DNA of 64,000 bases from Isoetes taiwanensis. Lineage: Eukaryota > Streptophyta > Lycopodiopsida > Isoetales > Isoetaceae. The notes beneath the pieces were generated by a model. It had not been told where the DNA came from. It saw only the letters and a list, made by a program, of their open reading frames with translations, and ran no database searches. The translations under genes were made by a program, and so were the position numbers. The stretch spans positions 5,895,012 to 5,959,011 of the forward strand of contig JAJEKV010000046.1 of assembly GCA_021234155.1 (NCBI GenBank). Reading direction: 5' to 3'. Below, piece by piece: positions 1-64,000 of the stretch (position 1 is its first letter; each line of letters opens with the position of its first letter).

Positions 1-336
1 CACCCTAGGCTTTAGTATAGATCTTTAAGCACCCTAGGCTTTTTCCAAACTGACCCCAGTGGCAGAATAATACCACGACCATTTGAGGCTAAGTACAATT
101 GGTCAGCTTGAGCTTACAGTGCTATTTCGATCTGCACTTGTCCTTAAATTTGTTAGTCAAAATAACAACTGCTCCATCCGTCTGTAATTACCTACATGCC
201 AATTCAAAATAATTTTCTAGTGTCTGGTTATAAATGGTTTCAAATCGAACAATCGGTGTCGTGAACCAACCTGTGTTAGAGCTCTGCAGAAATGAATGAA
301 ATAAGAGAGATACTATCTGCATTAATGGTGCTTAAT
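1..336. other. Left edge, non-coding, short direct repeat
   Basis: This is spacer downstream of the leftward gene at 337. The motif CACCCTAGGCTTT occurs twice (1-13 and 31-43). No open frame or terminal inverted repeat is evident, and the window edge cuts the region, so an end of the neighbouring element could lie outside. Confidence 0.4.
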
Positions 337-1767
337 CTAATCCAATTTCCAGCTGCTTCCAACTCGTTGTCTTCTTGATCTCCATTCCATTTGTGTTGCC
401 TTGCCATTTGACTTCATCCAAGCTTCCCTTTTCCTTTTTTTTGACAATTCAATAATAGCCTTGTCTACGGCTGGATTTGCTCTTCGTCTAACATTTCTCT
501 CATGTCTTGCAATCAATCTCCTATAGAACCACTGATTCATTTGGTACAAGGGTTTAGATGTCAATGTACTACCACCTCTCTGCGTTGCTCTGTGGAAGGC
601 CGCTTTTGCTTGTTTATGCGATTTTTCCATACCCTGAGTGTTCCAAACTGCCAGACTACCATATGTTTTAGCGAACCAAGGCCCATGTGCATGCAATATG
701 TGGATATAATGACTAACTTCACTTTCTCCCCATGCTGCAATATATGTTTTAGTAAACTTTGAGACGCGCTCTTTGAACGCATTTGCTTCCTCTGGGCTGA
801 AAGAATGTTTCTGCAACAGGGCATTTACATCTGAAAATGCATTCCATGCTTCTAATTTCTTAATGGTGGATTGTGCTCTATCTGTTCTATCCTTCTCGGC
901 CTGCACAAGTTTCTTTCCAAATTCAAACATGCCTTTACGTTTTGGATCCATGCTTTTTAGAAAACGTCTTGCTTTGTCACCACCCAATGAGACTTTTGCA
1001 GGGACTGAACTCTTCGTAGATTTTTTCTCATCCTTCTCCAATTTCACAAAACCACCATGCAGTCCGGCCTCGGACAGAACCTTCTCCACCCTTGCTATTC
1101 CTTCCTTCATTTCTTTTTCGCCTTTAATATTCCACACAAAATGGCAACTGTGATGGATCATTTTCTCCACAATTCTGACCAATGCATGCAAGGTGCAGAA
1201 GTGAACTCTGTCTAGGGGTATTGGCAATATACCATTAAACTTTGGATCCTTCTGGTCCCTATCGGGTGGCAGATCTTGGTTACATTTCAAGGTGCTTATA
1301 CTTCTGCCTCTCTTCTGTTCTTTTAGTTTATACATGCAATAAATACAATTGCTATGAGTTTGCAGCGGTGTAGACGATATGTTATACATCGCCTTCTCAG
1401 TTTTTAGGTCTGAAGCTAAATGAAACCTGATTTTGAAAGAACCATGGCCATCCACTTTTAACAATTCTCCTGATTCATAGAGCCCAATTAGCCGTGGTAT
1501 TTCTGTTTGATCAAAGACCCATTTCAATATGTTATAATTTTCCTTTTGCACTTGGAACATTCCAAGCCACCATGTATGTTCTTCTGACTGCACTGAAAAC
1601 CATTCTGGATCCCCATGTTTCTCGCCCTTTTTTAGCTTCTGCCCTCTTTTCTCATAATCTTCACGAAGAGCATAATTCATCAGAACTATTGATACCCTCT
1701 CAAATTTCTTCTTGCTGGTCAGTTCCATTTCGTCTAGCTTGAGACATATTTCTAGCGTGCCTTGCAC
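337..1767 (-). CDS. Unnamed transposon-like protein, C-terminal exon
   Basis: An uninterrupted 476-residue frame, rich in Lys and Arg at its C-terminus. I do not recognise a named family. Visible features are an early QSEEHTWWLGMFQ stretch, a CIYCMYK Cys pair near residue 142, a conserved-looking RVHFCTLHALVRIVEKMIHHSC segment (shown here only as its position, about residues 185-208), and a late segment with GMEKSHKQAKAAFHRATQRGG around residue 380 that resembles the acidic/His end of transposase-like proteins. The first Met is probably internal to an exon: on the minus strand a pyrimidine-poor but AG-ending acceptor (ACAG or GTAG) lies just upstream at about 1770. It is probably the 3' part of the same gene as 2324-3610, joined across an intron. 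The ordered, uninterrupted frame argues for recent function, but a host role cannot be assigned. Confidence 0.55.
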   Translation of the reverse strand: MQGTLEICLKLDEMELTSKKKFERVSIVLMNYALREDYEKRGQKLKKGEKHGDPEWFSVQSEEHTWWLGMFQVQKENYNILKWVFDQTEIPRLIGLYESGELLKVDGHGSFKIRFHLASDLKTEKAMYNISSTPLQTHSNCIYCMYKLKEQKRGRSISTLKCNQDLPPDRDQKDPKFNGILPIPLDRVHFCTLHALVRIVEKMIHHSCHFVWNIKGEKEMKEGIARVEKVLSEAGLHGGFVKLEKDEKKSTKSSVPAKVSLGGDKARRFLKSMDPKRKGMFEFGKKLVQAEKDRTDRAQSTIKKLEAWNAFSDVNALLQKHSFSPEEANAFKERVSKFTKTYIAAWGESEVSHYIHILHAHGPWFAKTYGSLAVWNTQGMEKSHKQAKAAFHRATQRGGSTLTSKPLYQMNQWFYRRLIARHERNVRRRANPAVDKAIIELSKKRKREAWMKSNGKATQMEWRSRRQRVGSSWKLD

Positions 1768-2323
1768 TTCTACCTCCTGTATCTATTATGATAAACAAAA
1801 TCTTAAAGTTAGACATGCACGAGATTGGCAATAAGCTTTATGAAGAACTAGAAAAGCAAGTACAAATGTGGGCTGTTGGGGATCATGTAAATGCAAGATG
1901 GTTTAGCAGTTCTAGTGCAATATTCTTTAAATTCTTATACGCTTTCATTTGCAGCAGACTTGATCAAGAGTGACCACTCTATGGATGATGTGCTGAACAA
2001 GATCCATGATGTACTCCAGCAGATTTAAATTGGCTTTAAATGCAGAGATATTGCAAAAGGGAGACAAAATAGAGATTTGCATCTTAAAATGGAGACACGA
2101 GTGCTTTCAATAAGAGATATGGTTGTTGCAACCTTACGTTATGCTTGGAAAAAGTTTCCTGTTTTAAATATGCAGTCAACCAAATTATTCAAGAAAAGAT
2201 TTTCTTATAGCCAAGGCCAATAATTTAGGAAAGAAGTTCCGAACAAAAATTAAATTCAAACTTGCAAATGCAATCGAAATAAAAATAAATTCTAGAATTC
2301 AATGAGTCAAATCACATACATGA
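1768..2323. other. Probable intron between two leftward exons
   Basis: On the minus strand the upstream exon ends at a strong plant donor, CAT|GTATGT, at about 2324, and the downstream exon starts near 1770. The plus strand carries a short frame (1788-1973) followed by an AG-preceded frame ending at about 2027; it looks protein-like but no splice phase joins them, so I do not call it. Confidence 0.35.
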
Positions 2324-3610
2324 TAAAAGACAACCATAAATTTCAGCAATGCTTCCATGTCGAACCAAACATTATTGTTCTCATTCAATCCAACACTTTC
2401 GCATGCGTTATTCTTCTTCGTGCTTTTACTGAATGGGCAGCCAGATTCGAGTGAGTGCATGCCACCCAGAACATCATCAATAGTCATGTTTCTTCTCCTT
2501 CGAATTAACTTCAATGCATATGGACCTAGGCTTAACAACTTTTTTGGTTCCCAATACTTTGAGCGCATCTTGAAATGACTTGAACAAAATCCTATATGCT
2601 TCTCTACTGATACCTGATGTATCACAATGGGCTTGCACTTCATTTGCATCAATTTTAGAGTAAATTTCATTCAAAACCATTTCCACAACACCTCTATGCA
2701 AAGAACTATTTGTTGGATCGTTCAACATTGCTAATACCTCATCTTTCGTTGCAATAGATTTCACAAGCTTTCCTATATTACCTCGAACATTTTTCTTCTC
2801 TTTTTTTGAGTTGAGAACTGTCTTGATTGCATAAATTCTCCTCCTCGCTGCACCACAAGTCGGATTTAATGACTCAATTGGCTTTCGTTTTCTATTCCTT
2901 TCCCGTAGACCCAATGGCGTCATCTTCAAGCGTTGCAGCCTTTTCTCCAGAGTCTTCACTTTGCATTCTTCCTTCTTGCACATCACAATTGAGGATCTCA
3001 GTTCTCGATTAGTTTGCTTGATCACGAAAGTTTGCAAAGAGTAATCTTGTTGCAAGCCATAGAATTTTTGCTCAAGCTTTTGAAGTCTTGATGCCAATTG
3101 CTTTTGCTGTTCTTCCAATGTGCTTAGCTCCTGCTCCTTATCCTTTATAATTTTATTTGATTCTTCAAGTCTAAAACAAAGCTGCTGAATATAATGCATC
3201 ATGTTCTCACAGTAGCCTAACAAACCAGATTTGCCTTCACAACTAAACTTTACTAAACCACTTACGGAGCTGAATTCAGGAAATTGACCAGTGATTGGAT
3301 CTCGTGGATAAATGTGTCCTCTTGCCCATATATCTGCATGTTTTGCACCTAAGATTCTTAGTATGTTCTCGTCTACTTTTTGCTTCAATCCACCTCCTTT
3401 CCTGCACCAAATTGGTGCATAATCTTTTGATGGCAAAGAAACTCTAATTTCTGTCATTGTGGAAACATGAGATTGAATTAGAATAGGAGGTAAAGCTTTC
3501 GCTAGAAGGAGTTGAACCTTCAAAATTCCAGAAAACCAGGGAGGCGCCATATTCGAATTTTGATTTTGTAGGATGAGCGCCATGTTTGAAAATCGCTTTT
3601 GGAGGCTCAA
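2324..3610 (-). pseudogene. Unnamed transposon-like protein, N-terminal part, frameshifted
   Basis: A 377-residue frame (2477-3610) with a clear coiled coil around residues 140-235 (heptads of Leu/Glu/Lys/Gln, e.g. ELSTLEEQQKQLASRLQKLE), a basic patch RERNRKRKP, and a hydrophobic-acidic C-terminal section. A second frame covering 2299-2670 continues the same kind of sequence and ends at a GTATGT donor. The two frames overlap between about 2480 and 2670, so one frameshift near 2480-2550 is needed to join them. Read with 337-1767 it gives a leftward gene of roughly 0.9 k residues. The coiled coil suggests oligomerisation; function is not known. It faces the broken rightward gene at 3891 across about 280 bp. 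Confidence 0.5.
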
Positions 3611-3890
3611 ATTTAGAAGATCGATTCTTGTTTTGAACTTAGAGGATAATTTCCTTTTGCCGGGAAGCTCATCGAAATCAAATGTTCTAACAATTTTGCA
3701 TTTTGCCGGACGTGGATATTTAATAATTAGGGTGCTACAAAAGGGTTAAGTAAGAAGCATTAATGGCTGTTTGTTGAAAAAAAGGCATTAATACTGCTTG
3801 GTTGTTGAGGTAAAAATGGTATGCATTTTGCAATAAATGCATGGAAAGGATGACTTGGAAAATAGGAAAAGATGACGTGGAACTTCTCTT
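3611..3890. promoter_or_regulatory. Shared spacer between divergent genes
   Basis: About 280 bp between the leftward gene ending its 5' side at 3610 and the rightward gene beginning at or before 3891. The arrangement makes it the likely bidirectional promoter. I see no clear TATA box that decides a start; this is inferred from layout only. Confidence 0.35.
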
Positions 3891-5952
3891 ATGAGGACAA
3901 AACTTGATCTCATTTTTCCTCTAATGCTTGAGGCATGTATTGGGACCATTATCGGTCATAGCTCCGATGGAGATGCACGTCGTACGGCATGTATGCTTGA
4001 AGACTATACATTCTTGAAGCAAGTGAATAGAAGATATGCCATACCTTGGGAGGGTTGGGTGTTTACTGCAGCCATAAGAGATGATGGAAGCATTTGTGAA
4101 CTTCATGATCAAGATTTCATCCATAATGGCAAGAAATTAATCAATCCTGCTTCGAGGAGATTGTATCTAGGAAATGAGTATGTAACGTCAAATGATGTAT
4201 GGCATGTCTTCAACATGTTTCAAGGGGAACATGGACTTCAATTGGGAGATGTTCAAAGGAAAGATTTTGGAGGGCTTCTCAAAGGATAGCTTCACGAAAG
4301 GTTCAGGCTTGTTTGCAAAGATTAAGAGATCCAAGTACATCCAAACCAATGAGAACTTTAGGGACTGAAATATACTTGCATGTTGTTTCCCAATACATTG
4401 ACGTATTTTTATCACCACAATTGGACTTTCGGACACGTGTGGAAGCGGCTTCAACGGTCTCTTTTTTCTTTAGGTATGTTTGAACTGCAATTGAACTTAT
4501 GCTTAATAGTCTCTCCTTCTCATACTCTAATTATAGGTTATGGAGACTATGGATAATCAATCATGAAACATATTCTTTGACCAAGAACTTCATATCCCGT
4601 GAGACATTTCTTGATATTCAGCTCTCATGCCACTTCGTAGTATTGCTAGTCAAGTACTTCAATGAAACATGCACAGGTATGGCTGTCCCATTGCATTGTA
4701 CATGATCAGATTGTTGTGAGAATCTAAAGTAGGCGGCATGGTTAGGAATGAAAGAGCCTATACAGGGGCTGATTTGCTAGAAACATGTAATGCTTTGAAT
4801 AGGGTGGCTGAATTCCAAGCTCTAGATGACTTATTATTCCCTGCTGCACATATAAAACACGAGAACATTTGGCAAGTGCTAGAAAGAAAGGTAGATAATG
4901 CAGGAAATGAAATGAGGGCTGATCTATGTGATCTAAGTCAAGTAAGTACTAATGACAAAATTGTGGATGCCTTAAAGGACGGTTTCAAGTATGCTCAAGC
5001 ATTATGTGCTCAAGCAGGCATTACATGTGATTTAGAAGGCGCATAAACATGGTGGAAAACACCATGGAAACATGAAGATTACTTTCATCGTGACTACTTC
5101 AAGCAATTAGACACTACACAAATTGAAGATGAATCCGATGTTGTTGAGATTGAAGAAGATAATACGAGTATAAGAGACAATAGTGCAAATGAATCCCATG
5201 ATATTGTTGCCGAGATGGAGCTTAGGCACACATTTGAAGCCATGCTTGATGAGATTGAAACCTTGCATTCTGAAATAGATAGAACCGTGAAAGTAGACGG
5301 TAAATTGGTATGCAAGGTCACTTTAGTAAGCCAGCTTAATGGCAATCCTTAGTTGTCAAAAGATAGATTGACAAAAGTTAAACATCATGCTTTTCTTGAT
5401 GCAAATTCGAAGATAGTAAATGCAGCAACTTCACTTGGAATAGGTTCTGATTGTGCAGTTTATTTTGAGAATGATGAGGAGTTAACAAAAAGAATGCGTG
5501 GTGGTGGAAAAGAGCAGCAAAAAAGCTTGGTTTGGTACTTGGGCCGTGTGCTATCTATTCGAAAGAAGGTTGGAAGGGCGTGGAAGGAAAGTAGAGAAAG
5601 CATTGACCTTATTAATAGGCCCTCATACTTGGTGGAGTTGAATTTGGCATGGTACAATGAACACAAGGCAGGAAGAAGGACATGGTTTACCTATGACAAC
5701 TTTGATAATCAAGTAATATCGCTTGATTCCGTCATCTCATTGGCTTGTTTGACATATAAGCCTGAAAATGGTAGATACTTTCTTGATGAAAATGATAGAA
5801 GACAATTTAATGGCTTTCTAAATGATCAAATGAAAGGTGTCTAGCCTCTAATTAAATATGCTTGTATGTTTTATTGTGTTTGCATATTGTAGTCTAATCA
5901 TTTATGTTTATCTTTCTTGTATTTCAGGGAACAAAGGGAAGCAAAAGGTGTG
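3891..5952 (+). pseudogene. Broken gene of a cnidarian/fish/plant transposon-like family
   Basis: From memory this matches an unnamed family common in cnidarian and fish genomes: IGHSSDGDARR near the start, then IPWEGW, HDQDFIHNGKKLINP, a GTEIYLHVVSQYIDVFLS segment, an SDCCE motif, a GGMVRNERAY segment and a late VWYLGRVLSIRKKVG segment. Pieces lie in order: 3891-4266; frame change (a base lost in the T-run near 4265); to 4473; intron 4474-4537 with GTATGT donor and ATAG acceptor; then stop and frame change near 4709-4725; then 4738-5844 in one frame broken by TAA at 5044 and TAG at 5350. A last intron (donor AAAG|GTGTCT, acceptor TTTCAG near 5929) would add about nine codons, ending near 5952. 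At least three stops and two frameshifts show it is dead as read. Function is unknown; a mobile-element origin is inference. Confidence 0.65.
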
Positions 5953-6159
5953 ATTGCCTAAAACAGTAGTTTGCTGATCATAAACAGTAGCATTTGATCA
6001 TAAACAATAGCATTTTGTTATCACAACAATTTTATTATGGCAGAATGCTTCAAATTTCCGTCCAAGACTACAGTCACTTACATGCTTAAAACATTTTGTT
6101 ATGCTTAATAGCATGCTGATCATAAACATTGGCTTTCTTAATGATCTGTTAGTTTTGTA
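5953..6159. other. Spacer with degenerate GATCATAAACA repeats
   Basis: Short imperfect copies of GATCATAAACAGTAGCATTT occur at about 5976, 5996 and 6117. No coding signal. It leads directly into the tandem array that follows. Confidence 0.4.
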
Positions 6160-6372
6160 GAACACCAGAGAACATATTGTAGATCTGTTAGATATGAGAA
6201 CATATTGTAGATTTGAGAACGTATTGTATGAAAACATATTGTATTGTATGAGAACATATTGTAGATCTGAGAACATATTGTATGAAAATATATTGTATTG
6301 TATGAGAACATATTGTAGATCTGAGAACATATTGTATGAAAACATATTGTATGAGAACATATTGTAAATCTG
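6160..6372. repeat. Tandem array of GAGAACATATTGTA units
   Basis: About a dozen imperfect copies of a 12-20 bp unit built on GAACATATTGTA, alternating with AGATCTG or TGAAA spacers. Two higher-order copies of about 56 bp are visible (near 6233-6289 and 6289-6345). Overlapping leftward frames full of MFSYN repeats are by-products of this array, not genes. Confidence 0.85.
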
Positions 6373-6520
6373 AAACCTTGCAAATTTCGTATTAATAATC
6401 AGATTACAGATATTGCTGATCATCAAAAAGGTCTACAGATAAAAATGGTCTCAGAAGCATATGTATATATAAGAATGCTTAAGAAACTTCAAAACAGTTT
6501 GATACTATAGCCTATACTAC

Positions 6521-6583
6521 TGCCGAAACCCTGCTACTACTTAGGCTATGAATGCCGAAATTCTACTACTACTTGGGCTATGA
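6521..6583. repeat. Two-copy tandem repeat, about 31 bp
   Basis: The unit TGCCGAAA..CTRCTACTACTT followed by GGCTATGAA occurs at about 6521-6551 and 6552-6583 with a few mismatches. Non-coding; it sits just left of the retroposed insertion. Confidence 0.7.
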
Positions 6584-6597
6584 AACGGCCTAAAAAT

Positions 6598-7726
6598 CTT
6601 CAACTACAACAACAAGGAGATGGTTCTTAGCGCTGTTGCCTCTGCCTGCGGCTAGGGCGGCAAGGGGAGAGGACGCCGCCCTCCTCTTCCCCGAATCCGG
6701 CACTGCCTCAGCACTCCTAGCAGATCAGAGATAGAACTGGATACTAGCGGGGTTTTGCCATTCTAGTTCAGGTGGATCTTTCTTATCTTTAAAGAATGTT
6801 CCAGATTGCTTGCTTGAAACTGCTTCAAGGCGGCCCGATTTGCTAAAGCTGATAAGCACGATCATGTAAGTTTTCTGGAATTTATCATTTTCTTGTTTAG
6901 AGCAAGATCCGAAAAGGCATACAGCCTATAAGGTAGCAGATTTTTAGCAGAAACATAAAGAGAGCAGTTCTCATGTAAATCTATTCTGGGCAGTCTAATC
7001 TATGGTGGATCTTCTGAATGTTGGCTTTTTCCCCTTCCTCTTGCTCTTTCTTTCTAGTGGAAAGATCTAAGGATGTTGTTTTGGAAGGAGTCAGAGTAAA
7101 TTCTTGATTTTGATTTTACAGTTTTGAAACAGGATGCTTAATTTTTCTGAGATTGCCGAGCTAGGGATATAACTGTGTCCAGGAAGACGCTTCCATATCA
7201 ATCCAGATATCATAAAGCAAAATTTAAGGGTAGTTTTGGTGCTGGGCTGTGTGTCTAGCTTTGCAGGTTGGCTGACTGGCACATCCCGACAATGCAGCAT
7301 CTCCTTTTAATTCTGCATTCTGTAGAAAAATTGCAGAATTAGATCATAGTTTGAAGCAGTTGGGCTTCTCTGAGCAGTGCGGGAGAATTGGTCAGATTAC
7401 TCTTTAGCTCTTTTCTCTTCATTTTTAGTTTTGCAAGAGGATTTTTGGAGCATTCAAGACTTATCTGCAGTTTCTGGAACGTTTGTGCTAAGCTCCTGTA
7501 GTACTTTATCTAAACAGGAAGATTGGTTCTAATCATGTAGTACTGGATAGATAGAAGAAGATGTTGAGATAGGCAGATTAGTACAGAATTTATGGATATG
7601 AAATCTGATCTATATGTGATCTTTGTGCTTAAACTTTATCTGGTCTATGTGAGACCTATGTTGTAATTCTTCCTATCTTTTAATAAAAATTTTCTTTCCT
7701 TCAAAAAAAAAAAAAAACTTCAACTA
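6598..7726 (+). mobile_element. Poly(A)-tailed retroposon with 9-bp target duplication
   Basis: The 9-mer CTTCAACTA flanks the insertion (6598-6606 and 7718-7726). The insert, 6607-7717, starts GC-rich and ends in a T-rich stretch, AATAAAA-like signal and a run of A bases, all on the plus strand. That is the signature of LINE-machinery retroposition. There is no reverse-transcriptase frame, so it is a 5'-truncated LINE, a non-autonomous retroposon or a processed copy of a non-coding or untranslated transcript. The 3' end (TGTAATTCTTCC..TTTTAATAAAA) resembles plant LINE tails from memory, but that alone does not settle which. Confidence 0.75.
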
Positions 7727-8540
7727 GGCATCTTCAACTTCAAAGTCAAGTCATGGCCATTTGATTTTATTTTCAGCTCCAGAAGGTGTTCCTCAGTCAT
7801 GTAAGCACGATCTAAGCACTGCTGGACATCCCGAGAAACTCCAGCACCTTCTCTCTGCAAACGATCCGCCTCTGACTTGGAAAACCTGGCCACAATCCGC
7901 TTTATGCCTGAAGAGCTGGAATTCGCTTTCTAGATCGTCATCTTACCCCTCGCCATGCTCCTATGCTCCTGATCTGCGGCTGCTCTGAAACCTTTCGAAC
8001 CCTAAACAACAGCGACCTATTTCCCCTGTTTCGGCCTTTCGACCCAATCCGACCTATTTTGCCCCTAATTTGGTGCCTTTATTTAATGAGGTAAGATATT
8101 TTTCTCCAATGTAAACAATTGTTAATGCACTTGAGTTCAGTATATGTGCTGCAATAACCTTAGAGCTTTCATTTGATATGGTTGGTCATCTGGACATGAG
8201 AAATCTGGACCTAAACCTAGTCAAAGAGCTTTCGATTTTAGCTAAGCCATGGTGACAGAAGGATTTCTTGTTCATAAATGGCATATAAAGTACATTATCC
8301 TAAAATATTTCAACCATAAAAGCAAATACTTCATATGAAAATATAGTTCTCTGCAATATAAAATAAGTTGATAACAATCTCCAGCTTTATAAAAGTGAAT
8401 GAGAATAGGAATGAAACTCCATCCTGGCTTAACCACTTTCACGATAAAATGCAAAGGTGCCCTAGGCTCATAACTTAAAACAGAAAATTTCCCATTTCCC
8501 TACAGTCAAGATCTGTCCTTTCAACGTAAAAGCAGGGTGC
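7727..8540. other. AT-rich spacer, nothing recognised
   Basis: Short frames only, none with coding character on either strand. No repeat copy from elsewhere in the window was seen. Confidence 0.4.
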
Positions 8541-8850
8541 CGTAGATTCTGCTCGAACAACCAATCACGCCTTGCCACGTGGCCGCAATTCTTTTCAAGA
8601 ATGTCGCCCTCTATTTTCGCCCGCGATTCTGCACGACATTCTCATTTTCACTTGACATTCTTTACTACAGCCGCTGGATGTGCGACACGCGTGGCGCCCG
8701 AATCTCGACCACCCCAAGCGTTGCGGGCGCCCCTCGCCGATTCCGGCGAAGTCAGGCGGGCCTCCGTACCGCCACCGCGTCGGCCGACCTTCCTCGCCGG
8801 AATCAAGGCGAGGGGCTGCCCCGTTCTAGATACTGTAAAGTTTATGTAGG
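8541..8850. other. GC- and CpG-rich patch, no supported gene
   Basis: A locally GC-rich stretch with overlapping frames on both strands, as GC-rich DNA produces by chance. It contrasts sharply with the AT-rich flanks and could be an old exon, a promoter patch or a transposon remnant. No motif decides. Confidence 0.3.
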
Positions 8851-10179
8851 ACATTTTCTCTTTCAAAACCAATGGCTTTCCTATTTATGAGCCTCTTGTG
8901 TTGCTTGTCCCAAATAGATTTAGATTATCAAGACCTGTTCTTATGCAAGCCCATTTCTTGATTTACCCTAAATGCTCCGCCTTCTGGCAACCCATTTCTT
9001 CATCAAAGGCGGCCTCAAAGCTTCTGTCTTAAATTCCATTTCTCTTCTCCAATCTTGCCCTACATGGCATAATGTCCTTCAAGGTTTAAAAATTCCAATG
9101 CATTCCTGGTATTTTGCAAAACTTCTACGTGCCTTGTACTCCAGCCTAACAGCTCATAATGCATTTCTCTCCAAGAAATACTCCACATATGTGATTTTCA
9201 CATATGTGACTTTCAGTAGCACTCTTCTCTAACCTCCGGCCTTCACATCTGGTATCTGTGCCCACTCGGTTTCCCATGGACAGCCATTCATCCGCAAGAC
9301 TCTTTCGGGAGAAACTCCTTTGTCAATAATGCCTCTTCCATCTCCATCAAGCCAATAAATAACACTTGATCCATTGATCTTATCTCTTTTTAGCTTTGCA
9401 TGAAGTCCTGAACGAGATCGTCTTAAACCTTCTGTCGTCTTAAATCTCCTGGTTCAATTGCTTCAAGTCATGTTCTTGATTTAGGAACGTGAAACATTTG
9501 CTTTGCGCCTTTGAAAATTTCCTTGCCACCATTATTTTCGTGACTAAAGCTTCAATCCACACTAGATCCTAATCTACACAACACGAGTTTGATCTTCTAG
9601 ACAGCCAAGCATTATACTTGAGTGCGACCAAAAACAAAAAAGGTTTCTGAAGAAAGACAGTTGTTCTACTTACCAGGCAAGGTGTTTCCTTCATTGATAC
9701 AGTGAAATAGGCGAGAGCATTCGTGCTGGATCGATCAAAAAACGTAGCAGGTGCTTCAAGAGATTTTACTTGAAGAAAGTGATGAAGGAAAACCAAACCG
9801 TTCTAACTCCTCTAGTCATAAAACAGTGCTCCAAATAATAGTTCAGTGCTCCAAATAATAGTTCGCCTTTGTGAAAGGAATGAATCATGGTTCCATAGCC
9901 TGCATTGATTTATATTGCAATGGGTTTCTGTTCAACCTTTAGAAGGACATCTTAGGCCCAGATTCCACTATTGCGGCACTACTTGCAAGGACGAATAAAA
10001 AAGTCACATATGAGCATGTGACGCTACTGCTGCAGGGTGGAAGATCATGACGTGAAGTCACGAATCCAAAATTTTACCGGGGACCTTGCTCGGGAGATGC
10101 CTGGGAAATGCACAAAAATTTGCCACCTAGAAGGACCAAAGCTTTGATTAGCAAAGCTGCCGATTTGCAATGGAATGTA
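8851..10179. other. Spacer left of the MULE, 20-bp tandem duplication
   Basis: No gene seen. CAGTGCTCCAAATAATAGTT is duplicated head to tail at 9824-9843 and 9844-9863. The last bases are the genomic flank of the Mutator-like element, whose left target duplication starts at 10180. Confidence 0.5.
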
Positions 10180-10188
10180 AACTGCAGC

Positions 10189-10791
10189 GGCTCAAGATAC
10201 TTCTACCCTGGATTCGGGGATCCCGGAGCTAGAGATCCCCTCCTCCGGAATCCCCAGGCGTTCTCGACGGGATCCGTTCGGGGACCCCGTTTTCCCGTAC
10301 TGACACATGCACGTACCTATCAGGTCGATCCGGGCCGTCCGAAACCCCGTCGAATCTCCGCCGTCCGCAGAGATCCCCTCCTCCGGGATCACGCTCGGTG
10401 ATCCCCTCCTCCGGGATCACGAGGGACTGGTCGATATCCTGAGCCGATATCGGCCGTGGTGATCCCCTCCTCCGGGATCACGAGGGGCCGGTCGATATCC
10501 TCTCCCGATATCGGCCGTGGTGATCCCCTCCTCCGGGATCACGCTCGGTGATCCCCTCCTCCGGGATCACGAGGTCCTGGTCGATATCCTCTCCCGATAT
10601 CGGCCGTGGTGATCCCCTCCTCCGGGATCACGGGGGACGGTCGATATCCTCTCGATATCGGCCGTGGTGATCCCCCTCCTCAGGGATCCAGGCCCTCGTC
10701 GATATCCTCTCCCGATATCGGCCGTGGTGATCCCTCCTCCTGATCACATCCATGATGTGGTCTGTGATCCCATCCTCGGGATCACCCCCAC
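10189..10791. repeat. Left terminal inverted repeat made of hairpin units
   Basis: Matches the right end (20676-21243) in reverse complement over nearly its full length, from GGCTCAAGATACTTC through to ATCACCCCCAC. After a unique outer 200 bp it is a tandem array of two alternating palindromes: a 23-bp one, GTGATCCC..GGGATCAC (exact copies at 10398-10420, 10459-10481 and others), and a roughly 27-bp one with CGATATC and GATATCG arms. Such arrays are plausible transposase-binding and promoter sequence; that role is inference. Confidence 0.9.
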
Positions 10792-11213
10792 CCCGTTATC
10801 AGTAGAGCGATTCCGACCTCCGGGATCGACGTTGATTGCACATGTGATTCCGGAGGCCGGTATATGAAAGCGTATGGACGTTGGAGATTGAAGCGTAGAC
10901 CCACCCAACGGTCCAGGTTTGAACTTGCCAGCCCATGCACGGACTGGCCACTCGAATGAGGACACGTGTAGGTTCTGAGACCATCCTCCGGGATCACTCC
11001 TGAGTACGTTGTTTCTCTGGTTTCTCTCTGCTGCATGTCGAAGTAGCCTGGTAGAGGAGCGGAATGCCGCAGGCATGGACGAACTAGAGGAGAAGAGAGA
11101 AGAGGTAATCGATTACTAAGTCATCTCAATGAAGAGACATGCATTCCCATTAATATTTTGAGTATTTTTCTCTGACTAAGGGCTGAAATACGGCCCAATC
11201 ACCTCCAAATGGG
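10792..11213. promoter_or_regulatory. Subterminal region and likely 5' region of the transposase gene
   Basis: Between the left inverted repeat and the first transposase exon. It carries further isolated copies of the CCTCCGGGATCAC half-motif (near 10815, 10845 and 10985). In MULEs the inverted repeat and adjacent sequence act as promoter; no TATA box or start is decided here. Confidence 0.4.
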
Positions 11214-12943
11214 TTGTTTGATCATGGCAATCTCCATTGGTATCCTGAAGAGCATCAGGTACCTACTATTCAAGGGGGTGGGCGGATGCTGCTGTGGACC
11301 TGCTACATCCACACCAACCGGGTTCAAGATTTTATTCTTGGTGAGCAGAAGAATTCCCAAGCACCTTGCAACTTCTATCTCCGGAGCTCCGAGGCTGAGA
11401 GAGTGTTAAAAAGACCCTACAAAGATTCCTACTTGACCTTGAAGAGGTATAGACATTGTTAGATTCATGTGTTTCTAATTGGAAATCATCATTGAGTGAA
11501 CCAAGAAGTTATTGTGTTTGCTTGAAGTTATTTTGATTCATTTGAAGTGGTTCTTTTAGAATTACACTTAGGTCTACATTAACTTGTATTTGCATAATAC
11601 AGATATTGGTGTTCATATGGACCTCAAGGCATGACAGCAAACACTCATGTGGTTGAGGATGGACCACGTCCACCGGATAGACGCAGGAAAAGGGTTCAGA
11701 GGGGAGAGGGTGTACGTAGGGGCTGCCAGTGCCATTTCAAGATCAGGCAACTCTATCTCCTTCCAGAATTTTCACATATCACTTATTATGGTTTTGATCA
11801 CAAGAATATCCGAGGTTTGCCTTGCCATGGTAAGTCCATTGACCCTCGGCAAGGGATTAAGTTTTAGTTAGCACCCTGGATCTCACAAGAATTGAAGGAT
11901 TGGGTCCGAGAAAAGCTTGTGCAATGGCACACTCCACGTAGTGTCATGAATATGCATGAAGAGAGATGGAGATTGAAGCGTGATGTGCATGGAACTGAAA
12001 GCATGTGTAGGGATGATGTGCTCAAAATTGGGACGTATACAATGTTGAGAAGGGAGTTGTTAAGTAACACATGGAAGGCGCATGATGATCTTCCAACTAG
12101 CATCTATATGTGGGTTCAACAACACCAAGATTCGGTGTTCATGTATGAGCAAGGAGACTTGTTTCAGTTAGGAGTTATGACTCCAATCCAAAGGGAATCC
12201 ATGTTGAGATTTGGTAAGAATGGAGCCATTTGCATGGACTCAACCTTCAAAACAAATGACAAGAGGTATGATTTTTCTTGAACCTTCATTTTGTACATTG
12301 ATTTATTGGGTATGTATGTTTGTGTAGGTTCTATCTTTTCACACTCATCGCCTTTGATGAGTATTCCAATGGTTTGCCATTGGCTTACGTTCTAACCAAT
12401 TCTCAAGAGAGTGGAGCTATAACAAAGTGGATGCAAGCACTAAAGGAATCCTTATGCCAAGATGATCCTGAATGGCAACCTTCTTGCATCATTACGGATG
12501 ATGCCCATGCTAAGATAAAGGCTGTAAAGAATGTAAGTTGTTGAAACTTAATCCTTGGTTGTGATTCCATATGTACTAACCTTGGTTATTTTTGTAGGTT
12601 TTCCCTAATGTACCCGTGCAAATATGCATTTGGCACGTGAGGAGGGCATGGATTAAATGGTTGCGTAAGAATGTGAAGAACAAGGTGCATCGAAACGAGT
12701 TGTTCAAGGAGCTTGGTTACATTATGTACAGGACAGAAGGCCCTCTTGGAGACAATGAGTATGGGGAAGAGTCACAGGGAAGTCGTGAGGAAAGAGGCCA
12801 CCGAAAATTGGAAGAGTTAGTGAAGAAGTATCCTCAATACCCTAAGTTGGCAGCCTACATGAGTAAGGAGTGGACTAAAAACATTTGTCAATGGGTGTTG
12901 GCTACAAGGATGTACCCTCACTCTAACCAAGAGACAATTGTCG
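11214..12943 (+). pseudogene. MULE transposase, N-terminal and catalytic-core part
   Basis: Exons read 11214-11446, 11603-12265, 12328-12532 and 12598 to about 12943, all with GT-AG borders and consistent phases. The N-terminal zinc-binding FLYWCH/WRKY-like part shows YWCSYGP, a GCQCHFKIRQLY segment and CHGKS. The MULE core shows the first catalytic Asp in CMDSTFKTN, the second in IITDDAHAK and the conserved ICIWHVRRAW with its W-H pair. It resembles the plant SWIM/MULE family that includes an Arabidopsis SWIM-finger protein. An in-frame TAG at 11865-11867 breaks exon 2. Reading stops after SNQETI, where the third catalytic residue (Glu, in an ESYH-like motif) should follow; from about 12940 the sequence is Ty3/gypsy. 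The rest of the gene is at 16378-17120. Confidence 0.85.
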
Positions 12944-13590
12944 AAGTGTCACTTCGCAACGGAGAAGGTGGAATACCTGGGTCATGTGATCTCAGCAGAA
13001 GGCATTGCGACGGACCCTGCAAAGATTGAAGCAGTAATCCAGTGGCCAGCACCGAAGAATGTGCATGAGGTCAGAAGCTTTCTCGGCCTAGCAGGGTACT
13101 ACAGGAAGTTCGTGAAGAACTTTGCTAAGATAGCGGCCCCGATAACAGATTTGACAAGGGCAGAGAAGGTGAAAGATTGGGCACAGCATTGGCACAAGAA
13201 AGCCCAAAAGGGGTTTGAATTGTTGAAGGAAGCTCTGACGACAGCCCCTGTCTTGACCCTGCCAGACCCAGAGAAAGATAAGCTTATAGCCACAGATGCG
13301 AGTAAGATAGCTACAGGTGCGGTGCTTATGCAAGAAGAGTGTGTGGTAGCGTATGACTCCAGGAAGATGAACGACGCCGAAACGCGCTACCCCACGCATG
13401 ATCAGGAGTTGCTTGCGGTTGTCAGGGCATTAAGAATTTGGAGGCACTACCTGTTGGGAAGGAAGTTCCAATTGGATATAGATCATCAGAGCCTCCAGTA
13501 TGTATTCACGCAACCACACCTCAACCTGAGGCAGAGAAGGTGGATGGAGTTCCTTGAAGAGTATGACTTTGATATAGTCTACACGCATTT
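12944..13590 (+). pseudogene. Ty3/gypsy pol fragment: RT thumb and RNase H
   Basis: The reading frame shows [16 protein letters not shown], the RT-RNaseH connection with [28 protein letters not shown] (RNase H Asp), [19 protein letters not shown] and the YDFDIVYT end. It lacks the RT palm, so it starts in the middle of pol. It begins flush against the MULE exon and changes after VYT (about 13585) into gag sequence, which normally lies upstream of pol. No LTR is present. It is a relic carried in the MULE; whether it arrived as an insertion or by capture is not clear. Confidence 0.85.
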
Positions 13591-14150
13591 GGTGGAAGGG
13601 GTATGCCAAGGCACATGGCTTAAGCAGGGATGCTTGCAGGTTCAAGAAGTTTGCTAAAGCCTTCAAGCGCCACTACGTCCCAAGAGAGCACAAGTCTAGC
13701 ATGATGCAGCAGTTCTACAGGTTGCAGCAGGGAAACAAATCAGTCCAGAAATATACAGAGGAATTCATGAGGCTAAGGCTGTATGTGCCAAAGTTGGGAG
13801 AAAAGCATGCAGTTGAGAGCTATATTGAGGGGCTGAATGATGAAATCCGCAAGCTTGTAAGGGCAATAACTAAGACAGTATCATAAGCAGAGTCCAAGGC
13901 AATAAGCTTGCAAGGAACAGGACCTCAGAACAGCGGGCAGAGGCAACAGTATTATCAGGACAAAGGCAAGGCAACAGGAAGTTATAGCCCTAGGGCAGCC
14001 AGCCCAGGTCCAGCTAGAGCCCCATATGGTGGAAATCAAGGGAAGCAGCAGGAGAAGAAGCAGGTGTCCTTCAAGGACAAGCAGGAGGGGTCAAACTACT
14101 CCAAAGCAGTGCGATCCTTTTTGCAGGCTATGCCACAAACAAATGGGCAT
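13591..14150 (+). pseudogene. Ty3/gypsy gag fragment, out of order after pol
   Basis: Reads as a retrotransposon gag: [59 protein letters not shown] and a downstream Gln/Gly/Ser-rich linker. It is placed 3' of a pol fragment, the reverse of normal order, with a stop at 13884 (TAA) and frame changes. Nucleocapsid Cys residues are not clearly present. The order shows that this segment is a shuffled product. Confidence 0.75.
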
Positions 14151-15812
14151 CAAACAACTCTATCGTGCCCCATATGACATCAAATTGGCTAATGGCCATA
14201 TCACGAGACCTCAAGGCGTCACGCCTCTTCTTCACATCAACATTGGTGATCTCCGCTTCCCCTTGGAATTTGGTGTTTGGAAGGCTGGAGAAGATCCAGG
14301 TGATTATGAAATGTTGGTCGGCAGACCTTTTCTCCGCCAGGCCAAGAGTATCCATTACTGGGCCACGGATCAGTTAGTCATCACCGATGGTCACCTCAAT
14401 GCCACCATGGACTTGGAAACCGGCAAGACCATTTCAGTTGACCATGCTGAACCCTCTCTCTCCGACACAGATTCTGAGGACGCCCAGAATATCTATCATG
14501 TTCAGGCTCCACCTGCGAGTCTGCCTCTGTCATCCTACCCCGAATATGCTGATCCTTGGGGGGAAATGACTCTTGATCAGAACCAGACTGTGGCTGCTTT
14601 GCTTGACCCTTACCTGGCTCCTTGCAATCGGATCCAACGTGTTGATCACTTTTCAGAGGCTGACTCTCCTGCAGCCCCTGTAGATGTACACGCTGTCATG
14701 AAGCAACCTCTGCTTGATGAAACTCAGCAACCTCTCTTCTTCACAACGCAGAGTGCCACGCATCCTGTCATGCTTCAACCTCCTGCTCATATTGTCGAGG
14801 ACACGGAAGTTATCCCCCATATTCAGACTTCTGAAGTTGAGATAGTGGATGTGGGCAACAATCAGCCTGTCCGCATTGCTGCAAATCTTCCGACTCCCTA
14901 TCGTAACAGAGCCGTCACGCTCTTCAAAAAGTTCAAACACATTTTCGCCTGATCTTCGGGGGATCAACAAAACCTTGGTGGAACTCACCATTCCTACCAA
15001 ATCTGATGCACGTCCAGTATAGCAACGACAGTACCGGCTCAACCCCAATTACCGTGATCGCGTCAAGGCAGAAATTGACAAACTCCTTGCTGCGGGTTTG
15101 ATCTATGAGGTCAAACATTCTGAATGGGTGAGCCCCATCGTCATTGCACTCAAACACAATGGTAAGATCCGCATTTGCGTGGACTACCGAAAACTAAATC
15201 AGGCCACGGAGCGTGATCATTTTTCACTTCCCTTCACCGACCAGGTTCTGGAAGAGGTTGCAAGACATGAGATGTACTCCTTCATGGATGGTTTTTCTGG
15301 CTACAATTAGATCTCAATCAAAGAATCTGATCAACTCAAGACTACTTTCACCACCCCGTGGGGCACTTTTGCCTACAAGGTGGTTCCTTTTGGATTATCA
15401 AACTCTCCATCAACGTTTCAACGCATCATGCTCTCAGTTTTTCATGATTTTATGAAGGAAAATCCCTTCTTGCAAATTTTTCAAGATGACTTCTCTGCCT
15501 ACAGTTCCATGGTTGACCATTTGGATAAATTGGAACTCGTCTTTCAGAAATGTGATGAGTCCGGCATTAGTCTCAATTCTGAGAAATGCACCTTTTGCGT
15601 CACCTCCGGTGTTCTGTTAGGACACGTTGTCAGCAAAGCAGGTATAACCACAGATCCTACCAAAATCAGTTGTGTGCTCAAGGCTCAAGCACTCGCCAAT
15701 ATCAAGGAGACACGCTCTTTTCTGGGTAAGGTCAATTATTACTCCACCTTCATTCCTGGACTGGCAGCCATTGCAGATCCCATTCATAAACTCACGGGTG
15801 ATGAATCCACTT
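14151..15812 (+). pseudogene. Second Ty3/gypsy fragment: protease region and RT
   Basis: The frame to 14952 includes a retropepsin-side region (DYEMLVGRPFLRQAKSIHYW) and a long acidic/Pro linker. After a +1 shift near 14950 and a TAG near 15020, RT follows: VSPIVIALKHNGKIRICVDYRKLN, SFMDGFSGYN then TAG at 15308, TPWGTFAYKVVPFGLSNSP and the active site FQDD (canonical F-x-D-D), then GHVVSKAGI and SFLGKVNYYSTF. Its codon and sequence style differ from the preceding pol fragment, so it comes from a different Ty3/gypsy family. It ends at about 15805 and DUF7869-like sequence begins within about 10 bp. Confidence 0.85.
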
Positions 15813-16377
15813 GAGCGTCCACTTGAGTACATGTCCGTTGTGATTGATGGAATGGATCAGAAAAAGACGACTCTACCTCATTTCTTGAACATTCCAAAAG
15901 ATGTGCCAGAAGAATGCTTTGTCAAGGTCCACCTCGTAGGGGCCATGGTCTTCAATGGGAGTCTAAAGTGCAAAGTCTTTTTAACATATTCTAATTTGCA
16001 TGGTGATCCAAATCTCACAATTACAATTCTTAACAAGGTTCTTTGTGAGCAACAGCATTTACCACCAATGCTCTACCTGCAACTTGACAACACTACCAGG
16101 GAGAACAAAAATCAAACACTCTTTGCTTACTGTGCCATGCTAGTGGAGCTGGAGATTTTCAGAAAAATAAAGCTCGGATTCTTACTAGTAGGGTATACAC
16201 ACGATCAAATAGATCAGATGTTCAGCAAGTTTTCAGTGCGTCTCAGAAGAAAAAAAGCTTTTTGTCTTCCCACTTTGGTTCGTATCATTGAAGACTCTTA
16301 CACTCCCATGCCAGTAGTTGAGCTTCTAAAGGAGACTGCCGACTTCAGTATGGCATTGTGCCTTGAAGAGGCGCCTG
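15813..16377 (+). pseudogene. DUF7869-like domain fragment fused in the MULE
   Basis: The open frame reads MSVVIDGMDQKKTTLPHF, a LTITILNKVL segment, LYLQLDNTTRENKNQTLF, GFLLVGYTHDQIDQMFS and a final PVVELLKETADF. The order IDGMDQ, LQLDN-x-x-RENKN and VG-x-TH-x-x-IDQ-x-FS is what I recall for the DUF7869 family, abundant in cnidarian, oomycete and fern transposon-associated proteins; it carries D/E/H residues in a transposase-like order. The match is from memory. The open frame runs for about 188 codons with no stop before 16386. It joins flush to the recovered MULE frame at 16378. It is unlikely to be translated as an independent protein here. Confidence 0.7.
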
Positions 16378-17120
16378 GGCATTTCTAAACGTGCACTTCG
16401 AGGAAGGAGGATTGATTGGCTGCTCTACATCCTAACCAATAACGTGGAGACACACATGACATACATCAGGTATAGTTCCTACACATCTAATCCTTCTCTC
16501 TAGCCTTTGTGTTTATATGATTCCTTTGTGTTGTAGGTCCATGAAGGAAGCAGGCTTTGTAGTAAACACATCCCAGGAGGAGATAATAGAGTCGCCATAA
16601 CGTGGTGCAAGGAAGATTGCTGATGAACAAGTCACATTCACCAACCGAGGAAGGTGAGGCGAAGTGCAAAGCAAACGTACTCTAGGGCTAGGTCCTTACT
16701 TTGTGAGCAGGGGCACACAAGAATTGGGCATCTTTGTGGATGCCCTTGGGGAGCCAAGGGCAACTTGTGTAAACACCGGGTTAAGGTTATGCAATTCTTT
16801 GGGCAACTCTGAGAGATCGGGATCTTTTACATGTGCTTGGTTTCCAATATGGGACAATTCTTTGGGGGCATGGACCAGTTGAGGCCATGTGAGGAGATAG
16901 TTCCATGGGAGGGAAACCCATGTGAAGATGTGGCCGACATTGTATGCTTGGGAGAGAGTCTCTCTCCCAAATGGAGAGAAGGTTTAACTTGGATAAGACT
17001 CGTGCATCCTTACAAGAAGTAATTGCTAGAGTGGTGTCAAGGCGCGAAAAAGATCCTAGCATGCTTGTTGCTCTTGATTCTCTTATGAGACAACTCGACA
17101 CTAGGCTAGAGAATGAATGA
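16378..17120 (+). pseudogene. MULE transposase, C-terminal part with SWIM finger
   Basis: Just past the DUF7869-like piece the frame reads SKRALRGRRIDWLLYILTNN, typical of the helical region after the catalytic Glu in this MULE family. The exon ends at 16469 with GTATAG and the next begins at 16537 after TTGTAG. An in-frame TAA near 16598 breaks it. The SWIM zinc finger C-G-C-(8)-C-K-H lies at 16735-16776 (CGCPWGAKGNLCKH). The C-terminus, about 16979-17120, is an acidic helical tail ending at TGA 17118-17120. This confirms that 12944-16377 interrupts one gene. Confidence 0.8.
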
Positions 17121-18133
17121 TGTTGGGGGACCAACATGGTAGCCATAACAAGTCTCCCCACCTTGGCAATTGAAGAGAAGTGTGGAAATAGTTTGGCCGG
17201 GCTCAAGCCTTTGATAGAGCTTGGGAGCAGGAAGGACAAGGAAATCAAGAAGAGCTGGAAGCAAGTTGAGATGGAGGGATATTGTAAGTATTCAGTTGAA
17301 CGTAGAACATGTTAAGTCATTTATGAGTTTACTTTCAATTGTTCTCACTACATCACGATAACTTAGGGGGCAACGCAACTCATTTAAGAAATCAAACCAT
17401 TGAGGTTAAATTGGGACATTTAAGAACCGGACGTGTGATCCGGAGGTGGGGATCACCGGCATCTCTGAAAGAATATGCCTTAATATCGAAAATAGTAACC
17501 ATACCATTGAAATTAAATAATGCTTTTTTAATGGACGTGTGATCCCTCTTAGAGGGATCCCCATTAATTATGTTGTGATCCGGAGGAGGGATCATCCCAA
17601 GATCTACAACGAATATTGAAATTAAATAATGATTTTTTCGCGGACGTGTGATCCCGGAGGAGGGGATCCCTAATAATAATGTTGTGATCCCGGAGGCGGG
17701 GATCACAACATAATTATCAAGGGACATTGACACATTGACCAATATTTCACATTGACCAATATTTCCGCAGAATTGTCTCATATTCCACATTGACCAATAT
17801 TTCACAAAAGTTAAGTTCATTTCTTATATTCATATGTGCATACAGTTTCCTCAAATTACATTCAAATATCTGATTAGATCCATTGTTATTTTCGGGGCCA
17901 TTTAACAACAGACGGGTAATGCTGGGCCGAGAACTGATCCGGGCCTTGGGGCAAATAGAAAGTGGATTTCCCTTGGGCTAGAAACAGTCCACTCAATTTC
18001 TGCAAAGCGTAATGAAACAACTGCTTGGGGTATTGTCTATCTCTTCCTTCTGGAACCAATCCCGGGTAATGACAACCTGAAAAAGAACAATCTGAAAAGT
18101 GACAATTCTGAAAAGTGACAATTCTTAAGTCAT
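17121..18133. repeat. Spacer between convergent genes with internal hairpin copies
   Basis: The MULE gene ends at 17120 and the protease gene ends at about 18134, so both 3' ends face this spacer. Copies of the terminal-repeat palindrome GTGATCC..GGATCAC occur around 17435-17455, 17540-17595 and 17645-17706. They could act as terminators or as extra protein-binding sites; this is inference. A three-copy TTCACATTGACCAATATT motif lies at 17725-17805. Confidence 0.6.
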
Positions 18134-18700
18134 TCAGAATTGTGATTTACCCGATCTTTGGTCTTTGCAAACATCTCGAATAAATCTATTCACATAATTT
18201 ACCACATATACACCACAATCTTGGCTGTTATGTTGCTGGGGAGCATCCATCAGTATGCAAGGAGCATTGTGAAGTGCTGATTCCTCGTGCTTCCACCTCT
18301 TGAATAGGTCACTCAAGAACACGGAAATGTAATCCGAGTTCAATCCTAAAATAAGAACCTAATTACCTATCTTTGAAACCATAAATATGTGTACAACTGA
18401 AATAACTCACAAAGTTATGAAGCCTCGAACATCTGCATCTGGGGATCATAAGAATCAAAGTGCAAGATGCAGGCGGGGGCTGTTCGACCGGCATGCCAAT
18501 TGATCAACAACTAATATAAACAGGCTCCAATGGCCCTTTGCGGTTCGATAAAACTAATCACCATACAATTAAAAATGAAGGGGATCTTTTAACTTCACAA
18601 GCGGATGTTACCTTGCATTAACGAGGGAATGTAGTAGTCTTGAACATCTTTGAATTCTCCATTGAGCGGCTTTGCCAAACGGTGATGGCGGGATCAACTT
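18134..18700 (-). pseudogene. ULP1-type cysteine protease (C48) of the MULE
   Basis: Read leftwards, exons give FKDVQDYYIPSLMQ near 18625-18665, HWSLFILVVDQL near 18495-18532, FDSYDPQM near 18435-18460, and HNSQDCGVYVVNYVNRF near 18185-18235. These supply the C48 triad in order: His (codon 18530-18532), Asp (18454-18456), and Cys in QDCG (18215-18217) with the preceding Gln. They lie on separate exons: introns between them are expected and TAA/TAG stops appear if read straight through. ULP1 (SUMO-protease-like) domains accompany transposases in some MULE and CACTA elements; the host role is not known. An N-terminal extension is not resolved. Confidence 0.75.
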
Positions 18701-20675
18701 TGCAAATTGGTCATATGCCCGCCTAAACCTGCCTTGCTTCCACTTAGAAATAATCCGAATCGGCAGGGGTGAACCATTACATGGTGACATCTCTTCCGAA
18801 TAGGAATCGAATGGACAAGTACCACGAGGAGAGGATATGCAAATTAAAAGCGAAATTCCACTCACGGTAAAAGCAAAATTAAAAGCAAAATTACACTCCA
18901 CGGTAAAGAAGCTCCAATGCGGTCGGCATCCACCTCGCATGCCAAATCTCAGAGGCCACTTGGAATTGTTTGGAATTTTTGGGCCTGCCTCCGGTGATGA
19001 AGAACTCCCGCAGTTGCGATTTGTCGCCCACCTTAAGTAGCGGACTCTCCACAACAATTGGATATGTCAATGTGAAATTAAAGGTCCATCTCTCACATTG
19101 CGGACCTCTACGGTAGGACGTAAACAGCAATGTGAAAGGAGGGATCTATGCAATACAAATAATGAAATCTTATCCTGGCTGGGTTTTATCTTTGGAATCG
19201 GGCTCCTCTTAGGTCATCGATTCGGATTCTTGAGAAATAATATGATTGGGAGCCATGGTAGCAGATTCTCATTGGCCTTAGTCGGCTTGGCTTCAATGGT
19301 GCATCCGAGCGATGTGGTGTCCTCCTTTTAACACAGGGAGATTTCAGATTATCATCTGCGGCAGACCACGAATTCGGCACTCCAATGGAATCAAGTCCAC
19401 TTGGGCTGCTCGGAATCCCATTTAGGGCTGGGCGGCCAAATTTCCGACTTCGGTGACCCCATTGCCATGGCTCAGAGCAATTCGAGCCAATTTCCCTTAT
19501 TTGCTTCTCCACAGGATTCGAGCTCTGTGCTTTCTTTCTGAACACGCAAATTGATGAAGTCGGCTCGCCCTTGGGTAGAAGCAATCAATATCTATCTGTT
19601 GATCGCCAATCTTGCTGCAGCTCGTCTAGTCCTTTGAAGTTTCACGGTCAAGTTATGGGCGTTTTGAAATCCGGATCACAAGATCGGGCGCCACACTATC
19701 TTCCCATAGTCCCTCTCCTTGGATTCACCCTTGCCGTTGTTGCCGGGAATCCGACCCTTGGAGCATCGGGGAGCTTGAAATTCTCATAAATCTGGTGTGC
19801 CCCGAACCTATGATTTTCTAAATCAACCTTTCTGTGTAGCTCTTATCGCAGACGTCTACGGCACCTCCATCTGGGGTCAACCCGATCATCTGCGGGTAGT
19901 CCAGGGGGCTCTTCTGTGGGTGCTCCAAGAAATCTTCCCTATCAACATCGCCATCCCCTTGAGCCCCATGAATATCCTTACGCCAATGAGCCTCAACAGA
20001 GGTGGATTTTTATCTGCGGGGCTCGACAAGCTGTTGTCGGATCGGGGCTTTTAGCCCTTTTTCTTCTCTTTGGAAGGGGATTCCACCTCGTATCGATTCA
20101 AACCCCACTATATCTACGAAACACCGTAACTTAAGAGAATTTGCAGCCTCATCTCCTAGCCCCCGTTCTCATTTATGGAGGTATTCAAGCTAATTTCCGG
20201 GTTAACAGTTAGATCCATCCGCAAGGACGGGGCAAAAAAACGTTAAAAAACAAAGCAAAGGTTAAAAAATAGTAAACCGAGGTCGTAGAGGTCTATTCAC
20301 GATTTTTACCTTAAACAAGTGAAAGTAACTCCTGGGCGCCATTCATCGAGACACAGTGACTACAAAGCCCTTTGAATCGGGCCCTCTCCTCTCAAAAAAT
20401 GGCGCGAAAGGTCGTGGTTCGTGAGCCCTCCTAAAATTGCACTCTAGAAAGTGGGAATTCCCTCCTCCTCCTAATCACTTGTCCACGTGGCGGCACATTA
20501 TTGGCAACGTCGGGCGTAATAACTCGATCGTCCCTTTAAATTTGAAAGGCCGCTTGGATGCTACCGTGGGCAGCTTAAATTTGCAGGGCGTGATTAGAGG
20601 GCGGATAACCGACGGTCACGATTTGACGACCATTGGCATCGCGGGCATCGCTGCCGATGGCCGAGATAGCGAGTC
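18701..20675. other. GC-richer interior, probable upstream part of the protease gene
   Basis: Leftward frames at 18608-19057 and 19186-19584 are long and free of stops, rich in Ser, Pro and Arg, with no recognised domain. They lie where a disordered N-terminal region of the protease gene would be. I cannot define exons or a start. Rightward frames here look like shadows. A match to organellar DNA was considered and not supported. Confidence 0.35.
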
Positions 20676-21243
20676 GTGGGGGTGATCCCGAGGATGGGAT
20701 CACGGCCTGTCATGGATGTGATCCCCGAGGAGGGATCACCACTACGATATCGGGAGGGATATCGGCGAGGGCCTCGTGATCCCTGAGGAGGGATCACCAC
20801 GACATCGAGAGGATATCGACCAGCCCCTCGTGATCCCGAGGAGGGATCACCGCCGATATCGAGAGGATATCGACCGTGACCTCGCGATCCCGAGGAGGGG
20901 ATCACCGAAAGATCCCGGAGGGGATCACCACGCCGTATCTGAGAGGATATCGACCCGCCCCTCGTGATCCCCCCAGGAGGGGATCACCACGGCGAGCACG
21001 GCCAGATATCGACCGCCCCTCGTGATCCCGGAGGAGGGGATCACCGTGATCCCCGAGGAGGGATCTCGGGATCCGACGGAGATTCGACGTGGTTTCGGGA
21101 CGGCGGATGACCAGCGACAGTGCGTGCATGTGTCAAGACGGAAAACGGGGTCCCCTGAACGGATCCCGTCGAGAACTGGATTCCTGGGAGGAGGGGATCT
21201 CTAGCTCGGGATCCCCTAATCCAGGGTAGAAGTATCTTGAGCC
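20676..21243. repeat. Right terminal inverted repeat made of hairpin units
   Basis: Reverse complement of 10189-10791, ending in TTGAGCC at 21243. It carries the same alternating GATCCC..GGGATC palindromes and GATATCG/CGATATC arms. The unit count and small indels differ from the left end, so the two arrays have diverged by unit gain or loss while the outer 100 bp stays close. Confidence 0.9.
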
Positions 21244-21252
21244 AACTGCAGC

Positions 21253-21975
21253 AGTTAGCCCTGATTTACCCGCTATTTATTTCCATAAGTCCAGAAACAG
21301 ACGCCTTAATTGAATCTGGGCCTTATAAGTTGTCAACTTGGAGGCTGTCGGAAGGGAGACTGTAAAATGAAGGTGTCTCCTTTCCACTTTTGGGAGTTTC
21401 AAATCCAAATATACGTTGAGCCACTAATGCCCTTCAATTCAAGTCCCCTGCCTTTAACAAGAACATTCCATAAAGCCCTCGGCTAATGTGGATCTCGACA
21501 AACCACCATTTCTCCTTCTATAATATATGAAGATGACACACAAAATCCCTTTATAGGACATTCCACATTGCCTTTGGGTTATACTAGACTCTTCAAGGTA
21601 AGTACATAAAAGAGTGCTGGGTGTCTCCTATGAGAAGTTACCAGACCAGATTTGCAGAGTCCTCTTTGATTCTACAACGGTTCAAAGCTGTAAATGTTTT
21701 AACCCTTGTTAAGTAGAAGAAAGGGTTTCTATTCTCCTGTTAACTTCTTTGTTCGAACCTGCCAAGCAAAAGAATAGATTAACTTCAAATTCACGCTCTG
21801 TTTTACCTTTCCATCCCTGAGAATAGAATTTTCAACAGAGTGAGACTGATTACAGTGCCTTGAGAGCAACCTTCCTGCATTTATATTAATAGCCAAAGTC
21901 ATCAAAGTTAAGGGTACACTGATACTCGTCAGATAATTGTGGTTATTAGCATAATCCTACTATTTGCTTCGTGCT
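21253..21975. other. Spacer 3' of the PPR gene, nothing recognised
   Basis: AT-rich, no open frame of note. It lies between the right target duplication of the MULE and the stop codon of the leftward PPR gene, so it should hold the PPR 3' untranslated region. Confidence 0.5.
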
Positions 21976-24609
21976 TTACGAGTTGCATATTTCTTTGCAT
22001 GTTCCTTCCCTTCCCTTGTTAGAACACGCACTAAGAAATGATGTCCATGCAACAAACTTGAGAGTCGAAAACACACTATTAAGTACATCTTCAGCCTCAT
22101 CTATGCAACCGCTGCGACTAAGGAGGTCGATGTATATTATGTGATGCTCTTGTGTTGGCACACTTCCATAGATTTGGCTCATGCCACTGAACAAATGAGA
22201 TCCGTCATCCAAAAGTCCGATGTGACTGCAACCAGATAAAATGGAAAGAAAGGTAAACTTATCTGGCTGCACCCCTTCTTCTTGCATTTTTCTAAACAGA
22301 AATACTGCTGCTTTACCATGCCCGTGTTGAGCATATCCGGCAATCATCACTGACCAGGCAACCGCATCCTTTGCAAATAATCTTTCGAACACCTGGCATG
22401 CATTGCTTAACTTCCCACATTTGGCATACATATCAATGAGAATATTCCCTAATGTCGCATCTAATTCCCAACCATTTGTTATAATAAGACAGTGGAGTTC
22501 CTTGCCTTGCTCTAGGGCAGCAATGGTAGCACATGCACCAAGAATGCAGACAAGGGTCACCTTGCTGGCTTTCAATCCTTGTTCTTGCATCTGCTTAAAG
22601 AGTTTTAACGACTCCTTAATGCCACCATTTTGTGCATAACCTCTTATCATCGTGCTCCACGACACCATATCCCAGACCCTCATATTATTAAACAGTTTTT
22701 GTGCATTATTTAGGCTGCCATGTTTTGCATACATGTCAAGGAGTGCATTTTCTACAAATATATCCATTGTATATCTCTTTTGCAAGATGTGAGCATGGAC
22801 ATGTTTTCCATATCCTGCCTCTTCTATTACATTGAGAATGCTGACAAGGGTAACCTCATTTGGCTCAACACTAAATTCTTGCATCTGCCAGAAAAGTGTG
22901 AGAGCTTCTTGAGGATTCCGATGTTGTGCATATCCAGAAATCATTGTGCTCCATAAAACTGCATCTTGAGAATGCATTATGTTAAATATGAAACGTGCAT
23001 CGTGTATGCTTCCACATTTTGCATACATGTCAATGAGTGTACTTTGGACAAATATGATTGACTCATGTCCATTCTTTAACACATAAGCATGGAACCATTT
23101 GCCCTGGTCCAGAGCTGACATACTTGTGCACGTATTCAAAATGCTGATCAGGGTCAGAACATTTGGTTTCACAAGGTTCTGCTCCATTTTATGGAAAATG
23201 TGAATGGCTTCCTTACAGTAACCATTCAGGGTAAAAGCTGATACCAGTGCAGTCCATGATACCACATCAAGTCTAGACATTTTCTTGAATATTTGGCAAG
23301 CATCGCCTAGACTTCCAGATTTAGCATACATGTCAATAAGCGCACTCTCTACAAAAATGTCAGACTCATAAGATGACGTTATGGCGTGAGCATGAAGCCA
23401 TTTCCCAGGAGCTAGGTTTATGCATGCGCTGGTAGTGCTAGCCAACGTTATATTATCTGGTTTTGTACCTCCAACCACATGGGAAAATAACCTAATAACT
23501 GCCTTTCCATCTTCATGAAGAGCATATCCAACGATCATGGCATTCCATGAAATGATATCCTGTGTCGGCATAAGATCAAAAACTAGACAAGCATCCTTTG
23601 TACTTCCACACTTACTATACATGTCAATGAGTGCATTCTCAATACTAAGATCCAACTCAATACCAGCACTCAAAATGCTTGCATGAATTAATTTCCCACT
23701 TTGGAAAGATTGGATCTGTGCACATCCATTGAGAATGCTAAGAAATGTTATTCTGTTGGGCCGTAAGCCAACTTGCTTCATTTGCCCTAAAAGTGCCAAA
23801 GCTTCCTTCCCATCCCCATGACGGACATATCCCAAGATCATGACATTCCAAGAAACTAAATCTCGTATGCGCATTCTGTTAAACAGTTCTCTAGCATTTT
23901 CTATGCAACCACATTTAGAATACATATCAATTATTGTATTCACAACTATGGTGTCATACTCATATCCAGTTCCCTTGATACCTTTTTCCACCTCCTTTCC
24001 CTGCTCCAAGGCTCGTGTATTTGTGCAAGCACGAAGAATACTTAGAAATGTAGCTCTGTTTGGTACTAGTCCTTCATTTTTCATATGCTGAAAGAGATAA
24101 ATAGCCTTGTTGACATCTGCATGGTTAGCATATCCCCCAATTATTGTTGTCCATGTACAAAGATCATGCTCGGGTATGACACTGAATATATGATGTGCAA
24201 AAACTATACTTCCACACTTGATATACATATTTAAAAGAGTGTTCCACAAAAAAGGGTTCACCCAAATGCCACAGGTTACAATGTGAGCATGTATACGTTT
24301 TCCTTGCTCAGTAGCTTTTGCCGTGGCACATACATGCAACAAACTTACATAAATATCATGAGGAATTCCACTGCCTGCTGTTACCATATTGTCCCAACCT
24401 TTCAAGGCATTTTTCAAGCATCCCTCCTTGGAATGTGTTCGTATCTCATGGACAGTAGCCAAATGTCTACCCCTTTGCTTAATTTCAAAGGCGCTGGGTC
24501 CGAAATGAGGGTGATCACAATTATGCATTTGATGCATGCCATCGGGTCTGTGTTTAATTAGGTGGTTGAGGTCTTTGCTGTTATTACTAATCGAGCAATT
24601 AGAGAACAT
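21976..24609 (-). CDS. PLS-class pentatricopeptide repeat protein, short C-terminus
   Basis: An intronless 877-residue protein made of about 24 tandem PPR motifs in P-L-S arrangement. Diagnostic repeats recur about every 100 residues: NALIDMYSKCGS, DIISWNAMIVGYALH, GLRPNRITFLSILNGC and variants. This class acts in chloroplasts or mitochondria, binding RNA and usually specifying C-to-U editing. The repeat tract reads cleanly from residue 85 to the end, with no frameshift. The C-terminus ends at SACSNKGREGTCKEICNS, inside the usual E1 region, with no E2 or DYW deaminase domain, so it would need a partner in trans to edit, or act otherwise. A clear transit peptide is not obvious in the first 40 residues. 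I take the ATG at 24609 as the longest start. Neighbouring PPR fragments show the family is expanding and decaying here. Confidence 0.9.
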   Translation of the reverse strand: MFSNCSISNNSKDLNHLIKHRPDGMHQMHNCDHPHFGPSAFEIKQRGRHLATVHEIRTHSKEGCLKNALKGWDNMVTAGSGIPHDIYVSLLHVCATAKATEQGKRIHAHIVTCGIWVNPFLWNTLLNMYIKCGSIVFAHHIFSVIPEHDLCTWTTIIGGYANHADVNKAIYLFQHMKNEGLVPNRATFLSILRACTNTRALEQGKEVEKGIKGTGYEYDTIVVNTIIDMYSKCGCIENARELFNRMRIRDLVSWNVMILGYVRHGDGKEALALLGQMKQVGLRPNRITFLSILNGCAQIQSFQSGKLIHASILSAGIELDLSIENALIDMYSKCGSTKDACLVFDLMPTQDIISWNAMIVGYALHEDGKAVIRLFSHVVGGTKPDNITLASTTSACINLAPGKWLHAHAITSSYESDIFVESALIDMYAKSGSLGDACQIFKKMSRLDVVSWTALVSAFTLNGYCKEAIHIFHKMEQNLVKPNVLTLISILNTCTSMSALDQGKWFHAYVLKNGHESIIFVQSTLIDMYAKCGSIHDARFIFNIMHSQDAVLWSTMISGYAQHRNPQEALTLFWQMQEFSVEPNEVTLVSILNVIEEAGYGKHVHAHILQKRYTMDIFVENALLDMYAKHGSLNNAQKLFNNMRVWDMVSWSTMIRGYAQNGGIKESLKLFKQMQEQGLKASKVTLVCILGACATIAALEQGKELHCLIITNGWELDATLGNILIDMYAKCGKLSNACQVFERLFAKDAVAWSVMIAGYAQHGHGKAAVFLFRKMQEEGVQPDKFTFLSILSGCSHIGLLDDGSHLFSGMSQIYGSVPTQEHHIIYIDLLSRSGCIDEAEDVLNSVFSTLKFVAWTSFLSACSNKGREGTCKEICNS

Positions 24610-27011
24610 GCTATCGATCTAAACAGTTGAGAGAACCTGAAGTACATAAGCAATGTTTAAGGCATTGGTCGACATGGAAAGCGCTCGAGGAGCTACCTGT
24701 ATATGCTTTGATTTGCGACGACGGGAGACTATGAGAAAAGAACATCAGCGGGGTACAACGGAGGGCTTGGATTCAGAGGGGATGGGCAGAAAACCTCCAA
24801 GTTTCCTGAAGATCGGGCGAAACTTCCGGTGTTCACATGAGCGCCTTCCGGTCTATGTGTGGCAAAGTCCTAGGCGCTTCACAGAATTTCCGGGTCAAAA
24901 AATGATTTTCTGATTCACTTGAAATATAGTAGGATATACTGCCGATCAAAAATAAGGCGTATAAGGATTTTTCAGATTTATTTTTATATAGGTAGGATTT
25001 TTTCTGGTACAAAAAATAAGTTTATAGGAGTTTTTAATATGGTTGGTTAGTAAAGAATAAGTCCAGGAACAAGTTCCACACGGACACTTTCACATCTCAT
25101 TAGAGGGAGCTATTATGGAAGACTTTTAACTTTGCTGCAGTAAGCTACTCATTGACGAAATATTACTCATTAGAGGCGCATTTTCTTAGGAACATGACGT
25201 GTTTATATTATTTTTGCTACAATTTAATACTATATTGTGCTTTCTTTATAGGCTACAAATTTGTTTTAGTGTCCTTTTGTTTATGAGATTTGAAGGCAAT
25301 TTTCTGAACCAAAATTTTATTAATAGGATAAGTCCCATTCAAATCTGCAGATGCCTGTTCATCCTAAGACTAGAAGGAAATTTTCCCATTCATTTGAAAT
25401 ACTTTGCCATACACTGCTTCCGGTGTTCGGATGGGAGTCATTATTTGAAAAAGTCCAAATTTACTAGATATTTTCTCAATACTATCGTTCACATAATCCA
25501 AATCTATTCGTTATAAATTTCCACTATTTGAGTTTGGTATTTTGAGAGGTGCTTTTAGCGATGGTCCGGGGTAAGATTTAAGTGATGCTTAATATCGTTT
25601 AAATGTCGCGGAAGCAAACTAGGCAAATTTCTCGGGGCACTTTCAATGTCTAGAAATGGAATTGGGGGACGTCACGTGATGGTGCTGCCTTGGCAGACAG
25701 CGAGGTCCTGCATGCCGAAGCTCTGCCGGATTCTCCATGGCTATGCCTGGCTTCTGCCTCGCTCTCATTTCCAGCCGAAAATTTCCGGCATTCCAGTGGT
25801 TGTGAAGGAAGAATTTGTGTGCCGGGCATGATCTGTGTGATCTTCTTGGAGTTAAGAGCCAAGCTTTGCAGTGGCGAGAGATGTTCTGTGGAAATGCAGC
25901 GATTCTTATCTGGCTGTTCAGTTGTGTTGCTGAGTTTTGTTGTCGTGTTGTTGTTCTATTTTTTTTTTAGGTTGTTGACAAGCGCCTGGTGGTAGCCGCA
26001 TGGCCCGGAGGTTGGATTCCTCAGAGCTTCTTTTGCTGACCAGTTACATTTATTAAAATACGTTATAGGTTCTGCTTTGTTGTTTTAGACACTGTGGATG
26101 TGATTCCATAGAAAGGACAGCTTCATGTGGTTCAATAATTTGGGCTTGTCCTATAGAAAGAGATTCCAAATTCTTGGATTTATGAAAGACGAACTACTGC
26201 GAAAGCATTTGCCAAGGATGTTTTGATTAATCAAGACTTCCATTCCTTTCTTCGCCGCTACAGATTATTGTTGGAAGTCTATATGACATTAATCTCGTCA
26301 TCAATCTCCATTTCTTTTGTTGTGGAAGTCTGTATTTCGTTTAGAGAGTCTGAATGCCATTCTGCAGACTGGCCAGCTTTCTGTGCTTCATTAATTTGTG
26401 CTTCCCCTATAGAAGCAGAAGGAGAATTCTTCACATCTACAGATTTATTGTTGGAAGCCTGTGGCAGTCTGTGGGAGGCCTCTGGGGAATAGGAAGGTCA
26501 TGTGCAAAGTTATTGAATTTAATGAATGGTGAAGTTAAATGTTCATGTCTTTGAAACTGACCTTAGAAAGTGGCAAAGCATTTTTTTGTCAAAAAATATT
26601 GGTCCTTGATTTGGTATGATGCCCGGGATATGCTGAAGATCAATGGCTCATATACAATCCTAGAAACAAAACCCATAAATATACGAAAAAAGAGACATAT
26701 TCATATCTATTCGTTATTATTCTTTCCTTATGAGAATTTTTCATATTGTTTGCTCCATGCCGTGGATTGGGAGTATATTCCATACATTGTGCCCCATGGA
26801 TGGCCTATGTTTTTCTGCCACATAAAACGAAAGCCAAATCCTAAGGTCCAAATTGCTCATATGAGGAAAAGGCATTTTCATTAATATGTACTCACAAAAT
26901 ATGCACAGACTAACCCATGGTTTCAAACTGGGCCATTGCAAAAACATTAACGAAAGAAAAAACAGGCTAACGATGTGCATCCAAACTGTGCAGGAAGATC
27001 CTGCTACTGCT
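24610..27011. other. Spacer 5' of the PPR gene, no gene supported
   Basis: AT-rich with two GC-richer patches (about 24680-24870 and 25640-25880). The short frames there look accidental. A T-run near 25960 followed by TGGTAGCCGCATGGCCCGG and GGTTGGATTCC hints at a tRNA-derived repeat, but the box spacing is too short to call one. Confidence 0.4.
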
Positions 27012-27806
27012 AGGCTAGGCAAAATCGTGCCAGTGATATGGAAATCAGGGATGTCATTAAGACTAGTTCTGGATATGATTGAAATCATTTTCAACAGCCA
27101 TAGTTTGGTCAAAGATACGATACCTTGTGTGTGAAGAACCAGCAAATATAGCTTGTACCTCCTTGGCTTAAGCGGAAGCGAACCTTCGCAAGACCAGCCG
27201 ACTAATTTCCTTGGTGCTACCCCCTTAAAGCGAAGCCAAACCAGGCAAACTCACCATTAGTCAAAGTACTCAGTAAAGGCCGATTACAAATGACAACCCG
27301 AGCTTGTGAAGATCATCTTTCATATGTGCGAACCATCTATTTGTGCATTTACAGGATCTTGGCCGGCACTCAACCGTTTGTATGCACTTCTGTCTTGGAT
27401 CTACATTAGGACCTTGGCGAAACAAACCCTAGAAAATAGTCTCGAATTTGAATATGATATTTTAAGGTTCAATAACTTGGTCAAAAGACCATCATATTAA
27501 AATAATAAATTGATCCCCCCTTTTTACAACCTTGAATTGTAATGTTATGCATCTGGAGTGCTCTTCACATTCATCCAAGCAATTGCTTAAGTCCATGCCA
27601 TCCCATACAGTTGATTTAAAACCTTTAAAGCCACCTGTCTTGCTGGAATCCACAACTACATGTAATCCTCACCATATTTAAGAGTTGTGCAAACATTTTA
27701 ACTCGAATTAAACCTTTTAAGCCTCTTGTCTTAGATAGAATCCAAACCTTCATGTAATGCTCACAGTATTTAAAGGTTGCGCATGCCTAGTCATTTAATA
27801 AAAAAA
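27012..27806 (+). repeat. Copy 1 of a 790-bp direct duplication
   Basis: Matches 32599-33388 from AGGCTAGGCAAAATCGTGCC to GCCTAGTCATTTAATAAA. The first 160 bp and last 345 bp are almost identical, but 27170-27445 differs repeatedly, nearly always at CAG or CTG triplets. Ends carry the short inverted motif CTAGGC..GCCTAG. An A-run follows, so it may be a retroposed or duplicated segment; no target duplication is seen. Confidence 0.85.
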
Positions 27807-29800
27807 ACCCTTCCCCCTACCGTGAGGTAAGGCTGACCTTTGTTCCAGACATGTAGATGTAAGGGAGGGCTGACCCTTACTTCTACAGTAAAGGTCAACC
27901 CTACCCCATGCATACTGCAAAACCCAATTAATATAAAGAAGAGAAGTCAATAATTGATAAGCCGAGTAGCCCACTTGGTGCACTGCACCATTGTTTTGCA
28001 GTTTTAGATTTTTTAGAAACCCTGCCATAGTTTGAATAGACAAAAGTTGATAGGCCGAGTGGCAAATCTGGTGCACTGCACCATTGTATCACTAGCTTAT
28101 TTGTTTCAAAGAACCCAAATTATTTTCAAATTTAATTTCAAACAAGTTATTGTCAAAAGAAAATCAGATATTCGAGTGACTTACCAAGGAATCAATGTTG
28201 CTACCATCATAGCCAAGTGCCTTAAATTCTTCATTCCAAGCAGGGGTAATGCCTCAAATTCACATATTCCTCAAATTATTTTTGTCCATCCTATGACATA
28301 AAAGAAAGGTCAGCATCTCAAATGAAAGAACGTAATTAGCCAGGACAAAACTAATGTTAACCAAAGACACAAGCAACACCAGTTGAACTAGTGAATTGAA
28401 GTGTCTAAAAAAAACCCAGCCAAAACTAATTGATCTTAGAATTGCATCTGCTTCGGTCAATCCCTTAGCAGTCTGATCAATCCAGACCAAGTAACTGGAT
28501 TTACAAGGCTGGTACTTCATGTCTTTGGTCTTTACAACTTAATTTCAAATAGTCATAAGTGAGGCTCTTAGAAAACTACTTAAAGACAACTCGTCCCTCA
28601 AGCAAATGAAGCCAACTAACAAGTGCAATTTGCCTTTAACAAGAACTACAAGCCACTTTAAGAACCATAATGAATACATCAAACAAATCTAATTTGTTGA
28701 AATCAATTTCCAACAATAATATCCAACGTTTATTACTAGTTACTCAATATGCCAATCAACAAGCAGCACGAATACCCAATGGTTTCACATAAAAGAGCCT
28801 ATCTTTAACGATTAGGCCTTGATTCTTAGTAAAAATTAAGCCATTGGCCAATTACAAAATTAATTGCCAGCAGAAAGCCTAAAGCCCCATTTTAAAATAT
28901 ATCCAATCACATTCTGTACCCTGAAGCCACTTTAAGAGTTGCGCCCATGTTCAACCACACACGCCAGCATACAAAGCCATTATTACTATCCTTAATTGGT
29001 TTGCCCACTTTAAGCATTTAAATATATCTTATATTAATCAGCAAAGGGGACGCAACATTTTTATCTGTACAATCTTTCCACCTTATGCCTGAGGTAAATC
29101 CCCCCAGTAATTTTATAATTCCAGACCATATAGTTAAGCAGACCAGACAAGGGATATAAATACAACATCCTTTTGCATTAATTTCTTTCCTTTCCCTAAC
29201 GAAAAAATATGTACATATTTCCTGAGCTCCACAGGACAGTCATCTAAGCACTAGAATTTAATGGGTTTAAAAACAGAAATAAGGAATCACAATACTCTGT
29301 TCAAAGAACTGATTATCAGTACAGCTTAAAACCTTTTTTCAACACACGAAACTTGTATGATTACTTTCAAAATAAATTACATCCTTTGAAAAAGCTAATG
29401 CCTATTATTTCAAAAAGCATTCAGTCAAAATATCTCCTCCATAGAACTCCAAAAATACAACTCAGAAGGTTTACCTTAAAAAACTTGCATAAACATAACA
29501 AACTACAACCAAGAGTGATCCATATTCTCAGCTGATAACATGCTCTAATTCAATAGACCGTCGTGTTCATGTATTTCCACATCCCATATATCCCTAACAC
29601 CAATGGAACTCCAAGGAAAAGCAAGAAGAAGAGAGACGTTCGTACCTGCAGCCAACCAAAAACTTATTAGCATGATAATGGTAATAAGTTAAGGGCCAGA
29701 AGGTACATAGAGTCTCTCGGCTTATCACCGGTCACTCCTTGCACCTCCCTTGCAGCCCATTAGCACAGGAATGAGAGAAAACATCAATACTAATATCTAG
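27807..29800. other. AT-rich spacer between duplication copies
   Basis: No gene seen on either strand. It holds a local pair of GGCCGAGTRG..GGTGCACTGCACCATTGT repeats (27957-27995 and 28051-28087). Otherwise low-complexity AT-rich DNA. Confidence 0.4.
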
Positions 29801-29935
29801 CATAATGACAGGGGGTCATTTTTGTGTTTTTGTACGATATTTACAAAGGTTTTTCTATGATTTCATTGCCGTATTCATCTTGGTGTACTGAACAGTATTT
29901 CTAGAGTGCCGCTTATCTTGACCATTCATTTTTTA
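29801..29935 (+). repeat. Dispersed repeat family B, copy 1
   Basis: Begins TAGCATAATGACAGGGGGT and continues TGTGTTTTTGTACG, then TCTAGAGTGC. The same order is found at 53822-53950 (same strand) and 37880-38010 (opposite strand). Copies are about 130 bp and non-coding; class unknown. Confidence 0.75.
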
Positions 29936-31504
29936 TGAGAAGCAGCATCGTACGGTCACGATTAAATTTGTAATGTTTTTAGCACTTAAGTTTTCTTAAA
30001 AAGGTTTGGAATTGGGCATGCAGCCATCGAGGCCCTATGTAGTTAGGGTTTTTTTTTTGTTTGAAATGGAAGCAAAGCACGGCAAGGTTGCCAAACCCGA
30101 GATGCCCTGCCTGGGGATGCCCAAGGCCGTTGAGTTATGATCTGAGGAGGTCTCGTTTGGGCACTGCTGCATTCTGACCAGGGGTCTCTGCTGCTTTCAA
30201 AACCTGGGGTGTGAGGTAAGCACAATTTTGTGCCCTTGAGCTAATCGGGTCTACAATTTTTCCTACGATTTGGAGATTGGCATTTTGGGTTATCTGTCCG
30301 GTTCTTGAGGATTCGGCGGATTTCTTGGCATGTAAGCCACGAAGATGATCGAGGCTTTTCCATTCTATTCTATTATCCATCAAAATATTGTGTGTTCAGA
30401 AAGATATTTGCTTCTTTGTTGATTTGTGGCGAGGGTGATGCTCTTGATTCACAATGATGAAGAATAAATTCTCTTTATGAATTCGTAGTTATGCTGGCCC
30501 ATCTTATTTGGTTGATGAGTTGTGGATGGGGTTTTTTATCTTTGGAGGTGCAAACTATATCTTTGAGAAGCAAACCGAGATTCGGAATCAGTGTATCCAT
30601 ATAGGCAATGATAAAATATCTCAAACATCTACTGTTAGAATATGTAAGAAAATGCAAAATTCTGTTCCGAGGTCATCCATCTCATGCATCCTTTTTCTTG
30701 ATATTTTGTTATAGGTGTCTAAAGGAGTAGTTGAGAAGGCAAAGCCGGGAACGATATGGAACAGCATGGCCATCTGGGATCCTGGTTGCCATGCTACTTC
30801 TCAACCATTGCCATATCACAGATTGCTAGATATTCTAAGGCTTTTATGCTATCAATGGTTTCTTGCAGACACCCTGTTAGCCTTCTGCAGATTTTATATT
30901 TGGAAATGCCATGCTTGTTCTCAAGCATTGCCTCCAATTATGGTTACAAATTCGTCCTAAATCCTCCAGGAGGAGACCATAATGTTGTTAATCTTACAAC
31001 ATTTGAAGCCATTGAGAAGCTAGCAGGTTGTATACACATTATGTGTTCATCTCAATTTCATGTCTGCACTCTTCTCTGCAATATGTGCGCCTGGCAAGAG
31101 AAAGCTTGTTGCATATTAAAGACTTATGGATTCACACACAATCCTGTTCAAGTTCTGGCCATTTTATAACAGCATTTTTGCATATATTTGAGTGGCCTTT
31201 GCTATGCAATGCAAGAAATATTCATCCAGCCCTTGGTATACAGGCAAGGCAACTGCAAGGCGCACTTTGTAATAGAAGTGAGACTGTGGCAAACGCTCCA
31301 AACAGATGCATGTACATAGTGGTCATAGTGGTCATGTGGACATGGCAAGTGTAGAAACATGGACATGTGGACATGTATGGCATGTATAGAAACATGCAGG
31401 AAGCACATGAACCTCATAATGTATTTATTTCTATTCATGTTTTTATTCATGTTTATATTTGGAATTTGCTGCTCCTCAAAATTTAACTACGTTCTCTTTT
31501 CTTA
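29936..31504. other. Spacer, no gene supported
   Basis: Frames to 137 codons (30756-31169, plus) lack any motif and have stops in neighbouring frames typical of chance. Region 31310-31400 is a run of short ACATGGACATGT/ATGTGGACATG repeats. Confidence 0.4.
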
Positions 31505-31931
31505 GGGCCCGAAGGGCCCAAAAATTTTTTTTAATTAACAAAACCATTATATCCTACATGTTAAAATTAAAATCCCCCTTGGACCCCCTTTGGTTTGGGT
31601 GCATATTCACACGGAGGGTCACTCCGGGCAACAAGAGCCCTCGGATGAGCATATATGCCTTATATTCCTTGATGTGGACCGTAGATAGCGATCCTCGTTT
31701 ATGGGGTATTCTTGTACAAATTTTTATATACGGTATATGCAGGTGTGCGAAATACTATAAGATTTGAGTTAATATATTATATGGTGTCAATTTCATACGT
31801 GTGTAATATAATTTAAGGGCTCTCGCTGCCCTACGTGACCCTCCGTGTGAATATGCACCCAAACCAAAGGGGGTCCAAGGGGGATTTTAATTTTAACATG
31901 TAGGATATAATGGTTTTGTTAATTTTTTAAC
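31505..31931. mobile_element. Foldback MITE, family A, complete copy
   Basis: Arms of about 110 bp are inverted: TTAACAAAACCATTATATCC and CACACGGAGGGTCACTCCGG at the left (31535-31640) match their complements at the right (31820-31925). The left end also carries GGGCCCGAAGGGCCC, a perfect hairpin. Non-coding. Truncated relatives lie at 35143-35513 and 55959-56345. Confidence 0.8.
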
Positions 31932-32285
31932 TTATACAATGCATAAAGCTGCAGTAGTTTGACAGTTCTTATTTTACAGAAATTATCATTCTGCACTAAC
32001 AATTTACTCAAACAAGTATCAGCTAGAATTAGAAAGCAACGCTCATATTTTACTTGCAATATTTGCAAAGCTCACACCAGCAACCAGGAACCAGCAACCA
32101 GGGAGATCAATCCAGGAAAACCTGAAACTCGTCTAGGTATCATCATACTTGCATAATGGGGCATTAAAACCTCCCATTTAGGAATTCGGATCAACATAAA
32201 TAATACTTAAATCTATGCATGTCCCATAAGACTGCTTTTGAATATCACAAAGCTTTAAGTTCAGAAGAAAATTAACTAAGGGTAC
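31932..32285. other. Spacer, probable intron start of the leftward gene
   Basis: AT-rich. On the minus strand it begins with the donor GTACCC at 32285-32280, so it would be the first intron of the gene below. No second exon was recognised. Confidence 0.35.
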
Positions 32286-32570
32286 CTGTAAATCCTCATG
32301 GTCAGAATTATACTCCACATGGATTTGAGTTTCAGGGACTGAAGATGTTTCCCGTGCATTTCTCCTTGCAAGATTCTTAGTGCTGTTATTTTCCTTGCTT
32401 TCAGAATCATCCATAAGTGCCCTTTTGCTGCCTCCGACATTAACTGGAACTTGCATATTTGCCATACTTATCTCAGCAAGACACCACTGTATTTCGGCCT
32501 CTAGGAGCTCATCAAGCTCTTCATCACTTGCACTGAAGGAGTAACCATCTGAGTCGAATTCTCTGCCCAT
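32286..32570 (-). CDS. First coding exon of an unrecognised acidic protein
   Basis: Exactly 95 codons from ATG (32570-32568) to a strong donor CAG|GTACCC. The start has a pyrimidine-rich leader. The protein begins MGREFDSDGYSFSASDEELD, followed by LLEAEIQWCLAEIS, a KRALMDD patch and a Ser/Glu/Asn-rich part. I do not recognise it. The later exons are not found downstream, so this may be a 5' fragment. Its upstream region is copy 2 of the 790-bp duplication, which therefore may carry its promoter. Confidence 0.4.
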
Positions 32571-32598
32571 TTTAGAGGGAAGATAAAAGGAGGGAGAC

Positions 32599-33382
32599 AG
32601 GCTAGGCAAAATCGTGCCAGTGATATGGAAATCAGGGATGTCATTAAGACTAGTTCTGGATATGATTGAAATCATTTTCAACAGCCATAGTTTGGTCAAA
32701 GATACGATACCTTGTGTGTGAAGAACCAGCAAATATAGCTTGTACCTCCTTGGCTTAAGCGGAAGCAGAACCTTCTGCAAGACCAGCCAGCTAATTTCCT
32801 TGGTGCTACCCTGCTTAAAGCAGGCCAAACTGTGCAAACTCACCATTCGTCAAAGTACTCTGTAAGGCCAGTACAAATGACAGTCCGAGCTTGTGAAGAT
32901 CATCTTTCATATGTGCGAACCATCTATTTGTCTGTTACAGATCTTGGCCGGCACTCAACCGGCTGTATGCACTCTGTGCGGATCTACATTAGGACCTTGG
33001 CCGAAACAAACCCTAGAAAATAGTCTCGAATTTCTGAATATGATATTTTAAGGTTCAATAACTTGGTCAAAAGACCATCATATTAAAATAATAAATTGAT
33101 CCCCCCTTTTTACAACCTTGAATTGTAATGTTATGCATCTGGAGTGCTCTTCACATTCATCCAAGCAATTGCTTAAGTCCATGCCATCCCATACAGTTGA
33201 TTTAAAACCTTTAAAGCCACCTGTCTTGCTGGAATCCACAACTACATGTAATCCTCACCATATTTAAGAGTTGTGCAAACATTTTAACTCGAATTAAACC
33301 TTTTAAGCCTCTTGTCTTAGATAGAATCCAAACCTTCATGTAATGCTCACAGTATTTAAAGGTTGCGCATGCCTAGTCATTT

Positions 33383-33388
<6 letters not shown>
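32599..33388 (+). repeat. Copy 2 of the 790-bp direct duplication
   Basis: Same orientation as 27012-27806. This copy keeps CAG/CTG triplets where copy 1 shows altered bases, so it is probably the accurate version. It is followed by an A-rich tail (about 33393-33422, about 30 A), which supports a retroposed origin with plus-strand 3' end, but no target duplication was found. Confidence 0.85.
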
Positions 33389-33423
<35 letters not shown>

Positions 33424-35142
33424 GAGAGAAAGAAAGATTCTTTCTTTCTGAAAAACTTGTAAATGAAATATTGCTAGAAGCCCAAGCTTGTTACTTTCTT
33501 ACTATTCAACTCAATTTAGCTCAATTCTCTTTAATGCACAGGTCCTTGGTGATCTCAGATCCTAGCCGTTGGATTTAGCATAATAATTTCAGATGCTGAC
33601 GGTTGGATTTAGCATGATTATTAACCATAATTTCCTTGATGAATAGGTTGTAGCATGTTTATCATGATAAACAGGTTCCGACTCTTACTAGCCGTGATAA
33701 ACAGGTTGCAGCAAAGTTTATCATGTTTTTTCAAGATTCATTCTCTGTTTTTCAAGTTTAGCCACCATTCTGGGCGACGGAATGATTTGCACGAAGGATC
33801 CCACGCTATACAAACGATTAAAGAAATGAACATGCCTTTCTCCCCCCTTGCTCAGCTCTTCGAATTTGGATATTTGAAGTATTTGTGCCCTTTGCAGCCT
33901 TAGTCCAAATGCCTGCGCCCTCCTCTCAACACGCCCAGAGAGCCCTAAATTCGACCTCAATCCGACCTGAACATTCACAGATCATTCACAAGCTCTAAAC
34001 TCGACCTGAATGCCCCTAAACCTTGCTTGGATCCAACTTGAATATGAACCGACGGCAACAGGATTTTCAAGCAACAACCTTGGAATCGGCATGTGATAAA
34101 CTCTAACGTTGAGCCTGGCTGCCCGATGTAATTTCATCTTTCTCGCTGAATTACACAGAACAGAAAGCCTCCATCTCGCAGCCCCCCAGTCGCTCCAAGC
34201 ATGAACTCCAGGAGCCGACAAGAGCGGCATGCAATCGTGATCGGTCCCTTCGCAATCCACGGCATCTCCTTCTAAATTGAAACCATGCAAACACAAATCA
34301 GAATAAACACATACTGCAATCTCCGGACCTGAACCTTCAGCCGCCAACAAGCGCTCAATCTATTACAGAAATACCTTCCACATACAGTTTCCACTACAAT
34401 ACAGGCATCAAATCTAACCAAAACCATCTGCCCACAAGTACGAAACAAAAAAATTGGAAGCTTATTTCTCAATACTATCTTTCACATAATCATATTTCAT
34501 TAAATTGTGGGCAATTATATAGTCTATATAATCAACCAGGAGCCAGACCTTGATATGCAACCAAAGCATTACACTTTGCACTAAAAAACTTAGACAACTG
34601 TATGTAACCAGGGCACACTACTTGTCAAAACCTACAACACGTGAACCAACCAACCAGTAAATGAATAAGCCCACATTTATGTAACACAAATGCTAACTTG
34701 GCCTATAACTATGCAAACATGTAGGACTTTGCTAAACCCATACATTACCTTTGGCCAGCATTAAGCTTATTAGCATGTCATGTCACTTCTCAACCTTTAC
34801 TTAGCACACCATCAAAGACTGCATATTTCTATTAGTCAAATTTTAGAGTGTAAAAATGTCTAGGGTGCAGGCTCAAGCCATAAGACTACTATTGAAATAA
34901 ATAAAAACATTGCTACATTTAGAACTTCTTTCCTAGCAATCATCAATAAATAATTGGAGACCACATGCAATATCCTTCCATTATGTCTAGTTATTTGTGC
35001 CAAACGAAGCCGAAAGGGACTTGATCGAACTCTTTCGACATTCTATCAACTCGAATTTTATTTTAGGTGTATTTTCCCAAGCAGATGGGTGCCCACAATA
35101 CCTTATCAGACTCTCTAGTGTAAAGGGCGAGTTCTTATTTTT
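33389..35142. other. Spacer with A-tract and short repeats
   Basis: Contains the A-tract at about 33393-33422, two CCGTTGGATTTAGCAT copies (33567 and 33599) and GTTTATCATGATAAAC palindrome (33657-33672). Leftward frames near 33721-34472 are not convincing as genes. Confidence 0.4.
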
Positions 35143-35513
35143 TGGTTATCACTCCGGGCAACGAGAGCTGTCAGATGGGCATATTTGCCCTTTATTTCAA
35201 GATCTGGACCATACATCGCGATCCTCGTTTGTGGGGTATGCCTGTACAAGTTTTTGTATACTGTATCTTGAGGTTTGCAAAATACTATAAGATTTGAGGA
35301 AATATACTTAATGGTGTTAATTTTGTACATGTATTGTAAGTTTTTAGGGGCTCTCGCTGTCCTACGTAACCCCCTGTGTGAATATGCACCCAAACCAAAG
35401 GGGGTTTCAGGGGGATAAATGTGTTGGATGCAATGGTTTGTAGTAATAATGTCACTGTTAATTATATGTTGGTAGTTAAAAAAAAATTTTGGGCCCTTCG
35501 GGCCCTAACAAAA
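35143..35513 (+). mobile_element. Foldback MITE, family A, one-arm copy
   Basis: Matches the right half of 31505-31931, starting at TCCGGGCAACGAGAGCTGTC and ending GGGCCCTTCGGGCCCTAA. It lacks the outer part of the left arm. It looks like 55959-56345 in the other orientation, sharing the same start point and end point. Confidence 0.75.
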
Positions 35514-35582
35514 TCAGACAAAGAAAACAAGATAAACGCATTGAAAAAAAACTATGGTGCTGCACCACATAGTCAAGTTATA

Positions 35583-35695
35583 AAAAGTATTTTAGAATTT
35601 GCCAAATCACACCACGTTTTGCATACATGTCCACAAGAGCATTTGCTATTGCTGCATCAAACTGAAAACCCTTTTTGATAATTTACAGACACTTG
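35583..35695 (-). pseudogene. PPR gene fragment
   Basis: Read leftwards it gives KKGFQFDAAIANALVDMYAK, a canonical PLS-type PPR segment, with frames broken on either side. About 35 residues only. A relic of a PPR gene related in style to 21976-24609. Confidence 0.7.
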
Positions 35696-36159
35696 TGCAT
35701 GTTATCCAATTATATGAGACAAGCCTAGGATGATAAAACTGCCTTCTTTTAATATAAATACAATGATGTGCAATGGTTGCATGATGGGTAACGGAAATAG
35801 AAGGTAACATAATGCTGCATCAAACATCTCCTCCGCCTGCATAGAACAAGCATAAGACAAGACAAGGTAGTCAATTTCTCCTAGGATGATTCAGACTAGA
35901 ACAATTCTGCAGCCAACATGATACAAGATGTGAAAAAGGTTCAGTCATAGGCAGAAACCCAAATTGCCAAAAAGAAGATAGATCAGGCTTCATGTATTAG
36001 AATTCTGCAATGCCATACACTCTACAAGTAGCAACAAGATACAACATGAACTTGCAAAGCCAGCAATCCATGATTAGTTATATAAAACAATAAATGACCA
36101 ATTGAGATTTTCCAACCCACCGGTAAAACAATTGAAGAGAAAGGGAGGTTCAATACGTA
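35696..36159. other. Spacer, possible downstream exon of the 36.2-kb gene
   Basis: On the minus strand an acceptor-like TTCTATGCAG at about 35857 precedes AEEMFDAALCYLL in open frame, which could be a second exon of the gene below. Evidence is weak. Confidence 0.3.
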
Positions 36160-36345
36160 CATGTATTCTAGCATCTTCTTATATGTATCAACATTCGGAT
36201 CATGCTCTTCAAGAACTTGAAGCATATCACTTTCAAGCATATTTACTCCCTCCGAAAACCAAAGAGTTCTTCCGATTCTTGCTTTATAATAATCGGATCT
36301 CGCAGACCCGAAAATGCTTTGGCATCTAAATCTCATTCCCTCCAC
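36160..36345 (-). CDS. First coding exon of an unrecognised protein
   Basis: 62 codons from ATG at 36345 to the donor AT|GTACGT, in complete phase. It reads MEGMRFRCQSIFGSARSDYY, then KARIGRTLWFSEGVNMLESD and a helical MLQVLEEHDPNVDTYKKMLEYM end. The regular phase and the strong donor make an exon plausible. No family recognised, and no partner exon is certain. Confidence 0.4.
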
Positions 36346-37879
36346 TGAGCATATATCGGCATGATCCTCTTAGAGATTTGCCGATTTGGGTACCAAAAAT
36401 CTGCCAGAGCCATGGAAGCCCAAAGCTCGGCTGCCGAAATAGCTCATGATTATATGGCTGAGACGAAGGATCCACCATACCCTAGATTATCAGCTGTTAT
36501 ATTTGCAAAATAGTAATATGAGATGCCTTCTAAGTTATAATGGGCAGAAGGCATTTCATTGCCTTTGAAAGATCTACGTCCAGAAGTCAGTCATTCTTTT
36601 GGTGCCTTGACAGTATAAATATAAACTCTATGGAGAGTAGAGAACTCATAGGAAAACTCTATAATAAACCTTAGGCATTGGAGCTTTGGCATGGTAAAGG
36701 TAACGATGTATACAACTGTTAGCTAATAAGTCAGATCCTTCAGTCAGACAATGTAAACAGACAGCCTATCGAATAGGAAAAATCCAAATGATCCATTGCC
36801 ATTTACAAAGTAAGACCAACCTCTTATCTTCTTGCCAACATCAGAGTAAACACCAGGTCCCTTGGCCATAGCTGCGGGTTTACCAAGGACCCTTGATTAT
36901 TAAAACGTTCCACCGTAAACCAGCTGCTTGTTTCCTTATTTCTGTAATTGGATGTGTGTTTTCAAGACGTTTATAGAGAGCAATGCAGTCATCATGTCTA
37001 TTATGGGCATCATATGCCATAGCTAACCAGATCTGAATCTGAGGCGTGCAAACAACATGGGTTACTAGTTACAAAGTCTAACAAATTCCAAGCAAACGAC
37101 CACTGAAAATAATTGCAGAAAATATACCTGAATGGAAAATAAATGGGAGGACTGACGGGCTTGAGGCAAGAAACAACCCAACCTGGGGCCGATCCCTTTG
37201 GACCGAAAAACACCCGCTAAGAACTCTGCAGAATTGATGCTTGAGGAAAAAACCGACTCTCAGAGACAATATCCGACTCGAGAAAAGACCCAATAGAATC
37301 TCCAGAAATCAAATCAGTTCTGGCCCCTCTTTGAATGCCCAAAAATCTCCTATGCAGCATCGATTTCTGTGTTTTGAAGAAGCCCAATGCAAATCCGGCC
37401 CCCTAAGCCCCAAATTGGCTCTTTCTATGAAGTTGCAATTTCAAGAACCTGCAAGGCTGATTTATGTCTGTCGTGGCTCTTATCAATCTCCAGCTCCAAA
37501 ACCGGTATATCTTAGCTTCGATCTAGCCGCAGCTCTGAAGGAAGAAGTCATGGCAGTTTATCTTGCACAGTTCAGATATGCCCATGAACTCCTGTTATGT
37601 TTGCATAAAACAGTCTAAAAAGAAACACTATTTAAGGCAAAAACCTGTATCCAGTCCGGCTTCATAGTTGCAAGAAGCCGCAAAGCAGTGTTAGCAATAG
37701 AATGATGTTTCCTTCCACCGGACCAGATACGGCATGGGCACAACAAAACCCTAAGTTGAAGGGTCTCGAGCCTTGCATGTAAAGCAAGGAAAAAATACTT
37801 TTTGTTAGCATAGAACCTTAAATTATAAAAAATATATATCAAAATTTATGGATTCAACCATTAGAAAGTGTCACAGAAA
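36346..37879. other. Spacer, no gene supported
   Basis: A rightward 125-codon frame (37241-37618) and leftward frames overlap, with no motif or splice support. Otherwise AT-rich. Confidence 0.35.
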
Positions 37880-38010
37880 TTAAAGTGACCGTATGTGCAC
37901 TCTAGATGTACCGATTAGTACGTCTCATGGAATACTATCATCAAATCATATAAAAACCTTAGGAAAAAAAGTACAAAAATACAAAAACAACCCCCTATTA
38001 TAATGCTACA
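37880..38010 (-). repeat. Dispersed repeat family B, inverted copy
   Basis: Reverse complement of the 29801 and 53822 copies: GCACTCTAGATGTAC, then GTACAAAAATACAAAAACA and CCCCCTATTATAATGCTA. Non-coding. Confidence 0.75.
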
Positions 38011-38084
38011 TATTCGTTATCAGTACTGGAGGAGTACTGATGGCTAATTATCAGTACTATTCCACTTATATAAGACCGATAAGG

Positions 38085-38195
38085 TGGTTATTGGTCTTTG
38101 CTTCGGCCGATAACCAAAAATACATGGCCTCGGACGTACAGCCTCGATCATGCATTTTTGGTTATCGACCTCGACCAGACCGATAATTACATTCG
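38085..38195. repeat. Inverted repeat with about 40-bp arms
   Basis: GGTTATTGGTCTTTGCTTCG and GCCGATAACCAAAAATACATG face CATGCATTTTTGGTTATCG and CCAGACCGATAAT. The arms would fold into a long imperfect stem. No coding content; a MITE or regulatory hairpin are both possible. Confidence 0.65.
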
Positions 38196-40529
38196 GCTTA
38201 CATCGATGCAACAAAATAGAGACATACTAGGATTCGGTAGATTGGGCTAATGTTTGATCTACTTGCATCAAAATTGGGCATTTGTAATGAGCTCTAACCA
38301 GTGTCTTTTGCCCCAAAGACAATTTACAGAACCTTTGGTGCATTACTTACTAATGTGTAAAAATCCCGTCTGTTTGAACATAGGTGAGGTTGAATTTTTG
38401 AGCACTTTGTTGGATATAGTCTTTAGCTGGCCAGCAATGATAACGAAATGGCTTGTATGATTGTAGAATGCCAAAATAACCACTCTTTTGTCCAGAATAA
38501 CCACTGTCTTTTGGGACTCTATTTTTGGAGGCTAGTTTAGAACTTGTAATCGGTTCCCCGAGCTTGTTAGTGGGATTCGGCAGCTGGACTTACTAACTCA
38601 GCATCAAGCAGACATATTAGGATTCGATAGGTTCAGATGGATCTACTTAATAACAACCCCTTCACTTTGTTAGATAGAGAATCGGGAAAAAAATGTTGGC
38701 TTCTCGAATAATCTGCACGCAACTTCAGGACTTACCTCAAAGCTACCGGATACCCATTTAAGACAGTCATAAAACAAGGTCATAAGAAATGATTTTTATA
38801 GACACAACTTCATCTCGAATTCATCTCTGTCTTGAAACAAAAAACCCAGCTTTGCCATTCAAACCTTGCAAGTTTTTCGAAGCCAGTGCTTGCAATCGGC
38901 GCCATTAAAGACCTGCAACATCTAGATTCGCACTTCATAGAATTTTCAAAAATAATCCCTATTTAAGTCATTGCTAATACTACCAAAATGTCCACAACAA
39001 TAAAAAGAATGAAAGCCAGTTACACCAGATCACCCACATATAATACCCGATCAGATGGTCACATCCTTCGATCCTTCCATTTTTGCTCAAACCGCGGAGC
39101 CTAAAAAATTTCCGATCCTTTGTTTCCGAGAAAGCACAAATTCGAGAGAGATTCATCCGACTAGGAGGAAGGAAGGGAGGATCCGACACAGCTCTTGCAG
39201 TTGTAGTAGCGGAGGAGCAATAGAAGCTTCTGGTTTGCTCAAATGTCAAGCGTCCCTGCCATTGTCAACATCCACCAGGAGATTGTGTACGAAAAGAAAC
39301 GTGACATATAAACAAAAGCTTTAGATTGCGCGCAAGAACATTCATAAGTTTTAGATTGCGCGCGAAAATATTCAGAAGGTACAAGAAAAAAGAAAAACAC
39401 TGTATAGATGATTTCACTTAATCTAAAGAGCAATGGTTGAGACAACATTGAAAGTGTGAGCACCCACTAATGAGCATGCTATAATCGATGATTGCAGGTC
39501 TACCAATTCAAAAAAAGCAGAAGAAAATTTGCATAGGCTATTTGTTCAGAGTGGGCATAGAATGGGCAAATTAGATGTCATTATTTGACCTAACCAGGTG
39601 TAGCTTAGAAGCGCATCATCATTCCTCAGCGACAGTAGCTAGTTGATGGTTTGTTCCCATCAGCATGGTTGCTCCCATCAGATTTGTTCCCATTGGTGGA
39701 AAGAAGATCACGCCAAGAGGATCAAGTTTCCTGGAACAATTATTCTGGATCTGGAATTATGCATATTCACAAGCCAGTTTAAGGGCATTTTGCAGCCCTT
39801 AATGGGGATCTGAACTAATTCTAGTTTGTCTTAGATTTTCTTAAGAGTGGGCGGCTTTTCTAACTTACCTGGATGTATCCAAAATTTGTGATTATCTTTT
39901 TACATCTTTAAAAATATGGAGAAACAGTATGACGTTATATTTAGAGGTTCTTTCTTAAAATCCCAAGCAACAGTTTTCTTGGCAGTGCAAACTTGGTTTC
40001 CTTTCCAGAAGCATCAACACAAAACCTATTCGCAAGTGTTTGGAACAGAGGATCAACACAAACCAAAGGAAGTCACCAAAATGGTTTATTCATTCAACAC
40101 AATTAGGTCTAACGGATTAGGTCTAATGTTTTTGCCATGTTCTAATATGCTAGAGAATATCTGAATTTGGATATCTTCATCTCATAAGAACGTGGCAAAA
40201 AACTAGTTGAGAGATCGGTGTCCATGGAGTCTTGCAAGCAGAAGAGACATGGCAATAGAGGGTGGTTGTTGTTTGGGCGATCTTCTTGCTGAATCAGACT
40301 AACTTGAAGCCATTTGACTTGTTCTTACAGCCGCAAAGATAGTTGTTCACAGCTGTATACAATGGCGCATATCTGTTTTGAATGGAGTAAATGCATCGGG
40401 TAAACCAGCCTGCTTGCACATAAGGTGATATATGCGAAGGGCGTGGATAAAAGGCCTTGGGCCTTTTTGGGCCATATAAGCCGTTGAACCTTTGGGCTTT
40501 GTCCAAAGGAGGGTTTCATCCAAAGGAGG
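38196..40529. other. AT-rich spacer, nothing recognised
   Basis: No long frame and no dispersed repeat family member found. Includes a TTTTAGATTGCGCGCRARAAYATTCA pair at 39316-39375. Confidence 0.4.
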
Positions 40530-41125
40530 ACCAAAGGGGCGTGCATGCTATATAGTTGCTCGGGGGAGAGCTCAGAGGCAGCTGTGTTCCAGCTGAGAGA
40601 TCGTGATTGGGTGTTGCAATAGCGTGCTACATCAAGAGTCTATTTTAGTGCTATTAGAGCAACAAGTTTCAATGATCGATTCTTTTGCCAGTGTTAATTT
40701 TGAAGACGAAGAACTCAAAAAAAGAGAATAATAATTCGCTTATGAGGGAGAAACTGGCAGTTGTTGAGGCTCACATTACTGAGCTCCGGGAGTTGGATTC
40801 TCTCGGAGTACAGGTGGCGCAATTGCAGCAGGCTGCAGGGCATAAACATAGTGGCATCAAGACTGGTGCCATTGTCAAAATTGAATTTAAAACGTATCTA
40901 GCATCTATTTTTGATGCAGATGAGCTTTTTGCATAGTTACAGAATTTAAATTCATAGTGTGGCAAAACTATGGATGATGAAGACGCTCAGTTATATTTTG
41001 TTAAGTGCCATGTAGATGGTGTTGCAAAGGACTGGTGGCTGGATATTCAGAAGAACCAACCAGTCGTTCAACGTATTAATACCTTTGCGAAATTTGAAAA
41101 ACAAATAAAAAATCATTTTTGAAGC
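40530..41125 (+). pseudogene. Retrotransposon leader and gag fragment
   Basis: A TATATAG box at 40550 and a leader are followed by a gag-like frame from 40742: MREKLAVVEAHITELRELDS, a Gln/Leu helical segment, FDADELFA then TAG at 40935, then DDEDAQLYFVKCHVDGVAKDWW and INTFAKFEKQIKNHF. The WW and F-x-K-F-E pattern is that of Ty3/gypsy gag. At least two stops break it. No LTR pair or pol was found nearby, so it is a 5' relic. Confidence 0.65.
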
Positions 41126-42439
41126 TATATTGGGACGATCTCAGCCGTCGATCGGGCGGATAGACAGACGCCACGGTTTTATAATATAGGATGTTGGTTT
41201 TTAAAGAGGATCCCAACCCCTCTCTCCCCAACCCCTCTCTCCTGCCTCCCCAACTTCTCAAATGTTGACATAAAAAAACAACCTCCATGCTGCCGAAAAC
41301 GAACCTTGCAAACCAAGATTCACATCAAAGAAATAACATTTTTTTTTTAGCACGCCAGCCTAACCAAGCCTACAGCCTTTCTTGCAATTCTAGCCTATCC
41401 ACGTAGCACTTCCACCTCACCAAAATCTGTGGTGGCATGTTCTGCACTTTAGATTCTCTCTTTTATAAATCAATGGCTAACGAAATTAGGAAAAAAAAAG
41501 CTAAAAATGGCACGGAGATGCAGAAGGACGCGAAATAACCTCCTTTTGCATCGTTCTGATTTTTCTTTTTCATAATTTTGTCCGTTCTGGTGTAAGCTCC
41601 TCCTTCCTCTTACTTCCGTTTCTCCTCTCTTATATTTGCATGTTGTTGGAGGGCATGAAATAACTTTCTCTTTGCATCGAACCTCCATTTTTTTTTCTGG
41701 CTGGTGGTGTTTTTGCAGGGAAGGAGTGGCCAATGGCCGGGTGGAGGCGATGGCGTGACCATGGCAGTGCAGAAGCCTGTATGTTCTGTGCCATAGCTGC
41801 CGGAAGGAGGTAGTGGCATCTCTGAAGCTCTTTTAGAGTTGGAAAACCTTCAATAAATCCAGAAACTCTTATTTTTCAGCAATTGCTTGGTTACCCATCC
41901 CTCTATGCCTTTGTCCACCCCTCTCCCTTTTTAGTTTCTATGCACTCAGATTTCACATATAAAATCTTCATTTACACTGCAGTTCTTCCTACTGTTTTCT
42001 TCAGCAGTTCCTGGCAGAGGGACCTTTATGGCATCTATGCACTCAAAGGATTGGATGATGCAAGAGATTTTGCAAGAACATTGTATCATTTGTTGTAAAC
42101 CACGCATGGCACTTATAGCAAAGATGTTCTGTTCTTTGAATCTAAAGAGTCATATTTTAACTGCATATAGTATAGTTGTTGATAGAGCAAATGGGAGCTA
42201 GATACATAGTAAGAGATACATGACTTGCGAACCTATTGCTCAGATCTTGATGTTTTGCAGATGATATATTATTTTAAGTGGTAATGAGCTCTAGATTTGC
42301 TTAACAGTAACGTAATTATGAAGCAAGCATTGTTCCATTAGACATTTATGCTCAATTGTTAGCTGATAGGACAAAACTAAGAAAATTGTTTCGGTTTGTG
42401 TTGATGATAATAGCATGTAGCATCCTGCATTGAAAACTG
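41126..42439. other. Spacer, no gene supported
   Basis: Contains CCCCAACCCCTCTCTCC repeats near 41215-41240. Remaining frames on both strands lack coding character. Confidence 0.4.
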
Positions 42440-43250
42440 CGGGATAAAGAAGTATATCAGCATCTAACAAGTTTCCACATTTGCATACATGTCAACAAAT
42501 GTATTATTGATACTTAATGCATTTGATATCTGTACAGATTGTAACACGGCCGCATAGAATTTGTTTCCCAAGCTCCAGCGCTGGAACATCACCAGCAAGG
42601 ACATTAACAAACGTGGAGATATCAGGTTCTATGCGTTCCTCTTTCATTTTTTAAAAAGGATTAAATGACTCCTTAAAGTCTCCTTCTCGTGAATACGATG
42701 CAATCATTGTATTTTACACAACAGAATCTCTTGCATGCATCGCATCAAAAACATTGCATGCATGTGATGTGCTTCCAGATTTAGCATAAATATGCAGCAG
42801 TTTACTATCTACAATAACATCAGACTCATATCCCGCTTTCTGGATTTCATTGTGAAGTTGCTTTCTATGTTCTAGATACTGAGCATTTGCACTGCAGACA
42901 GCCAGAATGCTGAGAAATGTAGCCCTGTTTGATTTGATACCGTCCTACTTCATTTGTTTGAAAAGCTTAAAAATTTGCTCACCATCACCATAATGAGCAT
43001 ATCCTGAAATGATCCCATTTCAAGAAACAATGTCCCATGAACGCATGCTCAGAAATATCCAACATGCTTCATGTGAAAATATAGTTTTATTGCCTCATAA
43101 TTATTCCCATGCTGCTTGTAGCCTGCAATTATTTAAACACGTTCCTTATTGTCATATTTTTTCACACCTTGAACGCATCATCTATGCTTGAAATCTTGCA
43201 GTAAATAATGACTAGCAAGTTAGCCAGGAACACATTCGAATGTGCTATGT
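42440..43250 (-). pseudogene. PPR gene, decayed
   Basis: Leftward reading in broken frames shows FVDMYAKCGNLL-like, VPALELGKQ, SNALSINNTFVDMY, AIMQ-type and SWNGIISGYAHYGDGEQIFKLF-like segments in PPR order. Several frameshifts and stops interrupt it. It resembles the intact PLS gene at 21976-24609 in repeat style and is a decayed relative. Repeat motifs lie in the expected 100-residue spacing. Confidence 0.75.
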
Positions 43251-43858
43251 TCCTTATAAGTCTAGCATGGAGCTTCCTTCCATCGTTAAAGGCCTTAATG
43301 CTGATGCAGCGCTGCAACATATAGACATAACTGACAAGGTCCAGATGACTCTGAATTTTGTGAAAAAAATACTGAGCGCCTCCTTTACATGCCTCTCTTT
43401 ACAAAGTTTCTTTTAGAAAGCTGAAGTACTTGCTGCTGAGGCTGAATAACTGATAAGGTACAGGTTGAAACTATGGTGGCAGTTCATGTAAGGTAGTTGG
43501 GAATTTTAGAGACGTGGTTTGCAGAGGAAGAAAAATGGCAATCTCTCTCTTCAAATACTTGGTCCCACTTTGGAGAAGCTGCTTCTAGTTTCCATATAAC
43601 TTGAGTTGCCATAGGTTGGCCAGAGTCTATTTTGTGTAGACTTTGCCACTACCTTAATAAACATCCTTCCATGCCATACCCTTGATGTTCAATGACAACT
43701 GTTGTTTATGCTTGATGTTCAATGACAACTGATGTTTAATGCTTGGCATGCATTTTATACTCGCATAGATTAATTTTATTGTGATATACAGAATGTTCTG
43801 ATTTTTAAAGGAATAACTTTTTGTTAATGATATTGAGCCATGCTTTGGAAGGTTGCAG
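43251..43858. other. Spacer upstream of the 43.9-kb pseudogene
   Basis: AT-rich. Two head-to-tail CTTGATGTTCAATGACAACTG copies at 43681 and 43710. It probably holds intron sequence of the following gene, which enters in mid-frame. Confidence 0.4.
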
Positions 43859-44417
43859 CATGTAAGGAAAATGTGCTTGAAGTTAAAACAGCCCAACTGG
43901 CACTTATCACAACACAAGTTCGGAACATCCATGGAGGAATTGATGCTGATTTAGAATGAATGGAGTCGGGCAAATCAGCAAGTGTGTCTGTAGTTATTGG
44001 GGCATTTGTGAGCCTACCTTTACTGGCAGCAACATCAAATTATTCAGACTCCAGTCTCCTAATTAGCCTGGGGACAATTATTATTAGTTGTGCATTGTTT
44101 GAAGTCACCTACAGATATATGTTGAGGAGAGATATATGTAATATTCAGCTTAAAGTGGGTGCAGCAGCTGCATTTGGGCTCACAAGGGGTATTGTCAATT
44201 ATTTCTCTACGTTCTTATATGTTGTCGTTTTGCAGGTCTAGGGCAAATAGACGCAACCTAAGCTTATGTTGATTATACAAAAGGCGATTTTAACGAAATC
44301 TTCAGAGCAATTTTTTATGCTGGAGAGAGTGTTATTATTTTTGTGGCTGCTACACTTGCTTTAGACTACTGTCTCTCCAATGGGCTTCTAGATCCATTTC
44401 CATCCAATAAAGCATGA
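43859..44417 (+). pseudogene. Conserved plant membrane protein, last two exons, two stops
   Basis: Exon 1 43859-44188 begins after GTTGCAG and exon 2 44236-44417 begins after TTTGCAG, ending in TGA. Exon 1 gives a helical ENVLEVKTAQLALITTQVRN part, TGA (43957-43959), then ESGKSASVSVVIGAFVSLP and two membrane segments (SLPLLAATSNYSDSSLLISL and GTIIISCALFEVTYRYMLRRDI). Exon 2 gives GLGQIDAT, TAA (44259-44261), then AYVDYTKGDFNEIFRAIFYAG, a third hydrophobic segment and LSNGLLDPFPSNKA. This order matches an unnamed, probably plastid, membrane family known across plants; the match is from memory. Both stops are one C-to-T step from CGA/CAA codons. The 5' part is missing. Confidence 0.7.
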
Positions 44418-45190
44418 TTTAGCCAGTAAGTAATTCTGTGTGCAGGCTTCCTTCTGTGCGTTGGTAGAAGCTAATCTTGGTTTCACCTTCAATCCTTTGT
44501 GTCTCAACCTTACTCCTCACTCTGAACAGGATGACTGTCTATCTACTTCTGTATGGGTAATGCTATAAATGTGGCCAACAAATTTTATTGTCATGGGAAG
44601 TTGCTGACTTTATGCATATTCCTATTTTGAAAACCGTCATGTTCCCATAGTTTTTGATCACTCCATATTGCAGCCACATGTGCATTTAAGATGCTAGAAG
44701 AACTATTGTCTTTTCCAGAACAAACTTTTAAAGCAAGCATCACTTGAAATGTTCAGAGGCTCCTGGTGTTTGTACTCGATGCTTAATAGAACGGGATAAT
44801 AGCTCTTCCCTCTAAGTCGAGCTTTTGCTTGTATTCATACTATTGTATCCTACTTCCGCTTCTGTTTTATTGGATTGTTCAGAAGGCTTTAGGTACGTAC
44901 TTGCATTCAACTCTATCTTCTCATATTTCTATTTTACTTGCAATGATTGCTCCATCCTTTATTTAATACATCTGCAGTTATTCTGGTCAACAAGCTAGTG
45001 AAACTTAGGATCCTATATTCTGTGTTGTTTTTCCTGAAGAATCTAGAGACTAATTATGCAGCACGGTTTATTTCTAACATCATAGATGAGCTATAACGAT
45101 ACCTAGGCCTTTTTAGAAACACCTAGATACCACATAAGCTTTAACGGTTACTTGCAGCAATTTCTTGCAGCAATTTCTTACACCTGATTA
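44418..45190. other. Spacer, nothing recognised
   Basis: AT-rich; no open frame. Could be intron between the pseudogene and the small exon that follows, though nothing links them. Confidence 0.35.
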
Positions 45191-45354
45191 GATGAGGTTA
45201 AGTTGTCTTCACAGCCGACTGCATCAAGGGAAAGCATGGCACATGCCAAAGATATCAAAAGAACTTTGGAAGCTATCCACTCCTGGCAGGCCTGTAATGA
45301 AGAGCACTCAGGACACATACCACAGTATGGATCAGACAAGAAAAGCTAGCATGA
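45191..45354 (+). other. Possible terminal exon, unrecognised
   Basis: After the acceptor-like CTGATTAG, an open frame reads DEVKLSSQPTASRESMAHAK and DIKRTLEAIHSWQACNEEHS, ending at TAG. Amino-acid composition looks real and charged, and it is in phase with a clean acceptor. No family or partner exon was identified. Confidence 0.3.
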
Positions 45355-47210
45355 TAATTGAACTACATTTGTTTACATTATTGCATTTGCAGCTATTCCT
45401 TTTAAAACAGGTACAAGAGCCTATCAATTAGTCAGCTAAGCGCATCTGAAGCAGCTAGCTGATTTGCTAAGGCAGCAACCACATTGGCCAATGGAAAGTT
45501 TCTGCAAGATCCAGATACTAAGATACTCAGATCTAAGATACTCAGATCTAACATGCAAACAGACTCCAAATTTTTAATGACTTTAGGACTGTGTCCTGTT
45601 CCAATTCCTGTTAAATAAAATCAAATGATTTGTCTCTACCTGGTGTAAAATACAGCATACAATGTTGTGAAAACACAATGGTTCCTGATTGCGAAGTGTA
45701 AGCTCATAACTAAACATGTTATACATTTTTCTATAGATAACACTGGAGATTAGAGAATTAATTTGTGAAAGAATTCTGGTAATCCACGTTCATTAATAAA
45801 TAAATAATGTCTATTGCTCTCTTGGGCCTCGAGAGGCCATGGAGCATATGAACAACAATTTTACAACTTTAAATGTAAGGAACGGTGAGCATCCACCGCC
45901 CGTATGTATGGTCCTAATGCCATTTGCGGTATTGATAACAAAGAATAAAAGTCTGCTGCCTGAATGCCAAAATTATATCTACTTAGAGCATTGCAAGAAG
46001 ACATGATGCTCGTGCCAAGTATCTAATGTGAGCATACTCAGAGCATTGCAAGAAGACATGATGCTCGTCTTTAATATATCCTGCTCTACATACCTTACAT
46101 ACATGGTAATAAAGAACATTCGGAAATATCGAACTTAGCATAGCAATATTAATATCATGGTTGATCAACATGCATATGTTTGGATATATGATCATCGGAT
46201 CCATCAACAATGATGGATCCGATTAAAATACGATGAAGACGGCTACAACAACCTCATATCCTGCCCTTCCAAAACTAAGAAATATTGGTATATTAAACGG
46301 AGGGGCATCGCCTAAACTATAAGGGGCATCATCTAAACATATGCTATTTCAACCATGGACATAATACAAACATAATTCAAACATAATTCAATTGTTTGTT
46401 CCTCTCCAATTACCTTGCCCCCTAATTTTCATGGGCCTTTGGCCTCTGGCGTGCCTTTTTGCTAGTTACTTTACGTCTTGTAGAAATCCTAAATTGTTTA
46501 AATGGCAACCCTACAACAGGTTATTTTTAGCGCACATCCCTACCTTGAACCGTTGCCTCGCCCGTTCGTTCCCCTGTCGACTCGTATAGGATTTGGGCAA
46601 AAGGTGTTGGGCGGGACTTCATTTGGGCACCCCTGTGGAAGCCGTTTTCAACAAATGCCTCCCTCTTTATGCTGTTCGATTCAATCTACAGCTGGAGCCT
46701 ACCTACAATTCGATTCTCTTTGTTAAGAGGTTAGTTTTTCTGATATAGGTTAGTTTTTAGTTTTCTTTCGCCTCTGAGTCTTGAGAACCCAGCAAGCAAA
46801 ACAGGAACGGACTGGGGATGGAAGATTCCAGCAAATCTCTCAATCTGGCTTCAATCCTAAACACCCGATTACAGTATTAAGATATCCTGAACACTGGATA
46901 CAGTCTAAAATATTCTTCAGTGACAGCCCTGGTTGCGTCAGTAGCATTTCCTCTGTAAGATTTTGGAGCAGCATTTCGTCTGTAACATTTCGGTTTTGTA
47001 GCACATATACAATGAAAATAGCATATACAATAAAATTGTGAAGCTTCACAAAAATAATAGGAGCCCATGCTTGTACAGGATTCTGTTCCACGCTTGACCT
47101 GCAGTTCAGAACAGAAGACTTTATCACTTCAACAATGACAGAATTTGCATGCATTTGTATGGTTAGACTATTTGTTAGGTTTTGTTGGCCGTTTTAAAAC
47201 TTGGAATTTT
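45355..47210. repeat. Spacer with a 29-bp direct repeat
   Basis: AGAGCATTGCAAGAAGACAT and following CGT is duplicated at 45985-46013 and 46040-46068, 55 bp apart. The AGATACTCAGATCTAA motif is repeated near 45527-45552. No gene is supported. Confidence 0.5.
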
Positions 47211-47245
47211 TTATTTTTTCTTTTTCTTTTTCTTTTTCTTTTTTG

Positions 47246-47300
<55 letters not shown>
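47211..47300. repeat. TTTTTC and GTT microsatellites
   Basis: Runs of TTTTTC (about 47215-47243) followed by about 18 GTT units (47243-47300). Simple sequence only. Confidence 0.9.
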
Positions 47301-47795
47301 CAAAGTGATAACTTAATCAACTGAATTCTTGTTCTTAGTAGATGGGAAAGTCAAAGCAATATGCCCTTATTGAATTCCAATCAGCTGAGATGCAGTATTT
47401 GATGATTTACGATCTTATATGCTCAGATTTGACTCATGCAGGTGGTTGCTATTGTCACTGAATTCAGATTTTATTCGCCTCTATTGGTCATCATAAATTG
47501 GGCGCGTATAGCTATAGGACGGTCTGATGGAACAAGAAGGCTTCAGCTCCCCGAAGGTAAGAGCTTTTCAAACTTGTTTCTTGTTTGCCGCAGTCTATTT
47601 CAGTCGGATTATGTCAGGAAGCTTGCAATAGAAGATTTTCTCCTTTCTTCCTAGAAATACATTGCTGGATCTTTCTTAATTAATCTATTATATAGAACCT
47701 ATGGGAGATGCTCGGACCCAATTCCAGATTCGTTATTATATGTTTGTTCCAGTTCCTGTTATTCTCGATGTTGAAACAGTCTTTTCTTATCCATG

Positions 47796-47842
47796 CTATT
47801 AGGGCATACGATTCTATACTATAGAATCGTATGCCCTAATAG
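47796..47842. repeat. Perfect 47-bp palindrome
   Basis: Arms of 23 bp, CTATTAGGGCATACGATTCT at the left and its exact complement, ending CTAATAG, with a single C between. No mismatches, so it is either recent or conserved. It sits in otherwise featureless spacer. Confidence 0.85.
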
Positions 47843-49776
47843 CCCATGGAATCTATACAGAGGCAAGGCAGAGTGGCCAGGCACAACTATTCACAGGCCG
47901 TTGACTATTTTGCATTTAAAAACACTAATTCTGCCTAGGGTGTCTTGAAGTTGTATTATATGACTCTTATATTTGTTCCATTTCATTGCATATGCTTGGA
48001 AACATGCTTCAGTACAATCCAGCCGAGTGGACCCCTTCTAAGTTTGTTAATGACCTCTGCTCAGTAATAAGTAAGTACTTTGCATATTCACCTAGAAAGA
48101 CGTAGGCAATAATTGGTTTGCTACTGCACAATGCATTAAGTATGTATATATACACTCGAACTTGCTGTGTAACCTGCTCTTTTCTAGTGCCATTAAGATT
48201 CCAATTACGAAACTAGTGAACAAACTCATCTTTACAATCCCTTCATTGTTGTGGCATGGCCAAAATGAATGTTTGTCGGGGTCTACTTTCCATACCCAGG
48301 TGTTATATTAAGGATTTCGCGAAATTTGGCTAATATACAATATGCAACCACAATGGGAAGATTTTTTTTCGATATAAGGATATGTCTCCAGAATTGATAG
48401 TGGCATGAGGGAAGAAGATGGCTTGGCAAACAGCAAGTCTGCATCCATGCATAGCTGTTTGAGACGACTGCCCAAGCCTGCTAAATTCTTTTCATCCTCT
48501 TAGACAAACCGAAATACTTTTAGCCACAAGCCAATGCCGTTTCCTTGGATGTCACATGATCTCACTAGTATGAAGAAGATGGCAGGACTCTTACCAGACT
48601 ATTAACATAAAGTAGCATCACATGCTCCAGTGGCTGTTTTACTAAACGCCCTGCTCAAGATGCTTTGCATATAAAATTTATCCAACAATTCCTTTTATAT
48701 ATTTACATTGGGTTAAATATGACATGCTTGCGCTGCTACAACCAAGCAAAATTAAGGTGAACCAAGGTCAAAGTTAGCCATAAGTTTTTAATTTGATGAA
48801 ACAACTCACTTGCATCACCTGGTAGTATCATGTCGTCTATATCTTGAATCTCAAACCACAAAAAGAACTACGGATTTTAATAATTGTATATTGTCCTTCA
48901 TAATCTCTCCTTAATATGGGCCTGCAAACTTCCTTAAATGTATCTTTACTCTGACTAACATCCCAAAAAACACATTGGTCTTTTTTGCATGTCGTTAGCT
49001 TCGTCTCACCATCAATCACCATTGTATTCAATATAAGTTCCATTCTCTCCAACTTCTATTGTCAAGCTGGGTCCATAATAGATATCTGTGGAGTTATCTA
49101 GATCAAGATGTAGCAGACAATCCTTCTCGCACTTCGAGGATGATCAACAGGCATGAAAACCTCCTTTTACTAATTAGGGTTCCATAAGAATGGAGATTGA
49201 TAATATATTTCACAATGAACATCAATTTTAAGGTGCGACCTCCTACGGGGCTTATGACAACACGCTCTGTTGTGGGCTAAAAGGTTACTCGAGAAATATC
49301 ATTATAGTGAAGATATTCCCACTTGAAAGTTTAGAATAAATTTGTTGCTAGCTATACCTTACAACTAAATATGCTTTCACATGATGACCCAAGATGCTTT
49401 CACTTGATGATTCTCCTAGGACATGCCTTAAAATTATATGTTAAAGGCAAGTGCATAGAACTGTAACCATAGCTATTCCCTTTACAGACCAAGTACGTTG
49501 ACCTTTCCTTGTGCTACCATAGGTTGCACAGTATAAAGGTGGAGCAACTCCAACAGGATTAAAACTGGAATTATGATTTCATAAAATACAATGTTGTGTG
49601 CTTAGCACCTTTAGGGAGCTCTTGCCATTCTTCAGCAGATGCAGCTTGGTCGGTTTCTAGATATGGTTATATTTTTTGCAGTAATATATGTTGTGCTCGA
49701 GGAACTCCTTTTTCAAGCAAATGGGTTCATGCAAGTTTGTGAAGCTAGAAATTTTCAAAAACGTTAGAAGTCTGGA
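47843..49776. other. Spacer, nothing recognised
   Basis: AT-rich with only short chance frames on both strands. Confidence 0.4.
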
Positions 49777-49911
49777 ATGTGCTGCTTAATATGAATGCCT
49801 ATGGCAGTCTAGAGAATGCTAAAATTGTGTTCGAACAAACGGCAATGCATGACATCTTGTCTCTCATAAAATTGTGTTCGAACAAACGGCAATGCATAAC
49901 ATCTTGTCTCT

Positions 49912-49912
<1 letters not shown>
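49777..49912 (+). pseudogene. PPR fragment with a 47-bp tandem duplication
   Basis: MNAYGSLENAKIVFEQTAMH is a PPR repeat fragment in frame from 49788. AAAATTGTGTTCGAACAAAC and following bases are duplicated head to tail (49821-49867 and 49868-49912), repeating the last part of the PPR piece. About 25 PPR residues remain. Confidence 0.65.
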
Positions 49913-49957
<45 letters not shown>

Positions 49958-50068
49958 GCATCATCCCACCAACGTCTCCCACCGGATGGTAGCCAGTGGG
50001 TTTTGAACCCTGGTGGGGATCATCCTAATCCAAGCCTTACCACTAGGCCACCACCGCAATGGGCCAAC
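49913..50068 (-). mobile_element. tRNA-derived SINE with poly(A) tail
   Basis: Read leftwards, TGGCCTAGTGGTAAGGC is a Pol III A box and GGTTCAAAACC a B box, at tRNA-like distance, followed by a tail seen as about 40 T on the plus strand (49914-49954). The whole is a classical short tRNA-type retroposon inserted next to the duplicated PPR piece. Target duplication not resolved. Confidence 0.8.
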
Positions 50069-50439
50069 ATAATTTCTGAATATTATCCTTGTACCATATG
50101 AAAAAAATGGAAAAATGTTGAAGATATAGGTCTGTTCTAGTTCCATGTACTTATTTGGGAGAAATTGAGGATGGCCTTCGTATTCTTATGTCCCTTATGC
50201 AAACCTATGGAAGTGCATGCTTCCTGCCTATTATTTTTCGCCACATGAATGCAAGTGATATTAAAATACATTAGAACGAGCCATACTGCAAGTAACTTCC
50301 TATTAAGTATTTGTTTTACTCTCCAGTTTCTCTAGTTGTCCGCAAAATTCTTCAGAATCATTAGCAATATAAGAATTTATTCTACCCAGCAACTAATTTT
50401 GAAATCACGCAACTCCAACACCAGTGGAATATTAAATAC

Positions 50440-50489
50440 TTCTAGAATAGCTTTTAGCTCCATTCTCAAAGCTAAAAGCTATTCTAGAA
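50440..50489. repeat. Perfect hairpin, 20-bp arms, 10-nt loop
   Basis: TTCTAGAATAGCTTTTAGCT, ten loop bases, then the exact complement AGCTAAAAGCTATTCTAGAA. Isolated in spacer. Likely a small transposon end product or structured transcript. Confidence 0.8.
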
Positions 50490-51605
50490 TGGTAAAATAC
50501 AAAATTTATTAGTCCAAAGATTGATATATGAAGAAAGGTGTTGTGAATTAGATTCCTTATTACTCGGCATTCATGTGTGGACAGGGGTCGATGGAGTTAC
50601 AACAAAAAGAATGAATATGTGCACACATGTAGGTCGTTGGCATGTATTTAAAGGGGATGATAACATTCAGATTCTAACGTGGAGTGGAAGATAAGAATGT
50701 ATAAAAATTCATTTTGTGCCTTAGAAGACTTTAACACCTATTTGAACCAGCTCCTGGGCATAGATCTTGGGCTTTGCTATTCTTTATCTTTAGAAGAATG
50801 GAGATGTGTATTATTCTATCAATTTGAATGTATTGTGTGCGTATTCCAAGAGCTATTAATAGGACATGTATGGGTATAATAACTTTATAGCAGAGAAAAG
50901 GGAACGGGTATAATAAATGCATAACGAGATAGTTTGAAATAGTCTAGCTTAGGTCACTACCATATTGAAAAACCACACAATTAGCATGATAATATCTTCA
51001 ACTTTTAAGATACACTTTTAAAATGGGGTTGCCTACATATTGAGGAATGCTCACAAAAATTGCCCTAGGGAATTTTATTTTTTTGGGGCATATCTCATGT
51101 TCTAAGATGGAAGATTTAGAACCTATGGGGAAAACAAATTAATGTGAGAGTTGGTACACTTCAAGGAAAAAGTTGACCCCTTCACGTTGGTGATGGAAGC
51201 TTTATGTATTTGCATATTTTTCCTTTATATGTACACCACCAGACAATTTCATAATCAGAGGATTTGGACAATTCCTTCATCTTTACTCGTATCGCACATA
51301 CATGTGCGCATGCATACATACAGAGTAAGAGTAAGAGAGACTTGATTAAATTATCGACTTACAACTAGTTATATTTAGTTAGAAAGTGCATGTACATTAT
51401 ACTTTGATTATGAGAAAGATTCGAAAAAAAAAAAAAGAATAAAATTTTGATGGAATTTTATTTTTCTTACTTGTTTTCCATGATTTGCAACAGGTTTACC
51501 TTGCTACATTATATATCCGACCCACTAATATAGATTGGACAAAATAAGACCGAATTCACAGCAAAAATGCATTGTTCAAGAATTCAAAACAGAATCTAAG
51601 AGGAA
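50490..51605. other. Spacer and probable promoter of the 51.6-kb gene
   Basis: AT-rich, no coding signal. The last 100 bp lead directly into the initiation codon at 51606. Confidence 0.4.
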
Positions 51606-52896
51606 ATGGCAGAATCTCCCAAAGTGTGTACTCGAAAGTACCCTATAACAGATTACTCTCATACTAGACAACGCCTCCGTCAAAAGGAGCCACAATTAGA
51701 TAGGCACAGACATCATTACTACTATGGCATCAAAAGATCTCCTATCACAAAATTCTTAGATATAGAACCCCCTTCACATTCCTTTCATCCTTCACTTATA
51801 GATGAGCCACCTCCATTTTATGGGTTATCAAAAACCAATGTTACTGATTATCTTGAACCAAGATGCAAGAGAATAGTTCCAGGAGAAGAGTTCTATCATC
51901 CTGTGATAGGAACAGATGTTACACTAATGTTACGTATTCCACCTCCTTCTCATCCTGCAGCTAAGCCGCCTCCACCAATCCCTTGGTATGGTCGTACAAA
52001 GACTTTTGTCACAGATCCTGGAGTTGATGATTATACTGGTAAGAATATCATGCTTTCCCTTTATTTTCTTAAATTTAGGATGATAAATGTGGAAAAGGAA
52101 ATCCTAATCTTAAAAAAGCCCAATCCATTGTGTTTTTTCCACCAAATTCTAGGGATGTAATTATAATGGAGGGGTCCTAGGTCCATGAGAGCCATTGCAT
52201 CCTCTCTTTTCTTTAAAATTCTACAATATCAAATGAGTATATAAATTCTATGATTAATTTCCATGACAATGATATGTAGAGGCATTCAAAGCAGCAGATA
52301 GCTCTCGTGCTCTAAGTGCTGAAAGAAGGCGCCAAAGATCTCGAGAGAACTCTCCAGTAAAGTCTCCAACTGGATCTAGTCATGATATACTGATGCGGAC
52401 ACCGCCTCAAAAACTTTGTGAACAAGGAGATATATTGATGAGGAGGCCTGAAGAGAAGAGTTCACCACCCGCACCTGGACAGAGCTGCGATATACTAATG
52501 AGGACACCTCAACAACAGTCTTCACTTCAACAGACTCAGGATATACCTTTGAGATCTCCTCAAGATAAACCCTCATCTAAGCCTACATCTATGCATGGTA
52601 ACGACAATGTAGTGCAGAGTTCTCAAGAAAAAACTGAATCAAACAAGGCATCATCTAAATCCTCATCTCAACAAGGTTCTAGACCCTCATCTCAAAAAGG
52701 TTCCAAGTCCTCATCTCAACAAGGTTCTACGCCCTCATCTCGACAAGGCCGAGATAAGAAGTTGCATGCTGAAAGCGCGAGGAAGAATAAACAAGGCAAT
52801 GATAAAACAATGCAATCTGCCCTATTTAGCACACAACAAGCTGGTAATGGAAATGGAAAACATGCGGTGGTACCAAATCTTTTGTTTAGACAATAA
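51606..52896 (+). CDS. Two-exon repeat-rich protein, possible axonemal protein
   Basis: Exons 51606-52038 and 52280-52896 (GGTAAG donor; GTAG acceptor; phase 1) give 349 residues with no disruption. The N-terminal half carries three or four versions of a motif, Y-G-x-x-K-x-x-(I/V)-T-D/K: KYPITDY, YYGIKRSPITKFLDI, FYGLSKTNVTDYLEP and WYGRTKTFVTDPG, with Pro-rich links and IPPPSHP. The C-terminal half has four DILMRTP-type repeats (DILMRTPPQ, DILMRRPEE, DILMRTPQQ, DIPLRSPQD) then Ser/Gln repeats (SSQQGS). It looks like an intrinsically disordered scaffold. Regular Tyr/Thr-Asp repeats recall axonemal microtubule-inner proteins, which a plant with flagellate sperm would have; this is inference only. 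I see no reason to doubt the start. Confidence 0.7.
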
Positions 52897-53821
52897 ATGC
52901 ACCATTTAGAACACAGATTGGTTTCTTTATTGCAACACCCATGTGATTGAGAAAACGTATAATGTTATAAGGCCATACTAGTTCATGTTCAAAAGTACTG
53001 CTAACTGTCATGGGGTTTTCATTTTCAAGACGTGTTCAAAGTTTATTATATGAAATTGAGAATGATGTTTTCATCATCCAAAACTTAGTGCTAGGTTTGT
53101 TATTCTATTATTGAATTAAACATCCCAATGAAATTGTGGTTGCTCATTTAACATAGTAGCACATAGCCCATAAATTCCTTCATTTTATTGCTATTTAGTA
53201 CTTCCATTCAACATATATTGCTAATTATTTATTTAGTGTGTAACGCACTAGTCCTAAAAAAATATATCTAAAGTTCGAGGTCGTCCGGAGTCGTATTCAA
53301 TGTAAAGTGGTTGGGGAAAAGGACCCAATAAGCAACATTGGTGTGGTCTGTGCATCATATAGTGGCATGACATAAAAGATCCTCCTCCTCCTTACCGCTT
53401 ATTCTTCACCATCAATCAAATTATTATTCTTAGCATCTCTATTTACATTTGCTGCTCTTAACGCCAAAAAGACGATGCATTCTATGGCACAAATACATAA
53501 TGATTACCCAGATCCTAGCTTCCATCATACTCGATGTCTTTATAGTAGGCATGTACAAAATATATATGCCCATGTACAATTGCTTTGCAGAGCATACATA
53601 TTACATGAGCAAAAGTTTTCATATTTTATACAAGTCCCTTGTTATTTAAGGTCTGTGCAAAATGAATTGTGTATTGTACGAATAAATTTTCCTTAGACTT
53701 ATTTTTGGTGGGATTGTTCAAGGTTCCAGATCCGGTTATGTTAGTTAGAATGAATATATATGAATTGCCTTAACATCATGTAGGAGCAGTTCATAATTTA
53801 CAGATCTTGGGCACTCTATAT
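52897..53821. other. 3' spacer, nothing recognised
   Basis: AT-rich, includes the 3' end of the gene above. Frames at 53449-53696 are chance. Confidence 0.4.
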
Positions 53822-53950
53822 TTAGCATAATAACAGGGGGTTTTTTTTGTGTTTTTGTACGCTTTTCACAAAGGTTTTCCTAAGATTTCATGGCGTATTC
53901 AAATGGATGTACTAATGCGTACATCTAGAGTGCACTATTTCTTAGTCGTT
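53822..53950 (+). repeat. Dispersed repeat family B, copy 3
   Basis: TAGCATAATAACAGGGGGTT, TGTGTTTTTGTACG, then CATCTAGAGTGCACTATT. Closest to the 29801 copy. Non-coding. Confidence 0.75.
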
Positions 53951-55958
53951 GATTTAGCCTTTTTTTTTTCAATGGTCAATGGTCCAACATCCAAGGGCTC
54001 ACAACAAAAGCCCTCTTTTTATTTTAGGGGCTGAACATGCAAGCCTCGTGGATAGCATTTCAGGGCATTCTTGCAAAAAATTTGATATGGAGTGGAAGCA
54101 TATCCAACAAGCATTTCATTTGGTTCTCTGTTTAGGGTTCTATGGCGACCGGCCCGCTCTGCGTGCCAAGGAGGCCAAAGAAACAAACAAGGAGGTGCCC
54201 GTGACCATAGCTCCTCTTCTTCTTCAAATTCGTGTATAGGGAAAATGAAGCTTTAAGCCGTGCAAATCCATGTCAGGAAAACCATAATAAGCAGTCTCTA
54301 GATATCTTAGGCCTTACACGGCTGCGTCAAGCTGTGCCTCCTTCTGTTGCTGCTAATAGTAAGTGGCTTGGGAGAAAAAAAAATTGTTCGTTGCGGCGAA
54401 GCCTAGAGTTTTATGGAAGGGGCAAAACCCTAACATTTAGACAATTGGTAAAACCTGTCTGCGGTCGTGTTCCCTCAGACCATGCTTGTGGCTGGTAACT
54501 GCTTTGATCATGGCTGCCCAGCTCATGGTCTGCCCTAAGTTTCGTCTGCAAGCAGGTCAGATTCATGGATTCACCCAGCTCATGGTCTGCCCCTAAGTTT
54601 TAAGATGCGCAGCGCGTGTCGATTCATGGATTCACGGAATGATGCTTGGCCACCTATCCATGCCTAAAACGAAGCCAGAATGTGGTTGCAGTGGAAATAT
54701 GAACCCTCTATTCTGGTAATCTGGAGCATTCTGTAATTATCTTCTGTAACTTTAAGCAAAATCAGGAAGGGAACATATCTCATCGTCTCTTGTGCTTTTG
54801 CAGACAGGTCATCAACTTCAAATCAAGGGACATTTTATTGATTGAACTATGAACAGAAAACGGAACAGAGATGAAGAACTGGTAAGCTAGTGATGGGCAA
54901 GTCTTATTATGTTTAGAATATTTGTTGAATTGCATCGTTGTTGGTAATAATGGCTGAATGACCACTATTTAGGGATTATATGTCGTGATGCTCTAGTTGC
55001 TTATAAGAAATTATATGCTGCGATTTTAAGTCTTCAGAAGTCCTGGCAATCCTACTTGTGTTAAGCTTCATGCAGGTATCTTAATATTCCAAACATTATT
55101 TCAGCTGCAGTAACCAGGCGCTGCACCATGTTGCTTCCTGGTTATGGTTATGTTGCTTCCTGGTTATACTAATTTGTCGCAATAATTGTATGGTAACTAA
55201 GCATTGCATTGGTGATTTGATGCTATTAAATAAGATGTAGCTATCCTTCGTTATTCTTACTGCTAAGAACATTTTTTTTGTTTTTACAGCCAAACAGTAT
55301 TCGCATTATGGGGGACAAGGCTTGTTCTTCCTGTTGCAGTTTCAAGGCCAAACGATTTACTACCTGTGTTAAGTTCTTGTTGAAAATGGCCTCTTGCTCA
55401 ACTCCGGCAGAAGTTAGTGTAAGTGAATTGAGACTGTGATAGGCTACAACAAGAGTGATTCTTTCACATTCCGGGTGTTGTACTTAACTGGCACATTAAT
55501 GTATGATCTCATGAAACTTTTTCAAAAGATGTCCTGCAGCGTTTTGCTAATGTGAACTACATTAGCATCATATACAATCGGCACCCATTATATAAGCAGC
55601 GCAGGGGTTATTTTGACAACAAACTCAAATATAGTAAAATTTGATTATTTCTTCTGGATTAATATGAGAAACCATTTTATGATATGCTTGCAATAGAGAA
55701 GAATGTCTTCTATTTTCCAAACATTTATTCTACCTCCCTTTTCTTTTTGCTTTTATTTTGTTGTAATGATTTTTGGGCACTTTCATTGCTGACAGCTTGG
55801 CCACTGCACCTAGTTATCCGATGGCTCTATAAAATTTGGGTTTGCTGTCTAGGCTTCTTCCTGTAATTAGATTACATGCACAAGTGTTTCTAATGTTATT
55901 ACATGCGTAAGTGTTTGTAAAATTGGTACGTGAAGTTATGCCATCCTTAGTGCCCGAA
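53951..55958. other. Spacer with a duplicated CAGCTCATGGTCTGCC segment
   Basis: GGATTCACCCAGCTCATGGT and GCTGCCCAGCTCATGGTCTG share a 27-bp core (about 54509 and 54576). No gene is supported on either strand; frames at 53979-54498 have poor composition. Confidence 0.4.
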
Positions 55959-56345
55959 GGCCTTAATTAGGGCCCGAAGGGCCCAAATTTTTTTTATTAA
56001 TATAAATATATATAGCATAATAACAACCAACACATCATCAACATTAATTAACATTGCATCCAACATATTTAAATTAACATCCCCCTAAAACCCCCTTTGG
56101 TTTGGGTGCATATTCACACGGGGGGTTACGTAGGGCAGCGAGAGCCCCTAAAAATTTAGAATACATGTATAAAATTAACATCATTAAGTACATTCTTTCA
56201 AACCTTATAGTATTTCACAAATCTCAATATACAGTATACAAAAACTTGTACATGCATACCCCACAAACGAGGATCGCTATGTACGGTCCAGATCTTGGAA
56301 TAAAGGGCAAATATACCCATCCGACAGCTCTCGTTGCCCGGAAGA
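55959..56345 (-). mobile_element. Foldback MITE, family A, one-arm copy, inverted
   Basis: Starts GGGCCCGAAGGGCCCAAA and ends GAGAGCTGTCGG-complement then CCGGAAG. It is the inverse of 35143-35513 and shares both its end points, so the truncated form is a distinct, mobile subfamily rather than a random break. Confidence 0.75.
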
Positions 56346-58129
56346 TTTCTCTTTTCTGACTCGTTTAAATTTAATGGACTGAGTTACTAAATAGAAATAT
56401 TTTTGGACCAAATATTTGACTTTGCATGTAATAGTAATGGATGGCTATGAATATAAAGAAGATGTTTATAAGGAAGAGTAATTTGATATAATTATCTCGA
56501 TACAAAAGGGTGAAAATGTTCAAATTACATATAGATTTCCATAAGATGTTATTTAATACATTATCTCATGAGATGCCTGCAATTAGTACATTGGTAATAG
56601 AGGATATCTCACGTTCATTTCCACATGTTACACTTGAACTTCGAGAAGTAATTTCGCAATTCTTGAAATTGTATAATAGTTTGTGATGCTACGAAATAAT
56701 ATTCCAAAACTACACAAAGCTGACCCCTACAAACGTGGACATAGAAAAAAGTAGGTGTAGTTAAGAAACAGGAAGATTTATATGTATGACTTATAGTAGA
56801 CAGATTTTCAAAGACATTAAAGTATTCCAGAAAGATTTGCCTTTGAAACATGTGAAAGGCACTTAGTTGACTAGATAAAGCATTGAGTTCTGCTTGGGAA
56901 TAAGATTTGGCTTGCTGAAGTATTACGGAGACTAGTCGAATACCCAATAAGATGTTTTATTACATCGTAGCGCTAATAAAATCTTTGCTATCAAATATGT
57001 ACCTTCAACAAAGATCACAAGTACAGATTTTCCATGTAATAATGAACCTTGTAATATCCTTTTGTTTCCCACTTTACTATAAACTTAGGCTTTGCTAAAT
57101 TTTGAATGCCTCATTAGGCATAATTGGATATTTTATTTACTCAACTATCATAGTGTACTAATTGCATATTTTATTTTTATACAACCATTAGTGTGTTTGT
57201 GTATTTTATATAGGATTATGTGTAGTATAGATGTCAGCAACGTCATCATTAAATAACAATCATATAGTCTAAGAACCATATTTATATTTATTATATTATT
57301 TTTGGGTTGCCCCTAGGGGGGCAAACCCTTGTTTACGTGGGTATGTGGGTATGTGGGCATATCCAGGTATATGCCTAAGATATGCCTAGCATATCTTTGG
57401 TGACTAAAAACCGCTTCATCGCCCAGTAAATGCTCGGTCATCCAAATTTCCATTCCTTCAAAAAAAGAGGAATGTAATTCATTTTGGGGTCCCGTGTTTC
57501 GCCGTCATCGTGGTACTAAAGCAAGCGTGAGCGATCTTCCATCGGATATATTCTGGCTTCTTCCTTGCGAACCTTTGATCTTGTTCAACGGTGTTCTCTT
57601 TGATAGAGCCATGAAGCGGTTGACCTTCTTAGCCGGATGGTAATATAATTGGCCTTCTGCCGATTTGTTAGCAATTTTTTTAATTCGGGGTCAGAACGTA
57701 TTTTTCGTTTTCAAAGGTGGAGACCAAAATCTCAATTATTATCCGGATAAACACTACGTGCAAACGTTTTTACATGTATGTTTGATACATAGATATACTA
57801 TTAGCCGATCTCCTTGATTGGTAGGAATACGTTGTATTTGTGGTCTGCCATAGCTAGCCAATGCGGTATGGTTTCATTTGGGCATTTTTCTTTCCTTGCT
57901 TGCATTGCGGTTTTATCTTTGTTTCTTTACTCTTTCCCGACAAAATTAAAAGCCGGAGAGAAATATTATCCTACTAGCGATCAGCTTTAGAATATGAAAT
58001 GAATACTTTGCTTATGCAAAAGGTATCAATTGTCGGTATGCTTATCCAAATCCTATTCATCCGGATGGAGATCTTTTGCTTTGATTCAAAGTGTCCAATA
58101 TTATCTTATACAATGTTGATTTGATTCAT
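56346..58129. other. Spacer, no gene supported
   Basis: AT-rich to about 57300, then less so. A frame around 57525-57640 reads SDLPSDIFWLLPCEPLILFN, not recognised; it may be an exon fragment of the same cluster as the following pieces. Confidence 0.35.
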
Positions 58130-58452
58130 TGCAAAACCCGACAGAGTTAGACCTTCAAGAGTGCAAGGTTGAAGACGAGGGAAGCCGATGGCTAAACTGT
58201 TTTCCGAGACGTGCAACTCTTTACCGTCTCTAAATTTTGCCTCATAACACACGGTGAAGTAAATTTTGAAGCGTTAGAAAATCTGGTGGCAAGGTGCAGC
58301 TCGTTGAAGAAGCTAAGACTAAACAAAGAGGTCTCTCGGAACAATTACGAGATTATTGATTAGGGCTCCTCGGCTTACAGATCTTGGCACCGGATCATAT
58401 ACTCGGGAAGTTCAATGGTCCAAATATGCAGAACTTGAGACTGCATTAGGGA
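58130..58452 (+). pseudogene. TIR1/AFB auxin-receptor fragment
   Basis: In broken frames it shows ELDLQECKVEDEGSRWLNCF, NFEALENLVARCSSLKKLRL, NKEVS and RAPRLTDLGTGSY, REVQWSKYAELE, the leucine-rich repeat part of TIR1/AFB F-box proteins that bind auxin and Aux/IAA proteins. Two frame breaks disappear if one T and one A are restored at a CTG (near 58344) and a CAG (near 58356), as part of a wider pattern of CAG/CTG alteration. It begins just after a likely intron end and covers only about 100 residues, so it is a fragment. Confidence 0.85.
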
Positions 58453-58911
58453 GATGCACTCTCATTTTACAATTCTTTGATTCACGGACATGCAAACATT
58501 AAAAAGCCAGGGGAAGCGGAAAAGATATTCAACACGATGCAGGGTTTGCAATGCCAGCCTAATGTTTCAACTTACAACGCTCTCATTTCTATGTACATAA
58601 GGAATGGCAAACGTAAAAAGGTATGTAAATATGCTAGAAGGAAACAAATGAATAAATAGATGTCTTCTGTCGATTTTCTAACCCCAAATCTAGTCATCAT
58701 ATGAAAGTTGTGTGTTGAGAGTAATGTATTCTAATGATTTTCGTTTTTGATGTACCAGGCAGAAGCCTTACATTCCAGTATGCATCAAGCTGGTTGCAAA
58801 CCAGATGCTATCACTTACAGGATTTTGCATAATGCTCATATGTCATCTAGAAATTACGTGGACGCAGAAAAGATTATAATGGATATGAGGAAAGATGGCA
58901 TAAGCTTTTGA
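58453..58911 (+). pseudogene. P-class PPR gene fragment with retained intron
   Basis: NSLIHGHANIKKPGEAEKIF and NTMQGLQCQPNVSTYNALIS are followed by a donor AAAAAG|GTATGT at 58620 and an acceptor TACCAG at 58758, then AEALHSSMHQAGCKPDAITY and MSSRNYVDAEKIIMDMRKDG, ending at TGA. These are P-type PPR motifs of about 35 residues. It follows the TIR1/AFB piece immediately. Retention of the intron shows capture at the DNA level, not via mRNA. Confidence 0.8.
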
Positions 58912-58949
58912 AGTGAGGCACTCTTATTTTTTATGACTATTGACTGCTG

Positions 58950-59269
58950 GGTGAAAGCATGCTAGGGTGTACCATCTAAAGTTCTTTTCAGGGAGTGCAA
59001 AGCTACCCAGAAAAGTACCCAGCACTGGGTACTGGAAACTTGCATAAATGTCTCAATAAACAATAACTTTTAGAGTTGATTCATTCATTTTAATCTTTGA
59101 TAGTATTATTACCCACTAATACTATAGATTAACATGTTATTGACCTTCAATTCAAAATTTTTGAATTGATTTTAATGGGAAGAAAAAACAGAAAGTACCA
59201 GTTTTAAAAGTACCCAGTGTAGGTACTTTTGAGGGTTCCAAAAGTGGTACACCGTAGCATGCTTTCACC
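58950..59269. mobile_element. 320-bp MITE with CTGCTG target duplication
   Basis: Ends GGTGAAAGCATGCTA.GGTGTACC and its complement GGTACACCGTAGCATGCTTTCACC are inverted, and CTGCTG lies on both sides (58944-58949 and 59270-59275). Non-coding interior with CTACCCAG/AGTACCCAG repeats. The site divides two host-gene fragments. Confidence 0.8.
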
Positions 59270-59553
59270 CTGCTGACAGAAGAAGAGGTCCCAGAGGAAT
59301 GTTAGTTGGTTGTCTTCCATATGGTTCATGGAAACTGTTTTTTCAACTTGGGCTTGCCATGACTTGGGCTTGCCATGTCATGGCGGGGCATGTGAGCATC
59401 AAATATGGATTTAAGTTTAGTATAATGGGAATATATTTGATAAGCAACCATAACTTGTTTCTGAGCAAACTTGGACCCTGGCAGGGTCCAAACCATCTAC
59501 CTGTGGATCGCCTGTGCCACCGGTGCACACTCGGGTAGGAGATCCGAAATAGG

Positions 59554-61168
59554 ATGATTCGCTTTGGAGATGCTGATGTCATGGTTGCGAGGTGGAACTG
59601 AATGCGACATTGATGCCTTTGTCAATAGCCGGATTCTCGCAGGTTTGTAATTTGGTTTGATATTACATATAAAATGCCGTGTTATTTTGAAAACCGATGC
59701 CCGAAACCGGTACCTTGAAAACTGTGACTTCTTATTGAAAGCTTAGCTCATTACAATTTTAAGATTACAAAGTGGAAGAAATATTGTGCTTGGACAAAGA
59801 ATGCCTATTAATGCTTGACGGTGGTCGAGCACTAAGTACAATTTCAATGCAAAACCGGAACATCTTCAAGACCATTTGATCGCGATCGTGATGGATTTGT
59901 GTAACCAACTCTCTTTTTCATATTCCTTGTCCGTCAATGCTTTATTTAAGTTTTCGTGATTTCAGAATAGGTGAAGGAGCAGGTATCATGGTTTTAGAGG
60001 TAATATAGCATAACCATGTAAAGCTATGCCATTTGTGATGTGTTGTGTTACAGACCATGCATTGTCAATATTTGATAAACGTCTAATATAGTGGAATCTG
60101 ATTTCAAGCAAAATCAATGTTATTGTTTCAACATGCAAAATTCTGCTTGCCATTATTTGAAGTGTTTTTGTTTCTTTCAATACCAAGATATGAATTTCGA
60201 ATGGTCCATCCACTAGAGTAACAACATGCAAAGCGAAGAAAAGCAAAAATATATGCGTAAATTTGTATTATGGGATGTCAGTCCAGATAGCACTTTTATG
60301 ACCTTTTGAGTCCGAGATTACATCATCTTTCCGATGAGATTAAAGGGCTCAATCCATATCCAAAGCGATGCATATCATATTACCCAACCTTCAACCGATG
60401 GAAGAGGAGCTATATTGGCCATGAAGCGTGCTTTGAAACGTATATCACTCTATAAGGAGCATATAGGTTAATTATTATACTCAAAGCCGCTTATGAGCCA
60501 CAACCATAATGTTCACGCATTGATGCACCCTCACAAATTTGATGTTATCATCTAAATGCATTGGAATGTACCGGGTTTGCAACCGCCTGATTGAATATGT
60601 TAATGTTCATGCGACATCCACACCACTAGGTAAGCTTCTTTCAAAATTGTTTATGCCAAGATTGTTTTAAATCTTGACAAGATTGTGTTTTTTTCAATCA
60701 TGAAGGGGATGCCATAGAGGCAAAGGCAATCCGTGATGTTTTTGGATCATGCAACTTCAGGGAGCCCTTTGCCTTGTCATCAACGAAGATATTCCTCCTT
60801 TGTAGGTTATTGTTTTTTTCTTCGAAAGTGACTTCGCATATTGTTTGTAAATAGGAGCTACCGGCCACTTGTTAGGTGCAATTTGGTCTTTGTGGAAGCA
60901 ATATTTTCCGTCCCCGATCTCCATCATGTAAGTGGAACATTACATTCGAAATATGTGTTTAAAATTTTCCGTTAATATGCTATTTATGGTTTTAATACGG
61001 AATCACTAGCGCCTCCAACAAAGAAACCTCACATCTCCGGATCCAATATTTTCTCGAGACATTCACACCCATCACATTTCGGCAAATGCCAATAAACGCC
61101 GTCCTTACAATTCCTTTGGATTTGGTGGCACAAATGCATCTCTTGTATTTGCTTCTCTTCAAGATTAA
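59554..61168 (+). pseudogene. Ketoacyl-ACP synthase (KAS) C-terminal half
   Basis: Exons read MIRFGDADVMVAGG-like (59554), RPFDRDRDGFV (59855), GEGAGIMVLE (59972), GDAYHITQPSTDGRGAILAM (60365), EYVNVHATSTPLG (60592), DAIEAKAIRDVFGSCN (60711), GATGHLLGA (60860) and NSFGFGGTNASLVFASLQD then TAA at 61168. These match beta-ketoacyl-ACP synthase, which extends fatty-acid chains; the two catalytic His motifs (HATSTPLGD and GHLLGA) survive while the catalytic Cys half is absent. Introns are retained. Many frame breaks fall on CAG/CTG sites, notably in the GATGHLLGA exon, so sequence error contributes. Mitochondrial or plastid KAS cannot be told apart. Confidence 0.85.
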
Positions 61169-61562
61169 CCTAGGGATGGTAACAAAGTTACGTAAAGGGC
61201 GGGAGGGGACAGCTTTTTATGCCGACGCCAAGTTATGAGATTGGCACTTGTGCACTTGATGCATCGTTTCTCTACTACTTACCTACCAAATAAGGTAGTG
61301 CCCGACCTTCCGTCATGCCAAGTTGTTATGGGCGCCCTATTGCCTTTGTTGAATGCCCGTGGTTTATATCATGGAAGGTCACCTCGCTTGAGATATGTAA
61401 ATATTGGCTTTCGTGTACTAAGAGAACCTCTACATACCAAGGGCCAAATGCATTGGAGAGTGTTGGTGAAAATGCCTTTTAACGATTTAGTTGTTTGACC
61501 CAAGATTGGAGTTTGTTTTCTCTTGACTTGTGTCTTCTCTACATTGTCAATAGGTTTTGTGT
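61169..61562. other. Spacer, no recognised coding
   Basis: A rightward frame from 61235 to 61498 is open but matches nothing I know. It may be another altered gene piece in the same cluster. Confidence 0.3.
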
Positions 61563-61832
61563 ATAGGACAAGCGTAGAACGTGCAAATCGACGAATAAAT
61601 GAGTAAATGTATGGTTATTTTAGTTTTATGTGATAGGATAAGCGTAGAACGTGCAACGCCGAATAGATAAGTAAACGTGTAGTTATTTTGAACGTATTGA
61701 TTTACAAACTAAAAAAGAGGCTTCTTGTTATTCTTTGGCACTAGTTCCTCGGCCGCTTATTTTGAACGTATTTATTTACAAACTAACAAACTAGAAAAGA
61801 GGCTTTTTGTTTTATTCTTTGGCACCAATTCC
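61563..61832. repeat. Two adjoining tandem duplications
   Basis: A 70-bp unit (ATAGGACAAGCGTAGAACGT..) is repeated at 61563 and 61633, followed by a 74-bp unit (TTATTTTGAACGTATTGATT..) repeated at 61683 and 61757. Non-coding. Confidence 0.85.
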
Positions 61833-62529
61833 TCGGCCTCGGCTTGGACAGACACCCTTGCCAAATTTGAGGAGTTTACACATGTTGCGACTTATCAATG
61901 TTAACATTCATTGGTCAGTCTATGAGGAGCTTATATTTACACCTACTATCGATTCCGAGGTATCATCCATCCATGAGTATCTTACTCACAAGCCTCCTAG
62001 AGATATTGCTTAAAAATGAAAAAAGAAAAACTAAAACGATGAAATCAAGAAACTTTTGTCTTCTTGGCCACGGGCTCAAAGTATAAAGTGATGTCAGACT
62101 TGTTTTCTGTTTTAAAAGACTGCTTATGTTTTTCCTTTACTGTCCGTTCTCTTTCAATGAGAACTACGAACTGTGATGTTATAATCGTGCATCTATATTG
62201 ATAAAATACTATGCTATTGCGGTGTGCGAGTGCAACGTGCTAAGTCCGTTGATGGAAGATGGAGTCGATTTAGAGAACCCGATGCGCTTAAACGATCCTT
62301 ATCAGATATGCCACGTCACTGCCTTTCTTTGAAAACTTGTGCAATAAGCCCAACACGTCCACACCATTTACTCGTTGGGGGAAGGTAGTATCTAGAGTTA
62401 CTTTACTAGGAACTCTGTGCTGATAAAGATACTAGTTCGAGATGAAAATGGTACTGCATTGAGTTGATTTTTTTTACTTTTCCCAACAAAGATGATAATG
62501 GACAGGTTATAACATCCGCTTGCTGAATT
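61833..62529. other. Spacer, nothing certain
   Basis: A leucine-rich short frame (61861-62013, LRSLHMLRLINVNIHW) is seen but too short to call. The rest is AT-rich. Confidence 0.35.
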
Positions 62530-63069
62530 ATGCAACAGAATTGTGTTCAAAGTCATCCGTATGATTGTGCCATTGCAACTAGCGGCATTGATAGCACAAA
62601 TGGAGGGCATATCGTTAATGATGGCATTCTAAATGCAGCTGCTGGCCTGCCCAACACCGTTGCTGATCATTTGGAAAATTTTCAAGTTGAAAGTCATGGT
62701 GTGAACCCAGAAGGTGCTAAGAGGAAAGAAAATGCTTCAGAAAGTATTGAAGTTACACTGACAAACTCTTTTGCAGATAGTCACCTAGAGGGCAAAAATC
62801 TGAGGCAAATCAAGAAGATTGCAAAGGAGCTATCAAAGAAATGTTCAGAAAGACCTGAAGCAGTGTGTGGGGAATTCCACAAACGCCTAAGCGGTGGACT
62901 GCTTTTGCATTCTCAGGGAATCAAAGATGCAGATTCTCAGTGTGCCCCTAAGTACCACAAGCCCTTGAGTATGTCTCTGGCAATAAGACAAGACACTATT
63001 GCTTCGTGTACCCTTTTAGAAAATTCAATGCCTTTACAAAACTATCTGGAAAATTCCTTTGATATGTAA
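62530..63069 (+). CDS. Unrecognised 179-residue open frame, possible exon
   Basis: Open from 62530 to TAA 63067-63069. Composition is protein-like: Asn/Ser/His-rich start, a basic-acidic helical segment (EGKNLRQIKKIAKELSKKCS, about residues 88-107), then Leu- and Ser-rich residues. No domain recognised and no splice partner shown; could be a terminal exon of a larger gene. Confidence 0.4.
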   Translation: MQQNCVQSHPYDCAIATSGIDSTNGGHIVNDGILNAAAGLPNTVADHLENFQVESHGVNPEGAKRKENASESIEVTLTNSFADSHLEGKNLRQIKKIAKELSKKCSERPEAVCGEFHKRLSGGLLLHSQGIKDADSQCAPKYHKPLSMSLAIRQDTIASCTLLENSMPLQNYLENSFDM

Positions 63070-64000
63070 AGGCATGCTGTAAAGGCATGGTACTTAATGT
63101 GTTTTCACCAATCATAGAGCACACAAAATATGCCATGGATTCTTCTACAACTTTGTGTTCTGTGTGAATGTTTGGAGGCCATTTTACTCTGTGCCTAAGA
63201 TTTTCACTACACATTTTGGAAAGCCGAAGTCAAGTGGACAAAGATCTCCTTCCCTTTTACTCTATGCCTAAGATTTTTCATGACACATTTTCCATTTCCA
63301 AAAGGTTACTTGACATTTTGATATCATCCAATTTGGACACAGAAAGGAGATTAACTTCCAGTTCAGATATATACATCTCCATCAATTTTAAGTAGGCCTT
63401 TGCCAATCTTCATTTTTCTTTCTCTAATACTGGGATGGGCTGGTACTCTGTGAAGAGCTCTCGTTGGACTAGCCATATGCGTGAAGAGCTCTTTTGCATT
63501 GGCCATATGATAAGCGCTGTATAAAGTGGCCCAATTGTAAGGACGTATATTTCTAACTTGAGATCTCTATGGTTATGTATAGGTATTGTATAAAACAATC
63601 GTAGAAGTATTCAAAATAAATAAATCCCCTGAAGGTAGCAAGCATTTGTGTCCCCCAATTTAGTACTAAAATCAATAAAGGTGGTTGGAAATCTTGGAGG
63701 CAATTTCAAATTTAGAAAACAAAAATAGCAAAAAAAAAATCGAATTCCTTGAATCTTGGAGAACCGGGCTACAGTGCATGCATGTCTTGAGCCCCGATAA
63801 AGAAAACTAAAACAGTAACGAAATCATCATTCTTGCTTCTCGTCTTTCGATATGTTCAAGGTTTGAATGGAACCAATGGATTGTGTTTCTTTTTCCTATT
63901 TGCAACATTCAATTTGTGAGTTATTAGCGTATTTGAATGCCTTGCCTTATGAATTATGAATTGGGCATGGAAATAGCATTCCACTATCATGTTTGAGTCC
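63070..64000. other. Right-edge spacer
   Basis: AT-rich with a short repeated TACTCTRTGCCTAAGATTTTCA at 63186 and 63258. No gene evident. Confidence 0.4.

Follow-up and report, generated by a model that had tools for sequence, protein, structure and literature searches.

Maize MuDR, a Mutator-like element (MULE) with terminal inverted repeats (TIRs) and two convergent genes, has TIRs that are not known to be palindrome arrays and a mudrB that is not known as a Ulp1 gene. An element in a 64-kb window (the whole stretch of Isoetes taiwanensis DNA analysed here) resembles MuDR in being a TIR MULE with two convergent genes, but differs in having palindrome-array TIRs and a Ulp1 second gene. According to PMC5735166, the VANC proteins of Arabidopsis VANDAL MULEs bind motifs arrayed in tandem in non-coding DNA, and the motifs that they target diverge rapidly among related families. 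That source, PMC10398659 and PMC13317346 indicate that VANDAL and KIU elements are like the Isoetes element in encoding a second protein, which carries Ulp1 in KIU, in having short tandem motif arrays of variable unit number in non-coding regions, and in having a transposase that is more conserved than the second protein. As described in the same texts, VANDAL TIRs are degenerate, whereas the Isoetes TIRs are long (568–603 bp), and DUF1985/DUF287 together with rapidly diverging motifs characterise VANC, whereas the Isoetes gene 2 has a C2H2 finger, no Pfam match to the VANC domain (DUF1985/DUF287) in the window or in elements L001, L034 and L035, and a motif with a stable core. Melon, rice and grapevine have MULEs with a Ulp1 protease domain, described in PMC13317346 as transduplicated Ulp1; in the Isoetes clade, gene 2 recurs as the second gene of the elements, runs convergently to the transposase and shows signs of purifying selection when families are compared.

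For the ends, PMC3169594 describes Tm1, a Mutator/Foldback family of root-knot nematodes, with 9-bp duplications, inverted ends that are composite, differ in length and contain tandem repeats, and a transposase in one category of copies, all of which recall the Isoetes element. The Tm1 repeat units measure 13–15 bp, whereas the Isoetes element has a 23-bp dyad common to several families; the outermost 7-bp motifs of Tm1 are asymmetric, whereas the Isoetes ends are symmetric (GGCTC, inverted, at both ends of 19 of 20 copies, with CGCTC at one end of L016); and the Isoetes clade, unlike Tm1 as that source presents it, also has large arrays between two convergent genes. Rehavkus, as described in PMC6446971, shares 9-bp duplications, TIRs (up to 400 bp) and a minisatellite before the 3' TIR with the Isoetes element, which differs from it in that Rehavkus has one ORF with a PHD finger and arthropod and annelid hosts; the pieces of the window element, L001 and L035 gave no Pfam match to a PHD finger. 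Among the papers listed by our literature search, which covered topic queries and mostly open literature and of which several listings were cut short, we recognised none as dealing with this clade or with Isoetes MULE ends, which is weak evidence of absence.

Element boundaries and target site

The insertion in the window (Table 1) is almost certainly a TIR-type MULE. As a preliminary description of this DNA had claimed, an intact 9-bp duplication, AACTGCAGC, abuts both ends exactly, and a search of both strands found it nowhere else in the window. An empty site with a single AACTGCAGC, which that description had proposed to look for, is present on contig C73 (89412–90011), with 97% identity over 600/600 joined bases. 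The element is multicopy in the I. taiwanensis genome, and the expectation that other copies end at the same outer boundary was borne out: in a search with the outer 182 bp, in which the best 40 of 348 candidates were scored, 41/41 rows started at query base 1. Among 20 paired copies, 15 have an exact 9-bp duplication, one has an exact 10-bp duplication, one has an 8/9 match and three have none. The window family is a distinct family within a large MULE clade. To that extent the earlier suggestion of a new subfamily stands, while composite, internally repeated MULE ends as such have a precedent in Tm1 of root-knot nematodes.

The first estimate of an 11-kb element does not hold. Since the 3.4-kb filler is absent from all 15 fetched copies that span the point, 11 kb was rejected as the natural length in favour of about 7.6 kb, and the DUF7869 and Ty3 pieces were rejected as element genes. 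L011 likewise picks up again at 16350 but is missing the bases that immediately precede the point; the region as a whole is absent from L013, L015 and L016. The filler replaces about 13–16 bp around the likely catalytic E of the transposase and breaks the gene.

Table 1. Features of the insertion, in window coordinates.
Feature	Position	Strand	Remarks
Left target-site duplication, 9 bp, AACTGCAGC	10180..10188	.	Single copy in C73 empty site
Left terminal inverted repeat, 603 bp	10189..10791	+	Conserved block over the outer ~180 bp; inward of it, an array with 23-bp A and 27-bp B palindromes
Array of A units (GTGATCCC-N7-GGGATCAC) and B units (GGTCGATATC-N7-GATATCGGCC)	10376..10785	+	
Transposase, upstream coding piece	11598..12265	+	Contains DSTFKTN
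58-bp GT..AG stretch, read as transposase intron	12266..12323	+	Exactly missing in copies L011 and L012
Transposase, MULE-domain region and CIWHV block	12326..12936	+	PF10551 19.7 bits, below cutoff 27.6
Filler, 3.4 kb	12941..16349	.	Pieces of Ty3-type RNaseH, gag and RT; also DUF7869
Transposase, C-terminal pieces, SWIM region	16345..17288	+	Broken frames
Small central A-palindrome group between the two convergent genes	17435..17706	.	17435 looser arms, 17684 perfect
Second gene, broken	18158..20261	-	C2H2 zinc-finger region, at about 19830, in the N-terminal part
Ulp1/C48 protease piece of second gene	18158-18253	-	19.0 bits, below cutoff 20.7
Right terminal inverted repeat, 568 bp	20676..21243	-	
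Right target-site duplication, 9 bp, AACTGCAGC	21244..21252	.	

Protein-coding regions

DSTFKTN in the window transposase probably holds the first catalytic D. In L034, the presumed D, D, E and C/H residues were picked out by eye against known motifs. Matches to PF10551 scored 19.7 bits in the window, 21.3 in L001 and 23.8 in L035 (E 1.2e-3 to 6.4e-5), all below the 27.6-bit cutoff, and the first transposase piece of L035 gave only two Pfam matches, both far below cutoff. A C-terminal SWIM zinc finger is common in MULE transposases; SWIM (PF04434) scored 20.5 bits in the sister element L035, above the cutoff of 19.6, and 10.1 bits in L001. The dN/dS was 0.05–0.14 for the transposase piece between families and 0.26–0.52 for a transposase piece within the window family (6 pairs, few changes).

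Gene 2 is convergent with the transposase. Its C48 match in L001 reached 24.4 bits, above the cutoff of 20.7, and the 579-aa gene-2 frame of L034 had no Pfam match. Between families, dN/dS was 0.17–0.26 in three usable pairs (L031 and L034 against L035, 0.17 and 0.22; L033 against L035, 0.26 at dS 2.1), which is weak given that saturation affects the silent sites of 10 of the 15 pairs; these codon comparisons give signs of purifying selection. Either relaxed selection or sequencing error may account for the values of two close pairs, 0.76 and 0.81.

Terminal repeats and palindromes

The ends had been characterised as some 570–600 bp of alternating 23-bp and 27-bp palindromes. The two arms do have this length and are 93% identical (left arm versus reverse complement of the right, 518/555 aligned columns, 93.3%, with 61 gap positions), but the outer ~180 bp form a conserved terminal block without array, with 90–99% identity in the remaining rows obtained with the outer 182 bp, and the right arm is less regular, with one perfect 23-bp unit and six under a looser pattern. 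Nanopore sequencing error may be a partial cause of this irregularity. The left arm contains five perfect 23-bp palindromes (10398, 10459, 10520, 10548 and 10609) and three perfect 27-bp palindromes (10429, 10490 and 10579), besides imperfect ones. Seven perfect 23-bp palindromes occur in the window, and none in any of 100 dinucleotide shuffles. Under loose patterns, the outer 900 bp of each end held 2–9 A units and 0–7 B units across 20 copies; long TIRs built of internal tandem repeats that differ among copies are of the Foldback-type composite kind.

Across the genome, the perfect A palindrome is found at 1,849 sites, against 0 for a reversed control, and 50 A sites among the matches listed fall into seven clusters, all seven within or next to elements of a single MULE clade. 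Whatever its function, a 23-bp motif tied in this way to the clade in every cluster checked offers a handle for finding elements and for a DNA-binding test. A palindromes occupy the arms and also the space that separates the two convergent genes, where 6/6 sister elements with both genes placed carry 3–21 A units and 16/20 copies of the window family (W) have central A units. The A palindrome is a dyad-symmetric motif with GGGATC half-sites and a mostly fixed 7-bp spacer: the spacer is 7 nt in 145/184 perfect-arm units of W, 95/101 of group S and 7/7 of group T, and often contains CCTCC or its complement. The commonest A arm sequence is identical in W and S, whose transposases have ~73% DNA identity and a dS of about 1.7 (131-codon piece). 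The monomers differ, being about 61 bp in W arms and about 140 bp in S centres, and have the 16 commonest arm bases and the 7-bp spacer in common. Identical arms in all families were rejected as a description, since group T differs mainly at T2/A7; its perfect units number 7/76, with up to 4 arm mismatches allowed, and its changes are mostly at that pair. The strict B form occurs at 93 sites, 91 of them, judged by eye, within 10 kb of window-family places and the other two on C957 and C1065. Exclusivity of B to the window family was rejected, as looser GATATC pairs were found in sister elements.

Possible role of the arrays

We suggest, at a probability of roughly 0.55, that the dyad arrays are binding sites for an element-encoded protein, possibly with an anti-silencing role as in Arabidopsis VANDALs. 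Tandem duplication has amplified the dyad in the two arms as well as between the two genes, and an element-encoded protein would bind it as a dimer; the C2H2-Ulp1 protein is the likeliest candidate, the transposase the alternative. One step further, binding at many sites might shield expression of the element from silencing by the host, in much the way that VANC acts on VANDAL arrays. The cleavage signal would probably be the outer terminal block rather than the array. Consistent with this reading, strict A units are absent from all eight short non-autonomous elements, four of which have exact 9-bp duplications.

A broader proposal, which we regard as doubtful, is that this lycophyte MULE clade has its own sequence-specific anti-silencing or expression system, in which predicted C2H2-Ulp1 dimers would act on the clade-wide 23-bp dyad; it would have arisen independently of the VANC system and, with a core little changed across many families, one element could protect or mobilise many. 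In the literature consulted for comparison, TE-encoded anti-silencing with motif arrays is described for Arabidopsis VANDALs. If the proposal is true, the Isoetes clade would add a lycophyte example, apparently of independent origin, in which a Ulp1 protein goes with a motif whose core is stable, and would show both the generality of motif-array anti-silencing and why several MULEs carry Ulp1.

Some observations run against the binding-site and anti-silencing reading of the arrays. Unlike VANDAL target motifs, the GGGATC core hardly changes, and a conserved binder fits this better than a fast arms race. The motif varies too, group T being mostly imperfect at T2/A7; gene 2 gave no VANC domain in the elements scanned, and two close gene-2 pairs have the high dN/dS values given above; the core dyads kept by short elements may be read by the transposase; the double changes at T2/A7 in group S speak slightly for pairing or else for symmetric half-sites; and the common arms are explicable by exchange between families.

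Subterminal repeats serve as accessory transposase-binding sites in other plant DNA transposons, and it is possible, although we think it unlikely, that the dyads do so here, with arrays that raise transposase occupancy, help end pairing or autoregulate the promoter. The GGGATC half-site is present in the outer terminal block as well, and the stability of the motif core resembles that of the transposase, unlike that of the more variable gene 2. The transposase may read the same half-site, since seven of the eight short elements retain 1–2 core dyads (GATCCC-N6-8-GGGATC) close to the termini. However, the short derivative L043 has an exact 9-bp duplication with zero core dyads, and the largest arrays of sister elements lie mid-element, kilobases from the ends.

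Selection of the palindromes as hairpins, as the preliminary description had them, is improbable, whether as cruciform DNA or as RNA hairpins (such as transcript ends between convergent genes, or RNA-silencing decoys). The left array (10371–10791) folds as single-stranded DNA with z = -8.07, a value as low as none of 100 shuffles gave, the central arrays do lie between two convergent genes, and in group S double Watson-Crick changes with T2/A7 included number 14 against a shuffle mean of 5.5 (0/500 shuffles reach 14). With T2/A7 included, however, neither W (37 versus 30.9) nor T (9 versus 11.9) is above shuffles, and outside T2/A7 such changes number 0, 4 and 0 in W, S and T (514, 245 and 63 units, limited to 3 mismatches, which may depress the counts) against shuffle means of 5.9, 2.3 and 1.0. 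Since double pairing changes are not above shuffles outside this one variable pair, hairpin selection is not favoured. The loop is also constrained in length and often in sequence, and because the spacer is mostly 7 bp and the arm changes are mostly one-sided, a protein-binding dyad fits better than a selected hairpin.

We give little credence to the arrays as functionless minisatellites that spread passively through slippage and unequal exchange, for which unit number does differ from copy to copy and an arm ranks its own partner first in just 4/20 copies, as exchange would predict, but under which 16 arm bases and the 7-bp spacer would not be expected to stay common to W and S when their monomers differ and their silent sites are near-saturated. 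On the same ranking, general within-element homogenisation of the two arms was rejected; the left arm of the window element has a similarity of 0.979 to an arm of another copy versus 0.864 to its own partner.

Boundaries, arms and copies of the element

The 9-bp target duplication in the preliminary description of this Mutator-like transposon (MULE; 10189-21243) was confirmed: AACTGCAGC lies at 10180-10188 and 21244-21252, with no third occurrence on either strand of the 64-kb window. Alignment of the terminal inverted repeats, or arms (10189-10791 versus 20676-21243), gave 518 identical columns of 555 with 61 gap positions; many 1-2 base indels in arms and genes of this nanopore-based assembly may be errors, which makes the arm identity, the numbers of units and the broken frames uncertain throughout. 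According to PMC8566536, the Isoetes taiwanensis genome (1658.30 Mb, 204 scaffolds and 909 contigs) was sequenced with nanopore R9.4.1 reads.

That the arms consist of alternating palindromes applies in part. The left arm contains five perfect 23-bp palindromes (A units, GTGATCCC-N7-GGGATCAC) and three perfect 27-bp palindromes (B units, GGTCGATATC-N7-GATATCGGCC), the outermost ~180 bp of the arm lie outside this array, and regularity is lower in the right arm, where one A unit is perfect and a looser pattern finds six. No perfect A unit appeared in 100 shuffles of the window sequence, and the left array folded far better than its shuffles (z = -8.07). The arm of another copy resembles the left arm more closely (0.979) than does its own partner, which scores 0.864 and ranks 17th of 39; copies may have exchanged sequence, or right-arm reads may have gone uncorrected.

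Compared with other copies, the window element contains one extra block, 12941-16349, in which Ty3-type pieces stand in permuted order (see table). This filler is missing in all 15 fetched copies spanning the insertion point, and without it the element measures ~7.6 kb rather than the 11 kb first assigned to it. It stands in place of ~13-16 bp around NAAIEAW, which we take to be the likely catalytic glutamate region of the transposase, and the junction shows a short deletion; the transposase of this copy is broken.

Genes of the element and pieces within the filler block
Feature	Position	Strand	Remarks
Transposase gene		plus	MULE domain (below cutoff); SWIM domain (above cutoff in sister element L035)
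Gene 2		minus	C2H2 finger; Ulp1/C48 protease domain
Ty3-type RNaseH piece	13265-13564		within filler
Ty3-type gag piece	13560-13841		within filler
Ty3-type RT piece	15152-15625		within filler
DUF7869 domain	15909-16358		at filler

Searches of the genome (1.658 Gb, 1,110 contigs) scored part of the candidates, so copy counts are lower bounds. All 41 rows found with the outer 182 bp (40 of 348 candidates scored) started at query base 1, in line with the proposed outer boundary, and the internal region 11001-12940 gave 46 rows, with other places matching at 92-98% identity (40 of 738 candidates scored). Counting the window element with 19 fetched copies and excluding the fragment L020, 15 of the 20 paired copies are flanked by exact 9-bp duplications; the others have an exact 10-bp duplication (one), an 8-of-9 match (one) or no duplication (three). 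When 300 bases from each window flank were joined by a single AACTGCAGC, the query matched contig C73 over its full length at 89412-90011 with 97% identity. This is the empty site of the window insertion, and similarity extends beyond the query for 3,300 bp at 98.2% on the right and, with 87 gap positions, for ~1.4 kb at 91% on the left. Either haplotypes are therefore polymorphic for the insertion, or a duplicated segment lacks it.

In L020 (C1082:3891800-3892500), stray outer-end fragments of 61 and 182 bp face each other within 269 bp and lack a target duplication. A PPR-like open frame of 877 aa was read by eye on the minus strand at 21976-24609, ~0.7 kb outside the window element.

The A palindrome across the clade

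The genome contains 1,849 perfect A sites and none of the reversed control. The first 50 in contig order, which are not a random sample, form seven clusters on five contigs, all in or adjoining elements of this MULE clade. Fetched sequence matches clade elements at C12, C18, C29 (158 kb), C30 and C57 (187 kb); the clusters at C29 (58-63 kb) and C57 (158-160 kb) have as their sole links a terminus about 5 kb away or less and, at C29, a gene-2 match. Strict B sites number 93 (39 and 54 by strand), 91 of them, by eye, within 10 kb of places linked to the window family (W), and looser GATATC pairs are present in sister elements too.

The sister elements have the terminus GGCTCAGGATAGTCTTACCCTGG in common, and both of those with two ends seen (C30 and L035) carry exact 9-bp duplications. 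Between their two genes, placed by ORF or blastn, all six placed sisters (L031, L032, L033, L034, L035 and C30) contain 3 to 21 A units; L036, interrupted by another element, was left out. In W, 16 of 20 copies have a few central units, and the larger arrays are in the arms. At 4925-7853 of L036, Ty1/copia-like open frames were read by eye inside the sister MULE.

A candidate binding site or a hairpin

W and the related groups S and T are working labels, not a tree; S takes in the partial fetches L022, L023 and L024, and T comprises two loci. The 16 commonest arm bases of the A unit are identical in W and S, and the repeat monomers holding the units differ (about 61 bp in W, 140 bp in S). A units are often spaced 28-29 bp start to start in both groups, the commonest spacing in W being 61 bp. 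Within the core GATC, ATC belongs to the most constant arm positions, and the 7-nt spacer is kept in 145 of 184 perfect-arm units in W, 95 of 101 in S and 7 of 7 in T. Units with 0, 1 and 2 arm mismatches number 174, 142 and 73 in W, 101, 78 and 35 in S, and 7, 19 and 27 in T; the motif is thus not invariant, since group T changes, mostly at one variable arm pair, T2/A7.

On these sequence patterns we favour the A motif as a candidate binding site over palindromes kept as a pairing structure. Arm changes are mostly one-sided, with 509 of the 586 altered pairs in W units that have one to three arm mismatches, and the 16 bases stayed the same in W and S although their transposases (131-codon piece) have diverged to a dS of about 1.7 (dN 0.09-0.10; DNA identity about 73%). 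Outside T2/A7, shuffles gave on average 5.9, 2.3 and 1.0 double Watson-Crick changes in W, S and T; the observed counts, which the mismatch limit may lower, were 0, 4 and 0. With T2/A7 included they were 37, 14 and 9 against 30.9, 5.5 and 11.9, and the S value exceeded all 500 shuffles, the sole result that leans towards pairing.

Short elements without arrays

Eight short elements (L038-L045, 428-638 bp) have the same termini as the clade, and most have internal sequence in common. None of the eight contains a strict A or B unit. One or two core dyads (GATCCC-N6-8-GGGATC) occur in seven, about 78-111 bp from an end; exact 9-bp duplications flank four, and L043 has one yet lacks the dyad. As the short elements lack arrays and some have exact duplications, long arrays are not needed for movement. 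Judged by their termini, they were probably mobilised by the transposase of this clade, which may well read a half-site too.

Two convergent genes and a putative binder

The transposase gene and gene 2 converge, as did 24 of 24 same-contig pairs in a subset hand-picked by eye. The MULE domain stayed below its cutoff of 27.6 bits in the window (19.7), in the fetched locus L001 (21.3) and in L035 (23.8). In gene 2, the C2H2 finger fell short of its cutoff of 25.2 in both L035 (18.7) and L001 (14.5). The Ulp1/C48 domain has a cutoff of 20.7, which L001 passed with 24.4 and which L035 (20.0) and the window (19.0) did not reach. What we take to be the Ulp1 active-site H, D, Q and C are readable in L001 and L035.

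Between W and sister groups, dN is 0.09-0.10 for the transposase versus 0.49-0.59 for gene 2. Conservation within gene 2 peaks in the C2H2 block (35-40 of 51 residues identical; 30-40% upstream, 54-68% just downstream). The transposase piece is under purifying selection, and gene 2 shows signs of it in the three usable between-family pairs.

The anatomy matches a known pattern, described in PMC10398659. In elements bearing the VANC anti-silencing protein the second protein has diverged more than the transposase, a contrast also seen here, and Ulp1 occurs in VANC genes of KIU elements (PMC10398659 and PMC13317346). Because of this VANC/KIU-like anatomy, the contrast in conservation and the well-kept C2H2 block, we infer that the C2H2-Ulp1 protein is most likely the putative binder of the dyad, with anti-silencing or expression control as the most likely candidate use of binding. 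Binding by the transposase is a fair alternative. The C2H2-Ulp1 reading fits less well with the steady core of the present motif, since motifs of the Arabidopsis VANDAL elements change fast, with two close gene-2 pairs at dN/dS near 0.8, and with gene 2, in which no VANC domain was found.

Several parts have precedents in the literature: tandem repeats inside composite MULE ends in Tm1 (PMC3169594), a minisatellite near an end in Rehavkus (PMC6446971) and Ulp1-bearing MULEs (PMC13317346). Our literature search found no MULE clade whose members share a dyad motif in the two arms and in the centre between the genes, and this clade-wide arrangement would be the novel feature.

Two copies, L011 and L012, lack exactly a 58-bp GT..AG stretch (12266-12323 in the window) that we read as an intron of the transposase gene; by coordinates it is missing at C1089 too (3 of 40 scored places in total). 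These copies look like products of a spliced-RNA intermediate or of a precise intron loss.
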